DNA of 64,000 nt from assembly GCA_902518955.1 (NCBI GenBank), contig CABYIR010000003.1, positions 1 to 64,000 of the forward strand, written 5' to 3'. Under the pieces are notes generated by a model that made no database searches, was not told the origin of the DNA, and was given only the letters and a program-made list of their open reading frames with translations. Made by a program: the position numbers and the translations under genes. The stretch comes from an uncultured Pelagibacteraceae bacterium (GTDB lineage: Bacteria; Pseudomonadota; Alphaproteobacteria; Pelagibacterales; AG-422-B15). Each line of letters begins with the position of its first letter. The stretch's first letter is position 1. Shown here piece by piece: positions 1 to 64,000 of this stretch.

Positions 1-974
1 TCGTTAACATAATTAAATATGTGTGGAGCAATTCCATCAGTCTTCATAACATTTCTACCTAACCTATAAGAGGGAAACCTTTCATCATCAATTTTAAAAA
101 ATTCTAATGATGATAATTTTGTTAAATCTAAATCATATACATTAGATTTAATATTTTTCTTTGGGAAAAATAAACTAGATATTGAAATTTCCATATGTGG
201 CTGACTAAGGAATGCATAAGATGAATTATCAAAATAATTTAAAATGCCATGAACAATAGCCTGTGGATGAATTATTGCATCAATCTTATTAGGTTGAAAA
301 TTAAACAAATTTTTAGCTTCAATTAATTCAAGTGATTTGTTCATCATATTTGAAGAGTCTACTGATATCTTATTTCCCATCTTCCATTTTGGATGGTTAA
401 TAGCTTGCTCAGGAGTAATTGACTCAAATTTATTTAATTCTAAATTTAGAAAGGGGCCTCCTGATGCTGTGATAATTATATCCTTAATTTGCTTATTATT
501 ATTTTCTAATAATTGATAAATAGCATTATGCTCTGAATCTAAAGGAAATACTTTTGTATTAAATTTTTTACATTTATTTAGTAAAATTTTTCCGAGTGAT
601 ATTATATTTTCTTTATTAGCAATTGCTAAAGTTTTTCCTGTTTCAGCAATTTTAAGAGCAAGATTAGCGCTGTCAAGTCCAGAAATTGCTAAAATATAAA
701 TATCAATATCATCATTAATAAATTCTTCAAAATTTTCTATTCCATATATAATATTTTTGTTAGATACAATTTCTGTGGATTTCTCTAATACATCAATATT
801 AGAAACCCCTAAATTATTACATTTATATTTTTTAGAAATTTCAAGTAAAGATGTAATCTTTTGATTACATGTAATTGCTTTTAAACAAAATTCTTCTCCT
901 GCTTTATCCAATATATTTAAGACAGAAGATCCAATTGATCCTGTGGCGCCAAATAAAACAATTTTTTTAGACAT
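1..974 (-). CDS. dxr: 1-deoxy-D-xylulose 5-phosphate reductoisomerase (3' end beyond window)
   Basis: Not in ORF track because it runs off the window. Translating the minus strand from ATG at 974 gives MSKKIVLFGATGSIGSSVLNILDKAGEEF..., ASGGPF and HPKWKMGNKISVDSSNMMNK..., hallmark DXR motifs. Confidence 0.96.
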   Translation of the reverse strand, partial: MSKKIVLFGATGSIGSSVLNILDKAGEEFCLKAITCNQKITSLLEISKKYKCNNLGVSNIDVLEKSTEIVSNKNIIYGIENFEEFINDDIDIYILAISGLDSANLALKIAETGKTLAIANKENIISLGKILLNKCKKFNTKVFPLDSEHNAIYQLLENNNKQIKDIIITASGGPFLNLELNKFESITPEQAINHPKWKMGNKISVDSSNMMNKSLELIEAKNLFNFQPNKIDAIIHPQAIVHGILNYFDNSSYAFLSQPHMEISISSLFFPKKNIKSNVYDLDLTKLSSLEFFKIDDERFPSYRLGRNVMKTDGIAPHIFNYVN

Positions 975-1659
975 AAGGAATAAATTTATGTATATCGAAT
1001 ATTATAAAGAAGAAAAAAACCATAATAAATGAGTCCATTCTATCTAAGAACCCTCCATGACCAATAAATAATGTACCTGTATCTTTAATATTTGACTGTC
1101 TTTTCAATAATGATACATAAGCATCTCCAATAAAAGAAAGTGTACAAATGATAATAGCTATAAGATATAAATTAAGAAAAAAAGTATTATAAAAATAATT
1201 AGATATTATCAAATTAAATAAAAAAACTGAAATTAATCCTGAAATTAAACCACTGTATGTTTTTCCCTTGCTTAACTTAGGGAAAATTTTTTTTCCCCTA
1301 AAAAGATTACCTCCAAGATAAGAAAAAGTATCAAAAATCCAAAGAGAAATTAAAACATAAACACATATTAAGAAATTATTATCTATAGTTAGATAATAAA
1401 ATGGAAATATTATCATGCAAAACGAAGCTATAAATGAATAGGCAATAATATTAATTTTAACTTGAGATAGCTTAAATAAATTTAACAATTCATTCATAAT
1501 TATCAGAAAAAATAAAAGAAATAAAAAAAATATTAATCCACCTCCCTGGTACAATGAAAATATAAAAGTTGGTACAAAAAATATTACAGAAAATATTCTT
1601 TTAGCCAATTCTATGTTAAATAATGATGTAAAGTTTATTAAAATATTATTATCTGCCAT
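967..1659 (-). CDS. cdsA: Phosphatidate cytidylyltransferase
   Basis: Multi-TM protein with C-terminal signature SFIGDAYVSLLKRQSNIKDTGTLFIGHGGFLDRMDS; lies between dxr and uppS. Confidence 0.93.
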   Translation of the reverse strand: MADNNILINFTSLFNIELAKRIFSVIFFVPTFIFSLYQGGGLIFFLFLLFFLIIMNELLNLFKLSQVKINIIAYSFIASFCMIIFPFYYLTIDNNFLICVYVLISLWIFDTFSYLGGNLFRGKKIFPKLSKGKTYSGLISGLISVFLFNLIISNYFYNTFFLNLYLIAIIICTLSFIGDAYVSLLKRQSNIKDTGTLFIGHGGFLDRMDSFIMVFFFFIIFDIHKFIPYV

Positions 1660-2362
1660 AATTTCTTTTTCTTTTTAGATAATTCTGGAAGGACTTCTTT
1701 AAATTATTAATTTTAAAATCTGGCCAAAGTGTTTTTGTAAAATAAAATTCTGAATAAGCTGATTGCCATAAAAGAAAGTCACTTATTCTATACTCACCTC
1801 CTGTTCTAATAATTAAGTCTGGATCAGGAATGTCACGGCTATACAAATATGACTCAAATTTATTTATATCTTTTTTATTAATAATCAGATTTTTAATCGC
1901 ATTAATAATTTCTAATCTTCCACTATAATTAAAGGCTAAATTTATTTGAATTCCTTTATTTCTATTTGTTTTTTTTTGAACATCTTCGATAATATCAATA
2001 ATTAATTTTGGTAATTTCTTTTTTGAACCAAAATGCTTAATCTTAAAATTCTCATCATTTGATAATTCCTGAAACTTATTATAAGTCTGTTCTATAAATT
2101 TAAATAATGATCTGATTTCTAATGCAGGGCGTTTCCAGTTATTTTCAGCAAAAACATAAAGAGTTATATATTTTATTTTTATAGAGTTATCCTTATTTAT
2201 TGCTTTAAGTAAATTAATAGAATTATCTATTCCTGCTTTATGCCCTAAATTTATTTTTAATTGATTTTTTTTTGCCCATCTTCGATTACCATCCATAATT
2301 ATAGCTAGATGATTTATTTTAATGATTTTTGAAATATTTTTTTGATTAACTTGAAATGTCAA
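1649..2362 (-). CDS. uppS: Isoprenyl (undecaprenyl) diphosphate synthase
   Basis: HLAIIMDGNRRWAKK and DPDLIIRTGGEYRISDFLLWQSAYSEFYF motifs. Confidence 0.96.
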   Translation of the reverse strand: MTFQVNQKNISKIIKINHLAIIMDGNRRWAKKNQLKINLGHKAGIDNSINLLKAINKDNSIKIKYITLYVFAENNWKRPALEIRSLFKFIEQTYNKFQELSNDENFKIKHFGSKKKLPKLIIDIIEDVQKKTNRNKGIQINLAFNYSGRLEIINAIKNLIINKKDINKFESYLYSRDIPDPDLIIRTGGEYRISDFLLWQSAYSEFYFTKTLWPDFKINNLKKSFQNYLKRKRNYGR

Positions 2363-2365
2363 AAG

Positions 2366-2923
2366 TTATATCTTCTTTAAATCTTCTTCTTTAGATTTAA
2401 GGTTGTCCTCTATCTCTTTTATACGTTTTGAAGTAATTTCTTCAATTACATTTTGAAATTTTTTTGAATCGTCTTGTCCAATTTCTTTATTCTTTTCTAA
2501 TGATTTAATTTTTTCAATACCATCTCTTCTTATATTTCTAATTGCAACTTTAGAGTTTTCAGAAATTTTTCCAGCTAACTTTAAAAATTCAACTCTTCTT
2601 TCTTCTGTTAATTGTGGTAATGGTAATCTAATTAATGAGCCCTCTGTTTGCGGATTAATTCCTAAATCTGATTCACTTAATGCTTTTTCAACAACAGAAA
2701 CATTCGACTGATCCCATATCTCTACATTAATGGTTCTTGAGTCTGGTGTAGTGATGTTTCCTATTTGATTGATTGCCATTTTTTGTCCGTATACATCGAC
2801 CCTTATAGAGTCAAGCATATTTGGCGAAGCTCTGCCTGCTCTAATTCCTGAAAGTTCGGATTTAGCGGAACCAATAGTAGATTGCATTCTTGACTCTATA
2901 TCTAATTTTATTTCTTTAAACAT
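2366..2923 (-). CDS. frr: Ribosome recycling factor
   Basis: 185 aa; GIRAGRASPNMLD, LPQLTEERR, RNIRRD motifs. Confidence 0.97.
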   Translation of the reverse strand: MFKEIKLDIESRMQSTIGSAKSELSGIRAGRASPNMLDSIRVDVYGQKMAINQIGNITTPDSRTINVEIWDQSNVSVVEKALSESDLGINPQTEGSLIRLPLPQLTEERRVEFLKLAGKISENSKVAIRNIRRDGIEKIKSLEKNKEIGQDDSKKFQNVIEEITSKRIKEIEDNLKSKEEDLKKI

Positions 2924-3636
2924 TATGAAATTTCCGAATGACTTAACTTATTCATAAACATCTTAACAAAACAATTTTTTTCATGAATAGAAAATAATTT
3001 AATTGGAATCTTATTATCACGAGATATTGCAATAGCTGAGGTGTCCATGACTTTTAAATTTTCATTAATATACTTTTTAAAGCTTAGTTTAGAATATTTT
3101 TTTGCATTTTTGAATTTTTTTGGATCTTTATCATAAATTCCATCAACTTGTGTAGCCTTGTAAATAACTTCACAATCAAGTTCAGCAGCCCTTAAAGCAG
3201 CTGATGTATCTGTTGAAAAGTATGGGTTTCCCGTTCCAGCGGTGCATATGACAACTCTATTTTTGTCCATATGTCTAATAGCTCTTCTTCTTATATAAGT
3301 TTCACAAATTGACTGTATAGGAAATGCAGACATAACTCTTGTTTGAACTTCAATTTTTTCAAGAGCATTCTGAAGAGCTAAACCATTTAAAACAGTTGCA
3401 AGCATACCCATATAATCAGCGTTAGCCCTATCCATTCCTTGAGATGAAGCTTCAAGTCCACGAAATATATTTCCTCCACCAATTACAATACAAATTTGTG
3501 TTTTTTTAATTAAAAGTTTTTTTAGATTTGCAGCAATATTATTTACAGTATCAATTGATATACCATAACTTCCAGTGCCCATAAGTGACTCTCCGGAAAG
3601 CTTAATAAGTATCCGGTTGTTTTTCTTTGAAGACAA
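2923..3636 (-). CDS. pyrH: Uridylate kinase
   Basis: LIKLSGESLMG, VIGGGNIFRG, MDRANADYMGMLATVLNGLALQ, GTGNPYFSTDTSAALRAAE motifs. Confidence 0.97.
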   Translation of the reverse strand: MSSKKNNRILIKLSGESLMGTGSYGISIDTVNNIAANLKKLLIKKTQICIVIGGGNIFRGLEASSQGMDRANADYMGMLATVLNGLALQNALEKIEVQTRVMSAFPIQSICETYIRRRAIRHMDKNRVVICTAGTGNPYFSTDTSAALRAAELDCEVIYKATQVDGIYDKDPKKFKNAKKYSKLSFKKYINENLKVMDTSAIAISRDNKIPIKLFSIHEKNCFVKMFMNKLSHSEIS

Positions 3637-3639
3637 TAC

Positions 3640-4458
3640 TTATTCTCCTAATTCGTATCTGATGAATTTATCTATCTTTATTTCTGTACCAGAGTCTTTT
3701 GAGGAACTTTCAAGATATGAATTGATTGATATAGAGGGATCCATAACAAATTTTTGATTTAAAAGTACATTTTCTTCAAAAAATTTCTTAATTTTACCAT
3801 CAATCATTTTTGAGATTATATCATTTGGCTTACCAGAATCCTTGAGTTGTTCTCTAAGAATACTTTTTTCATTTTCTATCAGATTTTTATCTAAATCGTT
3901 TTCACTTAGAGACTTTGGTGAACTTGCTGCTATGTGCAAGCAGATATTTTTACCAATTTCGTCGGATACTTCATCATTAGTGAACTTTAAAATCACACCT
4001 ATTTTACCTAATCCATCGGTAACTCTGTTATGAGTATATGTAAATGCTTTACCAGAAATGTAATCGGATCTTTTAAAAACAATATTTTCACCGATTTTGG
4101 CAATAGCATTGTTTATTAATTCTGAAGATTTTTCAGTAACATCATTATTTTCTAAAATCGCAATGTCCAATACATTATTGACCAAAGATTGAAATTCAGA
4201 GTTTCTGGATACAAAATCTGTTTCTGAATTAATCTCTACGATAGCGGAGCCATTATTAGATGTTTTAATCCCTACTAGGCCCTCATTAGCATCTCTTGTG
4301 GATTTTTTTTCAGCTTTTGCTATTCCTTTTTCTCTTAGCCATTTAAAAGCATCTTCTAAATTACCACCAGACTCAGCTAAGGCATTTTTGCAATCCATCA
4401 TACCGGCACCAGACATTGTTCTTAAATCCTGTACTTGTTTAGCCGTTACTTGAGACAT
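3640..4458 (-). CDS. tsf: Elongation factor Ts
   Basis: VQDLRTMSGAGMMDCKNAL...WLREKGIAKAEKKSTRDANEG and INSETDFVSRN. Confidence 0.97.
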   Translation of the reverse strand: MSQVTAKQVQDLRTMSGAGMMDCKNALAESGGNLEDAFKWLREKGIAKAEKKSTRDANEGLVGIKTSNNGSAIVEINSETDFVSRNSEFQSLVNNVLDIAILENNDVTEKSSELINNAIAKIGENIVFKRSDYISGKAFTYTHNRVTDGLGKIGVILKFTNDEVSDEIGKNICLHIAASSPKSLSENDLDKNLIENEKSILREQLKDSGKPNDIISKMIDGKIKKFFEENVLLNQKFVMDPSISINSYLESSSKDSGTEIKIDKFIRYELGE

Positions 4459-5258
4459 TATTCAGACTCTCCTAATGTACTATTATCTTTCAAATCAACT
4501 TTTTCAGCATCATCAGCTTCACTAGCATGATCTTGATCAATAACTTCAGTCTCATTTTTTTCCTCAAATACAATTTCTTGTTTTGAGGATTCAATTGTCT
4601 TATTTATCAAATCACAATATAGATTAATCGATCTTCTTGAATCATCATTACCTGGAATTGGAAAGTCAATTATTTCTGGATCAGCATTTGTATCAACAAT
4701 ACCGATTACGGGTATATTTAGATTTTTTGCCTCTGCTACTGCCTTATGCTCGAGCTTAGTATCAATTATGAATATTAAGTCTGGAGCTTTTTTCATTTCA
4801 CTAATACCAAACAGTGACATCATTAATTTTTGATGTTGTCTTTCCATTTGTAAAACTTCTTTTTTTGTAAATTCGTTGTTTGGATTAGATTTTGAAATCT
4901 CTAATTCCTTCATTTTTTTAATTGAATTTGTAATCGTAGACCAATTTGTTAGCATGCCACCTAACCACCTATGGTTTACATAATAATGGTTTGTTTCCGT
5001 AGCCAATTGAGCAATTCTCTTAGATGCTTGTTTTTTAGTAGATACAAATAATATCTTGCCACCTTTTGATACGACATCATTTATTTTATTAAGAGCTTCA
5101 GTTAATAAGCCTACAGTTTGCGTAAGATCAATAATATGTACGTTTTCTCTAGTGCTATGGATATATTTTTCCATTTTGGGATTCCATCTCTGAGTTTTAT
5201 GTCCAAAATGTACCCCTGCTTCAATTAAGTCCTTAAGACCAAAATTTGGTATTGTCAT
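4458..5258 (-). CDS. rpsB: 30S ribosomal protein S2
   Basis: [48 protein letters not shown] track begins at 5288, but [11 protein letters not shown] at 5258, preceded by GGAG, is the likely true start. Acidic C-terminal tail. Confidence 0.95.
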
Positions 5259-5345
5259 ATATTTTCTCCGGTTATTCATCCGTAACAATTTGACCCCATT
5301 GGGACCGGACAGCAGTTAGCTATCGTTACGTGTTTAATTGCGTGT
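5259..5345 (-). promoter_or_regulatory. Candidate structured rpsB 5' leader (S2-type r-protein leader)
   Basis: Minus strand 5330->5281 reads CGTAACGATAGCTAACTGCTGTCCGGTCCCAATGGGGTCAAATTGTTACG. Closing helix CGTAACGA/TTGTTACG (8 bp with one G-U) around an inner GGUCCC-AAU-GGGGUC hairpin. GC-rich relative to surroundings. Confidence 0.6.
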
Positions 5346-5379
5346 AATTAACTTAAAAAATGGAATACTTCAATATAAT

Positions 5380-8300
5380 TTATTCATCAAAACTTACTTC
5401 TTTAACACCATTAATAGATCTTATTTTTTCAATTAAGTTTGAATTAATTTTATAGAGATCTGGTAATGCAAGTCTTTGATTTTCAACAATAATATTTATT
5501 TTGTGATTTCCTTTTTGTAAATTAATTGCCTTGAATTCACTTAATGAAAATTTCTCATTGGCATATATTTGAAGAAGCGGCACTTTTTGTTTAATCTTTG
5601 TAGTCACTGTATCAGAGACATTATTCTTATTTGAAAATGACGAGTATGACTGATTGTTCATTTTAATTACATCAGCAATCTTATATATTTTTTTGGCTTC
5701 ACCTCTAAGACCATTTCCATCGTCAGAAAAATCAACTCCAACAGCGTATGAGTCACCTTCAACTAAAATATCTCTGTACTTACGGAGATTATTTTCAAAT
5801 ATTATTAGTTCATAGATAGAACTAAGATCTGAAAAATTTAAAAATGCATATGCATTACCTCTAGCTGATCGTTTTTCTTTTTTTGACAATAATGTTCCAG
5901 CCAACAGAACATTTTTTTCATTATGAAAATTTTTATTCATCTTAATTATTTCAAAGTTTTTAATATCTAATTTAGAAACCTTACTCAGAAATTGATTTAA
6001 TGGATGTCCAGATAAATAAAAACCGAGTATTTCAAACTCTTTCATTAATTTTGTCTCCTCACTCCATCTTTCTTTTGAGGAAAACTTATATTCAAATTTT
6101 AAATCCTCACCAAATATATCTTCTTGGTTGCTTTGATTTTTATCATGAAAATGTTTTAAGTGTTTAATTATCTCAGAGCATTCATTAAATATATTTTCTC
6201 TGTTAATATTAAATGAATCAAAACTGCCTGAGCACGCTAATGCTTCTAGTGTTTTTTTGTTTGACACTGATGAACTTACTCTTGTTAAGAAATCATCAAA
6301 GTCTTTGAAAGATCCATTTTTATTTCTCTCCTCTTCGAGTTCCTTAATTGCTTCTATACCAACATTCTTTATAGCCCCTAATGCATATGAAATTCCTTCT
6401 CCTTCACGCACAAAATATGAACTTGACTTATTAACATCTGGAGCAATCAATGGAATTTTCATTCTATCTAACTCTTGTTGAAATATTGCCAGTTTATCTG
6501 TGTTATTAATATCTAATGACATTGATGCAGCAAAGAATTCTATTGGATAATGTCTTTTAAGATATGCAGTTTGAAAAGCAATTAAGGCATAAGCTGCTGC
6601 GTGACTTTTATTGAATCCATAATCCGCAAATCTTGATAATAATTCAAATATATTATTTGCTTCGTGATCTTTTAGACCTTTTGATATACAGCCTTCTACA
6701 AATCTTTTCTTTTGATCTTTCATTTCTTTTTGAATTTTTTTACCCATTGCCCTTCTTAGAAGATCTGCTTCACCATCTGAATAGCCTGATAACTCTCTAG
6801 CCACACCCATAACTTGCTCTTGATAAATAATTACGCCATATGTTTCCTTTAATAAATTTTCTAGCAATGGATGAACGTAATCTGGTTTTTCTCTTCCATG
6901 TTTTCTCTCAATATAAATAGGAATATTGGCCATTGGCCCTGGTCGATATAAGGCAACAAGAGCAATGATATCTTCAAATTTGTCTGGTTTTAAATTTTTA
7001 AGAGTATCTTTCATACCAGGACTTTCTAATTGAAAAATACCTGTTGTCTCACCAGTTCCTAGAAGTTTAAATGTTTCTGCGTCAGTTAAATCAATTTCTG
7101 ATATTTCGAATTTCTTGAACCTATTTACCAACGCGACACAATTATTGATCAACGTTAGTGTTTTTAGCCCTAAAAAATCAAATTTTACTAAACCTGCATT
7201 CTCTACCCATTTCATATCAAATTGAGTCAGAAAAATACTGGTATCTGGATCACTATACAATGGAACATCTTTATAAATAATATCTTTTGATATAACCACA
7301 CCAGCAGCATGTATTGATGCGTGTCTTTTTAGGCCTTCAAGTTTTAGCGCTATGTTTAAAAGTTTCTTAATTTTTGGATTTTTATTTGCTTCTTCTGTCA
7401 GCTTCGGTTCATCATCAATATACTCTTGAAGACTCAATTGCCTTGAAGGATCAAATGGTATTAATTTAGTTAAATAGTCTACTTGTCCATATGGAATACC
7501 AAGAACCCTTCCAATATCCCTTAACACCGCTCTCGCTTGGAGTTTTCCAAAAGTAATGATTTGAGCAACGTGGTTTTTGCCATACTTTTTATAAACATAA
7601 TTAAGAACTTCATCTCTTCTATCTCTACAAAAGTCAATATCAAAATCGGGCAATGAAACACGTTCGGGGTTTAAAAATCGCTCAAAAATTAAACCAAAAT
7701 GAATTGGGTCTAAGTCAGTAATTTCAAGGCACCATGCAACTAATGAACCAGCGCCTGAACCTCTTCCAGGTCCAACTGGTATATTGTTATTTTTTGCCCA
7801 TTTAATAAAATCAGCAACAATTAAGAAATACCCCTCATACTTCATATTAATAATAATATCTAATTCACTATCTAATCTTTTCTGATACTCATTCCTTAAT
7901 AGATTTTCTTCATCTTGATTTTCAATTTTTTTCATTTTTAAGGCCCTATCAACTCTCTTTTCTAACCCTTCATTTGAAATTTTTCTAAGAAGATCTTTTT
8001 CAGAATTTTCTGCATTTTTAATAAATACTGGAAGTATTGGATCTTTTACTTCTGGCCTAAATGAGCATCTTCTCGAAATTTCTATTGTATTAGATAATGC
8101 TTCAGGTAAATCATTAAACAAAGCTTCCATTTCATCAATAGACTTAAAATAATGCTGATCAGAAAATTTATATCTATCTAACTGGGAAACAAATTGCTTT
8201 TTTTCTATACAGCTTAATGCATCATGTGCTTCATAATAATCGGGTGACTCAAAATATACTTCATTAGTGGCAACCAAAGGTAATGAATGATCGTAAGCTA

Positions 8301-8871
8301 AATTAAGAAGTGTATTTTCATTTTTCTCATTTGAATTTCCTAGTCTTTGTATCTCAATATAGAGATTATCATTAAATTGCTCTTTTAAATTTTGAATAAA
8401 TTGATCGGCAATTTTTAATTTCCCAGAATTTAGTATTGGATTGATTAAATTATTGCGCCCTCCTGTTAAAACAACAAGTCCATCTTTTTTGTTATAGATA
8501 TCAGATAAATTTATGGCGTTATTAGTAGGATGTTTTGTGTAACATAAAGAGCTTAATTCAAGCAGATTGTGGTATCCTCTTAGATTTTTAGCAAACAAGT
8601 TTAAAAAGAAAAATTTATCGCCTAATTGTGATGGATCTAATTTGTATTCAGTGGGTATGTTTATTTTAATGTTGCATCCAATTAAAGGTTGAACACCATA
8701 GCTTGAAATTTTGTCACTAAATTCTAATGCTCCAAACATATTATTAGTGTCTGTAATTCCTACTGCAGGCATCCGAAAAGACTCGCATAATTCTGCAATG
8801 CGATTTATTGTTATCGCGCCTTCAGATAATGAATATTCTGTCTTATTTGTGAGGTGTACAAAATTAGTCAT
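5380..8871 (-). CDS. dnaE: DNA polymerase III subunit alpha
   Basis: 1163 aa; FVHLTNKTEYSLSEG N-terminal PHP, VGPGRGSGAGSLVAWCLEITDLDP, LPDFDIDFCRDRRDEV, SKSHAAAYALIAFQTAYLK. Confidence 0.97.
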   Translation of the reverse strand: MTNFVHLTNKTEYSLSEGAITINRIAELCESFRMPAVGITDTNNMFGALEFSDKISSYGVQPLIGCNIKINIPTEYKLDPSQLGDKFFFLNLFAKNLRGYHNLLELSSLCYTKHPTNNAINLSDIYNKKDGLVVLTGGRNNLINPILNSGKLKIADQFIQNLKEQFNDNLYIEIQRLGNSNEKNENTLLNLAYDHSLPLVATNEVYFESPDYYEAHDALSCIEKKQFVSQLDRYKFSDQHYFKSIDEMEALFNDLPEALSNTIEISRRCSFRPEVKDPILPVFIKNAENSEKDLLRKISNEGLEKRVDRALKMKKIENQDEENLLRNEYQKRLDSELDIIINMKYEGYFLIVADFIKWAKNNNIPVGPGRGSGAGSLVAWCLEITDLDPIHFGLIFERFLNPERVSLPDFDIDFCRDRRDEVLNYVYKKYGKNHVAQIITFGKLQARAVLRDIGRVLGIPYGQVDYLTKLIPFDPSRQLSLQEYIDDEPKLTEEANKNPKIKKLLNIALKLEGLKRHASIHAAGVVISKDIIYKDVPLYSDPDTSIFLTQFDMKWVENAGLVKFDFLGLKTLTLINNCVALVNRFKKFEISEIDLTDAETFKLLGTGETTGIFQLESPGMKDTLKNLKPDKFEDIIALVALYRPGPMANIPIYIERKHGREKPDYVHPLLENLLKETYGVIIYQEQVMGVARELSGYSDGEADLLRRAMGKKIQKEMKDQKKRFVEGCISKGLKDHEANNIFELLSRFADYGFNKSHAAAYALIAFQTAYLKRHYPIEFFAASMSLDINNTDKLAIFQQELDRMKIPLIAPDVNKSSSYFVREGEGISYALGAIKNVGIEAIKELEEERNKNGSFKDFDDFLTRVSSSVSNKKTLEALACSGSFDSFNINRENIFNECSEIIKHLKHFHDKNQSNQEDIFGEDLKFEYKFSSKERWSEETKLMKEFEILGFYLSGHPLNQFLSKVSKLDIKNFEIIKMNKNFHNEKNVLLAGTLLSKKEKRSARGNAYAFLNFSDLSSIYELIIFENNLRKYRDILVEGDSYAVGVDFSDDGNGLRGEAKKIYKIADVIKMNNQSYSSFSNKNNVSDTVTTKIKQKVPLLQIYANEKFSLSEFKAINLQKGNHKINIIVENQRLALPDLYKINSNLIEKIRSINGVKEVSFDE

Positions 8872-9530
8872 TAGACTAATTTTATCTGTTGATCTGATTT
8901 TCTTGCAAGATCCAAATTATGTGTAGCCATAATTAATGAAATTTTCTGTGAATAAACAAAGTCAATGAGATGCTCAAATACATCATTGCTTGTATTTTTA
9001 TCAAGATTTCCTGTTGGTTCATCGGCAATAATGACTTTAGGTTCATTGATTATAGCTCTAGCAATTGCCACTCTTTGTTGCTCTCCTCCTGATAAATCTT
9101 TTGGTAAATGATCAATACGAGCACTTAAACCAAGCATATCTAAACATTTATAGGCAGACTCATAGGCATCTCTTTTATTAGTGCCTAAAAGTAATTGAGG
9201 AATAGTGACATTTTCAATCGTTGTAAAATCTGAAAAAAGATTATTGGATTGGTATACAAATCCAATTTTATCTCTTCTAATAAGATTTTGTTTTGCTTCA
9301 TTTATATCTTTTAAATTTTCATTAAAGAGAAAAATATCACCACTATCAGCTGTATCTATGAGTGCAATAACATTTAATAGTGTAGATTTTCCTGATCCAG
9401 AGGGGCCAATCACGGATATGAATTTACCTTCTTGTATAGTCATATTTAAGTTTTCAATTACTGGTATTACTGTGTCTCCTTGAGAATAGGATTTTGAAAT
9501 ATTTTCTAGTTTAATAATTGTTTCAGGCAT
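8871..9530 (-). CDS. lolD: Lipoprotein-releasing ABC transporter ATPase
   Basis: Walker A GPSGSGKSTLL, LSGGEQQRVAIARAI signature, Walker B VIIADEPTGNLD; next to lolC-like permease. Confidence 0.93.
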   Translation of the reverse strand: MPETIIKLENISKSYSQGDTVIPVIENLNMTIQEGKFISVIGPSGSGKSTLLNVIALIDTADSGDIFLFNENLKDINEAKQNLIRRDKIGFVYQSNNLFSDFTTIENVTIPQLLLGTNKRDAYESAYKCLDMLGLSARIDHLPKDLSGGEQQRVAIARAIINEPKVIIADEPTGNLDKNTSNDVFEHLIDFVYSQKISLIMATHNLDLARKSDQQIKLV

Positions 9531-10755
9531 TACTAAATATATCCTTAATTTTCATTTTAGAAGCAACCCTAGAAGGATATATGGTTGCCAATAGTGAAAT
9601 AATTATTGAGAATACGAATATGAAAAATATTTGATTGTAATCAATAATAGTTGGGATTTTATCAATAAAATAAAATTGTGATGGAAACAAATTTAAATTA
9701 AATAAGTTATTGAGTGTTTGTCTTATATTTTCTAAATTTAATGTAACAATAATTCCCAACAATGAACCAATTAAACTTCCAGCCACACCTATTAAAGATC
9801 CTATTATTATAAATATTCTTAAAATTGAAATATCTGATGTGCCAATCGTTTTAAGTATCGCAATTTCGTTTGATTTATTTTTAACTAAGATAAAGAGGCA
9901 TGTAATAACATTAAATGCAGCTACTATTATAATTAGTGATAAGATAATAAACATAACATTTCTTTCAATTGATAAGGTTTCAAAGAAAAAAGCATTTACC
10001 TGTTTCCAGTCCCTTAAATAAAAAAATTCTTCTTCTTTAATAATTTCATTGACTTGATTACTTATCTTGTCTGTATGAGAAGAATTTTTAAGATGAATTT
10101 CAATTGCTGAAATTTTATTATTAACTCCATATATTTTTTGCATTTCTTTTAAATTTAGAAATGCATAATTGCTATCATACTCACTCATCCCGGTATCAAA
10201 ATATCCTCCAACATTAATCAATCGAGACTTAGGAAGTTGGCCAAATGGAGAATTTACAGAGCTAGATGTATATAGTTTAATTTGTGTACCTATTTCTACA
10301 TTTAATCGATCTGCTAGTTTTGACCCAAGATAAATTTCGTCTAAAATAAATTCATTAGAATTACCTTTTTTATTCTTAAACTTATAATGATCAATATTTT
10401 CTGGGTTAAATGATTTAAGAATAATCCCTCGAGTCTTAGAGTTTGCTGAAATCAAAACTTGATCACTAATATTTGCGTCAATAAACTCTATCTCATCAAT
10501 AGATGAAAAATTATGAGATATATCCTCAAAATATTTTTCATAATTATTAATATAAATGTGACCGTTAAATCCTATAATTCGATTTTCAAGTTCATATCGA
10601 AAACCATTCATTACTGACATAGTTATAATCAGTGTGGCAACACCAATGCATATGCCAAAAAAAGAGAACCAAGATATAATTGAAAGAAGCCCCTCTGACC
10701 TCAGCGGCTTTATGTAACGAAACGCAATAAATCTCTCAAAACTATTAAAAGGCAC
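9523..10755 (-). CDS. lolC: Lipoprotein-releasing system transmembrane protein LolC/E family
   Basis: N-terminal FERFIAFRYIKPLRSEGLLSIISWFSFFGICIGVATLIITMSVMNGFRYEL and C-terminal FtsX-like TM segments. Confidence 0.92.
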   Translation of the reverse strand: MPFNSFERFIAFRYIKPLRSEGLLSIISWFSFFGICIGVATLIITMSVMNGFRYELENRIIGFNGHIYINNYEKYFEDISHNFSSIDEIEFIDANISDQVLISANSKTRGIILKSFNPENIDHYKFKNKKGNSNEFILDEIYLGSKLADRLNVEIGTQIKLYTSSSVNSPFGQLPKSRLINVGGYFDTGMSEYDSNYAFLNLKEMQKIYGVNNKISAIEIHLKNSSHTDKISNQVNEIIKEEEFFYLRDWKQVNAFFFETLSIERNVMFIILSLIIIVAAFNVITCLFILVKNKSNEIAILKTIGTSDISILRIFIIIGSLIGVAGSLIGSLLGIIVTLNLENIRQTLNNLFNLNLFPSQFYFIDKIPTIIDYNQIFFIFVFSIIISLLATIYPSRVASKMKIKDIFSNA

Positions 10756-10764
10756 TTTTATTTA

Positions 10765-12087
10765 TTAATTATTTTTAAAAAAAGAAGTTATATTTTCTAT
10801 TTTAACTTCAGAGATATCTCCTGTTTTCCTGTTTTTTACTTCAAGAATAGAGTCGCTTTTAAATTTATTTCCAACAATGACTTGGTATGGTATCCCTATT
10901 AAATCCATCCTTGAAAATTTCACACCAGGGTTATCGTCTTTATCATCATAAAGTACATCAAAACCTGCGCTCAATAAGTTTTCATAAACATCATCAGAAA
11001 TTGAAGTAATTTCATTGTCTTTCTGTTTTAGATTAATTATACCAATGTCGTATGGAGATATTGATTTTGGCCAAATAATTCCTTTTTCATCATTAGATGA
11101 TTCAATTATCGCGCCAACTAATCTAGATATTCCAATTCCATAGGAACCCATATATACAGTTACCTTTTTTCCATCCATATTTAAAACATTCGCTTTCATA
11201 GCTTCTGAATATTTTGTACCAAAACTAAATATATGGCCCACTTCAATACCTTTAGATTTGGTTTGATTTTCATTTGAAACATTTTTATCAAAGTCATCTT
11301 GATTAAATTTATCATCAGAAACTGCGTATAAAGATTTATATGAGTTAACTAAACCTGATAAATCTTCTGAATAATCAATATTAAAAAGCTCATTTTCTTG
11401 CTTAAGTAATTTACTATCAAAATAAATATCAGACTCACCTGTTTTAGATATTATTATAAATTCATGAGATAAATCTCCACCTATTGGTCCTGTTTCTGCC
11501 GCCATCGGTATTGCTTTTAGTTCTAATCTTTGAAAAGTTTTTAAGTAACAAACAAAAAATTTATTATATGATATTTCACTTTGCAATTTATCAAGATCAA
11601 ATGAATAAGCATCTTTCATTAAAAATTCTCTTCCTCTCATTACCCCAAACCTTGGTCTAAGCTCATCACGAAATTTCCATTGGATATGATATAGCAACTG
11701 GGGAAGCTCTTTATAAGATTTTATTGTTCGCCTAAAGATATCTGTTACTTGTTCTTCATTTGTTGGGCCATATAGCATTTCCCTATCGTGTCTATCATTA
11801 ATTCTGAGCATTTCTTTTCCATAGTCTTCATACCTTCCACTTTCTTTCCATAAATCTGCAGGCTGAATCGTTGGCATTAAAATTTCATTTATACCTGCAG
11901 CGTCTTGCTCTTCTCTCACAATATTTTCAATCTTCTTTAAAACTCTTAAGCCTAATGGTAGCCATGAATAAATTCCTGAGCTCGATTGAGAAATCATACC
12001 AGCACGCATCATTAATTGATGTGAAACAATTTCAGCATCACTTGGAGATTCTTTCAAAACTGGCAGAAAGTAATTAGTTAATCTCAT
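10765..12087 (-). CDS. proS: Prolyl-tRNA synthetase, short alphaproteobacterial type lacking the editing insertion
   Basis: 440 aa; [72 protein letters not shown]. Confidence 0.96.
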
Positions 12088-12346
12088 TTACATAAAAAGT
12101 ATTCATAATAAACATTAAAAATCCATCATTGTTTAGAAGCAAGAAAACAACAAACCATAAGATAACAGAAATAATTGTAGTTATGATGAATTTTTTTAAT
12201 AATTGTGGATTATTAGGAGCGCCACGATCATTTCCTTCATATTCAGAGATACTAGAAGCTTTATTATCAATGCTTATAGGCAATAAAATAAATAATATTA
12301 GCCACCAAATTATTAGAAAAAGAATAATTGAGCCTGTAAGTCCCAA
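12074..12346 (-). CDS. DUF1467 family small membrane protein
   Basis: 90 aa, two TM segments, [15 protein letters not shown] and [13 protein letters not shown] motif between proS and mce. Confidence 0.8.
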
Positions 12347-12347
12347 T

Positions 12348-12752
12348 TTAAGCTTCTTCTAATTCAATCATTGTCCCATTACAGCTTTTTGGATGAAGAA
12401 AGACTACAGGTTTTCCGTGTGCACCAATTTTAGGCTTACCAGTTCCAGTAATAGCTATTTCATGATCATTTAATTTTTTTACTGCATCATTTATATCTTC
12501 AACTTCAATACATATATGATGCATGCCACCTTTTGGATTCTTATTAATAAAGTTTTCTATAGGTGAACCTTCACCTAATTTTTCGAGTAATTCTATTTTA
12601 GTATTACCAAGATCTATAAATACAGTGGTTACACCATGATCAGGTTGCTCAACTGGATCTGAAACTTTAGCTCCAAAAATATTTTTATATTGTTCAGCAG
12701 CTTCTTTAATATTTGGAACTGCAATAGCAATGTGATTTAATTTTCCCAGCAT
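12348..12752 (-). CDS. mce: Methylmalonyl-CoA epimerase
   Basis: LNHIAIAVPNIKEAAEQYKNIFGAKVS, GMHHICIEVEDI, HPKSCNGTMIELEE. Confidence 0.93.
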   Translation of the reverse strand: MLGKLNHIAIAVPNIKEAAEQYKNIFGAKVSDPVEQPDHGVTTVFIDLGNTKIELLEKLGEGSPIENFINKNPKGGMHHICIEVEDINDAVKKLNDHEIAITGTGKPKIGAHGKPVVFLHPKSCNGTMIELEEA

Positions 12753-12753
12753 A

Positions 12754-14424
12754 TTAGATATGTATTATTTCTATATTGGTTAAAGGTTTTTTCTTTAATG
12801 ATCTAAATATAGTATTTTTTGCTAAGCTTTCTAGTTTTTTGTGCATTTTTTTATCATTTGAGTTTATATTTTTTGGAGTATTAAAAAAATCATATATTTC
12901 TTCTTCTAAATTTATAATAAAATCTTCTTCATCATCATTATTACTAATTACACCATAAGTAGAAATAATTGGCGCTTTATGTAATTGTGATTTTTTATTT
13001 AAAATACAAGTTATATTCAATGATCCATTAAAATTCATTATTCGTCTTTCGTTCAAATGAAAACTATCACTATCAACTAGTCTATTACCATCTAAATATA
13101 GTCTACCTACTGTACATTGATCCATTACATAAGGTCTACCAGGAGCTAATTGTAAAATATCACCATTTGATACAAGTGTTGGATTTTCAACCTGTAGCTC
13201 CTTCGCTAGTTCATAATGTGACTTAAGATGTCTATGTTCACCGTGCACTGGTACTGAAATCTTAGGTTTTACATGATTATACATATCAATAACTTCATCA
13301 CGACACGGATGACCAGATACATGTATATCCTCATCGTATTCAGTAATCACATCAGCTCCAAGTTCTGATAAGGTATTAAACATTGCGTATAGTTTTTTTT
13401 CATTTCCAGGAATAATTTTTGATGAGAATATCACAGTATCGCCCTGATTAATATCAACGTTAGGAAAATCTCTATTGGCAATTCTCATCATTGCTCCACG
13501 AGGTTCACCCTGACTACCTGTACATAAGTATAAAAGTTCACTCCCTTTTTTCTTTTTTGCTTCCTTTTCGTTTAGAATTATATTTACATTTTCTAATATT
13601 CCATTTTCCCTCGCGACAGATATCATTCTGTGCATTGATCTACCTAAAACAACAAGAAATCTATTGCTCTCTCTAGCGGCAACCGCAACAGATTCTAATC
13701 TTGCTACATTGGATGCGAATGAAGTTACAAATATTTTTGATTTAACATTTTTGACAACGTCAACTAGATTTTTTCTAACAGTAGATTCAGAGCCTGATCT
13801 ACCAGCAGTTAATACATTTGTTGAGTCACAAACCATCGCCAATATCTCAGTATTATCATTTAGCAGGTTATTAAAATTAATCGGATTTCCTAACATTGGA
13901 TCTTGATCAATTTTCCAATCTCCTGTGTGATAGATTGTTCCCAATGGAGTTTTAATAAAAAGTGAATTAGGCTCTGGTATTGAGTGAGTAAGTGTTGATA
14001 ATTGTATTTCAAATGGTCCAATTTTAAAATTAGACTCCAAATCAACAATATTTAGATAATCGTCAATATTTATCCCACGTTCATCAAATTTAAGTTTGAT
14101 AATTGATGCTGTAAAACTTGAAGCATATATTTTACACTCTAAGTCAGGCCATAAATATGCTAGTCCACCCACATGATCTTCATGTGCATGTGTAATAAAA
14201 ATTCCATCTAAATCTTCTTTTCTTTCTTTTATAAAGCCGTGATCCGGCATAATCACATCAACGCCACCTAAAGTGTCATCTCCAAATGTTATGCCTACAT
14301 CAACTATTAACCATTTCATGTCATCAATATGAGGGCCATATCCATAGCAATTCATATTCATGCCTATTTCACCAGTTCCACCTAATGGCAGAAAAACAAT
14401 TTTATTTTTACTTTTTGTATTCAT
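12754..14424 (-). CDS. rnj: Ribonuclease J
   Basis: 556 aa; LPLGGTGEIGMN, FITHAHEDHVGGLAYLWP, YHTGDWKID, CDSTNV, TGSQGEPRGAMMRIA. Confidence 0.95.
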   Translation of the reverse strand: MNTKSKNKIVFLPLGGTGEIGMNMNCYGYGPHIDDMKWLIVDVGITFGDDTLGGVDVIMPDHGFIKERKEDLDGIFITHAHEDHVGGLAYLWPDLECKIYASSFTASIIKLKFDERGINIDDYLNIVDLESNFKIGPFEIQLSTLTHSIPEPNSLFIKTPLGTIYHTGDWKIDQDPMLGNPINFNNLLNDNTEILAMVCDSTNVLTAGRSGSESTVRKNLVDVVKNVKSKIFVTSFASNVARLESVAVAARESNRFLVVLGRSMHRMISVARENGILENVNIILNEKEAKKKKGSELLYLCTGSQGEPRGAMMRIANRDFPNVDINQGDTVIFSSKIIPGNEKKLYAMFNTLSELGADVITEYDEDIHVSGHPCRDEVIDMYNHVKPKISVPVHGEHRHLKSHYELAKELQVENPTLVSNGDILQLAPGRPYVMDQCTVGRLYLDGNRLVDSDSFHLNERRIMNFNGSLNITCILNKKSQLHKAPIISTYGVISNNDDEEDFIINLEEEIYDFFNTPKNINSNDKKMHKKLESLAKNTIFRSLKKKPLTNIEIIHI

Positions 14425-15178
14425 TATAAATAATATTTAATCCTTTTAATGTTAAGTCAGGTTCATAATGCTGTATTTGATATAAATCGCCTCTGAACAT
14501 TCCTGACAGTCCGCCAGTTGCAACAATATTTGCATCTTTAAATCCATTTTGTTTTTTTAACCTATCTATTAATCCTCCAACTAAACTTACATAGCCCCAG
14601 TAAATTCCAGATTCAATTGCCGACGCAGTATCCTTCCCAATCAATTTTTCAACTTTTTTAATCTCTATTAATGGAAGTTTTGCCGTATTATAAGCAAGAG
14701 ACTGAATTGAAAGATTTACTCCAGGGCATATTATTCCACCAATATATGAATCACTAGAATCAACAAGATCAAAAGTAGTGGCAGTTCCAAAATCAATAAT
14801 TATTAAAGGACTATTGTATAGATTTAATCCCGCGTATGAATTAATCAAGCGGTCAACACCAACCTCATTAGGCTTATCTACATCAATTTTAATTAAATCA
14901 CCCAGATATTCATTATCAATTTCAACTATATTTATCTCTTGATAATTTTTCATAAAATTTATTAGAGACAAAATCGTATCGGGAACTACACCAGAAATAA
15001 AACAGTCAACGCAATCATTTTCGATAAAATTATTTATCTTTTTACTGGTTTTACTGTCAACGATAGAAACATCTTTATCAAAAACTTTTGTCTCAATTCG
15101 AAGTTGTTCAACTAAACCTAAATTATTAAATTTACCAAATAATATATTTGTATTTCCAATATCTACTAGTATATGCAT
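14408..15178 (-). CDS. coaX: Type III pantothenate kinase
   Basis: VDIGNTNILFGKF, VGVDRLINSYAG, IIDFGTATTFDLVD, GGIICPGVNLSIQSL, TGGLSGMF. Confidence 0.95.
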   Translation of the reverse strand: MHILVDIGNTNILFGKFNNLGLVEQLRIETKVFDKDVSIVDSKTSKKINNFIENDCVDCFISGVVPDTILSLINFMKNYQEINIVEIDNEYLGDLIKIDVDKPNEVGVDRLINSYAGLNLYNSPLIIIDFGTATTFDLVDSSDSYIGGIICPGVNLSIQSLAYNTAKLPLIEIKKVEKLIGKDTASAIESGIYWGYVSLVGGLIDRLKKQNGFKDANIVATGGLSGMFRGDLYQIQHYEPDLTLKGLNIIYNEYKK

Positions 15179-15181
15179 ATT

Positions 15182-15928
15182 TTATTTTATAATTGAGATC
15201 TCGCCTGAATTAAATTTTTTAATCTTATTTTCTATTTTAAGTTCAATTTCGTAGTTGTCACCTAATCCTGCTATAGTTCCTATCTCAACAAGTCCAGAAT
15301 GATTGAGCTCGACATCTTTATTCAATTTCCATAAATTTGACAAGGTATATTCTCTGAAACGATTAATTGATCCCTCATTGAAATAATTGAGATTTTCATG
15401 AATTTTTTCTCTCAATACATCAAAAAAATTCTCCAGTAGATTGTCTTTTTTTGATGTCAAATCATTAAGACAGACCGTCTGGTGACTAAGATTCTTTGGA
15501 GAGGATATAATATTGACCCCAATGCCAATAATTGAAAATTTATTATCACCACTTAACTGGTTTTCAATCAATACTCCTGATAATTTTGAATTTTCAAACA
15601 AAATATCATTTGGCCATTTTATTTTTAAAAGATTTTGATTTTCCAAAAACGAGCTAACTGACTGATGAACGGATACAGCAATCACACATGATAACATTGG
15701 AATAATGTTTAGTTTCCAAGATATATGGGTCAATAAAGTCGTAAATAGGTTTCCTTCATCAGAAACCCAGCTATTTTTATTTCTTCCTCTGCCCTTTGTT
15801 TGTGCTTTAGCTCTAAACCATATAGGATCACTAATTCCACCTAAAGTATTTAAATGATCTAGTGCAGCTGAATTTGTACTATCTATTTCATTAAATAACT
15901 TAACTTCAGCATTATTTATATTAATCAT
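15182..15928 (-). CDS. birA: Biotin--[acetyl-CoA-carboxylase] ligase
   Basis: EIDSTNSAALDHL, AKAQTKGRGRNKNSWVSDEGNLFTTLL, KWPNDILFENSKLSGVLIE. Confidence 0.94.
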   Translation of the reverse strand: MININNAEVKLFNEIDSTNSAALDHLNTLGGISDPIWFRAKAQTKGRGRNKNSWVSDEGNLFTTLLTHISWKLNIIPMLSCVIAVSVHQSVSSFLENQNLLKIKWPNDILFENSKLSGVLIENQLSGDNKFSIIGIGVNIISSPKNLSHQTVCLNDLTSKKDNLLENFFDVLREKIHENLNYFNEGSINRFREYTLSNLWKLNKDVELNHSGLVEIGTIAGLGDNYEIELKIENKIKKFNSGEISIIK

Positions 15929-15933
15929 CTGAA

Positions 15934-17346
15934 TTAAAAAAATGTCTTAGCCGCATAGTTTCCCATATTGAGTATTGGACTTGGATAAACAAAAAAGAGA
16001 ATTACTATTCCTGATGATATAAAAAATAGTAAATTAAGAGAACTTGAATTAAATTCATCAAATTTTTCAGAAGGTTCATCAAAATATATAATCTTGACAA
16101 TCCGTAAGTAATAGAACGCAGAAACTACGCTCGCTACAATCCCTACAACAGCTAATAAGTAGAAATCACTCTTAATCGCCGACATAAAAATATAAAATTT
16201 ACCAAAAAACCCAGCTAGTGGTGGAATCCCTGCTAATGAGAACATACTGAGAGCGATTAATATTGCGTAAAATGGATTATGCTTATAAAGGCCAGAAAGA
16301 TCATTGATATTTTCACAGTATTCATCTTTTCGTTTCATCATTAGAATAAATGAAAAAACAGAAAGGTTCATTACCAAGTATAAGATTAAATAAATTATAA
16401 GAGACTGGACACCCTCAAAATTAAAACAAGCCATTCCAATTAAAATATAACCTACGTGACCAATTGAGCTGTAGGCCATTAATCGCTTTATATTTGATTG
16501 TGCAATGGCAGCAAAGGCTGCAAAGATCATTGAAGCAATAGATAGGAAAATTATTATTTGTTGCCAATCGGCCGCTGTTTCACCGAATGAAGAATATAAA
16601 AACCTAAGAAATATTGCTACTGCTGCAATTTTTGGAGCTAATGCAAAAAAACCTGTGACAGGTGTTGGTGCGCCTTGATAAACATCTGGTGTCCACATAT
16701 GAAATGGAACCGCAGAAATTTTAAAAGCTAATCCTGAACATACAAAAACAATACCTATTAGAAGTCCTAGACTATTTTTATCGTACGTAGCTGAAATTAA
16801 GTTAAAGTTTGTATTGCCTGTAAAACCATAAATGTAAGAGATTCCAAATAAAAGCAAACCAGATGAAAGAGCTCCAAGTATAAAGTATTTTATACCAGAC
16901 TCTGAAGACTGCAGGCTATTTCTATTTAATGAAGCTAAGACATACAAGCTTAAGCTTTGCAATTCTAATCCTATAAACATTGACAATAAATCATTAGATG
17001 AAACCATTACCATCATACCGAGAGACGCAAAACTGATTAAAATTGGAAACTCGTATATATCGATGTTTATTTTTCTTCTTGATGGAGAAAACATTAACAA
17101 AGTAGAAGCTGAGCCTATAAGTATTAACATCTTTATTGTTTTTGAAAACTCATCATTCACAAAACTATTATTAAACCCAAATGAAGATGGTTGATAAAAA
17201 ACAAGCACAGCTGCTAAAATAAGTATCGAGAAAGTGAGTAGGTTTATAATATTTACCCTTTTATAAAATAACCCTACCACCAATAAAAGAGTTGATGACA
17301 AAAAAAGAAATATTTCTGGCAATATAATAGTGAAAACACCCATCAA
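15934..17346 (-). CDS. nuoN: NADH-quinone oxidoreductase subunit N
   Basis: Proton_antipo family; FKISAVPFHMWTPDVYQGAPTPVTGFFALAPK, GIPPLAGFFGKFYIF; last gene of nuo operon. Confidence 0.96.
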   Translation of the reverse strand: MMGVFTIILPEIFLFLSSTLLLVVGLFYKRVNIINLLTFSILILAAVLVFYQPSSFGFNNSFVNDEFSKTIKMLILIGSASTLLMFSPSRRKINIDIYEFPILISFASLGMMVMVSSNDLLSMFIGLELQSLSLYVLASLNRNSLQSSESGIKYFILGALSSGLLLFGISYIYGFTGNTNFNLISATYDKNSLGLLIGIVFVCSGLAFKISAVPFHMWTPDVYQGAPTPVTGFFALAPKIAAVAIFLRFLYSSFGETAADWQQIIIFLSIASMIFAAFAAIAQSNIKRLMAYSSIGHVGYILIGMACFNFEGVQSLIIYLILYLVMNLSVFSFILMMKRKDEYCENINDLSGLYKHNPFYAILIALSMFSLAGIPPLAGFFGKFYIFMSAIKSDFYLLAVVGIVASVVSAFYYLRIVKIIYFDEPSEKFDEFNSSSLNLLFFISSGIVILFFVYPSPILNMGNYAAKTFF

Positions 17347-18821
17347 TCCATCTTTCCATTTATTATTTCTAAAGTTAGTTGACTTGACGGCTCAATAATC
17401 TCTAAGACTGGTATGGGATAAATACCAATTAAAATTGTAAGCAATATTAATGGAGCAAAAATAACAATTTCTCGGGACGATAAATCTAAAATATCCTTTA
17501 GATCATCCTTTATTAATTGGCCAAAAATAATTTTTCGATATAGCCACAGAGAATAAGTGGCGGCTAAGACAACTCCCATTGTTGCAAAAACAGCAAAATA
17601 AGTATTTACAGAAAAAATAGATAGTAAAACTAAGAATTCACCAACAAAGCCACTAGTTCCTGGCAACCCAAGACTAGCAAGAATAAAAATCATGAATGAA
17701 AAGGAGTACAGTGGCATTCTATTAACTAGTCCGCCATATCTTTCTATTTCTCTAGTATGCATTCTATCATAAACCACGCCAACACATAAAAATAATGCCG
17801 CAGAAACAATTCCATGGCTAATCATTTGTATAATAGCACCTTCAATCCCTTGAATTGTGAAAGTAAATATACCCAATGTGACAAAGCCCATATGAGCAAC
17901 GGATGAATATGCTATCAGCTTTTTCATATCTTCCTGAACAAGAGCAATCAATGATGTGAAAATAATAGCTATTATACTTAATGCATAAATCATAGGAGCA
18001 AAATAGTGAGATGCATCAGGAAACATTGTAATTGAGAAACGAATAAATCCATAGCCAGCTAATTTTAATAAGACACCAGCCAGTATTACTGATCCTGCAG
18101 TCGGTGCTTCAACGTGTGCATCAGGCAACCATGTATGAAATGGCCACATAGGTATCTTGACAACAAAGGATGCAAAAAAAGCAAGCCATAAAATAATCTG
18201 CGCATCATAGCTAAACTCATACTGTAATAAGATTGGTATGCTTGACGTTCCAACTTCCCAGTACATAAATATGACTGCCAAAAGCATGAAAACAGAACCT
18301 GCTAGGGTATAAAGAAAAAACTTAAATGTTGAATAAATTCTTCTTTCACCTCCCCAAATACCAATAATTAAGAACATTGGTATTAAGCCGCCTTCAAAGA
18401 AAAGGTAAAATAATATTAAATCCATTGATATGAAAACGCCAATCATGAAAGTTTCTAAAGCTAAAAAAGCGATAAGGTATTCTTTTATTGAAAATTTAAT
18501 ATTGTTGTAACTGGCTAATATACAGATTGGAACTAGGAAAGTTGTTAAGACAACAAATAATATTGAAATACCATCAACTCCCACATGATAACTAATGGTA
18601 TCACCAAGCCAATAATATTTTTCTACAAATTGAAAATTGGGATCAACTTGATTAAAATTAAATAAGACAACTAGTGAGATGATAAAATTTAAAAAAGATA
18701 CCCAAAGAGCAGTTTGCTTTAAATTGCCATCACTCTCTGAATTACTAGATATAAATGTTAAGAGCAAGATGCCTATAACAGGTAAGATTAATAAAATAGA
18801 TAAGATGGGCAATTCATTCAT
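17343..18821 (-). CDS. nuoM: NADH-quinone oxidoreductase subunit M
   Basis: FEGGLIPMFLIIGIWGGERRIYSTFKFFLYTLAGS, PMWPFHTWLPDAHVEAPTAGSVILAGVLLKLAGYGF. Confidence 0.97.
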   Translation of the reverse strand: MNELPILSILLILPVIGILLLTFISSNSESDGNLKQTALWVSFLNFIISLVVLFNFNQVDPNFQFVEKYYWLGDTISYHVGVDGISILFVVLTTFLVPICILASYNNIKFSIKEYLIAFLALETFMIGVFISMDLILFYLFFEGGLIPMFLIIGIWGGERRIYSTFKFFLYTLAGSVFMLLAVIFMYWEVGTSSIPILLQYEFSYDAQIILWLAFFASFVVKIPMWPFHTWLPDAHVEAPTAGSVILAGVLLKLAGYGFIRFSITMFPDASHYFAPMIYALSIIAIIFTSLIALVQEDMKKLIAYSSVAHMGFVTLGIFTFTIQGIEGAIIQMISHGIVSAALFLCVGVVYDRMHTREIERYGGLVNRMPLYSFSFMIFILASLGLPGTSGFVGEFLVLLSIFSVNTYFAVFATMGVVLAATYSLWLYRKIIFGQLIKDDLKDILDLSSREIVIFAPLILLTILIGIYPIPVLEIIEPSSQLTLEIINGKMD

Positions 18822-20744
18822 TTAGATAACGAAAATAAAATAAGTAATTAGAAAAGATAAGCCAATTAAAATTGAAAATGCATAATGATAAATAAAGCCT
18901 GTTTGAATACTTCTTGCTTTTTCAGATATTTTTAAAACCATACTAGCGATACCATTAGGACCGAAGCCATCGATAAAGTAGTCATCAACTATTTTCCAGA
19001 AAAATTTACCAATACTCCTTGCAGGGATAACAAAAATATAATTATAAAGTTCATCAAAATACCATTTATTAAGTAAGAATTTATACAAAGGCTCATTTAA
19101 AGAGGCAACGGCAGCTGGTATTCTTGTATTCTTTAAGTACATGTACCAAGCGATAATAAAGCCAAGAATACCAAGCATTGCAGGGAGATAGTATATTAAG
19201 AAAGGTATATGGTGATGCTCATGATAATGAATGGCAATTGAATGACTCCAAAATTCAACGCTCGCTCCTCCAATGAAATATGACTTAAAAATATATCCAA
19301 AAGATAGGGCACCAATTGCAAGAATAAATAAAGGTATTAGCATTACATACGGTGACTCATGAACTTCTCTAAATTTCTGCTCTTCCATTCTGGTGTTTCC
19401 GTTGAATGTAAGGAACATCAACCTCCAAGAATAAAATGATGTCATGACAACGCCCAACGTTCCTAAAAAATATGCATAATTGGAAAACATGGCATCAGAT
19501 AAGTATGCCGCTTCTATTATGGCATCCTTTGAATAAAATCCAGATGTGAATGGGAAACCCATCAAGGAAATAGTACCAATTACCATCATGGCGTGTGTTA
19601 ATGGGGTAAAGATATATATTCCACCCATCTTTCTTATATCTTGTTCTTCATGAACAGAATGTATTACCGAACCAGCACCTAAAAAGAGCAATGCTTTGAA
19701 AAATGCATGAGTAAATAAATGGAACATCGCAGCACCGTAAGCGCCTAAACCTGCTGCAAAAAACATATAGCCCAATTGACTGCAAGTTGAGTATGCGATT
19801 ACTCGCTTAATATCATTTTGAACTAGGCCAATTGTGGCAGCAAAAAAAGCTGTGGATGCGCCCACTAAAGTTACAAACGAGGAGGCTTCCACTGATAGAT
19901 CAAAGAGAGGGGAACATCTAACTACTAAGAATACGCCAGCCGTGACCATCGTAGCGGCATGGATTAAAGCTGATACAGGGGTAGGTCCTTCCATTGCATC
20001 TGGTAACCATGTATGAAGGAATAATTGTGCTGATTTTCCCATGGCACCAATAAATAAAAGAAAGCAAATTAATGTAATTGCATTAATATCGTATCCAATG
20101 AAGTTAAAATTTGTTTCATCAAATTTATCTACATTTTCAAAAACAACTTGATAATCAATAGAACCAAAAACCATATAAATTGTAAAGATACCAAGAGCTA
20201 AACCAAAATCTCCTATACGATTAACAATGAATGCTTTAATTGCCGCTGCATTTGCAGAAGGTTTTTTGTACCAGTAGCCAATAAGAAGATATGATGCAAG
20301 ACCAACACCCTCCCAACCAAAAAATAATTGTAAGAAATTATCTGCTGTAACAAGCATTATCATTGCAAATGTAAACAATGATAAATATCCCATAAATCTT
20401 GGTTTACTATCGTCATGAGACATATAGCCAATTGAATAGATATGAACTAGAGCTGAAACAGAAGTTATAACAACAAGCATTACTCTTGTTACGGCATCAA
20501 TATACAAAGACCAGTTTACAGAAAGATCACCTGATGTGATCCAAGTAAATAAAGTAAACTTATATACTTGGGGGTCTGATAGATTAATAACAAATAAATA
20601 AAATGATAAAATCGCTGAAATTGTAATAAATAAAGACGTAACAGTTTGAGTGATACGATCTATTGTTTGGTCACTCTTAAAGAAAGAAAATAAACAAGAA
20701 ATAATAAAACCAAAAAGAGGCAAAAGAACAATCGAGTGAATCAT
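18822..20744 (-). CDS. nuoL: NADH-quinone oxidoreductase subunit L
   Basis: FFGWEGVGLASYLLIGYWY, AFIVNRIGDFGLALG, LFLHTWLPDAMEGPTPVSALIHAATMVTAGVF. Confidence 0.97.
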   Translation of the reverse strand: MIHSIVLLPLFGFIISCLFSFFKSDQTIDRITQTVTSLFITISAILSFYLFVINLSDPQVYKFTLFTWITSGDLSVNWSLYIDAVTRVMLVVITSVSALVHIYSIGYMSHDDSKPRFMGYLSLFTFAMIMLVTADNFLQLFFGWEGVGLASYLLIGYWYKKPSANAAAIKAFIVNRIGDFGLALGIFTIYMVFGSIDYQVVFENVDKFDETNFNFIGYDINAITLICFLLFIGAMGKSAQLFLHTWLPDAMEGPTPVSALIHAATMVTAGVFLVVRCSPLFDLSVEASSFVTLVGASTAFFAATIGLVQNDIKRVIAYSTCSQLGYMFFAAGLGAYGAAMFHLFTHAFFKALLFLGAGSVIHSVHEEQDIRKMGGIYIFTPLTHAMMVIGTISLMGFPFTSGFYSKDAIIEAAYLSDAMFSNYAYFLGTLGVVMTSFYSWRLMFLTFNGNTRMEEQKFREVHESPYVMLIPLFILAIGALSFGYIFKSYFIGGASVEFWSHSIAIHYHEHHHIPFLIYYLPAMLGILGFIIAWYMYLKNTRIPAAVASLNEPLYKFLLNKWYFDELYNYIFVIPARSIGKFFWKIVDDYFIDGFGPNGIASMVLKISEKARSIQTGFIYHYAFSILIGLSFLITYFIFVI

Positions 20745-20751
20745 TATAGCA

Positions 20752-21057
20752 TCATCCTTTCAAGCTATTGATTTTCTCAATTTCAATAGTTCCGGCATTT
20801 CTATTATAGATCACCAATATTGCTAAACCTATTGCGGCTTCAGCGGCAGCAACAGTTAAAACAAATAAAGAAATTATTTGTCCTGTAAGATCGCCTAAGA
20901 AATATGAAAAAGAAACTAGATTGATATTAACTGATAGAAGAATGATCTCGATTGACATTAATATAATTATTACGTTTTTTCTGTTGAGAAAAATACCAAT
21001 AACACCGATGCTAAAAAGAAGTGCTGACAATATTAAAAACTGATTTAATTCAATCAT
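20752..21057 (-). CDS. nuoK: NADH-quinone oxidoreductase subunit K
   Basis: 101 aa; [46 protein letters not shown]. Confidence 0.97.
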
Positions 21058-21677
21058 TATATATCAACTCCTTCATTTGATTTAGGATCGACCATCGTTA
21101 TGGTTGATTTATAATTACGATCTAATTGAGATTGGATTGACTGTCTTTTTACGCCCTCACGAGTCCTTAAAGTCAAGACAATTGAACCAATCATTGCAAC
21201 AAGTAAAATAATGCCAGAAAGTTGAAAATATAAAATATAATCTGTGTATAGGATGGACCCAATAGCCTCTGTATTTGTTAAATTTTCAAATTTTATCATT
21301 GGATTAACTAAGATTTGTATATTTGAGAGATCAAATTTGGTATTAATGAGAACTATAATTAGTTCAGATATAAAAACCACACCAACAAAAAATCCAATTG
21401 GTAAATATTGAAGAATATTATTCTTATCGAGGCTTATTTTAAAATCTAACATCATAACAACAAATAAAAATAAAACTGCGACAGCTCCTACATAAACGAT
21501 AATTAAAATCATTGCCAGAAACTCAGCATGTAAAATTATAAAAAGCCCTGCGCCATTAAAGAATGTCAAAATTAAAAATAATACTGAATGAACAGGATTT
21601 TTTGAGGTAATCACCATCAAAGAAGAAAGGAGAATAACAGTTGAAAATATATAAAATGATAACAAGGATGCTGTCAT
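21057..21677 (-). CDS. nuoJ: NADH-quinone oxidoreductase subunit J
   Basis: [54 protein letters not shown]. Confidence 0.97.
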
Positions 21678-21680
21678 TTT

Positions 21681-22166
21681 CTATCTATACTCCGCATTTT
21701 TTTTTAGATTTTCGGCAATTGCGCTTTCCCACTTATCACCATTATCTAAGAGCTTTTCTTTTGTATAATAAAGTTCTTTTCTAGTTTCAGTGGAAAATTC
21801 AAAATTTGGTCCTTGAACAATTGCATCTACCGGACATGATTCTTCACATAAACCACAATAAATACATTTTACCATATCAATATCATATCTAGTTGTTCTT
21901 CTCGTTCCATCATCTCGAGGTTCAGATTCAATAGTTATGGCCTGAGCTGGACAAACTGCCTCACATAATTTGCATCCAATGCAACGTTCTTCACCACTTG
22001 GGTATCGCCTCAAAGCATGTTCTCCTCTAAACCTTGGGCTTAATTTTCCACGTTCGTAAGGGTAGTTTAATGTGGCTTTCTTTTTGAAGAAATATTTCTG
22101 CGCTAATATGTAAGCCTTAACAAAATCAATGAGCAGAAAAGATTTTATAAAATTAATAATTTTCAT
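21681..22166 (-). CDS. nuoI: NADH-quinone oxidoreductase subunit I
   Basis: Two 4Fe-4S motifs: [12 protein letters not shown] and [28 protein letters not shown]. Confidence 0.97.
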
Positions 22167-23179
22167 GAAAATACAGGAGCTAGATTGAAGAAAAATAAAA
22201 CACTAGAGGTAACTACAACAGCTAATAATGAAAGTGGTAAAAATACTTTCCAACCAAGTCTCATTAATTGATCATATCGATACCGTGGAACAAAGGCTTT
22301 GACCATCGATATCATATAAAAAATTACCATCATCTTAACTAAAAACCATATAAAACCAGGTATGAGGTTGAATGGAGCTACATCAATTGGTGGATACCAT
22401 CCGCCAAAGAACATGATGGTCATCATTGCACACATCAGCAAGATATTTATGTACTCACCTAGAAAAAAGAGAAGAAATGGCATGGCAGAATATTCTGTTT
22501 GATAGCCGGCTACAAGCTCGGATTCTGCTTCAGGTAAATCGAATGGTGGTCTGTTTGTTTCCGCAAGTGCTGAAATAAAAAAAACAACAAACATTGGGAA
22601 CAATGGAATAAAAAACCAAATATTTTTTTGAGCATAAACAATTTCTGAGAGGTTTAGAGAACCAACGCACATTAATACTGTTACTATTACAAATCCTATA
22701 GATACCTCATATGAAACCATTTGAGCTGCAGATCGTAACGCTCCTAAAAAGGGGTATTTACTATTTGATGCCCAACCAGCCATCAGGATTCCATAAACAC
22801 CTAAAGAGCTCATAGCAAATATATATAAAACTCCAACATTTATATCAGATAAAACAATATTTTCTTGAATAGGAATAACTGCCCAAGCTGCTATTGCTAA
22901 CGTCGAAGTTAATATTGGTGCAATAAAATAAATAGTTTTATCAGATCCATCTGGAATAATGATTTCTTTAAATAAAAACTTTAATCCATCGGCTGGTATT
23001 TGAAATAAACCAAAAGGTCCAACTACATTTGGTCCCTTTCTTTTTTGAACAGCTGCCCATATTTTTCTATCCGCAAATAAAACGATGACTACGCCTAAAA
23101 GCAATGGAACAAAAATAAGGAGGCAGAGACCAACAATAAAAAATAAATGAAGAAGGTTCTCAGAAATGAGAGCTATCAT
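22163..23179 (-). CDS. nuoH: NADH-quinone oxidoreductase subunit H
   Basis: [64 protein letters not shown]. Confidence 0.97.
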
Positions 23180-25233
23180 ATAGCTTTTCCATTTCTTAAC
23201 TCTTTACGAATTTGACTACATTCGGCCATAGTCTTAGATAATCTTGATATTGAGTCAGTTAAATAAAAATCTTTAATCAATGATCCAATTTCTTTATTAT
23301 CAAATGAGATTTTTGAAGCTTTGTTTGCAAGCAATCTTTTATAAGGCCTATCAGTAGATACTTGATTAAATAAATCTGGATATTGATTTTTAATTTTTTT
23401 ACGAACATCATCCAATGTCACAAAACCCCAATTCAAATTAAGCATTTCACTAATTTGATTAATAATTTTCCAATCAGTTTTTGCCTCACTTGGTGGAAAA
23501 CTTGCTTGATAGGCATATTGAAGTCTGCCTTCAGTATTAATATAAATTGCATCTTTTTCGGTGTAAGCTGCAGAAGGAAGAATTAAGTCTGCATTACTTG
23601 CGCCTCTATCACCATGTGAGCCCATATAAATAATTTTTGTGTTTTGAAATTTACTATAATCAATCTCATCCGCCCCAAATGAAAATAAAAGTTTTAAAGA
23701 CCCACTCTCTGCATCTGTATATATATCTTTTAGTGATCTGTTAGATTGATAACAGCCCATATCTAACGCACCAATTCTTGACGCTGATAATTGAAGAGTA
23801 TTTACACCGTTCCATGAGGAATCTATAAAAGAATATTGATGAACAATATCTTCTATTAGTGAATAAGCATTAAGACTATCATCACGATTTAATACTGATT
23901 GACCAATAATAATCATTGGCTTTTTTGCTTTGCCTAGAGTCTTACAAAAATTATTTTCACCATCAGAAATAGATTTTAAGATATTCAGGTCATTTCCTAA
24001 ATGTTTATAATCAAAAGTAAGGTCAAATTTTTCACCAATCAATCCAATAGGAATATTATTATTCAATAAGTGCTTTCGTATTCGAGTATTTATTATTGGA
24101 GCTTCTTCTCTGACATTGCTACCGATTATTAATATACAGTCACTTTCCTCAATTCCATTAATTGTTGAATTAAATAGATATTGAGAACGATCTGAATATG
24201 GAAGCCTCACCCCTTCTTGCCTACATTCAATTTTTTTAATATTTAATGACTCTGAAAGTTGTTTAATTAAATATGATGTTTCAAGATCAATGAAATCTCC
24301 CACAAGAAAAGCAATTTCATCAGGTTTGTGATTTTTCATAAATGACAAACACTCATTTAACGCATTATCCCAATCAGTGGCGTTCAGATTTTTATCATGT
24401 CTTACATAAGGGGTATCTAGCCTCTGATTCAGTAAACCATCACAAGCATATCTGGATTTATCAGAGATCCATTCTTCATTAATGTCTTCATTCAACCGTG
24501 GAAGTATTCGCTTAACTTTCCATCCATAAGTATCAACTCTTATATTTGAGCCCACTGCATCCATGACATCGATTGTTTCAGTTTTTTTTAGTTCCCAAGG
24601 TCTTGCTTCAAATTGATAAGGTTTTGATGTTAGTGCTCCCACAGGACAGAGATCAATAACGTTTGCTGACATTTCAGAGTCAATCGACTTTTCGAGATAG
24701 GTAGTAATTTCCATATTCTCACCACGATTTACCGCACCTATTTCTTCAACACCAGCAACTTCCTCTGAAAACCGAATGCATCTGGTACAATGAATGCATC
24801 GTGTCATATATGTTTTGATCAAAGGACCCATATATTTTTCCTCGACTGAACGTTTGTTTAAATCGAATCTTGATTTACCTGAGCCATAAGCAACAGTTTG
24901 GTCTTGTAGATCACACTCTCCACCTTGATCACATACGGGACAATCTAAAGGGTGATTGATTAACAAAAACTCCATAACACCTTCTCTAGCTTTTTTTACT
25001 TTTTGTGTATTGGTATGAATTGACATTCCCTCATTTACCGGCATAGCACAAGATGCTACAGGCTTGGGGGATCCTTCTACATCGACAAGACACATTCGAC
25101 AATTTCCCGCAATAGACAAGCGATCATGGTAACAGAATCTAGGTATCTCTTTCCCAGCCTCCTCGCACGCTTGAAGTATTGTCATATCATCACGAACTTC
25201 TATTTCTGTTCCATCAACTTTTACTTTTGCCAT
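23176..25233 (-). CDS. nuoG: NADH-quinone oxidoreductase subunit G
   Basis: [43 protein letters not shown]. Confidence 0.97.
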
Positions 25234-26504
25234 TACGCTGCTCTAATTTTTTTTATTAACTGCTCTTCTATTTCATCTCTAAAATGTCTGAATAAACCTT
25301 GAATTGGCCATGCTGCAGCATCACCTAGTGCGCAAATCGTATGACCTTCAACCTGCTTTGTAACATCTAGTAATCGATCAATTTCACCGGGGCTGGCTTC
25401 ACCTGCTGCAATTTTTTCCATCATCCTCCACATCCATCCAGTGCCCTCTCTACAAGGAGTACATTGACCACAACTTTCATGCTTATAAAATCTAGATATT
25501 CGAGCTATTGCTTTTACAAGATCTGTTGATTGATCCATAACAATCACAGCTGCTGTTCCTAAGCCACTCTTTACAGAAGACAGCGAGTCAAAATCCATCG
25601 AAATATTGTCACAAACTGACTTTGGTATCATTGGAACTGAGGATCCACCTGGAATAATAGCTTTTAAATTATTCCAACCACCTCTCACGCCCCCAGCATG
25701 CTTTTCTATAAGCTCTTTTAAAGGTATGCCCATTTCTTCTTCAATATTACACGGAGTATTTACGTGTCCTGATATACAGAAGACTTTCGTACCGGTATTT
25801 TTAGTTTTCCCAAGAGAACTAAACCAAGATCCACCTCTGCGTAATATTGTTGGTACAACGGCTATCGTTTCAACATTGTTAACTGTTGTCGGTGACCCAT
25901 ATAAGCCTTTATTAGCTGGGAAAGGAGGCTTAAGCCTTGGTTGGCCTTTTTTCCCTTCAAGACTTTCAAGGAGAGCTGTTTCTTCACCACAAATATACGC
26001 TCCAGCTCCTCTATGGAGATAAATATTAAAATCCCATCCTGAGTTGCACGCGTTCTTTCCAATAAGACCAGCCTCATATGCCTCATCAATTGCTTTTTGT
26101 AAGACAATACTCTCGTTGAAATATTCACCTCGAATATAAATATAACAATCGTGTGAATTCATTGCAAAACCAGCCAGTAGACATCCTTCAAGAAGTTTAT
26201 GAGGTTCGTTTCTAATCATATCTCTATCTTTACAGGTACCAGGTTCTGACTCATCAGCATTCACAACTAAATAATTATTTTTGTTTGCGTCCTTTGGCAT
26301 GAAAGACCATTTTAAACCCGTAGGAAAACCTGCACCACCTCGACCACGTAGCTCAGATTTTTTTACTTCGTCTATTATCCAATCTGATCCTTTTTTAATA
26401 AAATTACTGGTCTGATCCCAATCTCCTCGAGACCGAGCTTCTCTAAGAGAATAAGATTGATCCCCAAACAAATTAGTAAAAATTTTATCTTTAGCTTTTA
26501 ACAT
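25233..26504 (-). CDS. nuoF: NADH-quinone oxidoreductase subunit F
   Basis: [68 protein letters not shown]. Confidence 0.97.
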
Positions 26505-27051
26505 ATTCCTCCGCTCTTGAACCTTTGCGCCCTGTTTGAGACCCTATAGGAGATGGATTTCCATCAATAAATGACTGCAATACATTTTTTGTGTTTTCAT
26601 AGTTTAAGTCTTCATAAAAATCATCATTGATTTGAACTAAGGGTGCATTAACGCATGCTCCCAAACACTCCACTTCCATCCATGAAAATAATCCATCATT
26701 AGATAATTCATTTTGTTTTTCGGAAATAGTCTCTTTACATGCTTTTACCACTTCGTCGGAACCTTTTAACCAACAAGGTGTAGTAGTACATACTTGAACA
26801 AAGTATTTTCCGACTGGCGTTGTATAATACATTGAATAAAATGTAACTATTTCATAAACTTTTATGTAAGGCATCTCAAGATGTGAAGCCACATGCTCAA
26901 TAGCTGACTTGCTAAGCCAGCCACCATTTTGTCTCTGAGCAATATCTAGCAAAGCCATCACGGCACTTTGTTTTCGGTCTTCAGGATATTTACTGAGAGC
27001 AAACTTTACTTTATCTAAACTTTCAGCATTAAATAAAAATGTTTCAGTCAT
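26491..27051 (-). CDS. nuoE: NADH-quinone oxidoreductase subunit E
   Basis: [48 protein letters not shown]. Confidence 0.96.
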
Positions 27052-28224
27052 CTATCTATCAACTTCCCCAAACACAATTGCTAGAGAACCTAGTATCGCT
27101 GGGACATCTGCTAGTAAATGTCCTTTTGATAATAAATTGAATGCTTGTAAATGAGCAAATCCAGGAGCTCTAATTTTGCATCGATAAGGTCTGCTTGTAT
27201 TATCTGAAATTAAATATACTCCAAACTCTCCCTTTGGAGCCTCTACAGCTGAATAAATTTCACCTTCAGGAACATGAAAGCCTTCAGTAAAAAATTTAAA
27301 GTGATGAATAATAGCTTCCATTGACTCTTTCATCTCAGCCCGTTTTGGGGGAGCTATTTTAGTATCTCTATTAATGACTTCTCCACTAGGCATGTTGTTA
27401 ATGCACTGCGTCATAATCTTTACACTTTCTCTCATCTCATCCATTTGACATAAATAGCGATCATAACAATCACCATTTTTTCCAATTGGAACTTTAAAAT
27501 CAAAGTCTTCATAAGAGTCATAAGGTTGAGATCGTCTTAAATCCCATGGCACTCCAGATGCCCTAAGCACAAAACCACTAAAACCGTTATCAACAGCTTC
27601 TTCTTTTGAGATTTTGCCAATATCAACATTACGCTGCTTGAATATTCTATTTTCGGTAAGCAGTGTTTCCATATCATCAACAACTTTAGGAAATGATATA
27701 CAGAAATCATTTATCTTTTCTAGGAGTCCTTCTGGTAAGTCTTGATGAACACCTCCGGCTCTAAAATAATTTGCATGAAAACGAGAACCAGAGACTTCTT
27801 CATAAAAATCTAGAAGCTTTTCTCTTTCATCAAACCCCCAGGTAATAGGTGTCATTGCACCAACGTCCATGGCTGTTGTCGTTACATTTAATAAATGACT
27901 TAAAAGACGCCCAATCTCAGAAAAAAGAACTCTAATGTACTGACCTCTTTTGGGAACATCTACCTTCATTAACTTTTCAATTGCCAGAGCAAATGCATGC
28001 TCTTGGTTCATTGGCGCTACATAATCAAGACGATCAAAATATGGGATAGCTTGTAAATAAGTTTTGGTTTCAATTAGCTTTTCAGTGCCACGGTGTAAAA
28101 GACCGATATGAGGATCAGCTCTTTCAACAACTTCTCCATCGAGGTCAAGAATTAATCTTAGAACTCCGTGAGCAGCTGGATGAACAGGGCCAAAATTTAC
28201 AGTTACTGTTTTACTTTCCGCCAT
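27052..28224 (-). CDS. nuoD: NADH-quinone oxidoreductase subunit D
   Basis: [58 protein letters not shown] track begins at 28281, but the [13 protein letters not shown] start at 28224 is more plausible. Confidence 0.95.
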
Positions 28225-28810
28225 TGCGGTCCTGCTCCTCTTCTTTGTACTTAGTTCCTTCCCAAGGACTTTGAATATCAAAATGACGATAGTCTTGTTG
28301 TAGCTTTACAGGCTCATATACAATCTTCTTTTCAATTTCATTGTATCGAACTTCAACATTACCGCTCAAAGGGAAATCTTTTCTTAATGGATAACCTTCA
28401 AAACCATAGTCGGTAAGAATTCTCCTCAGATCTGGATGATCATTGAATTGGATTCCGTACATATCAAAAGCTTCTCTTTCAAACCAATTTGCACATGGGA
28501 ATACAGACGTAAGACTATCTATTGATGAACCTTCATCAATGTATACCTTAACTCGAGCTCTTAAATTATTTTTAAAACTTAATAAATGGTATACAACTTC
28601 AAACCTATTTTCTCTATCAGGATAATCAACGCCAGCAATATCTGTTAACTGTCGAAATTGACACTTTGAGCTATCTTTTAAAAACTGAAAGGTTGTAATT
28701 ATCTGTCTTGACTCAATAATAATCTCAATTTGATTATTGATAACTTTAACATCAATAGGATTTATTTTTTCACTAATAGTCTGAACGACTAAATCAATAG
28801 GACTGCTCAT
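28211..28810 (-). CDS. nuoC: NADH-quinone oxidoreductase subunit C
   Basis: [42 protein letters not shown]. Confidence 0.97.
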
Positions 28811-28814
28811 AAAC

Positions 28815-29336
28815 TTATCTAACTATGTTGCCTTCTCTACGTATTTTCTTTTGAAGTTGCAATATTCCATACATTAATGCCTCAGCTGTTGGTGGACATC
28901 CTGGAACATAAATATCAATTGGAACTATGCGATCACTTCCCCTTACAACTGAATATGAATAGTGGTAATACCCTCCACCATTAGCACAGCTTCCCATTGA
29001 AATTACATAACGAGGCTCAGCCATTTGGTCATAAGCTTTTCTTAGCGCAGGAGCCATCTTGTTAGTTAATGTTCCTGCAATAATCATAACATCAGCATGT
29101 CTAGGTGAAGCTCTTGGTGCTGCACCCATTCTCTCAACATCATATCGTGGTGTTCCAACGTGCATCATTTCAACGGCACAACATGCAAGTCCAAACGTCA
29201 TCCAATGCAATGAACCTGTTCTGGCCCAATTTATTAAGTTGTTTACGTTTGTTACAATAAAACCTTTATCTGAATATCGTTGTTTCAGATCTTCTAATTC
29301 TTGAGATCCAATCTCTGGTGTTGCAGCTATTGCCAT
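28815..29336 (-). CDS. nuoB: NADH-quinone oxidoreductase subunit B
   Basis: [69 protein letters not shown]. Confidence 0.97.
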
Positions 29337-29692
29337 TCAAGTGCCCCTTTCTTCCATTCGTATATAAAACCAATGGTTAAGACACCTAAGAAAAACATCA
29401 TAGAGAAAAATCCAAGTAATCCTAGATTTCCAAAGGTAATTGCCCAGGGAAACAAAAAGGTGACCTCAAGATCAAAAATAATAAATAGCAAAGTCACGAG
29501 ATAAAATCGAATATCGAATTTCATTCTAGAATCTCCAAATTGAGGAAATCCACTTTCAAAGGCATCGCTCTTTTCAGGATCAGGATTTCTTTTGGCAACA
29601 AGAAAATTTGCTAATATAAACAAACAACTAATAACCAGTGCAACAATTAGAAAAATTGCTAATGGAAGGTACTCAGCTAATATAAAGTTCAT
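29327..29692 (-). CDS. nuoA: NADH-quinone oxidoreductase subunit A
   Basis: YESGFPQFG-type motif ([40 protein letters not shown]). Confidence 0.96.
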
Positions 29693-29895
29693 AATCCTAA
29701 AGAGCTTTTAAACAATATATACACTTAAAAAAGTAAAAAAAAACAACGATATGCCTATTCAGATACGATTATTTGTGTATCATTTTAATGTAAAAATAAG
29801 ATTAATGAATTCAATTGGATGTGACAAAATAACATAATTTAAATTTAATTTAATAAATAAATTCAATAAGTTAATAAGTAAATTGGAGATGCTAC

Positions 29896-30813
29896 ATGAG
29901 TAATGACCTTAAACTTCTGGTTGATAACCTACATTTTTCAGAAGGGCCACGCTGGCATGATGGAAGGTTTTGGTACTCAGATTTCTATCAAAAAGCTGTT
30001 TTTTGTGTTGATGAGTCGGGAAGTGTTGAAAAAGTAGTTGATATACCAAACCAACCATCAGGTCTTGGATGGCTTCCAAACAATGATTTACTCATAGTGT
30101 CAATGCATGACCAAAAATTAATGAAATATAGCAATGGACAATTAACAGTCCATTCTGACTTATCACATCTTACACAATTCACCTGTAATGATATGGTCGT
30201 AGATAGAGATGGCCATGCCTACATTGGAAATTTTGGAACAACGCAACATAATGTAAATGTAAAACCAACTTGCTTAATTCATGTAACACCAGACGGTGTT
30301 GCGGATATTGCTGCAGAAAACTTAGAATTTCCAAATGGAACTGTAATTACACCTGATGGAAAGAGAATGATTTTAGGTGAAACCTATGCTGGTCGCTTAA
30401 CTTCATTTGATATTAGCAATGACAAGTCGCTTTCGAATAGAAAAGTATGGGCTCAAATGATGCCGTTACCCGTTTATTATTTTTCAAAAATTCAACGATT
30501 CTTTGGTGTAAGGGCAAAAGAGTCAACTTACAAAGTACGTGTCCCCGATGGAATTTGCTTAGACGAACAAATGGGCATATGGGTAGCTTCCCCTACTTCT
30601 ACTGAAGTATTTCGAGTTGAAGAGGGAGGAAAAATTACAGACTCAATTCAAACACCCAACAGAGCATTCGCATGCATGTTGGGAGGACAAGATCGAAAGA
30701 CCTTATACATTTCTACTGCTCAAGAATCTACTCCGGAAGTTGCTAGTCAAAATAAATTTGGAAAAATATACACAACACGCGTTGATATTCCTGGTGCTGG
30801 TTGGCCGGCATAA
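29896..30813 (+). CDS. SMP-30/gluconolactonase/LRE family protein
   Basis: HFSEGPRWHDGRFWYSDFYQKAVFCVDESG, PSGLGWLPNNDLLIVSM, FPNGTVITPDGKRMILGETYAGRLTSFDI, VPDGICLDEQMGIWVASP. Confidence 0.88.
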   Translation: MSNDLKLLVDNLHFSEGPRWHDGRFWYSDFYQKAVFCVDESGSVEKVVDIPNQPSGLGWLPNNDLLIVSMHDQKLMKYSNGQLTVHSDLSHLTQFTCNDMVVDRDGHAYIGNFGTTQHNVNVKPTCLIHVTPDGVADIAAENLEFPNGTVITPDGKRMILGETYAGRLTSFDISNDKSLSNRKVWAQMMPLPVYYFSKIQRFFGVRAKESTYKVRVPDGICLDEQMGIWVASPTSTEVFRVEEGGKITDSIQTPNRAFACMLGGQDRKTLYISTAQESTPEVASQNKFGKIYTTRVDIPGAGWPA

Positions 30814-31422
30814 ATGTACAAAGTTTATGGACGCCCATTTGCTGGATCACTTATAGCTGAGTTCTTACTTAACGAAGCTGATGCTAATTACGAATTCATA
30901 AAAGTTGACTACGAAAGTTCAAAAAAAGATGATTTCTTAAAAAAAAGCCCAATGGGAAAAATACCTGTTTTGGAATGTCCAGACGGTCGTCTTGTTTTTG
31001 AAACAACTGCAATTGTAGCGCACATAGTTGAAACAAAAAATATACTTATACCAAAAATTACTACGCCACAACGTGATCTCTACAATCAATCAATGTCAGT
31101 CATGTCGACTAGTATTTATCAGAATTATCATCACCAAAATCATAGTTATTATTATGTCTCAGAAGAAAATTATGATGACTTAAGAAATAGAGCCGCTGAA
31201 AGACAATTTACGATCTATAATTATATTGAAACAATTCTTAATCCATACCTTTGTGGCAGAGAACTTACTGCCGCTGATTTTTATTTATATATGATTGCAA
31301 CATGGGATCATGATCGAAAAAAACTATTTACTAATAGGCCAAAATTATCAGCTCTTATAAAAGGACTAAGCGAGAGACCATCAATAAAAACCGTTATTTC
31401 AAGTCATTCTAATAGCAGTTAA
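30814..31422 (+). CDS. Glutathione S-transferase-like protein
   Basis: MYKVYGRPFAGSLIAEFLLNEADANYEFIKVDYES...SPMGKIPVLECPDGRLVFETTAIVAHI, typical GST N-terminal fold; C-terminal LTAADFYLYMIATW. Starts immediately after the preceding stop. Confidence 0.85.
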   Translation: MYKVYGRPFAGSLIAEFLLNEADANYEFIKVDYESSKKDDFLKKSPMGKIPVLECPDGRLVFETTAIVAHIVETKNILIPKITTPQRDLYNQSMSVMSTSIYQNYHHQNHSYYYVSEENYDDLRNRAAERQFTIYNYIETILNPYLCGRELTAADFYLYMIATWDHDRKKLFTNRPKLSALIKGLSERPSIKTVISSHSNSS

Positions 31423-31423
31423 A

Positions 31424-32460
31424 TTAAAATTTATATTCTAGTGATAACGATAAGGAGTATGAAGAGTATTTATCTGAGGACTTCTCTGCAGAAATTGCTA
31501 CATCTGAACTAAGAGTGTTATCAGTATTTGTGCTTGTCAGCATGGAGTTTAATCTGAGGGTTGCCCTTCCCTTGAAATCAAAGCTTGGATCAAGCCTGCT
31601 GACATACACTTTATCAGGATTAGCTAGATAATTTACAAAAACATTTGATCTTCTTGTTAGATTTTCTTCAAACGATAAATCAAAGACCGGAACAAGAGAT
31701 AGTTTATAAACTTTTTTATCTAAATTAATCTCGTTCATGCTTCTTATATCTGTTCCAAAGACAAATGACGATGTACTCACTGCTTGTGCATCCACATGCA
31801 AAGCCTCAACTCCTGGACTTTCATCATAAGCGCCCAATTCAATCTGACCAAAACTAAATCGACCATACGGATTAAAACTAAGATTATTGTAATTAATGAT
31901 CTTATTAAATCCTAACGAAGTATTATAATAATGGCCCGTACGATAGAATGTGTGAGTAGTCGAAGTTCCATTTGCAAATCGTGAGCCATCTATTTCAATG
32001 TCTCCATAAGTAAGAATTAAATCAACGTACTCATTATTATCAAGAGCTATATTGTGATAGCTTGAAACTGATAACGAGTCTGAATAAACTTTACTTCTTT
32101 CAAACTGAACTGTGTTTTCTCCTCTAGATTCATGAATACCAAACCCTAACAAATAATCGTTAGAAATTTGTCTATCAAATCCAAAAGATAAGTCTTTTAT
32201 TTTTGTCTTACTACCTAATTTTGTTCCTTCTGTCTCTACATCACCATAACTAACTGTTCCTGATGTCCAAATACTCCATTGAAGAATAGGATCGTATGCA
32301 AAGTTTACTTTGCTCCCAAAGATATCTACAAATTTTAAAAGATCTTCATTAGATCCATTGTAACTAAGTTTTATTCCCTGATGAGATCGATTTCCACTGT
32401 TTCTTATAAATGAGAGACGTCCAAGAACTGTATCTCTTGTCTGTATCATTGCTACCTCTG
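31424..32460 (-). other. Autotransporter-type beta-barrel domain
   Basis: C-terminal ~340 aa from [17 protein letters not shown] to SLEYKF; alternating amphipathic strands; boundary approximate. Confidence 0.75.
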
Positions 32461-35400
32461 TTGGTCCAGCTTGCTCTTTCAACACAGACTCGCTTTCGGC
32501 ATCTTCAAATGGTGAGGCTAAGTACAACCAATCAAAAATAGCTTCTTCATTAATGTTGCCTACTGCGTCAGTAAACTTCCCACTCTCAACTTTAATTTGT
32601 TTTTGACCATTGCCACTTGGAGTAAATGTTGCTGTGTAACTTGTTCCACTGCCACTAAAACTTGAAATTGTTCCACCAGTAGTGACAATATCATCAACAG
32701 TGAAATCTGTCGCAGTTTCACTTAGAGTAAATGTTAAAGATAAAGAAGTGTCGTCTGATACTGATGAGTTATTAACTTCTGAAGACGTAATAGACACAGA
32801 TGGACGAGTTCCGTCATAAGTCCAAACAAACCGTGTTGCTGCCGTACTGAAATTACCACTTGAGTCTGTAAAGACTCCTGCCTCAACATCGATATAAACA
32901 TAACCATCGGCATTTGGTGTTACTGTTACTGTATATGAAGTACCACTTCCACTAAAATTAGATAACGTTCCACCATCAATTTTTATATCATTTATAGTGA
33001 AATTAGATGTTGTTTCACTTGTAGAGAAGGCAACGGAAATTGTTGTGTCATTTGATGCCGAGCCACTTGATACAGTGGATGATGATATTGTGATCGATGG
33101 ACTAGTACTGTCATATGTCCAATTAAATTGTGATGCGGCAGCACTATTGTTTCCAGCTATATCAGTGAATGAACCAGCGTTTACATCTATTGTTGTTGCG
33201 CCATCTCCTGATGGCTTAAATCGTGCGGAATAAGTTGTTCCAGAACCAATAAAGCTGGATAGAGTTCCTCCGCTTAGACTGATATCACCCGCTACAAAGT
33301 TTGTGGAGGATTCTGAAAGAGTAAATGTCAATACAATTGAAACATCGTTGCTTGTATCACCATCATTTACTGTTGAAGATGTAATCGTTATCGTTGGAGC
33401 AACGGAGTCATATGTCCAGTTGAATTGAGATGCTGCAATATTATTGTTCGCACCATCAGTAAACGTACCTGCGCTTACATCAACTGTTGTTGCACCATTA
33501 CTGGATGGAGTCAAGGTGGCTGTATATGATGCGCCACTACCACTAAAGTTTGAAATTGTTCCTCCACTTACTGTTATATCTCCCTCAGCAAAATTACTTA
33601 CTGACTCAGAGATAGAAAATACCAGTCCGATAGAGCTATCATTAGTCACTGATCCATCTGTTACTCCACTAGTTGATGACGAAATCGCAATTAGTGGGGC
33701 GGTTCCATCATAAGACCATGTAAACGTGTTTGATACAGTATTATTGAATCCTGCTGCGTCTGTAAATTTATTAGCAGCAACTGTAACTGATGTCTGAGAA
33801 GATGAAATTGCAGTTAATATCGCTGAATAATTTGCCCCACTGCCTGTAAAGTTTGATACTTGTGCATTTGCTATTGTTAAGTCATCAAGTCCAAAATCAG
33901 TGGAAGACTCACTTAGTGTAAATGTTAAATTGATCGATGTATCAGTAGTTGTTGATCCACTTGAAACTGTTGATGAACTAATTGTTATTGATGGAGGCGT
34001 TGTGTCGTACAACCAATTAAATTGATTTGCCTCAGTGTTATTATTGCCAGCTTCATCAGTGAATGCTCCTGCATTGACATCAATGGAAGTGGCTCCTTGT
34101 CCAGAAGGTGTGAATGTTGCTGAATAAGATGTTCCACTTCCACTAAAGTTTGATATTGACCCTCCACTAACAGTGATGTCACTAGATACAAAGTTTGTTG
34201 TGATTTCAGAAGTAGTAAATGTCAAAGCAATAGAACTGTCCTGTGAAGCATCACCATCACTCACAGTTGAGGACTCAATAATTACTGAGGGTGCAACTTT
34301 ATCAGATATGAAGTAAACATACCCAATACCCTCCCAAAGTGTACCTGTGTTCGTGAATGAATAGGCTGAAGCATTATTGCCTGCTAAATCAGTTCCAAAT
34401 TGATAACTGTAAGCATTTACATATTCGTCATTGGATGATGTATTGGTTGGAGTAAGTGTATAACTGTAAGTTGTTCCACTTCCAGAAAAATTTGAAACAT
34501 CAGCATTCATAGTATCAATATCACTTATCTCAGCATCTATAATTTCTTCACCAAATACTAACTCTACATTGATAGAAGATGCATTTGATCTTCGTATACC
34601 AATATCGTTTTGATAATCTGCCCGATAAAACGTATTTGGCGTTGATGTTGCTGATTGAACTTCAGGTTGAGTTCGATCACTAGTGTAATTAAATTCAAGT
34701 GTGGCAAAGTTAGTGTTTCCAACTGAGTCGGTAAATAAATCTTCTGCAACACTAATTGCTTTTACCCCATCGCGTAAATTGCTATGGCTTTCAGCCGACG
34801 GGTGAAAACGTGCTGTATACGTGTCTCCACTTCCAGAAAAATGTGATATTGATCCGTTTGCAGTGACAGATATATCATTCGCCGTAAAACCAACAATATC
34901 TTCTGTTGCTTTAAAGGTAAGATTGATCCATCTACTATTTGTAATACCTCCATCTTCTAAATCAGCTAATGTACCTCTTCGAGGGCCTCCATACCACCAC
35001 CCGTATACATAGCGTTGTGCTGTTATTGTCATGATTGGCTTTTCACCATCATAAGTCCAATTAAACTGAGTTGCAGCCGCTGAATTAGAATTGCCAGCAC
35101 TATCAGTAAACTTACTAGTTCCGATATCAATTGTCGTATCAATAAGTAGAACTGTTGGTGTAAAGTTTGCTGTGTACGTAGTTCCGCTTCCAGTAAAATC
35201 TGAAATAACACCTCCGCTAACTGTTAAATCATCCTGTACAAAATCTGAAACGCTTTCACTGAATGTGAACGTCAACGCGATATAACCATCATTTGATGCC
35301 ACTCCATCACTAACTGTCGATGAATTAATTGCAACCGTTGGTGCTTTTGTATCGATTACATAATTTGATGAAGAATAAGTCGAAGTCATTGCATTACCGT

Positions 35401-37435
35401 CACTGTCCGTAAAAGATGTATCAATGACTAAAGCATTAGAAGAAGCTTCAGTGTCAGAAGTTGGAGTAAATGTTCCTGTCCAAGTGATATTGTTACTCGT
35501 TGAAAGTGTTGAAAGTGATCCATTTGGCATTGAAACATCAGCATTAGCAAAGCCAGTTACTGATTCTGAAAAAACAATTGTAACTGAAGACGTTTCTCCA
35601 ATTTTCATCGCCGCATCACCAAATGATACTGAAGACACAGTGGGTCGAATTGTAGTTACAGAATAATTAGCGGTTGTTGATGATGAGGATGGAGCGTTGC
35701 CCGCAGTATCGGTATATGAAGTTGCTAATGTTAAAATATTTGATGTATCATCCGTACTTGATGTAGGCGTAAATATTCCTGTCCAAGTAATGTTATCACT
35801 TGATGACATTGTTGTAAGCGATCCATTTTGAACAGTGATATCATCACCACTACTAAAACTACTAACCGCTTCAGAAAAAACAAGAGTCACTGTCGTGGTT
35901 TCACCTGCATCCAAATCAGTATCCGCAAGAACAAAACTGCTTACAGAAGGTCTTATAGTTTCTACAGAATAATTTTCAGTAGTTGCAGAAGGCCCTGTAT
36001 TGCCACCTAAGTCTGTATAGGTTGTTGCCAAAGATAATATGTTTGATGAATCTTCAACACTTGATGAGGGTGTTAATGTTCCAGTCCAAGTAATGTTATC
36101 ACTAGTTGACATTGTTGTAAGAGATCCATTTTGAACAGTGATATCATCACCACTACTAAATCCTATAACCGCCTCAGAAAATACCAATGTTACAGTGGCT
36201 GTATCTCCTACTTTTAATACTGTATCTGATAATGTAAAACTTGATACAGTGACTGCTGTATTATCATATGTCCAATTAAATTGAGAAGCAGCAGAATTAT
36301 TATTTCCAGCATTATCTGTAAACTTACTTGCTTCTACATCTATTGTTGTTGAGCCTTCGCCAGAAGGTGTAAACGTCGCGGTGTAAACTGTAGAGCTTGA
36401 TGCTGAAAAATTTGATAAAGACCCGCCTGATACACTGATGTCGCCAACAGCAAAATTACTTGTAGCTTCACTTGAAGTAAATGTTAAAGCAATTGAGCTA
36501 TCGTTTGACGTGTCACCATCTGAAACCGTTGATGATGTAATCGCCATTGTTGGAGAAGTACTGTCATACGTCCAATTAAATTGGGATGCAGCAGTATTGC
36601 CATTTGAGGCTCCGTCTGTAAACACTCCTGCATTAACGTCAACCGTTGTAGTTCCATCACTACTTGGCGTAAAAGTTGCGGTATAAACTGTAGAGCTTGA
36701 TGCTGAAAAATTTGATAAAGACCCGCCTGATACACTGATGTCGCCAACAGCAAAATTACTTGTAGCTTCACTTGAAGTAAATGTTAAAGCAATTGAGCTA
36801 TCGTTTGACGTGTCACCATCTGACACTGTTGATGATGTAATAGCCATTGTTGGACTTGTTACATCGCCATCAAATCTTGAGGCAGGAACAATTGAGTAGG
36901 ATGTCCCTCCAGATGTATCTTCATAAAGTTTTAATACTGCGCCACCACCATTCTCATAATAATACACAGTTATTGAGTAAGCTTGGCCCCCAACTCCAGT
37001 CCATAATCCTGAGACATTATAATTTGATGGTCCTTGATCATGCCAATCGTCTAAAACAGTGGTTCCATCTATAATGACTTTAATTCCATCATCTACTCTT
37101 GCAGCAAATCTAATAGATGAAGAAACACCTGAGTCACCAGGGTGTGCATAAGTACCAGTAAATTTTACAATAACATCGTCTGATCGCCCTGAATCTAAAA
37201 CTTGTCCATTCCCCCAATCGTAATTCAAATCAGAAACAGTCCCAGATGATTGGACAGATGTATTATCTGGTGGATTAAAGTTAGGAGAGCCACCTCCTGA
37301 AGCACTTATAAAAGACTCATATGCTAGGTCCGCATATACGCTACTAGTTGAAATAAATATAAATAAAAAGACTAAAAATTTCTGCACAGCCAACATAAAG
37401 GCGAACATAACACTCAATGAAGTATTTTTATACAT
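31424..37435 (-). CDS. Giant secreted/surface protein: signal peptide + PA14-like domain + about 14 Ig-like repeats + C-terminal autotransporter beta-barrel
   Basis: 2003 aa. N-terminal hydrophobic signal; [23 protein letters not shown]...[33 protein letters not shown]14-like; repeated [36 protein letters not shown]...NWTYD modules; C-terminal alternating strands ending [10 protein letters not shown] (terminal Phe). Confidence 0.85.
36384..36523 (-). repeat. Exact 140-bp repeat copy A in the autotransporter gene (partner 36684..36823, offset exactly 300 bp)
   Basis: Direct comparison of the + strand: taaactgtagagcttgatgctgaaaaatttgataaag...cgtttgacgtgtcaccatctga is identical at both positions. 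Confidence 0.95.
36684..36823 (-). repeat. Exact 140-bp repeat copy B (partner 36384..36523)
   Basis: Same string as copy A; mismatches at both flanks (36383/36683 and 36524/36824). Confidence 0.95.
36866..37327 (-). other. PA14-like N-terminal domain of the giant autotransporter
   Basis: aa 37-190: [30 protein letters not shown]...[21 protein letters not shown] matches PA14/GLEYA-type core patterns by eye. Confidence 0.65.
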
Positions 37436-37507
37436 AGTAATTAGTACTAATTACTATTTAAAGTAATCTCTTTTTTACATTTTTTATGAGAAGTCTTAAA
37501 GAATTTA

Positions 37508-37879
37508 CTAATACTTTTTTTTCAAAGGTAGTTGTGAATTTAACCATCCTTTATTACCTTCAAATCCATCAACAACATTAATGCATTTATAATCCTCATG
37601 ACTCAACATATCGGATGCCAAGGCGGATCGAACACCAGATTTACAAATAAATGCTATTTCAAACTCCTTTTCAATATTAAGACTAAGAATATCATTTACA
37701 AAATTACCATTTAAGGATCCTTCATTGTTTTTTATTGATACAAAATATGTCTTAAGACCAATTTGATCACCGTCTGGTTTGCCGACTGTCTCCCACTCTC
37801 GTTCAGTTCGAACATCAATTAAGATACATCTGCTATTATTACTATACTCAATTAGTTCATTTGGTGTCATCTCTTTCAT
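37508..37879 (-). CDS. Rhodanese-like domain protein
   Basis: CILIDVRTEREWETVGKPDG and catalytic-loop FICKSGVRSALASDML...VVDGFEGNKGW. Confidence 0.88.
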   Translation of the reverse strand: MKEMTPNELIEYSNNSRCILIDVRTEREWETVGKPDGDQIGLKTYFVSIKNNEGSLNGNFVNDILSLNIEKEFEIAFICKSGVRSALASDMLSHEDYKCINVVDGFEGNKGWLNSQLPLKKKY

Positions 37880-38532
37880 TATATTTTCCTCATTGTTGCT
37901 CTATAAAGTCGTCTAGGGAAACTTCCTTCTTCAAAAGTACTCATATCGAGTAATTCAAAGCCTCTCAACAATTTTTTAATTCTTTCCTTGGAAAAGAAAT
38001 GAACAATAAATCCATTGCTTTCATATAAATCTTCTCCTCGATGGATTCCATTTTGATAGTCTCCATCTTCTATATTTCTAACAGTAAATACATTTAACCC
38101 ACCCTGTTTAAGAACTCTATGAACTTCATTATTTAAATTCTCTATTTCTTCAAAAGTGAGAGCCATACAATATAACATATGGGAATAGCACCCATCGATG
38201 CTATTATCTTCGAAAGGAAGTCTTTCTCTAACATCGCAAAGCTGAGCGTTTACTCTATTTAGTAATTCAAACTCAGACACTTTTTCGCTAATTTTATTTA
38301 TACCTGAGGGACTATAATCTAATGCATGAACATAGATATCGTTTTTTGCAAATAAAAATGAGTCTCTTCCCTGGCCGGCGCCAAGTTCAATCATATTTTT
38401 TACATTATTTTTTTTAAAAATTTCTAGAGTATAGCTAGCGGGGTCGCTTGAACTTATACCAAACATCTCAGGCTTATTTGAGAAATTATTTTCCCAATGC
38501 TGAGATTGTTTGTTTAAAAGATCCTTGTCCAA
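37879..38532 (-). CDS. Class I SAM-dependent methyltransferase (TehB-like)
   Basis: MIELGAGQGRDSFLFAKNDIYVHALDYS motif I and SHMLYCMALTFEEIENLNNEVHRVLKQGGLNVFTVRN. Confidence 0.82.
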   Translation of the reverse strand: MDKDLLNKQSQHWENNFSNKPEMFGISSSDPASYTLEIFKKNNVKNMIELGAGQGRDSFLFAKNDIYVHALDYSPSGINKISEKVSEFELLNRVNAQLCDVRERLPFEDNSIDGCYSHMLYCMALTFEEIENLNNEVHRVLKQGGLNVFTVRNIEDGDYQNGIHRGEDLYESNGFIVHFFSKERIKKLLRGFELLDMSTFEEGSFPRRLYRATMRKI

Positions 38533-38533
38533 A

Positions 38534-39193
38534 TTATTTTGATGGATCAGGAACTTTTCTTAAATAAGGCTTTACTGTTTCCCATCCATCAGGATAGATT
38601 TCTTTTGCCTGTTCGTCTTTAACAGCTGGAAGAATTACGACATCCTCACCTTTTTGCCAGTTTGCAGGTGTAGCAACTTTATGATTTGCTGTCAGTTGCA
38701 TTGAGTCAATAGCTCTCAAGATTTCATTAAAATTTCGTCCTGTTGCCATTGGATAAGTTAAAAATAATCCAATTCTTTTATCAGGTCTAATAACGAATAC
38801 CGTTCTCACTGTCTCATTATCAACTGCGGTACGACCCATTGAAGATTCTCCTGCATCTCCTTCAAGCATATTGAATAATTTTGCAATTTTTAAATCTTCA
38901 TCAGCTATGATTGGATAGTTCGGCTTAATACCAGCAACATCTTCGATATCGTTTAGCCAATTTTTATGGTCTTCAACTCCATCAACACTTAAACCAATAA
39001 CTTTCACATTTCTTGCATCAAAATCTCTTTTCATGTGAGCTAATGAGCCAAGTTCAGTTGTACAAACAGGTGTGAAATCTTTTGGATGAGAAAATAATAC
39101 ACCCCAACTGTCTCCAAGCCATTCGTGAAACGATATGTCGCCTTCTGATGTTTTAGCTTCAAAGTCAGGGCACATACTATTTATTTTTAACAT
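38534..39193 (-). CDS. Prx6-type (1-Cys) peroxiredoxin
   Basis: LFSHPKDFTPVCTTELGSLA, PIIADEDLKIAKLFNMLE, RTVFVIRPDKRIGLFLTYPMATGRNFNEILRAIDSMQLT. Confidence 0.93.
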   Translation of the reverse strand: MLKINSMCPDFEAKTSEGDISFHEWLGDSWGVLFSHPKDFTPVCTTELGSLAHMKRDFDARNVKVIGLSVDGVEDHKNWLNDIEDVAGIKPNYPIIADEDLKIAKLFNMLEGDAGESSMGRTAVDNETVRTVFVIRPDKRIGLFLTYPMATGRNFNEILRAIDSMQLTANHKVATPANWQKGEDVVILPAVKDEQAKEIYPDGWETVKPYLRKVPDPSK

Positions 39194-39396
39194 ATTCTAA
39201 CTCCTCTTATTGTTTAGAATTATTGTAATCTACAAGTTTATATTTTAAAAGTATTCAAGTTCAATATCAGGAATTAAAATCAAGTATTTTTTGGTTATTT
39301 TCATGGAATATTATACTTAAATATTCAGAGTATCCATTTAAGTCTTAAAAATTGAAAAATTGTTTTAATTTATCGAATATTAAGTAGTCTTTAGTA

Positions 39397-40092
39397 ATGA
39401 TTTTTGAACAATTATTTGACGATAAATCATCTACATATACCTACATCATTTCAAGTGGCAAAGGACGGGAAGCATTAATTATCGATCCAGTAATAGAACA
39501 TTCAGATTATTATATTAAAATTTTAGATAAATTAGAATTAAGTCTCGTGAAGGTAATTGATACACATATCCATGCTGATCATATAACAGCATTAAATGAA
39601 CTAAGTAAAAGAACAGGTTGCGCTAAAGTGATGGGAGAAAATTCAAAATCTGAAGTTATTGATTTTAAAGTTAAAGATGAGGAAACAGTTAATATTGAAA
39701 ATATTGAATTAAAGGCAATTTACACACCTGGCCATACCGATGACTCATATTGCTTTATTATGAAAGATAGAATATTCACAGGTGATACTCTTTTAATTAA
39801 CGGGACAGGTCGAACAGATTTTCAAAATGGCAGTCCTCATGATGCATATCATTCGTTATTCGATCGTGTTCTAAGCCTGCCAGATGAAACAATCGTATAT
39901 CCTGCTCATGATTATAATCAAAAACGATCATCAACAATTGGTGATGAAAAGAAGAATAACCCGAGACTTCAAGTAAATAACGCAGATGAATATGCCGAGA
40001 TCATGAATAATTTAAATTTAGCAAATCCTAAAATGATGGACATTGCGGTTCCAGCAAATTTAAAAGGTGTCACCTTGAAAGAATTGGATTAA
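39397..40092 (+). CDS. MBL-fold protein, ETHE1/persulfide dioxygenase-like
   Basis: IDTHIHADHITALNEL, YTPGHTDDSYCFIMKDRIFTGDTLLINGTGRTDFQNGSPHDAYHSLFDRVLSLPDETIVYPAHDYN; GRTDFQ and THxHADH are typical of this family. Confidence 0.85.
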   Translation: MIFEQLFDDKSSTYTYIISSGKGREALIIDPVIEHSDYYIKILDKLELSLVKVIDTHIHADHITALNELSKRTGCAKVMGENSKSEVIDFKVKDEETVNIENIELKAIYTPGHTDDSYCFIMKDRIFTGDTLLINGTGRTDFQNGSPHDAYHSLFDRVLSLPDETIVYPAHDYNQKRSSTIGDEKKNNPRLQVNNADEYAEIMNNLNLANPKMMDIAVPANLKGVTLKELD

Positions 40093-40098
40093 AATACC

Positions 40099-40722
40099 CT
40101 AATCTCTTTGAATAGAATTATCATACAATTTAATAACTTTCAGATAATAAACGACATAGACCATCGAAACCAATGGATATATCAGAACTGGTCCCATTAA
40201 ATAAATATAAATGCCAATACTTGGTATAAATGCAAATACTTCAAACATAATGTATATCAAATGAGTCAAGCCAAGAATTCCTGCTGTTTTCCACCAGCCA
40301 GCAGAATGAATAAGAGATCTCGATCTTGAAAACGCTTCTCTCACATTCATATTTTGATCAATAATTAAATAAAATATAAACGACCATACAATGATTAAAT
40401 ATATGCCAGGAAGTAAAAATATTATGAGTCCCATTACAATTGCTAAACAACTGATAATAGACGCAAACAATAAAGGGCCAAAATTTTGGAATCCTTTAGC
40501 GTAAATAGATCCGAACTTTGGGTGCTTGCCTTTGGCGATTTGAATTAAGAAATGATAATACCCCCCAAGAAGAGCTGGTAAGGCAAGGATACCAACAACT
40601 GTAATACCTAGAAGAATTGAACTTACAATATAAAGAAGAGTATTGACTAAGATCAGAAAATAATTTTTAGCACCCAGTTTGAAACCCTCATAAAAGGTTT
40701 CTATAATTGAGATATTTGTCAT
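40099..40722 (-). CDS. Multi-TM membrane protein of unknown function
   Basis: 207 aa, several hydrophobic helices; intact ORF. Confidence 0.7.
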   Translation of the reverse strand: MTNISIIETFYEGFKLGAKNYFLILVNTLLYIVSSILLGITVVGILALPALLGGYYHFLIQIAKGKHPKFGSIYAKGFQNFGPLLFASIISCLAIVMGLIIFLLPGIYLIIVWSFIFYLIIDQNMNVREAFSRSRSLIHSAGWWKTAGILGLTHLIYIMFEVFAFIPSIGIYIYLMGPVLIYPLVSMVYVVYYLKVIKLYDNSIQRD

Positions 40723-40727
40723 TCGAT

Positions 40728-41144
40728 TTAAATATAGATTTTATTGGATAGCCCCAATATAAGTACTATTGATGATATAAGTGTAAATGTATTAATTCCA
40801 AGATCAGTAATTGAATTCTTCGCAGTTATATTTTTATCAATCTTTTTAAAATAAAATAGAAGATCATAAATAAAAAGAAAGAGTCCAAGAAGAAATATTA
40901 AATTATAATAGATAAATCCACCTTCTGGTCCATTTGGTCGAAAAACCATGTAAATACCAATTAAGAAAAATGAAGCTATAAAAGTCCCAAAACATCGAAT
41001 AATATAGATGCTGCTTTCATCCATATTAAATTCCTTAGCCATTCCATGAGGTGCCAAAAGAGCTCTATAAGAAAAAACACCAAATAAGCCAGTTACGAGT
41101 AAATGTAGGACAAGAAGATAGATATTGTTAAAATTTTCAATCAT
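40728..41144 (-). CDS. Small multi-TM membrane protein of unknown function
   Basis: 138 aa with four predicted hydrophobic segments. Confidence 0.65.
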   Translation of the reverse strand: MIENFNNIYLLVLHLLVTGLFGVFSYRALLAPHGMAKEFNMDESSIYIIRCFGTFIASFFLIGIYMVFRPNGPEGGFIYYNLIFLLGLFLFIYDLLFYFKKIDKNITAKNSITDLGINTFTLISSIVLILGLSNKIYI

Positions 41145-41253
41145 TCTTAACTATAATTGAGTTATAAAAAAAAGACAAATCACTCATTGATTTACCGCAA
41201 AATAAGGCTAATTATTGTTTATGAACTTTTTCAAAAATTTATGGGGCTTGATA

Positions 41254-41499
41254 ATGAACCCGAATATCAACCCTCTGAGCAATATAACTAATCTCAAGGT
41301 TAGACATATGATCATGCAAATCCTTGCGTTTATGTGGAGCGGTGTATTCTCTCTCTATATCGTTGATAGCCTTTATGTCTTTGGAATTACCGCGATAGCC
41401 CATGCCTTACTTATTGCTGCAATTGTTGTTACGGCATATGTCTTTTATACAGCAAAAAATAAGCCTCAAGTATTTGATGGCAAATCTGGAAAACAATAA
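41254..41499 (+). CDS. Small membrane protein of unknown function
   Basis: ORF track starts at 41215; MNPNINPLSNITNLKVRHMIMQILAFMWSGVFS at 41254 looks like the natural start; two TM segments. Confidence 0.6.
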   Translation: MNPNINPLSNITNLKVRHMIMQILAFMWSGVFSLYIVDSLYVFGITAIAHALLIAAIVVTAYVFYTAKNKPQVFDGKSGKQ

Positions 41500-41559
41500 A
41501 ACTAAACTGTACTATAATCGAATAGCAAAAAAGACTGACTTAAATATAATTAAGTTAGT

Positions 41560-42132
41560 ATGAAAAGATTCTTTATTGTTTATGGCCATTATGATGATAA
41601 CTCGTTTAACGCAGCGATAAGAGATACATTTATTGAAAGCGCTCAAGAATCTGGTCATCGCATCGATTTATTAGATCTATATAAAGAAAATTTTAATCCA
41701 GTATTTGCCGGCGAAGAACCTGACACTGAAGTTCTTGATCATAGAAAAAGAATTGAGGCTTGTGATACAATCGTTCTCATTGCTCCAATCTGGAATTTTA
41801 GAATGCCAGCTATACTAGAAGGTTGGATAGATAAAGTTTTAGCACCTCCATGGGCGTTTACCTTCAAACAGTTGGTAGGAAACTATGGCTACCCTCTTGG
41901 AAATCTAAAAGATAAAAAAGCAATTATATTTTGCACATATGGATCCCCAAGGCTGGCGATCACAACATTCTTCTTAAATTTACCAATAAGAAGATTAAAA
42001 AGAGGAGTTTTTCATATCTGTGGTATTAGAAATATTATTTACAAAAGATATTTTGCAGTTCCTTTTGTCGAGAAAAAGACAAGAATGAAGTTTCTTGAAG
42101 ATGTAAAAAAAACAGCAGCAAAAAAAAATTAA
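41560..42132 (+). CDS. Flavodoxin-fold NAD(P)H oxidoreductase (KefF/MdaB-like)
   Basis: FFIVYGHYDDNSFNAAIRDTFIESAQESGHRIDLLDLYKENFNPVF...IVLIAPIWNFRMPAILEGWIDKVLAPPWAFTF. Confidence 0.87.
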   Translation: MKRFFIVYGHYDDNSFNAAIRDTFIESAQESGHRIDLLDLYKENFNPVFAGEEPDTEVLDHRKRIEACDTIVLIAPIWNFRMPAILEGWIDKVLAPPWAFTFKQLVGNYGYPLGNLKDKKAIIFCTYGSPRLAITTFFLNLPIRRLKRGVFHICGIRNIIYKRYFAVPFVEKKTRMKFLEDVKKTAAKKN

Positions 42133-42320
42133 ACGCCTTCTTCTATCGTATTTTCTATTTTCATTAAGATTGGTCTTCCATCATGAGCTGAGTTCAATGG
42201 TATAATTTTACCTTCATATCTAGCACATAAGGTTGGAGCATTTTGTTTTTTATCTCCCATTGATACTTCTAGATCTACAATCACTAATTCTACATCCTCT
42301 AAAACTTTTAAAATTTTCAT
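42129..42320 (-). CDS. Small protein of unknown function (63 aa)
   Basis: Intact ORF in a gap otherwise lacking coding potential; MKILKVLEDVELVIVDLEVSMGDKKQNAPTLCARYEGKIIPLNSAHDGRPILMKIENTIEEGV; overlaps stop of convergent gene. Confidence 0.5.
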   Translation of the reverse strand: MKILKVLEDVELVIVDLEVSMGDKKQNAPTLCARYEGKIIPLNSAHDGRPILMKIENTIEEGV

Positions 42321-42333
42321 ATATTGAACTCCT

Positions 42334-42747
42334 TTATAAATTATTTATAATGATGGCACTAATTGCACTTATTAACTGAATAAGAAAAATTAATACAGAT
42401 ATTAAGTGAAACCTTTTAAAAACTTTTTCAGATTCCATTACGCCATCATTAAACTGATCACGATGAAGATTAATTTTTGGAGTAATTATATATGTATTAA
42501 TAAGAAATAAGATTGAAATGAAAACTGAGATTAATATGAGTAACTGATCTCTAATATAAATAGACAACAAAAGAGCGACAAATGATAATATAAAGCCATA
42601 TAGAAACATTCTTGGAAATATAAATCTTAAGAAGTTTCTTGAGTTTATTTCATCGAGTGTTTTGAAGACCGAAGGTGTTACAACACTCATAAAAAATATC
42701 ATGAAACCTACTATGAGACTGTATACAAAGTTTAAAGCTAAAATCAT
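42334..42747 (-). CDS. DUF4149-like membrane protein
   Basis: VVTPSVFKTLDEINSRNFLRFIFPRMFLYG and INTYIITPKINLHRDQF... pattern with four TMs. Confidence 0.65.
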   Translation of the reverse strand: MILALNFVYSLIVGFMIFFMSVVTPSVFKTLDEINSRNFLRFIFPRMFLYGFILSFVALLLSIYIRDQLLILISVFISILFLINTYIITPKINLHRDQFNDGVMESEKVFKRFHLISVLIFLIQLISAISAIIINNL

Positions 42748-42792
42748 TTCAATGAAGTAATATTAAATTAGAAAAATACAATAGGTGTATTT

Positions 42793-44118
42793 TTATTTAC
42801 TAGGACAAGGAAAAAAAGTTTCGACTTGATTGGGCATAAAATATCTGGCTCTTGGCATATATGGACCCATTACCTTCCTTAGCTGATCTTGTCTTTCCAC
42901 TTTTTGAATAGAATGTTCAAAATTATCAGATGGTAATAAATGCCTAAATTGAATAATCGTCACATCATCATCAAACATACCATCTCCATCGTCAGCCATT
43001 GGCAGCCATGCCATGCCACATTCATTTACTGCATTTCGTGGACGATCCTCTACTCTACTAATGACAATTGTATAAAATCCATTTTTATCAGTTGGCACTT
43101 CTTCATCAAACAAACAATCGTTTACTCGAGTATTCACAAAACTTTGATTAGAACAAAGAGACCAATATCGAACATCAGATTGATCAACTTCAGTTGTACC
43201 ATCATATGTTTGTAATGCAATCGGTGCTTTACCTCTTATGATTAAAACCTTTCCATGCTTTCTGTTTAAAATAGTCCGAATATACTGATTGTCTAAATTG
43301 GGATAAAAACCTCCCTCACTTCGTGGTGCATTAGAATCAATCTTACCAGTATACATTCCAATTAAACTTTTACGGTCAAGTTGAATAAACCATTTAGGTG
43401 GATTGTGTGCAGGCCATGTATCAGGCTTGTCAGGTTGCGAAGTTAATCGTCTATACTCATTTGGTGGAATTCCAAGCGCATCAAATGACACTTGAAGTGG
43501 TTGACTAGAATTAAGTGCTTCACACGTTTGTTTGCCTGTTAATTTTGTTCCATCTGCTAATGTTAATACAGGCTGAGGTAGTTTTACTCCTCCTGTAACA
43601 TCAATATTTTGATCTGGTAAATAAACTCTATAGACAATTGACTGTTGTTTTTTTCTATATTCTGGAGAATAAAGAATGTTGCCAGTTTTATCTCCCAAAG
43701 TTTCTTTTGTTTTTGTAGAAGGAGTTTCATTAAGCACTTCTATTGAGTAAGAACGGTAAAAATCAGATCGTTTATTACCAGGTATAAATGGATTAGTAGC
43801 CTCTGATTGGATTTGATAATCAGTTAATGATGCAATTGGCTTACCTCTTTCATTATAGCTAAAGAAAGACATATAGCGTGAGTATGGATAATCACCTTTA
43901 ATTTCTAAAGTGGAACCGTCTGGCATAGAAAATACAGCCGCCCAATAATATACATTCGAGTCAGGGTATGCGATGTTAATATACGGATCAGAACTAATTG
44001 GTCCACGGGCCCAAAAACAATCACGCGGTCCAGGTATTTCAATATCAGCAAGCACTTGACCAATTGAAACAAAATAAAAAAATAAGAGAAATAAAATACG
44101 CATATCAAAAACGTACAC
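42793..44118 (-). CDS. Secreted protein of unknown function
   Basis: 441 aa, signal peptide MRILFLLFFYFVSIGQVLA then DIEIPGPRDCFWARGPISSDPYINIAYPDSNVYYWAAVF...; intact ORF. Confidence 0.7.
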   Translation of the reverse strand: MYVFDMRILFLLFFYFVSIGQVLADIEIPGPRDCFWARGPISSDPYINIAYPDSNVYYWAAVFSMPDGSTLEIKGDYPYSRYMSFFSYNERGKPIASLTDYQIQSEATNPFIPGNKRSDFYRSYSIEVLNETPSTKTKETLGDKTGNILYSPEYRKKQQSIVYRVYLPDQNIDVTGGVKLPQPVLTLADGTKLTGKQTCEALNSSQPLQVSFDALGIPPNEYRRLTSQPDKPDTWPAHNPPKWFIQLDRKSLIGMYTGKIDSNAPRSEGGFYPNLDNQYIRTILNRKHGKVLIIRGKAPIALQTYDGTTEVDQSDVRYWSLCSNQSFVNTRVNDCLFDEEVPTDKNGFYTIVISRVEDRPRNAVNECGMAWLPMADDGDGMFDDDVTIIQFRHLLPSDNFEHSIQKVERQDQLRKVMGPYMPRARYFMPNQVETFFPCPSK

Positions 44119-44161
44119 TACAAATATTGAAAATTAAATAACATTCAGCATAATATACTTC

Positions 44162-45034
44162 ATGAAAATTGTGAGCTTAGTTCCAAGTGCCAGCGAAATA
44201 CTTTGTGATTTGGGTCTTGGGAAGCAGTTAGTTGGTGTCAGTCACGAATGCAATTTTCCATCTGTCTTAAAAAATGTCCAAACTGTTACTTCATCAAATA
44301 TCGACAGCTCTGAGGTACAAATCGAAATTGATGCGCAAGTTCGAAAGAGGGTGACTGAGAGTAAGCCATTATATGAAATTAATTCAGAAAAACTTAACGA
44401 CCTATCACCTGATATTATCATTACTCAAGGCGTGTGTGATGTCTGTGCAATTTCAAATAATCAAGTTGAAGTACTCTTAAAAGGACAATTATGCACTCTA
44501 CCCTCTTCAACAAATGTTTTATCTTTAAATGGAAGATCCCTTCAAGGTATATGTGACGATATAAAAATGTTGGGTGGATATTTTGGATGTCAGGAGAACT
44601 CTGAGAGTATCGTTAAAAAAGCAATGAATGAAAAAAATAAAATGATGGAATTAAAAAAATATGATATTCGTCTTCTCTGTTTGGAATGGATTGATCCCTA
44701 TTTTTCAGCTGGGCACTGGGTACCAGAACAAATTGAAATGGCAGGATTTGTATCAGCAATTGGCAAACCAGGCGATCAATCAAGAGTGATTACTACTAAT
44801 GAAATCATTGAGTCTAGACCTGATGCAATAGCAGTTATTTGTTGTGGTTATAACAAAGAGAAAAATAAATTATTTGCTGAGAATATCTTACAAGACAAGA
44901 GAATTAATCACTTATTACCTTTTCAAAATGAAAAGGTTTTTTATTTTGACTCAGATTCTTACTTTAGTAGACCGACCTTAAGGATAATTGAGGGCGCTAA
45001 ACAATTACGAGACTCTTTATTAAATTCATTTTAG
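44162..45034 (+). CDS. BtuF/FecB-like cobalamin/metal-binding-fold protein without signal peptide
   Basis: KIVSLVPSASEILCDLGLGKQLVGVSHECNFP, LSPDIIITQGVCDVCAIS, WIDPYFSAGHWVPEQIEMAGF, IESRPDAIAVICCGY. Confidence 0.82.
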   Translation: MKIVSLVPSASEILCDLGLGKQLVGVSHECNFPSVLKNVQTVTSSNIDSSEVQIEIDAQVRKRVTESKPLYEINSEKLNDLSPDIIITQGVCDVCAISNNQVEVLLKGQLCTLPSSTNVLSLNGRSLQGICDDIKMLGGYFGCQENSESIVKKAMNEKNKMMELKKYDIRLLCLEWIDPYFSAGHWVPEQIEMAGFVSAIGKPGDQSRVITTNEIIESRPDAIAVICCGYNKEKNKLFAENILQDKRINHLLPFQNEKVFYFDSDSYFSRPTLRIIEGAKQLRDSLLNSF

Positions 45035-45069
45035 TAGTGGGAATTGACGGGAGTCTAATATAAAAACAT

Positions 45070-46659
45070 TTATTTTTTTGATTCTTCTATCAACTTAATA
45101 ATATTTTCGTGAATCACTGATGCTGTATCTGGGCCCAAAGATACCTCCTCACCATAAGTTTCTTCATCTTGCCCATAGATCCAAGGAGTGCTTTCATCCC
45201 ATTCACTTTTTGGAATAATGTAACCGATAGAATCATTTGCTAAGTTCACCATCAAGTTTAGTTTGTTGGAAAATTGACTTCGCAAATGTGGGACTTCTTG
45301 TGGAGCAATGACGTAATCAGCACCTTTAGGATTTTCAATACCTCCAATAGCAATTTCTGGATAAAGTTCTCCAGGAATTCCGGTAATAGATGCATCTCCT
45401 AATTGTATGAATGCTACCTCACTGAGATAACGTATGAATGGCGGCTTCAGACTAAATTTAGTATCGGCATCAATCACGCCAAGCAAAGTGCCTAATGTAA
45501 GCATCAAGTTTTCTATGCCCAATTCTATTTCTAGTGATTGGATACTTAATGATGGTTTAGGAGAAGCCTTAAAATCACCTGCTTGAAAAGTCTCTATAAC
45601 ACTATTTGCCAGGCTATAACCATATGCGCGGGCTTTAGAATGACTCGGCTTAGTGATCATTTTTTTCATAACAGGATCATAAATTGGATCACTTGGTCCT
45701 GACGTCATTAAGCCTCCTATATTTCCTGTAAGCCATAATGTGGTTCCGCCAAGTCCAGGTTTAATTAACTGATCATCATAATAAATTCCATTACTGATAC
45801 CTCTTCTTAAGTAGCCTGCAACATCAGAAGTTAAGTCTAGATTTTTATCCCATGCGAGCTCGACATGAATTCCGAAATTGATCAACGAGCCAATAACTGA
45901 GCCGTCAGGACGATTGAATAAAATTGCCCTTATGTCATCGTCAATCACAATAGGTTTTCGTTTATCTTTGATTGGCGTAAGTGGATTAGTCGGAATTAAA
46001 GCAAAACTCATTTCTGCTGTCTCTAAGTTATCAATGGCCATTTTTAATGTGCTTATAAAATCTTTTTTAAGCCGCTTCATATAAACATCATTGACACCAC
46101 TCTTTAAAAAACTTGGGCCCCAAAGACCCTGAGTATCTGGACCCTCATGGTTGTGTGTTGCATGCACCATAATATAATCTAGACCCCACTCCGCAGGAAC
46201 ATCCTCACGGACACTGAGTACAAATTTTCGCATTAACCCGATTGTATCAGCACTTATGATTCCTATTCGAGTCCGGCCATCATCTATCACGACGGCTACA
46301 GACATCAAATCATCTTTAATGCTTTGGGCAGCTCGTTTATTTTGAAAACCTGCCATCCACACCGCATCAAATTGGCCATTACCATTTACATCAGTCCACT
46401 CATCAATATCTGGATCAAATTGAGCATCATTATTTATATCTTCCCATTCATCGATTAGATTAGGGGTGATCGGCAACTCAGCAAAGCCAACTTTAAATTC
46501 GCTTGCATTAAGCTGAGCAGTAAAAATGATGCTAAACATTATAACATATAGAGTATTTCTTATATAACCGAAGTAAATCATTCGTCTCTTATCCACTGTA
46601 ACCGACATTACTAGATTTTGATATTGTAATAAGCTTATGAACTTTATTGTTGAATCCAA
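45070..46659 (-). CDS. Neutral/alkaline ceramidase-like protein
   Basis: FKVGFAELPITPNLIDEW..., HATHNHEGPDTQG, FGIHVELAWDKNLDLTSDVAGYLRRGI. A later Met (MIYFGYIRNTLYVIMFSIIF) may be the true start before a signal peptide. Confidence 0.75.
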   Translation of the reverse strand: MDSTIKFISLLQYQNLVMSVTVDKRRMIYFGYIRNTLYVIMFSIIFTAQLNASEFKVGFAELPITPNLIDEWEDINNDAQFDPDIDEWTDVNGNGQFDAVWMAGFQNKRAAQSIKDDLMSVAVVIDDGRTRIGIISADTIGLMRKFVLSVREDVPAEWGLDYIMVHATHNHEGPDTQGLWGPSFLKSGVNDVYMKRLKKDFISTLKMAIDNLETAEMSFALIPTNPLTPIKDKRKPIVIDDDIRAILFNRPDGSVIGSLINFGIHVELAWDKNLDLTSDVAGYLRRGISNGIYYDDQLIKPGLGGTTLWLTGNIGGLMTSGPSDPIYDPVMKKMITKPSHSKARAYGYSLANSVIETFQAGDFKASPKPSLSIQSLEIELGIENLMLTLGTLLGVIDADTKFSLKPPFIRYLSEVAFIQLGDASITGIPGELYPEIAIGGIENPKGADYVIAPQEVPHLRSQFSNKLNLMVNLANDSIGYIIPKSEWDESTPWIYGQDEETYGEEVSLGPDTASVIHENIIKLIEESKK

Positions 46660-46723
46660 TAAATTTCTTTAAAACTCCCTGCAGAAGCAAAAATTAAAAT
46701 TTATTTTCCAACGAATAATAACA

Positions 46724-46801
46724 TGGCGGGAGTGACGGGACTCGAACCCGCGACCTCCTGCGTGACAGGCAGGCGCTCTAACCAGACTGAGCTACACCCC
46801 C
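46724..46801 (-). tRNA. tRNA-Asp(GTC)
   Basis: Minus strand GGGGGTGTAGCTCAGTCTGGTTAGAGCGCCTGCCTGTCACGCAGGAGGTCGCGGGTTCGAGTCCCGTCACTCCCGCCA; full cloverleaf, anticodon GTC, CCA encoded. Confidence 0.97.
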
Positions 46802-46833
46802 ACTTTATTTGATAGTCCATCTCGTGGGAGAAA

Positions 46834-46909
46834 TGGTGGGCGATGACAGGTTCGAACTGCCGACATTCACGGTGTAAACGTGACGCTCTTCCAGCTGAGC
46901 TAATCGCCC
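46834..46909 (-). tRNA. tRNA-Val(TAC)
   Basis: Minus strand GGGCGATTAGCTCAGCTGGAAGAGCGTCACGTTTACACCGTGAATGTCGGCAGTTCGAACCTGTCATCGCCCACCA; anticodon TAC, CCA encoded. Confidence 0.97.
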
Positions 46910-46962
46910 TTGAAGATTGAAATATATATAGTTTATTATTATTTCCCAGTTTATTTTTTACA

Positions 46963-47001
46963 AAAAAACTCGACCACTAATTAGTGATCGAGCTTTTTTT
47001 A
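46963..47001. terminator. Rho-independent terminator downstream of HU (bidirectional form)
   Basis: Stem CTCGACCACT-AATT-AGTGATCGAG (10 bp with one G-U) flanked by A7 and T7 tracts, directly after the HU stop. Confidence 0.85.
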
Positions 47002-47022
47002 AAATGTTCTACTGGCAGAAAA

Positions 47023-47304
47023 TTAGCCTGCGTTATTGACAGCCTCTTTTAAACCCTTACCAGCAGTAAACTTTGGTCGAGTTGACTGAGGTATTTGAAT
47101 AACTTCGTTAGTACGAGGGTTTCTACCTTGAGATGCTTTACGAATAGAGGTTTTAAATGTTCCAAATCCTACTAATCTTACTTCCCCTCTTTGCTTAAGA
47201 ACATCCGTGATTTGATCAAATACAGCGTTCACAGCTTTTTCTGAGTCAGATTTTTGCATTCCAGTTATTTCGGCAACTTTACCAATTAGATCTTGTTTAT
47301 TCAT
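47023..47304 (-). CDS. hup: HU-family DNA-binding protein
   Basis: MNKQDLIGKVAEITGMQKSDSEKAVNAVFDQI...VRLVGFGTFKTSIRKASQGRNPRTNEVIQIPQSTRPKFTAGKGLKEAVN. Confidence 0.96.
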   Translation of the reverse strand: MNKQDLIGKVAEITGMQKSDSEKAVNAVFDQITDVLKQRGEVRLVGFGTFKTSIRKASQGRNPRTNEVIQIPQSTRPKFTAGKGLKEAVNNAG

Positions 47305-47443
47305 ATAATCCCCCCTTTTTAGGAGTTTGATTCGTTAATACATATATAGGAACTGATCTACAACATATAGTCAAGGCGAAAACCCTAGGAAAACTAATAA
47401 AAATGATATGTTATATGTTTAAAAGATAAAAATATATTTAGAT

Positions 47444-49852
47444 TCAGTGAGTTAAAAGAGGATCCTGATCTTGGTCTTGATCATCATCTGATATTTCACT
47501 ACCACCGCTTACAGATTCACTTTCATCCCACTCAATTGGAATTAATGGCTTAGTGAGGGCTATTTTAAGAACATCATCGACATTGTCTACAAAAATCAAT
47601 TCCAAGCCTTCTTTAACATTGTCAGGAATATCTTCTAAGTCTTTTTCATTCTCTTTTGGAATAATTACAGTTTTTGTTCCAGCTCTAAGAGCAGCTAACA
47701 GCTTTTCTTTTAAACCACCAATTCCTAAAGCCTTTCCTCTCAAGGTCACCTCACCTGTCATAGCAATGTCTTTTCTCACAGGAATACCTGTTAACACAGA
47801 GACAATTGAAGTAACCATTGCAAGACCCGCTGATGGTCCATCTTTTGGAATTGCGCCTTCGGGTACGTGTATATGAATATCTCTAATCGGAAAAATTGTT
47901 GGCTTAATACCAAAATCAATGCACCTAGAACGAACGTATGATTTAGCGGCTTGAATGGACTCTTTCATCACATCCCCTAGCTTACCTGTAATCGTCATAA
48001 TACCTTTACCAGGCATAATAACCGCTTCAATTGGAAGTATGTCACCACCAACTTCAGTCCAAGCAAGGCCTGTTACAATGCCAACTTGATCGTCTGCATC
48101 AATTTCACCATATTTATATTTTTTAACTCCAGCATATTCATTTACATTTTCCTCATTAATGGTCAAATTTTTAATCTCTCCCGCAACAATCTTTTTAATA
48201 GCTTTTCTGGCGAGGTTCGCGATTTCTCTCTCAAGACTTCTCACACCGGCTTCTCGAGTGTAATACTTAATTAAAGATGTAACTGCATTATCTTCAATCG
48301 TAAGTTCACCATCTTTTAGACCATGTTTCTTCATAATCTCTGGAATTAAATGCTGTTTTGCAATTTGTACTTTTTCATCTTCTGTATAACCAGCAATTCT
48401 AATAATCTCCATTCGATCAAGTAATGCAGGGGGCATTCTCAATGTATTAGCTGTAGTTAAAAACATTGTGTCAGATAGATCATAATCAACTTCCAAGTAA
48501 TGATCATTGAATGTGTTGTTTTGCTCAGGATCTAAAACTTCTAGGAGAGCAGAAGATGGGTCTCCTCTATAATCTGCGCCTAGCTTATCTATCTCATCGA
48601 GCAAAAATAATGGATTTGATGAACCCGCTTTTTTCATCATTTGTAATACCTTGCCAGGCATGGAACCGATATAAGTTCTTCTATGTCCTCTTATTTCAGC
48701 TTCATCTCTTACTCCACCCAGAGACATCCTTACAAACTTACGACCGGTTGAACGAGCAATTGATTTACCAAGTGAAGTTTTACCTACTCCAGGGGCGCCG
48801 ACAAGACATAAGATAGGTCCTTTCATCTTCTTAATTCTTTGTTGAACAGCTAAATATTCAAGTATTCTTTCTTTAACTTTTTCTAATCCATAGTGATCTT
48901 CATCTAAAACTTGTTTTGCAAAGTTAATATCTTTCTTAACCTTGGTTTTCTTTCCCCATGGAATAGATAAAATCCAGTCAAGATAATTTCTTATAACGCT
49001 CGACTCAGCTGACATTGGACTCATTGATTTGATCTTTTTAATTTCAGCGTAACATTTTTCTTTAGCCTCTTTAGTTAGCTTCATCTTTTCAATTTTTTCT
49101 TCATACTCAGAAATATCATCCTTGCCATCTTCATTCTCTCCAAGTTCTTTCTGAATAGCCTTCATTTGCTCATTCAAATAATATTCTCTTTGGGTTTTTT
49201 CCATTTGGTTTTTTACTCTACCACGAATTTTCTTTTCAACCTGTAAGACATCTAGTTCAGACTGAATGAAAGAAAGAATCTTTTCAAAACGTTCGTATAA
49301 ATCAACAGATTCTAATATTTGCTGTTTATCAGAGAGTTTTATTGATAAGTGTGATGCAATAGTATCACTTAACTTTCCGAGCTCATCTATTTCATTTATT
49401 GTTCCAAGAACCTCAGGTGGAATTTTTTTATTTAAGTTTACATACTTATCAAATTCATCCGTCGTTGACTTAGACATAGCTCTGAGTTGCTTATCAGAAG
49501 AGTCAACAGTTTCAATAATCTGATCAACATCAGCTTGTAAAAAATTTTCATTTTCAAAAAAAACATTAATTGAAGCTCTATTTAATCCTTCAACTAACAC
49601 TTTAACGGTTCCATCAGGGAGCTTTAGTAGTTGTAACACGTTAGCTACCGTCCCAAAATCAAATAGATCATTTTTCTTAGGGTCGTCGACTGAAGCACTT
49701 TTTTGTGTAATCAGCATTATTTTTTTATCACCCTTCATAACGCTTTCAAGAGCCTTAACAGACTTATCTCTACCAACAAATAATGGAACCACCATATGTG
49801 GGAAAACTACGATATCTCTTAGAGGAAGAACTGGTATTTTATTTATGTTCAT
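47444..49852 (-). CDS. lon: ATP-dependent protease La
   Basis: 802 aa; GAPGVGKTSLGKSIARSTGRKFVRMSLGGVRDEAEIRGHRRTYIGSMPG, catalytic PKDGPSAGLAM, GIGGLKEKLLAALRAG. Confidence 0.97.
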   Translation of the reverse strand: MNINKIPVLPLRDIVVFPHMVVPLFVGRDKSVKALESVMKGDKKIMLITQKSASVDDPKKNDLFDFGTVANVLQLLKLPDGTVKVLVEGLNRASINVFFENENFLQADVDQIIETVDSSDKQLRAMSKSTTDEFDKYVNLNKKIPPEVLGTINEIDELGKLSDTIASHLSIKLSDKQQILESVDLYERFEKILSFIQSELDVLQVEKKIRGRVKNQMEKTQREYYLNEQMKAIQKELGENEDGKDDISEYEEKIEKMKLTKEAKEKCYAEIKKIKSMSPMSAESSVIRNYLDWILSIPWGKKTKVKKDINFAKQVLDEDHYGLEKVKERILEYLAVQQRIKKMKGPILCLVGAPGVGKTSLGKSIARSTGRKFVRMSLGGVRDEAEIRGHRRTYIGSMPGKVLQMMKKAGSSNPLFLLDEIDKLGADYRGDPSSALLEVLDPEQNNTFNDHYLEVDYDLSDTMFLTTANTLRMPPALLDRMEIIRIAGYTEDEKVQIAKQHLIPEIMKKHGLKDGELTIEDNAVTSLIKYYTREAGVRSLEREIANLARKAIKKIVAGEIKNLTINEENVNEYAGVKKYKYGEIDADDQVGIVTGLAWTEVGGDILPIEAVIMPGKGIMTITGKLGDVMKESIQAAKSYVRSRCIDFGIKPTIFPIRDIHIHVPEGAIPKDGPSAGLAMVTSIVSVLTGIPVRKDIAMTGEVTLRGKALGIGGLKEKLLAALRAGTKTVIIPKENEKDLEDIPDNVKEGLELIFVDNVDDVLKIALTKPLIPIEWDESESVSGGSEISDDDQDQDQDPLLTH

Positions 49853-49977
49853 AATGAATCAAAAATGTTCTATTCATAAAAAAATGATTTGGGATCATAG
49901 TAAAGGCATAATCACAAACACAGATATTAAGATGTGTATAAAAGACAGAATTTCAAGGAATTGAGTTTAATAAGGCT

Positions 49978-51264
49978 CTAAGCGCCTGTTTCTGAAGCCT
50001 TTTTATTATCTGAGTAGATGTATAAAGGTCGTGCTCTGCCCTCAGCCACTTCAGCATTAATAACTACTTCTTCAACTCCTTCAAGTGAAGGAAGTTCAAA
50101 CATTGTATCAAGCAGTATATTTTCAAGAATTGATCTTAATCCCCTCGCACCGGTTTTTCTTTCAATTGCTTTTTTTGCAATAACTTTTAATGCATCTTTT
50201 GAAAGAATTAATTTTACATCCTCCATGCTAAACAAGGTCTGATATTGTTTAATAAGGGCATTCTTAGGTTCTTGAAGTATTTTGATCAGAGATTCTTCAT
50301 CTAAATCTTCAAGCGTTGTAACAATAGGTAATCTTCCAACAAACTCTGGGATTAATCCATAGTTTAATAAATCTTCGGGCTCTAAATCGTTCAACGCCAT
50401 ACTTATATTTTTTACTTCAGCCGATTTTACATTTGCTTGAAAGCCCATACCAGAACCTTTAGCTCTCCTATTAATTAATTTATCTAACCCTGAAAATGCA
50501 CCTCCACAAATAAATAATATATTGGTTGTATCAACTTGTAAGAATTCTTGCTGCGGATGTTTTCTTCCGCCTTGAGGAGGTACGCTTGCAACTGTTCCCT
50601 CCATTATTTTTAACAATGCCTGCTGAACTCCTTCACCTGATACATCTCTTGTAATTGATGGATTCTCTGATTTTCGACTAACTTTATCGATTTCGTCTAT
50701 ATATACAATTCCTCTCTGAGCCTTTTCAACATTATAGTCAGAAGCTTGTAGAAGTTTGAGGATAATATTTTCAACATCTTCACCAACGTAGCCGGCTTCA
50801 GTGAGAGTCGTGGCATCAGCCATTGTAAATGGAACGTCAAGAATTCTAGCTAGAGTTTGAGCTAATAGAGTTTTGCCACAACCTGTAGGCCCTATTAATA
50901 AAATATTTGATTTAGAGAGTTCTACATCTGATTTAGATGCTGAATGTTCAATTCTTTTATAATGATTATGAACTGCAACAGAAAGATTGTACTTTGCTCC
51001 CTTTTGACCAATAACAAAATCATCTAAATTTGCACATATTTCTTTTGGTGTTGGAATTTTTCCAGAACTTTTTGAATTATTTTCTTTGTTTTCTTCTTGA
51101 ATAATATCATTGCATAACTCAACACACTCATCACATATAAAAACGGTTGGGCCAGCTATAAGTTTTTTTACCTCATGTTGGCTTTTGCCACAAAATGAGC
51201 AATACAAAGTATTTTTATTTTTATCAGTACTATTTTCAGTCATATCAAAATAATAGTTATGCAA
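49978..51264 (-). CDS. clpX: ATP-dependent Clp protease ATP-binding subunit ClpX
   Basis: [31 protein letters not shown] zinc finger; [43 protein letters not shown]. Confidence 0.97.
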
Positions 51265-51400
51265 TAAGTCAAAAATAAGTATTTCTTTCGAATCATTACA
51301 AATATAAAAGAACCATTTATTTTAAAAAAATTCAATATTTATTCGAAATTTGATCTGGAAAAACTGTTTGTAAACAATGAATTAAAGAATTTTTTTGAGG

Positions 51401-52021
51401 CTATTTCTCGATTTTTGGGACTCTTTTTTCTTGAATTTCGTCAATAATTCCAAATTTTTTTGCGGCTTCAGGATCCATAAAGTTGTCTCGCTCAAGGGCT
51501 TCTTCAATTACTTTTACATCTTGTCCAGTATGTTTTGAGTATAAATTGTTTAGTTTACTCTTAGTTGAAGCAATTTCTTTTGCATGAATTTCAATGTCTG
51601 TAGCTTGACCTTGAAAACCTGCTGATGGCTGATGAACCATAATTCTACTATTAGGCAATGCAAATCTTTTGCCTTTTTCTCCTGCCGCGAGGAGAAACGA
51701 TCCCATAGAGGCGGCTTGACCAAAACATAATGTAGAAACTGGACACTGAATGAATTGCATAGTGTCATATATAGCTAACCCATCAGATACAACCCCTCCT
51801 GGAGAATTTATATATAAGTAAATTTCCTTTTCAGGATCTTCGGACTCTAAAAATAATAATTGCGCTGAAATTAAGGATGCTAATCCATCATGTACTGGGC
51901 CAACTAAAAAAATAATTCTTTCTTTTAATAACCTTGAATAAATATCATATGCTCTCTCACCTTTACCAGTCTGCTCAACAACCATTGGTATAAGATTATT
52001 CATTGAAACTTTGTCATTCAT
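51401..52021 (-). CDS. clpP: ATP-dependent Clp protease proteolytic subunit
   Basis: [62 protein letters not shown]. Confidence 0.97.
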
Positions 52022-52024
52022 AAT

Positions 52025-53452
52025 TTATTTCTTTGCAGCTTTCTTTTTATTAGTAGTCTTTTTAACAGTCTTCTTCTTTACTGTTTTCTTTTTATCTGAT
52101 GAAGATTTTTCTATGTTTCCACTATTATAAATTTTTATGAACGAATCAACATCTATATCAGTAGATTTTAGCTTAACTTTTTCGAGTATAAAGTCCAAAA
52201 TTTTACTTTCATAGATTGGAGCCTGTAACTGCGTCATTGCATCCTGATTATTCTTGTAATACTCAATAACTTTCTGTTCTTGACCCCTAAAATTCATTGC
52301 ATATTCGTATAGAGCTTTATTCATTTCATCTTGCGTTACCTGAATATTATTCAATCGACCAACTTCTTGGAGCACCAGACCAAGCTGAATTCTTTTAGTG
52401 GCCTCATCTTTAAACTTCTTTTCACTGGCACTTGATAGTTTTTGGTCTTTGATTTCTTTTTTATGATCATCTGAAGCTGGATTCTGTGAAGTTAAATGAC
52501 CTTGTTTTAAATTATTAAATTCAGTTTCAATTAATCCTTCTGGCATTTCAAAATTATGCTCTTTTTCAAGAATATCGAATAAATTTTTTTTAGAGATATT
52601 TTTAGTAAGATCATCATATTCTTTTTGCATTTGATCTTTAACCTTAGTTTTAAGATCTTTTAAGTCCTCAGTACCAACAGACTTTGCAAAAGAGTCATCA
52701 ATCTTTGTTTCCTTAGGTGATCCAATTTTTTTAATTTTACATTCGAAAACGGCATTTGCACCTTTTAAATCTTCAGCTTGATAGTTATCTGGAAACTTAA
52801 CAGGGATTTTTTTTGTATCTCCAGCCTTTAGGCCAATTAAACCATCTTCGAGATCTTTTAAATACTGACCCGATCCAATTACTATCGTTTGCTCCTCTGC
52901 TTTGCCTCCATCAAAATTCTTTCCATCAATTGTACCTTCATAGTCTAAATGAACAGAGTCATCTTTTTTAGCTTTGTATTCATCTGGTTGATCTTTAAAT
53001 GACTTTTGATTTTTAGCAATAAGCTCAACTCTCTGATCAACCTCTTTATCTTTAATTTTAACTTTATAAGCATCAATATTTAACTTTTCAAAATTTACTA
53101 ATTCAATTTCAGGGAAAAGTTCCATTTCAAAAGTAAAAATTGTATCCTCAGACTCGTTTTTCTTTTCTTTTAAATCAACTTTAGGTTGCGCTATTGGTCT
53201 AAATTTTTTTTCTTGAACTATATTGAATACATTATCATTTATAATTTTATTTAATACTTCCGCTTTAATGGAGTCTCCATGTTTTTGACTCACAATTGAA
53301 GCTGGAACTTTTCCAGGTCTAAAACCATCAACTTTAATAGTTTTTCTTATTTCTTCAGTCTTTTGATTTACTCCATCATTAAGTTCTTCGGATTTAATAA
53401 TTACCTCATAACCTCTTTTAAGACCTTTATTTATTATTTCTTTATAATTCAT
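52025..53452 (-). CDS. tig: Trigger factor with Lys-rich C-terminal tail
   Basis: VDGFRPGKVPASIVSQKHG, FKDQPDEYKAKKDDSVHLDYEGTIDGKNFDGGKAEEQTIVIGSGQYLKDLEDGLIGLKAGD; C-terminus DKKKTVKKKTVKKTTNKKKAAKK. Confidence 0.96.
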   Translation of the reverse strand: MNYKEIINKGLKRGYEVIIKSEELNDGVNQKTEEIRKTIKVDGFRPGKVPASIVSQKHGDSIKAEVLNKIINDNVFNIVQEKKFRPIAQPKVDLKEKKNESEDTIFTFEMELFPEIELVNFEKLNIDAYKVKIKDKEVDQRVELIAKNQKSFKDQPDEYKAKKDDSVHLDYEGTIDGKNFDGGKAEEQTIVIGSGQYLKDLEDGLIGLKAGDTKKIPVKFPDNYQAEDLKGANAVFECKIKKIGSPKETKIDDSFAKSVGTEDLKDLKTKVKDQMQKEYDDLTKNISKKNLFDILEKEHNFEMPEGLIETEFNNLKQGHLTSQNPASDDHKKEIKDQKLSSASEKKFKDEATKRIQLGLVLQEVGRLNNIQVTQDEMNKALYEYAMNFRGQEQKVIEYYKNNQDAMTQLQAPIYESKILDFILEKVKLKSTDIDVDSFIKIYNSGNIEKSSSDKKKTVKKKTVKKTTNKKKAAKK

Positions 53453-53462
53453 ATAAACTCTT

Positions 53463-53547
53463 TGGTGCGGCTAGAGGGACTCGAACCCCCATGAGTTGCC
53501 TCACTGGTACCTAAAACCAGCGTGTCTACCAATTCCACCATAGCCGC
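53463..53547 (-). tRNA. tRNA-Leu(TAG)
   Basis: Minus strand GCGGCTATGGTGGAATTGGTAGACACGCTGGTTTTAGGTACCAGTGAGGCAACTCATGGGGGTTCGAGTCCCTCTAGCCGCACCA; long variable arm, anticodon TAG, CCA encoded. Confidence 0.97.
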
Positions 53548-53763
53548 GATTAATAGAAAATGCAAAATAGACTATTTTTTAGATGTTTACATCTATTTTT
53601 TCTAAGGAGCTAAAATTTTGATTTAAGAGATTTTTTAAGATATGCCTATCTGCTATCAATAATGATTAAGCTATTAAAAAACAATTATATAATATTTCAA
53701 TTTCTTGGTATATTCTTTCGTAATTAATCAATTATAATCTTTAACAACTTTAAAAAGGTATTT

Positions 53764-54114
53764 ATGAAAATCATTACACTATTTACTTTATCACTACTCT
53801 TAATAGGTTGTGCTACATCTCCTGATAAATTGAGTACGCAGTATATTCCAGCTTCATCATATTCTAACCTTGACTGTGATCAAATAGCTGCGTCATTAAG
53901 ACAAAAAAATAATAGACTCGAAAGTTTATATGCTAAGCTTGATAAAACAGCTTCAGATGATGCAACTCAGATGGCTGTTGGAATGTTACTATTCTGGCCC
54001 ACATTATTCTTCTTAGAAGGTGGAGATTCACCAGAAGCAGCAGAATACTCCAGATTAAAAGGTGAAGTTGACGCATTGAATGAAGCTTCTGTTTTAAAGA
54101 AGTGTGGATATTAA
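53764..54114 (+). CDS. Small putative lipoprotein
   Basis: MKIITLFTLSLLLIGCATSPDK lipobox (LIGC) and short hydrophobic segment AVGMLLFWPTLFFLEGG. Confidence 0.75.
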   Translation: MKIITLFTLSLLLIGCATSPDKLSTQYIPASSYSNLDCDQIAASLRQKNNRLESLYAKLDKTASDDATQMAVGMLLFWPTLFFLEGGDSPEAAEYSRLKGEVDALNEASVLKKCGY

Positions 54115-54222
54115 TTTATATATTTAAATTTAAATTTTTAATTAATTGTGTACCTATTAGAATAATAGCACTCATTAATATTAAATTTTAAAATTATCTA
54201 ATGAGTGTATTTACTAAAATTG

Positions 54223-54843
54223 TTAAAATGTATTAAGTATTTCAGAACTTTTTTTATCGTACTGATCTTGAGAAATAAGCCCATCATCAAGTAAAGATTT
54301 TAATTCTCTTAATTTTTCAGTGGTAGATTTTTGAGAAGTATTATTGCTATCATTAAATTCTAATTTTGATTTTAGAATTCTATAGTCAACTACTTGTCTA
54401 ATGAAATCTGGATCCTCAATTTCGTTGGCTTTGACAACAACTAAGCACTTATTATTATCAATGCCTCTATCTTTTATTTTATCTTTACAATTATTAAGTG
54501 TTGTACGCATCTCATGATAACCCCAGCCTGCTGCATGAGCATCTCTTTGTTCAGTAACAAAGTAAAATATAGGATTTTCAAACTTTCTACTTGTCAAATT
54601 TTTATTTAATACAATAATTTTATGCTGCCAATTACTTTTCAAATAACGATTATATTGAGGTACAAAACTATAAAAATCTTTTCTACAGTCTTTAATATTT
54701 AACGCTTCACACAAAAGATCTGGAGGAAAATTTCTAATATTTTCAGAATAAGCAGATGAAAAATTAAAAAAAATAGCAATAAAAATAAAAAATAAAAAAT
54801 TACATATCTTTTTCATAACCTTATTACCTACAAAGTCTTTCAT
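54223..54843 (-). CDS. Secreted protein with C-terminal SHOCT-like motif
   Basis: Signal peptide; C-terminus KLRELKSLLDDGLISQDQYDKKSSEILNTF. Confidence 0.7.
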   Translation of the reverse strand: MKDFVGNKVMKKICNFLFFIFIAIFFNFSSAYSENIRNFPPDLLCEALNIKDCRKDFYSFVPQYNRYLKSNWQHKIIVLNKNLTSRKFENPIFYFVTEQRDAHAAGWGYHEMRTTLNNCKDKIKDRGIDNNKCLVVVKANEIEDPDFIRQVVDYRILKSKLEFNDSNNTSQKSTTEKLRELKSLLDDGLISQDQYDKKSSEILNTF

Positions 54844-55778
54844 AGCTCATCAAGAAGTTGAGAGCTTTTCTCATCATACTGATCTTTAGAAATTAATCCA
54901 TCGTCTAGTAAAATCTTTAGCTCTTCAAGTTTTGATTTAACTGTATTGTTATCTTTCTTTTTTACTTCTGCTTTATCCTTGATATTTAATATATCTCTAC
55001 ATTTATAAATAGTTAGACTTCTAGAAGTAGCCTCTTCAACATAATCATTATACTTTACCCAACCAGATCCATCATTTTTCATAGCGCTCCTGCATACTGA
55101 AAAATTAGATAAATTAGAAAACTTTGAACTTGAATCTGAAAGACTGTTCGAATTGGCAAACGAACCATCTTTTAGCAATTTACCGAATATTGAAAAATTT
55201 GAAGAATCTCCATTTAAAGCCCTCGCTAAACCATTCATTCCAGTCTCACCAATTGCTATTAGAGTATTCTTATTATTCATTTCAATCATGTTAATACTTC
55301 GTAATGGGTAATATAAGTCATAATAATAGTACTTAATTGGCGTATTCATTGTTCTTGTATTTAAATTAATATGAAGCCAATTATCGTTTCTTTCACTGAT
55401 ACAATATGTTCTTTGTGGATTTGACCTTTTTGCACCCTGAGCTAGAATATTCTTTGCCTCATCTTGAATCCATTCACCGCATTTTTTCATTGATCCTCCC
55501 GCCCAAGTATCTGCACCTGATTGAACGTATGGTATGGCTAAATAGAGTTCACCACCATCATTTTCATTTATTAAAGTCGCTTTCCACCATAACTTCCAAT
55601 TCATTCCGCCTTTTTCACTTTCAGTCGCTTTCCATTTTCCAGGTGGCAAAGGAACATTTAATTTTTTATTTTTAAAATTAGTTATTTGACTTTCGTAAAT
55701 ATTGCCTACAACTATCTCTTGTGAAAAAATTTGAAAAGGAAAGATTATGAGTAAAAATAGATATAAATAAAAATTCAT
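54840..55778 (-). CDS. Secreted protein with C-terminal SHOCT-like motif
   Basis: Signal peptide MNFYLYLFLLIIFPFQIFS; C-terminus KLEELKILLDDGLISKDQYDEKSSQLLDEL; ATGA-type overlap with next gene. Confidence 0.7.
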   Translation of the reverse strand: MNFYLYLFLLIIFPFQIFSQEIVVGNIYESQITNFKNKKLNVPLPPGKWKATESEKGGMNWKLWWKATLINENDGGELYLAIPYVQSGADTWAGGSMKKCGEWIQDEAKNILAQGAKRSNPQRTYCISERNDNWLHINLNTRTMNTPIKYYYYDLYYPLRSINMIEMNNKNTLIAIGETGMNGLARALNGDSSNFSIFGKLLKDGSFANSNSLSDSSSKFSNLSNFSVCRSAMKNDGSGWVKYNDYVEEATSRSLTIYKCRDILNIKDKAEVKKKDNNTVKSKLEELKILLDDGLISKDQYDEKSSQLLDEL

Positions 55779-56085
55779 AATATTGTCTTGCCTTTCAATC
55801 CTATTTAACAGTAGTTATTTAATCCCTAAAAAACTATATAAGTGATATAAAAATAAAAAATCACAAAAATTAACAGTTTTTTGAATTCATAATACTTTCA
55901 TAATGTTAATAGGTAATTGCTTCTTAAACAAGTGTATCAAATAATTTAATCAAATCCTCGATAAGGAGAAAATAAAAAATAAAAGATTTGAAACAAGTTT
56001 ATACTAAAATTAGAGCGTCACAGCCAAATTTAATATTTAATATCTATTTTACATGACCAAAAATTAAATTACTGTCTAATTAAAT

Positions 56086-57054
56086 ATGAACTATCTTGTC
56101 ACAGGAGGTGCTGGTTATATTGGCAGCCATATGGTTAAAGTGCTACAGGAGCACAACCATGATGTGACTGTTATAGATAACCTATCTACAGGATTTAGAG
56201 ACCTTATCAGCGATTGTGAGATTATTAATATAGATATTAGAGATAAATCATTAGTCGATAAAACTTTATCTAAGAGAAATTATAATGGAGTATTTCATTT
56301 TGCGGCAAAATCAATTGTAAATGAGTCATTCAAAATGCCAGACGAATATAGAAAAAATAATGTTGAAGGAACAATGAATCTAATTGACTCAATGAAAAAA
56401 TATGAAATTAACAATTTGATATTTTCATCAAGTGCGGCTGTCTACGGAAATAGTTATAATAAAATCATTAGAGAAACTGATAACCTCAATCCATCAAATC
56501 CATATGGAAAAACTAAAGTTGAGTCAGAAAATATAATAAGTAATTATTGTGAAGCAAAAGATCTTAGAGCTATAAGCTTTAGATACTTTAATGCTGCTGG
56601 AGCTCATCCTTCTGGTACGATTGGTGAAAAACACGAACCTGAAACGCATTTGATACCAAACTTAATAAAATCAATAATTAATAATCAATATAATTTTGAA
56701 TTATATGGTGGAAAAGATAATCTGACTAATGATGGAACGTGTGTAAGAGATTATATTCATGTAAGTGACATAGTAAATGCTCACTACATAGGCATGAAGA
56801 AAATTCAAAATTTAAAACCATATAATGTTTTTAATATTGGAAGTGGCAAAGGATATTCAATCATGGAAGTAATAAGTGGTGTTGAGGCTGTTACAAATAA
56901 GAAAATTGATTATAAACATTCAGAAGAAAGACAAAATGAACCCTCATATCTTGTTGCCGATATTTCGAAAATTAAAAATCAATTAGAATGGTCAATAGAA
57001 TATAATACTATCGAGTCAATTATTGAAACTGCATGGAACTGGCATAGAAAATGA
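56086..57054 (+). CDS. galE: UDP-glucose 4-epimerase
   Basis: MNYLVTGGAGYIGSHMVKVLQEHNHDVTVIDNLSTG, FSSSAAVYGN, NPYGKTKVESE, RYFNAAGAHPSGTIGEKHEPETHLIP. Confidence 0.93.
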   Translation: MNYLVTGGAGYIGSHMVKVLQEHNHDVTVIDNLSTGFRDLISDCEIINIDIRDKSLVDKTLSKRNYNGVFHFAAKSIVNESFKMPDEYRKNNVEGTMNLIDSMKKYEINNLIFSSSAAVYGNSYNKIIRETDNLNPSNPYGKTKVESENIISNYCEAKDLRAISFRYFNAAGAHPSGTIGEKHEPETHLIPNLIKSIINNQYNFELYGGKDNLTNDGTCVRDYIHVSDIVNAHYIGMKKIQNLKPYNVFNIGSGKGYSIMEVISGVEAVTNKKIDYKHSEERQNEPSYLVADISKIKNQLEWSIEYNTIESIIETAWNWHRK

Positions 57055-57989
57055 AAAATATAGTTTTTTTAGATCGAGATACATTCCCAAAAAGAATATC
57101 TATACCAAGGCCAAACTTTAAAAATAGTTGGAAAGATTATTCATTTACAAGAAAAAATGAGATTATAAGTAGAATTAGAAAAGCGCATATAATTGTCACA
57201 AATAAAACTCAATTAAAACGCTCAACATTAAAATACGCAAAGAATTTAGAACTAATAGCAATTACTGCCACTGGAACAAACATAATTGATTTAGATTATT
57301 GTAAAGATAAAAAAATAAACATTTGTAATCTTAGAGACTATGCTTCTATTTCAGTCGCCGAGCATGTTTTTGCTCTAATTCTCTCACTATTTAAACAGTT
57401 AAAAGGATTGGAAAAAGATATTAAAAATGATATTTGGCAAAAAAGTAAAGTTTTTGCCTTACTTAATAGAAGAATAAGTGATTTACATGATAAAAATATT
57501 GGAATAGTTGGCAAAGGTTCAATAGGCAAACAAGTAAAAAAAATTGCATCATCTTTTAATATGAACGTACAATTTTTTTCAGTTAGAAATTTCAATAAAG
57601 CTCAATTTAAAAAATTCTTATCTGAAAATGATATAATTACTATTCACTGCCCTCTTGATAAGAACACACTTAATTTAATTACAACTAAAGAATTTAAGAT
57701 GATGAAAAAGAGTTCTATTATAATTAATACTGCTCGCGGAGGTATAATTAATGAGATGGATCTAGTAAATGCTATACAAAAAAAAATAATAGGTGGCGCA
57801 GGCATTGACGTAGCAAGTATTGAACCACCCAAAAAAAATCACCCTTATTATAAAATTATCAATAAAGAAAATTTTTTATGGACACCTCATACAGCTTGGG
57901 CATCAGATAGAACATTAAACTTAGCTATTAAGCAATTAATTAATAATATAGATTCATATTATAAAAATAAGCCAAAAAATTTAGTTTAA
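57051..57989 (+). CDS. D-isomer-specific 2-hydroxyacid dehydrogenase
   Basis: SVAEHVFALILSLFKQL, IGIVGKGSIGKQVKKIASSFNMNVQFFS, IIINTARGGIINEMDLVNAIQKKIIGGAGIDVASIEPP. Confidence 0.9.
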   Translation: MKNIVFLDRDTFPKRISIPRPNFKNSWKDYSFTRKNEIISRIRKAHIIVTNKTQLKRSTLKYAKNLELIAITATGTNIIDLDYCKDKKINICNLRDYASISVAEHVFALILSLFKQLKGLEKDIKNDIWQKSKVFALLNRRISDLHDKNIGIVGKGSIGKQVKKIASSFNMNVQFFSVRNFNKAQFKKFLSENDIITIHCPLDKNTLNLITTKEFKMMKKSSIIINTARGGIINEMDLVNAIQKKIIGGAGIDVASIEPPKKNHPYYKIINKENFLWTPHTAWASDRTLNLAIKQLINNIDSYYKNKPKNLV

Positions 57990-58855
57990 GAATTATCTTT
58001 CTTATTTTCTTTGTGAATAAAAAACACTGATCCTAAAATTAAGATTCCTCCAACAATTTCATAAATACTTAATGTTTCAGCAAATATAATAAAGGCTAAT
58101 ATTAATCCAAAAATTGGGAATAAAGAATAAAAAGGTAATACATTTGAAATAGGATAAAACTTATATAAATAAAACATTCCTGCGTGGCCAATTGCTGAGA
58201 CAATTAATGCAGTATGAAGAACTGTAAAGACTGCCAATCCATTTATAGGCATCAAATAATTGAGTGGGTTTCCATCAATGATAAGTGTCATCACTGCAAC
58301 GGGTATAAATGCAATAAGTCCTTGCCAGCCATTAAGAGTTGCGGTGTCAACTTCTTTTAATACTCTTGCCATAAGATTTGAAAAAGCATAGAAAAATGCC
58401 ATTACTATTACTAATATCAATCCAAACTTGTCATTAATAATTCTTGGGTCATAAGCAACAATAACTATTCCAATGAAAGATAAAAATATAAGAACCCAAC
58501 GTTTTAATGAAATATTCTCTCTTAAGAAAACTAAACTAAGCATTAAACCAAATGGAATTGATAATTGTGCTCCAATAATAATTGGTGCAACAATTGATAA
58601 TTTCTCCAAAGCATAATACATTGTTACGTAAGTTCCAATTCCCATAGCAAGAGAAAACCCTAGCAAAGGCTTTAATAAATGTTTTTTAGGTGGCTTTAAC
58701 CTAAAGAAAGGGAGGAAAGCTAAAAAAATTAAGCCAAGTCTTAGGGCAGTAAATAATAAAGGAGGAATAGTATCTATTCCAAGTTTTCCAACTGGGTAAG
58801 AGCTTCCATACAAAACCATTATGATTAGTACTAGAATAAGATGCTTTGATTGCAT
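57986..58855 (-). CDS. EamA/DMT-family transporter
   Basis: 289 aa, 10 TM pattern, MVLYGSSYPVGKLGIDTIPPLLFTALRLGLIFLAFLP and a second EamA repeat. Confidence 0.88.
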   Translation of the reverse strand: MQSKHLILVLIIMVLYGSSYPVGKLGIDTIPPLLFTALRLGLIFLAFLPFFRLKPPKKHLLKPLLGFSLAMGIGTYVTMYYALEKLSIVAPIIIGAQLSIPFGLMLSLVFLRENISLKRWVLIFLSFIGIVIVAYDPRIINDKFGLILVIVMAFFYAFSNLMARVLKEVDTATLNGWQGLIAFIPVAVMTLIIDGNPLNYLMPINGLAVFTVLHTALIVSAIGHAGMFYLYKFYPISNVLPFYSLFPIFGLILAFIIFAETLSIYEIVGGILILGSVFFIHKENKKDNS

Positions 58856-58907
58856 TTATTAAATCTAATTGATTAAATACTTAATACAACTCAAAGAATT
58901 TAGAGTT

Positions 58908-59039
58908 TCATTTGTTTCTAGGGGAGCAACGTTTTGAACAATATTTTACATTGCCCCAATTTAATTCCCATTTTTTTCTCCATGAGAATTCTTTTTTACA
59001 AGTAATACAAATCTTAGTTGGCAGATTTTGTTTCTTCAT
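58908..59039 (-). CDS. DUF2256-family zinc-ribbon-like microprotein (43 aa; not in ORF track)
   Basis: Minus-strand translation MKKQNLPTKICITCKKEFSWRKKWELNWGNVKYCSKRCSPRNK*; CxxC...FxWRKKWxxxWxxVxYCSxRC pattern typical of DUF2256. Confidence 0.88.
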   Translation of the reverse strand: MKKQNLPTKICITCKKEFSWRKKWELNWGNVKYCSKRCSPRNK

Positions 59040-59061
59040 TAATAGACATATTCATTATAGT

Positions 59062-60897
59062 TTAGATACATTGACCATTTAAAAAACTATCATAATAAAC
59101 TGAGACTTCTTTTTTAGATAATGTTGTACGATCAAATAGATCATCAAAAATAATACATTTTTGTTCAATAGATAAATTTTCACTTGATAGATTTTGTATT
59201 ATAGAATCTGATGATAATATTGCATTATTCATTTTTATACCTTGATCATTCTCAGTATCAAATACAATAAATTTTTCGTTACTTTTATTTACCCAATGAT
59301 CCCATTTCATTTTTAGTGGGTATGGATTTGAGTTAGGATTACCGTCATAAGCAAAGTTCACCCAGTATTGACTCATTAAAATAGATAAGTTTTTATCAAA
59401 AATTGCATTTTCTTTCCTATATAAAATTTCAGATAAACTACTTTCTCTTCCATCAATTATCTCTGGTGAATTAAAAACAAAACCAATTTCTAAGCCATGA
59501 GCTGCTCCTAATAATTTTGAAAAATCCATACCAAGAAAAGATGGTTCTTCGTCCCAATCAAATCTATATGAATATACATTGTTAATATTTTTACTTGATA
59601 TATTTCTAGATAGATTGTCTACAGCATCTAATTTCCATGCATCACTTTCATATCTTGAATAAGCGTCATAGAATTTCTCATCTTTTTGTTTTGTCCACAA
59701 TCCTAATGCTGGATGCATATTTGTAATAAAGCCTGGTAGTACAGTTTTAACAAATCTTTTATCTCCACTTATAAACAGCTTATTCTCGTCTCGATTTGTT
59801 CCTAAAATTATCTCTTTATCTTGAAATTTTCCCCTGACATATGACTCAAAAATACCCTCCTCTGGAATTATAATTCCATCTGGAATTACATTGGGCACAT
59901 CAATTAAACCTCCGGCATCTTCTCTGATACGATAAAAACTTATGATCTCTTCTTTAGATAGATCTCTTAAATAATTCCCTAAATTATCTTCATCTTCCAA
60001 TGTCTCTTTTAGAGTCATTGGATTCATGTTGGAGTTTTTTTTATTCAAAATACTTTTAATAAAAGTCATTGATCCTGAGACTGGATTATTTCTTGAGTAT
60101 TCAAGATCATCTGAAACTAGGTAACCGCTCTGTACTATTCCTCTTTGAAATAAGTTCTTTGCTGATTCAGCGAGATAAAGTGAAAGAACGTTTCGAGCCC
60201 CTGCAGACTCGCCAAAAATAGTAATATTATTTGGATCGCCACCAAAAGAGCTGATATTTTGATTTACCCATTCTAAAGATTTTATCATATCAAGGGTTCC
60301 AAAATTTGGCGATTTATCAAGTGGTTCGTTAGAATTGGAATTTAAGTCTGGTACAGAAAACCAGCCGAAAGGTCCGAGTCTATAATTAACTGAAACGAGA
60401 ATAACATCATGAAATTTTAGAAAATTAGTAGGTATGTACATAGGAGATGCTGAATAGCCCCAAGTATTTCCACCTCCGTGAATCCAAAACATTACTGGAA
60501 GTTTTTTGTTGCTTTTAAAAGAGTCTGCTGGTGAAAATATGTTTAAATATAAACAATCTTCAGATCCAAAGATTGTTCCTTCTTTTTGTCCAGTAATTAA
60601 TTCATCATAAAAATTTGATACTTGAACACATCTATTAGGTAATTTAGTGGCATCAAAACGATTTGATGTAAATTCAAAATCACGTGGAGCTTTCCACCTT
60701 AACTCTCCTTCTGGTGCTTTGGCATAAGGTATTCCATACCATGCATATATATCTTTTTGATCCTCTTCATTTATTTTTGTGCCAACAATCTCAACATCAT
60801 CTAAAACTACTTTTGACCCATCAACGACCTCATTTGAAAAGGAGTGTGCGCCGGTAAAAGCAAATAAGATTAGAATTGTTACTAAAATTTTTTTCAT
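59062..60897 (-). CDS. Secreted type-B carboxylesterase
   Basis: Signal peptide; WYGIPYAKAPEGELRWKAP, EDCLYLNIFSP, PVMFWIHGGGNTWGYS, ITIFGESAGARNVLSL. Confidence 0.92.
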   Translation of the reverse strand: MKKILVTILILFAFTGAHSFSNEVVDGSKVVLDDVEIVGTKINEEDQKDIYAWYGIPYAKAPEGELRWKAPRDFEFTSNRFDATKLPNRCVQVSNFYDELITGQKEGTIFGSEDCLYLNIFSPADSFKSNKKLPVMFWIHGGGNTWGYSASPMYIPTNFLKFHDVILVSVNYRLGPFGWFSVPDLNSNSNEPLDKSPNFGTLDMIKSLEWVNQNISSFGGDPNNITIFGESAGARNVLSLYLAESAKNLFQRGIVQSGYLVSDDLEYSRNNPVSGSMTFIKSILNKKNSNMNPMTLKETLEDEDNLGNYLRDLSKEEIISFYRIREDAGGLIDVPNVIPDGIIIPEEGIFESYVRGKFQDKEIILGTNRDENKLFISGDKRFVKTVLPGFITNMHPALGLWTKQKDEKFYDAYSRYESDAWKLDAVDNLSRNISSKNINNVYSYRFDWDEEPSFLGMDFSKLLGAAHGLEIGFVFNSPEIIDGRESSLSEILYRKENAIFDKNLSILMSQYWVNFAYDGNPNSNPYPLKMKWDHWVNKSNEKFIVFDTENDQGIKMNNAILSSDSIIQNLSSENLSIEQKCIIFDDLFDRTTLSKKEVSVYYDSFLNGQCI

Positions 60898-61742
60898 TGT
60901 ATCTTTAATTTTGACAGGTTTTTAACTATAAGTGGAATATTATCAACTAGGTCATCAGCTATTAATCCGGGCCCTAATAATTCACCTAACTGAGAATGGA
61001 TCCAGGAACCGGCACAAGCTGCATCAAAAGCTTTCATTTTATTGTGTCCAATTAATGATGATATTATTCCCGCTAAAACATCACCTGACCCCGCTGTAGC
61101 AAGATATGGGGCTTTAGAAGAGTTGATTACAACTTTACCTGAAGGATGAGCAATTACAGTGTCTGAACCTTTTAATAAAACAATGCTTCCTGCTTTTTTT
61201 GCCCCTTCAACTGTTCTAACCACTTTATCTTCTATGTTATTTATTTCATCTCCGAACAATCTTTTAAATTCACCTTCATGTGGAGTGAGTATTGTATGTT
61301 CATATGTATCTATAAATAGTTCATCAGGGGAATTTTCAAAGCTAGTAATAGCATCGGCATCAATGACAACATGATCAATAAAAGCAAGAGCTAATAGAGT
61401 TCTAGCTTTTGTTTCATCAGAGATAGTATTTCCAGGTCCTATCAAGACTGATGAGATTTTCTTGTCTTTAAGCATCGATTGAAATTCATTTTTATTCTGA
61501 ATTACTGCAATCAACTCGACCGATATTTGAGGCTCCAAAATCTGAGCTGACTCTTTGTCACAAATGAGTTTTACTGCTCCTGCGCCAACTCTCATAGCGG
61601 CTCTTCCTGCGAGCCTAGCAGCACCAGTCTTGAATGCAGGACCTGAGTTAATTAATACCAATCCTCTTGAATACTTATGATCAGTATTTCCGGGAAAAGG
61701 GAACTGGTCAATCCACAAGTCGGGGGAGTTTTTTAAAATCAT
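60894..61742 (-). CDS. nnrD: ADP/ATP-dependent NAD(P)H-hydrate dehydratase (stand-alone NnrD)
   Basis: HKYSRGLVLINSGPAFKTGAARLAGRAAMRVGAGAVKL, LTPHEGEFKRLFG, LKGSDTVIAHPSGKVVINSSKAPYLATAGSGDVLAGIISSLIGH. Confidence 0.9.
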   Translation of the reverse strand: MILKNSPDLWIDQFPFPGNTDHKYSRGLVLINSGPAFKTGAARLAGRAAMRVGAGAVKLICDKESAQILEPQISVELIAVIQNKNEFQSMLKDKKISSVLIGPGNTISDETKARTLLALAFIDHVVIDADAITSFENSPDELFIDTYEHTILTPHEGEFKRLFGDEINNIEDKVVRTVEGAKKAGSIVLLKGSDTVIAHPSGKVVINSSKAPYLATAGSGDVLAGIISSLIGHNKMKAFDAACAGSWIHSQLGELLGPGLIADDLVDNIPLIVKNLSKLKIQ

Positions 61743-61949
61743 GATATAATTCGCATCATCTTAATAAATTCAATAGTTTGCTTATTACAATATTTTTAAG
61801 ATATTTAAATAAATTATTGATTCAAATGAACTATTTAAAAATCTAAAATTATATAATATTTTATAGAAATATTTGTGTCAATTTGGCATAAGTTCTAAAT
61901 AGTGCAATGTTTTCTTTGTATCTAATTATAGTGCATTGCTCAATTTTAA

Positions 61950-62306
<357 letters not shown>

Positions 62307-62330
62307 TTTTTTTTAAGAAAGAAGGCATAC

Positions 62331-63302
62331 ATGAATACATTCGAATACATCTGGCTAGATGGTTATCAACCTGAGCCTTTCATGAGAAGCAAAGTAAAAG
62401 CTACTGATCAAGGATCGGCACCAGATTGGTCATTTGATGGCTCATCTACAAAACAAGCAGAGGGTGGAAGTTCAGATTGTCTTCTATTACCAGTACAAAC
62501 ATATTCAAATCCCAATGGACATGATTTAGTTATGACTCAAGTTCAAGCTGCTGATCATACAACTCATCCATCAAATTTTAGAGCTGCTGCTGCTGAGGTA
62601 GTTACGGATGAATGGTGGTTTGGTTTTGAACAAGAATTCTTTTTTACAGATCCAAAAAATGGCGAACCTCTTGGCTGGGAGTCTGGAACTCCAAGAGAAC
62701 AAGGAGAATACTATTGTGGTGTTGGAGCAGGCAATGTTGTGGGTCGCGAAATTTCAGATGCCCATTTACAAGCATGCTTAGATGTAGGCATAACTTTGAC
62801 TGGAACTAATGCAGAGGTGGCACTTGGTCAATGGGAATATCAGTGCTTTGGTAAAGGAATTAAGGCAGCAGATGACTTATGGGTTAGTCGATACCTTTTA
62901 TTTAAAACTGCTGAAAAATATGGTATTGGCGTTAATATTCATCCAAAGCCAAAAACCGGTGACTGGAATGGTTCTGGAATGCACACCAATTTTTCTAATG
63001 AAGAAATGAGATCAAAGGGCTCAGAAGAATTATTTTCATCCATGTGTGAAAAACTAGGCAAGGTTCATGAAGATGGTATCGCATCATATGGCTCAGATAA
63101 TGATATGAGACTAACTGGCCTCCATGAAACTCAAAATATCGAGCAATTTTCTTATGGAGTTAGTGATAGAGGAGCGAGTATTCGGATACCTGTTTATACA
63201 GTTGAAAATAACTGGAATGGTTATTTAGAAGATAGAAGACCTGCCTCAAACGCAGATCCATACAAAATACTTGCACATATTGTTGGAACTTTAACTAAGT
63301 AA
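62331..63302 (+). CDS. Type II (eukaryotic-like) glutamine synthetase
   Basis: EYIWLDGYQ, WSFDGSSTKQAEGGSSDCLLLPV, WFGFEQEFFFTD, GQWEYQ, GDWNGSGMHTNFS; 323 aa. Confidence 0.93.
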   Translation: MNTFEYIWLDGYQPEPFMRSKVKATDQGSAPDWSFDGSSTKQAEGGSSDCLLLPVQTYSNPNGHDLVMTQVQAADHTTHPSNFRAAAAEVVTDEWWFGFEQEFFFTDPKNGEPLGWESGTPREQGEYYCGVGAGNVVGREISDAHLQACLDVGITLTGTNAEVALGQWEYQCFGKGIKAADDLWVSRYLLFKTAEKYGIGVNIHPKPKTGDWNGSGMHTNFSNEEMRSKGSEELFSSMCEKLGKVHEDGIASYGSDNDMRLTGLHETQNIEQFSYGVSDRGASIRIPVYTVENNWNGYLEDRRPASNADPYKILAHIVGTLTK

Positions 63303-63343
63303 GCTGTAACATTAACTTAGTTAACGTTTTTAGGGGAGACAAC

Positions 63344-64000
63344 ATGACTACTGCAAGTGAAGCATTAAAGGTATTCAAAGATTCTGGCGCCAAATATTTA
63401 GATCTAAGATTTACTGATGTTAAAGGTAAATGGCAGCACCTAACAATGGATGGAACTGTTGTAGATGAAAATCTGTTAAATAGTGGTGTATTTTTTGATG
63501 GATCGTCTATTGCGGGATGGAAAGCAATAAATGAATCCGACATGGTTCTCAAGCCTGATCTCTCATCAACAGTCATGGATCCATTCACAGCTCAGCCAAC
63601 AATGATGATTTTTTGCGATATACTGGATGCAGTTACAAAAGAACCCTATGAAAGAGATCCTCGTGGAACTGCAAGAAAAGCCGAAGAATATGTTAAATCA
63701 AGTGGTATGGGTGACACTATTTACATTGGGCCCGAAGCTGAGTTTTTTGTTTTTGATGACGTTAAATTTCAAGTAGAAATGAATAAATCTAGTTTTGAAA
63801 TCGATAGTGCCGAAGGGCCTTACAATAGTGCAAAAAATTATGAGAGTGGTAACCTTGGTCACAGACCGGGAGTCAAAGGTGGGTATTTTCCTGTTCCCCC
63901 AGTTGACAGTGCTCAAGATATTAGAACTGAGTTTCTTGAAGAATTAAAAAACTTAGGTCTTAAGATGGAAAAGCATCACCATGAGGTTGCTCCAAGCCAA
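63344..64000 (+). CDS. glnA: Type I glutamine synthetase (3' end beyond window)
   Basis: Translation from ATG 63344: MTTASEALKVFKDSGAKYLDLRFTDVKGKWQHLTM...GVFFDGSSIAGWKAINESDMVLKPD...YIGPEAEFFVFDDV...KGGYFPVPPVDSAQDIR...EKHHHEVAPSQ. Not in ORF track (runs off window). Confidence 0.96.
   Translation, partial: MTTASEALKVFKDSGAKYLDLRFTDVKGKWQHLTMDGTVVDENLLNSGVFFDGSSIAGWKAINESDMVLKPDLSSTVMDPFTAQPTMMIFCDILDAVTKEPYERDPRGTARKAEEYVKSSGMGDTIYIGPEAEFFVFDDVKFQVEMNKSSFEIDSAEGPYNSAKNYESGNLGHRPGVKGGYFPVPPVDSAQDIRTEFLEELKNLGLKMEKHHHEVAPSQ

What the first reader, a model, noticed from the sequence alone, without database searches (positions are those of the whole stretch)
31424..37435. 2003-aa PA14/Ig-repeat autotransporter in an otherwise compact genome
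A single ORF encodes signal peptide, PA14-like domain (often carbohydrate-binding), about 14 Ig-like modules of ~100 aa and a C-terminal barrel ending in Phe. At 6 kb it is the largest gene in the window and unusual for a streamlined planktonic cell. It could mediate surface attachment, phage interaction or particle binding. I could not identify a described system with this exact architecture.
Basis: partly seen in the sequence, partly recalled or inferred. Interest (0 to 1): 0.65.

Follow-up and report, generated by a model that had tools for sequence, protein, structure and literature searches.

The report
PA14-tipped autotransporter adhesin in SAR11-like plankton
A tiny-genome ocean bacterium related to SAR11 carries one giant surface protein, built as a sugar-binding-type head on a long stalk of 14 repeats anchored in the outer membrane, which probably lets the cell stick to sugars on other cells or particles; each part is known, but this combination was found only in its own genus.

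Summary
Window 31424-37435 (-) is one intact 2003-aa ORF: signal peptide, PA14 domain, 14 Big_12 Ig-like modules, linker helix and a C-terminal PF03797 beta-barrel ending in Phe. The Ca/sugar-site Asp-Asp pair is present (D115-D116). A sister single-cell genome has the gene at the same place with 15 modules, 94% identical; other genera of the family have the site without it, so it is real and accessory. Best reading: a type Va fibrillar adhesin whose lectin-like PA14 ends up at the tip of an Ig stalk. Function is inferred. It works like PA14-bearing RTX adhesins with a different anchor. Large autotransporter adhesins are already published for coastal SAR11 (PMC12636525), so the kind is known; PA14 on this stalk and anchor was seen only in this genus in the genomes sampled. 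A SAR11-order relative carries PA14 in a two-partner-secretion exoprotein. New variant of a known kind.

The parts
31424..37435 (-). 2003-aa PA14 / Ig-repeat autotransporter gene
   Evidence: single open ORF; ortholog 94% identical in sister genome G002
37331..37435 (-). signal peptide, aa 1-35 (VYA|D); exact start codon uncertain
   Evidence: read from sequence; first ~9 aa not conserved in G002
36866..37330 (-). PA14 domain, aa 36-190
   Evidence: Pfam PF07691, PDB phmmer 6qe7 2e-13, 6m8m 2e-6, AF2 pLDDT 86.6, Foldseek MpPA14 TM 0.77-0.81
37088..37093 (-). D115-D116, the consecutive-Asp pair that in PA14 lectins forms the cis-peptide Ca/sugar site
   Evidence: alignment A1, pattern match; role from PMC8092209 and PMC6650083
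36947..36955 (-). E161-N162-G163, the loop aligned with Asp181-Gln182-Gly183 of MhPA14 (Ca1/sugar loop)
   Evidence: phmmer alignment to 6m8m, positions, ligand list from PMC6650083
32534..36865 (-). stalk of 14 Big_12 Ig-like modules, aa 191-1634, ~100 aa each, most with a DxxxP-type junction
   Evidence: Pfam Big_12 x14; module boundaries
32396..32470 (-). linker helix, aa 1656-1680, leading into the barrel
   Evidence: AF2 model residues 31-55
31427..32275 (-). autotransporter beta-barrel, aa ~1721-2003, terminal Phe
   Evidence: PF03797 75 bits, AF2, Foldseek AaaA/EstA/NalP/EspP
31424..41214 (.). accessory block (autotransporter, rhodanese, methyltransferase, peroxiredoxin, MBL hydrolase, two membrane proteins) absent between the GST and flavodoxin-like genes in the sister genus g3 (the second membrane protein, 40728-41144, has a homolog a few genes further on in some of them)
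   Evidence: synteny over 22 loci; domain names

Best explanation
It is a classical (type Va) autotransporter that works as a fibrillar adhesin. After Sec export the C-terminal ~12-strand barrel is inserted in the outer membrane and the passenger is threaded out C-terminus first. The 14 Ig-like modules fold into a rod some tens of nanometres long, and the N-terminal PA14 domain sits at the far tip, where its Asp-Asp Ca2+ site can grip vicinal hydroxyls of sugars on other cells, algae or particles. Shown: domain order, PA14 fold, barrel type, the Asp-Asp motif, conservation under strong purifying selection, module-number variation and accessory distribution. Inferred: export route, orientation, Ca2+ and sugar binding, rod length, attachment.
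For: Domains. Folds: PA14 model against MpPA14/MhPA14; barrel against AaaA, EstA, NalP, EspP, with a sequence-profile match to EstA at 3e-8. D115-D116 and the ENGG loop align with the Ca1/sugar ligands of MhPA14. No Cys in the protein, common in autotransporter passengers. Sister genome: same gene, same place, 15 modules, PA14 98% identical with dN/dS about 0.05. The same plan (adhesive domain, stalk repeats, PF03797 anchor) is a recognised class of fibrillar adhesins (PMC8286594). The PA14 lectin of the Ig-stalked RTX adhesin MpAFP binds diatoms (PMC8092209).
Against: PA14 domains are not all lectins, and the second-loop residues are only partly conserved (Asp to Glu, Gln to Asn). No Omp85/BamA gene was found in the 79%-complete assembly, so the insertion machinery was not seen here. 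No expression, surface localisation or binding data exist. Whether the passenger is kept or cleaved was not tested.
Confidence: 0.72

Rival explanations
1. Same surface protein, but its main role is capture of polysaccharide or nutrient, or release of the passenger, rather than cell attachment.
For: The closest PDB sequence matches to the PA14 are the anti-sigma factor domains 6qe7/6qdi, which by family knowledge sense polysaccharide. PMC12636525 also speculates about nutrient or carbon uptake for SAR11 autotransporters.
Against: No neighbouring transporter or glycoside hydrolase; the neighbours are GST, rhodanese, methyltransferase and peroxiredoxin. A 14-module stalk suits reach rather than uptake.
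Confidence: 0.12
2. A variable surface antigen or phage-defence decoy: the value of the gene lies in variation at the cell surface, not in a specific ligand.
For: Patchy presence, module gain, within-gene homogenisation of modules 1-2, and a sharp rise in synonymous divergence at the barrel (Ks 0.61) next to GST (Ks 0.17), implying recombination. SAR11 hypervariable regions carry tandem autotransporters (PMC2217521).
Against: The PA14 tip is among the most conserved parts (98% aa identity), opposite to what immune or phage-driven diversification of an exposed tip predicts.
Confidence: 0.1
3. PA14 is only a structural cap and does not bind sugar.
For: Non-lectin PA14 domains exist; the anthrax protective antigen PA14 region also matches the profile.
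Against: The Asp-Asp pair is kept, and apart from the anti-sigma factor domains the nearest folds are the sugar-binding adhesin PA14 domains.
Confidence: 0.06

Closest known systems
Autotransporter adhesin of coastal SAR11 Pelagibacteraceae (PMC12636525)
   Same: One very large (5-9.5 kb) autotransporter gene with a repetitive passenger in a streamlined SAR11-type genome; accessory distribution.
   Different: The published genes lie next to type IV pilus / type II secretion genes; this one lies between GST and rhodanese genes next to the nuo operon. A PA14 domain is not mentioned in that paper's main text. Direct sequence comparison was not possible because supplements could not be read.
PA14-bearing RTX adhesins (MpAFP/MpIBP of Marinomonas, MhLap of Marinobacter)
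   Same: PA14 lectin-type domain with an Asp-Asp Ca site on a long stalk of beta-sandwich (Ig-like) repeats; marine; outer-membrane displayed.
   Different: Those use type I secretion with C-terminal RTX repeats and an N-terminal retention plug; here export and anchoring are by a C-terminal autotransporter barrel and no RTX repeats were found.
Fibrillar adhesin class with PF03797 anchor (Monzon et al. 2021, PMC8286594)
   Same: Adhesive domain, stalk repeats and anchor; PA14 treated as an adhesive domain; PF03797 among the main Proteobacteria anchors.
   Different: Big_12 with PA14 plus PF03797 is not described in the passages read.
AaaA and EstA of Pseudomonas (solved autotransporters)
   Same: Barrel fold and overall barrel-plus-linker topology.
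   Different: Their passengers are an aminopeptidase and an esterase (family knowledge), not an Ig stalk with PA14.

Membership tests
Classical monomeric autotransporter (type Va) | C-terminal ~12-strand barrel of the PF03797 type | tested here: met
   75 bits against cut-off 26; AF2 and Foldseek
Classical monomeric autotransporter (type Va) | alpha-helical linker running into the barrel | tested here: met
   helix at model residues 31-55 before the first barrel strand
Classical monomeric autotransporter (type Va) | N-terminal Sec signal peptide | tested here: met
   hydrophobic run and VYA|D site read directly from the sequence; no predictor was run
Classical monomeric autotransporter (type Va) | BAM-dependent surface display of the passenger | not testable with these tools
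   no Omp85 match in the 79%-complete own assembly; needs experiment
Fibrillar adhesin (adhesive domain + stalk + anchor) | adhesive domain, repeated stalk domains and a surface anchor on one protein | tested here: met
   PA14, Big_12 x14, PF03797; definition from PMC8286594
PA14 lectin | PA14 beta-sandwich fold | tested here: met
PA14 lectin | two consecutive Asp at the Ca1/sugar site | tested here: met
   D115-D116 aligned with the motif
PA14 lectin | second-loop ligands (Asp181/Gln182/Gly183 in MhPA14) | tested here: inconclusive
   E161/N162/G163: Gly kept, two conservative changes
PA14 lectin | Ca-dependent sugar binding | not testable with these tools
   needs protein
RTX adhesin | C-terminal RTX repeats / type I secretion signal | tested here: not met
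   C-terminus is an autotransporter barrel; no RTX (hemolysin-type Ca-binding) match in Pfam
Coastal SAR11 autotransporter adhesin (PMC12636525) | located next to type IV pilus / type II secretion genes | tested here: not met
   adjacent genes are GST and rhodanese, then SMP-30 / nuo and methyltransferase, peroxiredoxin, MBL hydrolase

The most novel reading that the evidence does not exclude
A sugar-binding tip (PA14) on a type Va autotransporter stalk in a SAR11-like streamlined cell: a dedicated, Ca2+-dependent lectin adhesin that lets some of these supposedly free-living cells hold on to phytoplankton or particles. PA14 would have been recruited at least twice in this order, also into a type Vb two-partner exoprotein (L142).
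Probability: 0.45. Interest if true: 0.55.

Novelty: new variant of a known kind. Interest (0 to 1): 0.36.

Why it matters
SAR11-type bacteria are treated as purely free-living; [quoted passage not shown] A recognisable lectin-type tip, with known Ca/sugar residues and a small soluble domain that can be expressed alone, makes the question 'do some of these cells attach, and to which glycan?' directly testable. It also suggests that the PA14-on-an-Ig-stalk design is not tied to type I secretion.

Tried and rejected
Assembly artefact or contamination: rejected, because the same gene lies at the same locus in an independent single-cell genome and the flanks match the family's synteny. Absence in G001 (same genus, 92% complete): cannot be read, since its contig ends inside the SMP-30 gene, just short of where the adhesin would be. 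Phage origin: no convincing PHROGs match and no relative of the PA14 in IMG/VR. RTX adhesin: rejected on the C-terminus. Inverse autotransporter: the barrel is C-terminal, so no; but a relative in G043 is of that type. Tandem Repeats Finder reported nothing at DNA level, although modules 1-2 are 85% identical in DNA with a long identical stretch; this does not contradict the Pfam repeats. The first nucleotide comparison of 'modules 1 and 2' compared the wrong pair and was redone.

Full report
WHAT IS THERE. The ORF at 31424-37435 on the minus strand is intact and 2003 aa long. Pfam gives 14 Big_12 Ig-like modules (712 bits) and a PA14 domain just over threshold. The barrel is not reported when the whole protein is scanned, but the last 408 aa alone match the autotransporter beta-domain PF03797 at 75 bits. 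The PA14 region alone matches solved PA14 domains, first the anti-sigma factor domains 6qe7/6qdi and then the RTX-adhesin sugar-binding domain 6m8m. A profile of 16 relatives also reaches the sugar complexes of the Marinomonas adhesin PA14.

STRUCTURE. AlphaFold2 on small alignments gave PA14 at pLDDT 86.6, pTM 0.85. Foldseek finds MpPA14 sugar complexes at TM 0.77-0.81 and yeast Epa/Flo lectins further down. The C-terminal 378 aa gave pLDDT 79, with a long helix followed by about 12-13 barrel strands; the top matches are the autotransporters AaaA, EstA, EspP and NalP.

BINDING SITE. PA14 lectins hold Ca2+ by two consecutive Asp in a cis peptide, and the Ca2+ holds vicinal sugar hydroxyls (PMC8092209; PMC6650083). 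The protein has D115-D116 at that column. In the second loop MhPA14 uses Asp181/Gln182/Gly183; the aligned residues here are E161/N162/G163. Most of the small PA14 proteins found in other Alphaproteobacteria have Asn-Asp instead of Asp-Asp. This favours, but does not prove, sugar binding.

RELATIVES AND DISTRIBUTION. The genome is 1.17 Mb in 42 contigs, 79% complete; depositors call the sister single-cell genome AG-912-N08 'uncultured Pelagibacteraceae'. SAR11-type order membership is inferred from that label. The sister genome G002 carries the ortholog at the same locus with 15 modules, 94% identical. A partial ortholog, 57% identical, fills a 3.2-kb contig of G014. Elsewhere in the family the barrel recurs at 24-33% identity with other stalks: a 1972-aa protein with nine Big_5 modules in G039 (same-sized, similar ones in G024, G048, G049), a Big_12 protein in G003, and an inverse-autotransporter barrel with Big_12 in G043. 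Barrels match in most of the 114 hits among 397 genomes of the order, but among the listed matches the PA14 part is covered only in this genus. A PA14 family search of the same 397 genomes finds the two genus members plus two others, G854 and (below the cut-off) G882, where the match sits inside a long exoprotein followed by a partner gene; in G854 these were confirmed as a two-partner-secretion TPS protein and its ShlB-type partner. In samples of 385 Alphaproteobacteria and 399 Pseudomonadota genomes, hits to the PA14 + two-module query fell on either the PA14 part or the Big_12 part; a few PA14 hits ran slightly into the module region (for example G554, G468), and the one of these scanned, G468, is a DUF6701 protein without Big_12. 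Big_12 with PF03797 but no PA14 occurs in G711 and G728. These are samples, so absence is not proof.

LOCUS. In genus g3 the order nuo - SMP-30 - GST - flavodoxin-like is unbroken in the spanning contigs examined (fifteen genomes; a sixteenth, G050, has SMP-30 directly followed by the flavodoxin-like gene at a contig end); in G000 and G002 an extra block starting with the adhesin lies between GST and the flavodoxin-like gene. So the gene is accessory. Synonymous divergence between the two carriers is 0.16-0.19 in nuo, SMP-30 and GST, 0.23 in PA14, and 0.61 in the barrel, whose gene ends 2 bp from GST; protein identity is 98% in PA14 and 89% in the barrel. The abrupt change suggests recombination within or around the gene. 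Modules 1 and 2 share a long identical DNA stretch, and the S/A difference (SNFSASS against SNFAASS) is shared by all first modules within each genome, which points to within-gene homogenisation. Module number could be under-counted in short-read assemblies.

MECHANISM. From established knowledge of type Va secretion: Sec export, barrel insertion, passenger exit C-terminus first, so the N-terminal PA14 becomes the distal tip. The Ig stalk with DxxxP-type junctions at most modules resembles the Ca-stiffened stalks of RTX adhesins; Ca2+ in these junctions is a guess. The whole works like a PA14 RTX adhesin with an autotransporter anchor. It is not an RTX adhesin, since the C-terminal feature was tested and not met.

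KNOWN OR NEW. The class (fibrillar adhesin with PF03797 anchor) is described (PMC8286594), and large autotransporter adhesins in SAR11 are described (PMC12636525; tandem autotransporters in HVR1 of HTCC1062, PMC2217521). The combination with a PA14 tip and the different genomic setting make this a new variant of a known kind. Interest is moderate: it is testable and biologically suggestive, not surprising in mechanism.

LIMITS. Taxonomy is by a depositor's label plus the kinship columns of the genome search. No Omp85 gene was found in the incomplete assembly. Metagenome collections could not be searched. The signal peptide was read by eye.

Noticed in passing
L142:6759-14361 (genome G854) and L143:4913-12659 (G882): In the sister family of the same order, a ~2000-aa two-partner-secretion exoprotein (TPS domain, PATR repeats) with its ShlB-type partner carries a PA14/GLEYA domain mid-protein in G854; G882 has what looks like the same gene pair with a weaker PA14 match: a second type V route displaying PA14 in SAR11-like cells.
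   Followed up: partly
window 31422/31424 boundary; 39397-40092: Synonymous divergence from the sister genome jumps from ~0.17 (nuo, SMP-30, GST) to 0.6 in the adhesin barrel and 0.88 in the MBL hydrolase, suggesting recombination or replacement of the accessory block.
   Followed up: partly
window 37508-40092 against L024:3951-6351: The block next to the adhesin holds a rhodanese, a methyltransferase and an MBL-fold hydrolase, possibly sulfide/persulfide handling; G002 has a FAD-dependent pyridine-nucleotide-disulphide-type oxidoreductase where this genome has a 1-Cys-type peroxiredoxin.
   Followed up: partly
L026:7670-13588, L027, L028, L029: 1972-aa autotransporters (nine Big_5 modules plus PF03797 in the scanned one, L026) of identical length at one conserved locus in four g3 genomes.
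   Followed up: no
L030:2141-3673 (G043): Inverse-autotransporter barrel (IAT_beta) followed by two Big_12 modules in a short 510-aa ORF: the same stalk module joined to the opposite anchor type.
   Followed up: no
G000 whole assembly: No Omp85 (BamA/TamA) match in the 79%-complete assembly although several control genomes ring; probably a missing contig, but not checked in relatives.
   Followed up: no
L034 (G001:C5, end at 39519): The contig of the third genus member ends inside the SMP-30 gene, just before the adhesin position, so presence there cannot be judged.
   Followed up: yes
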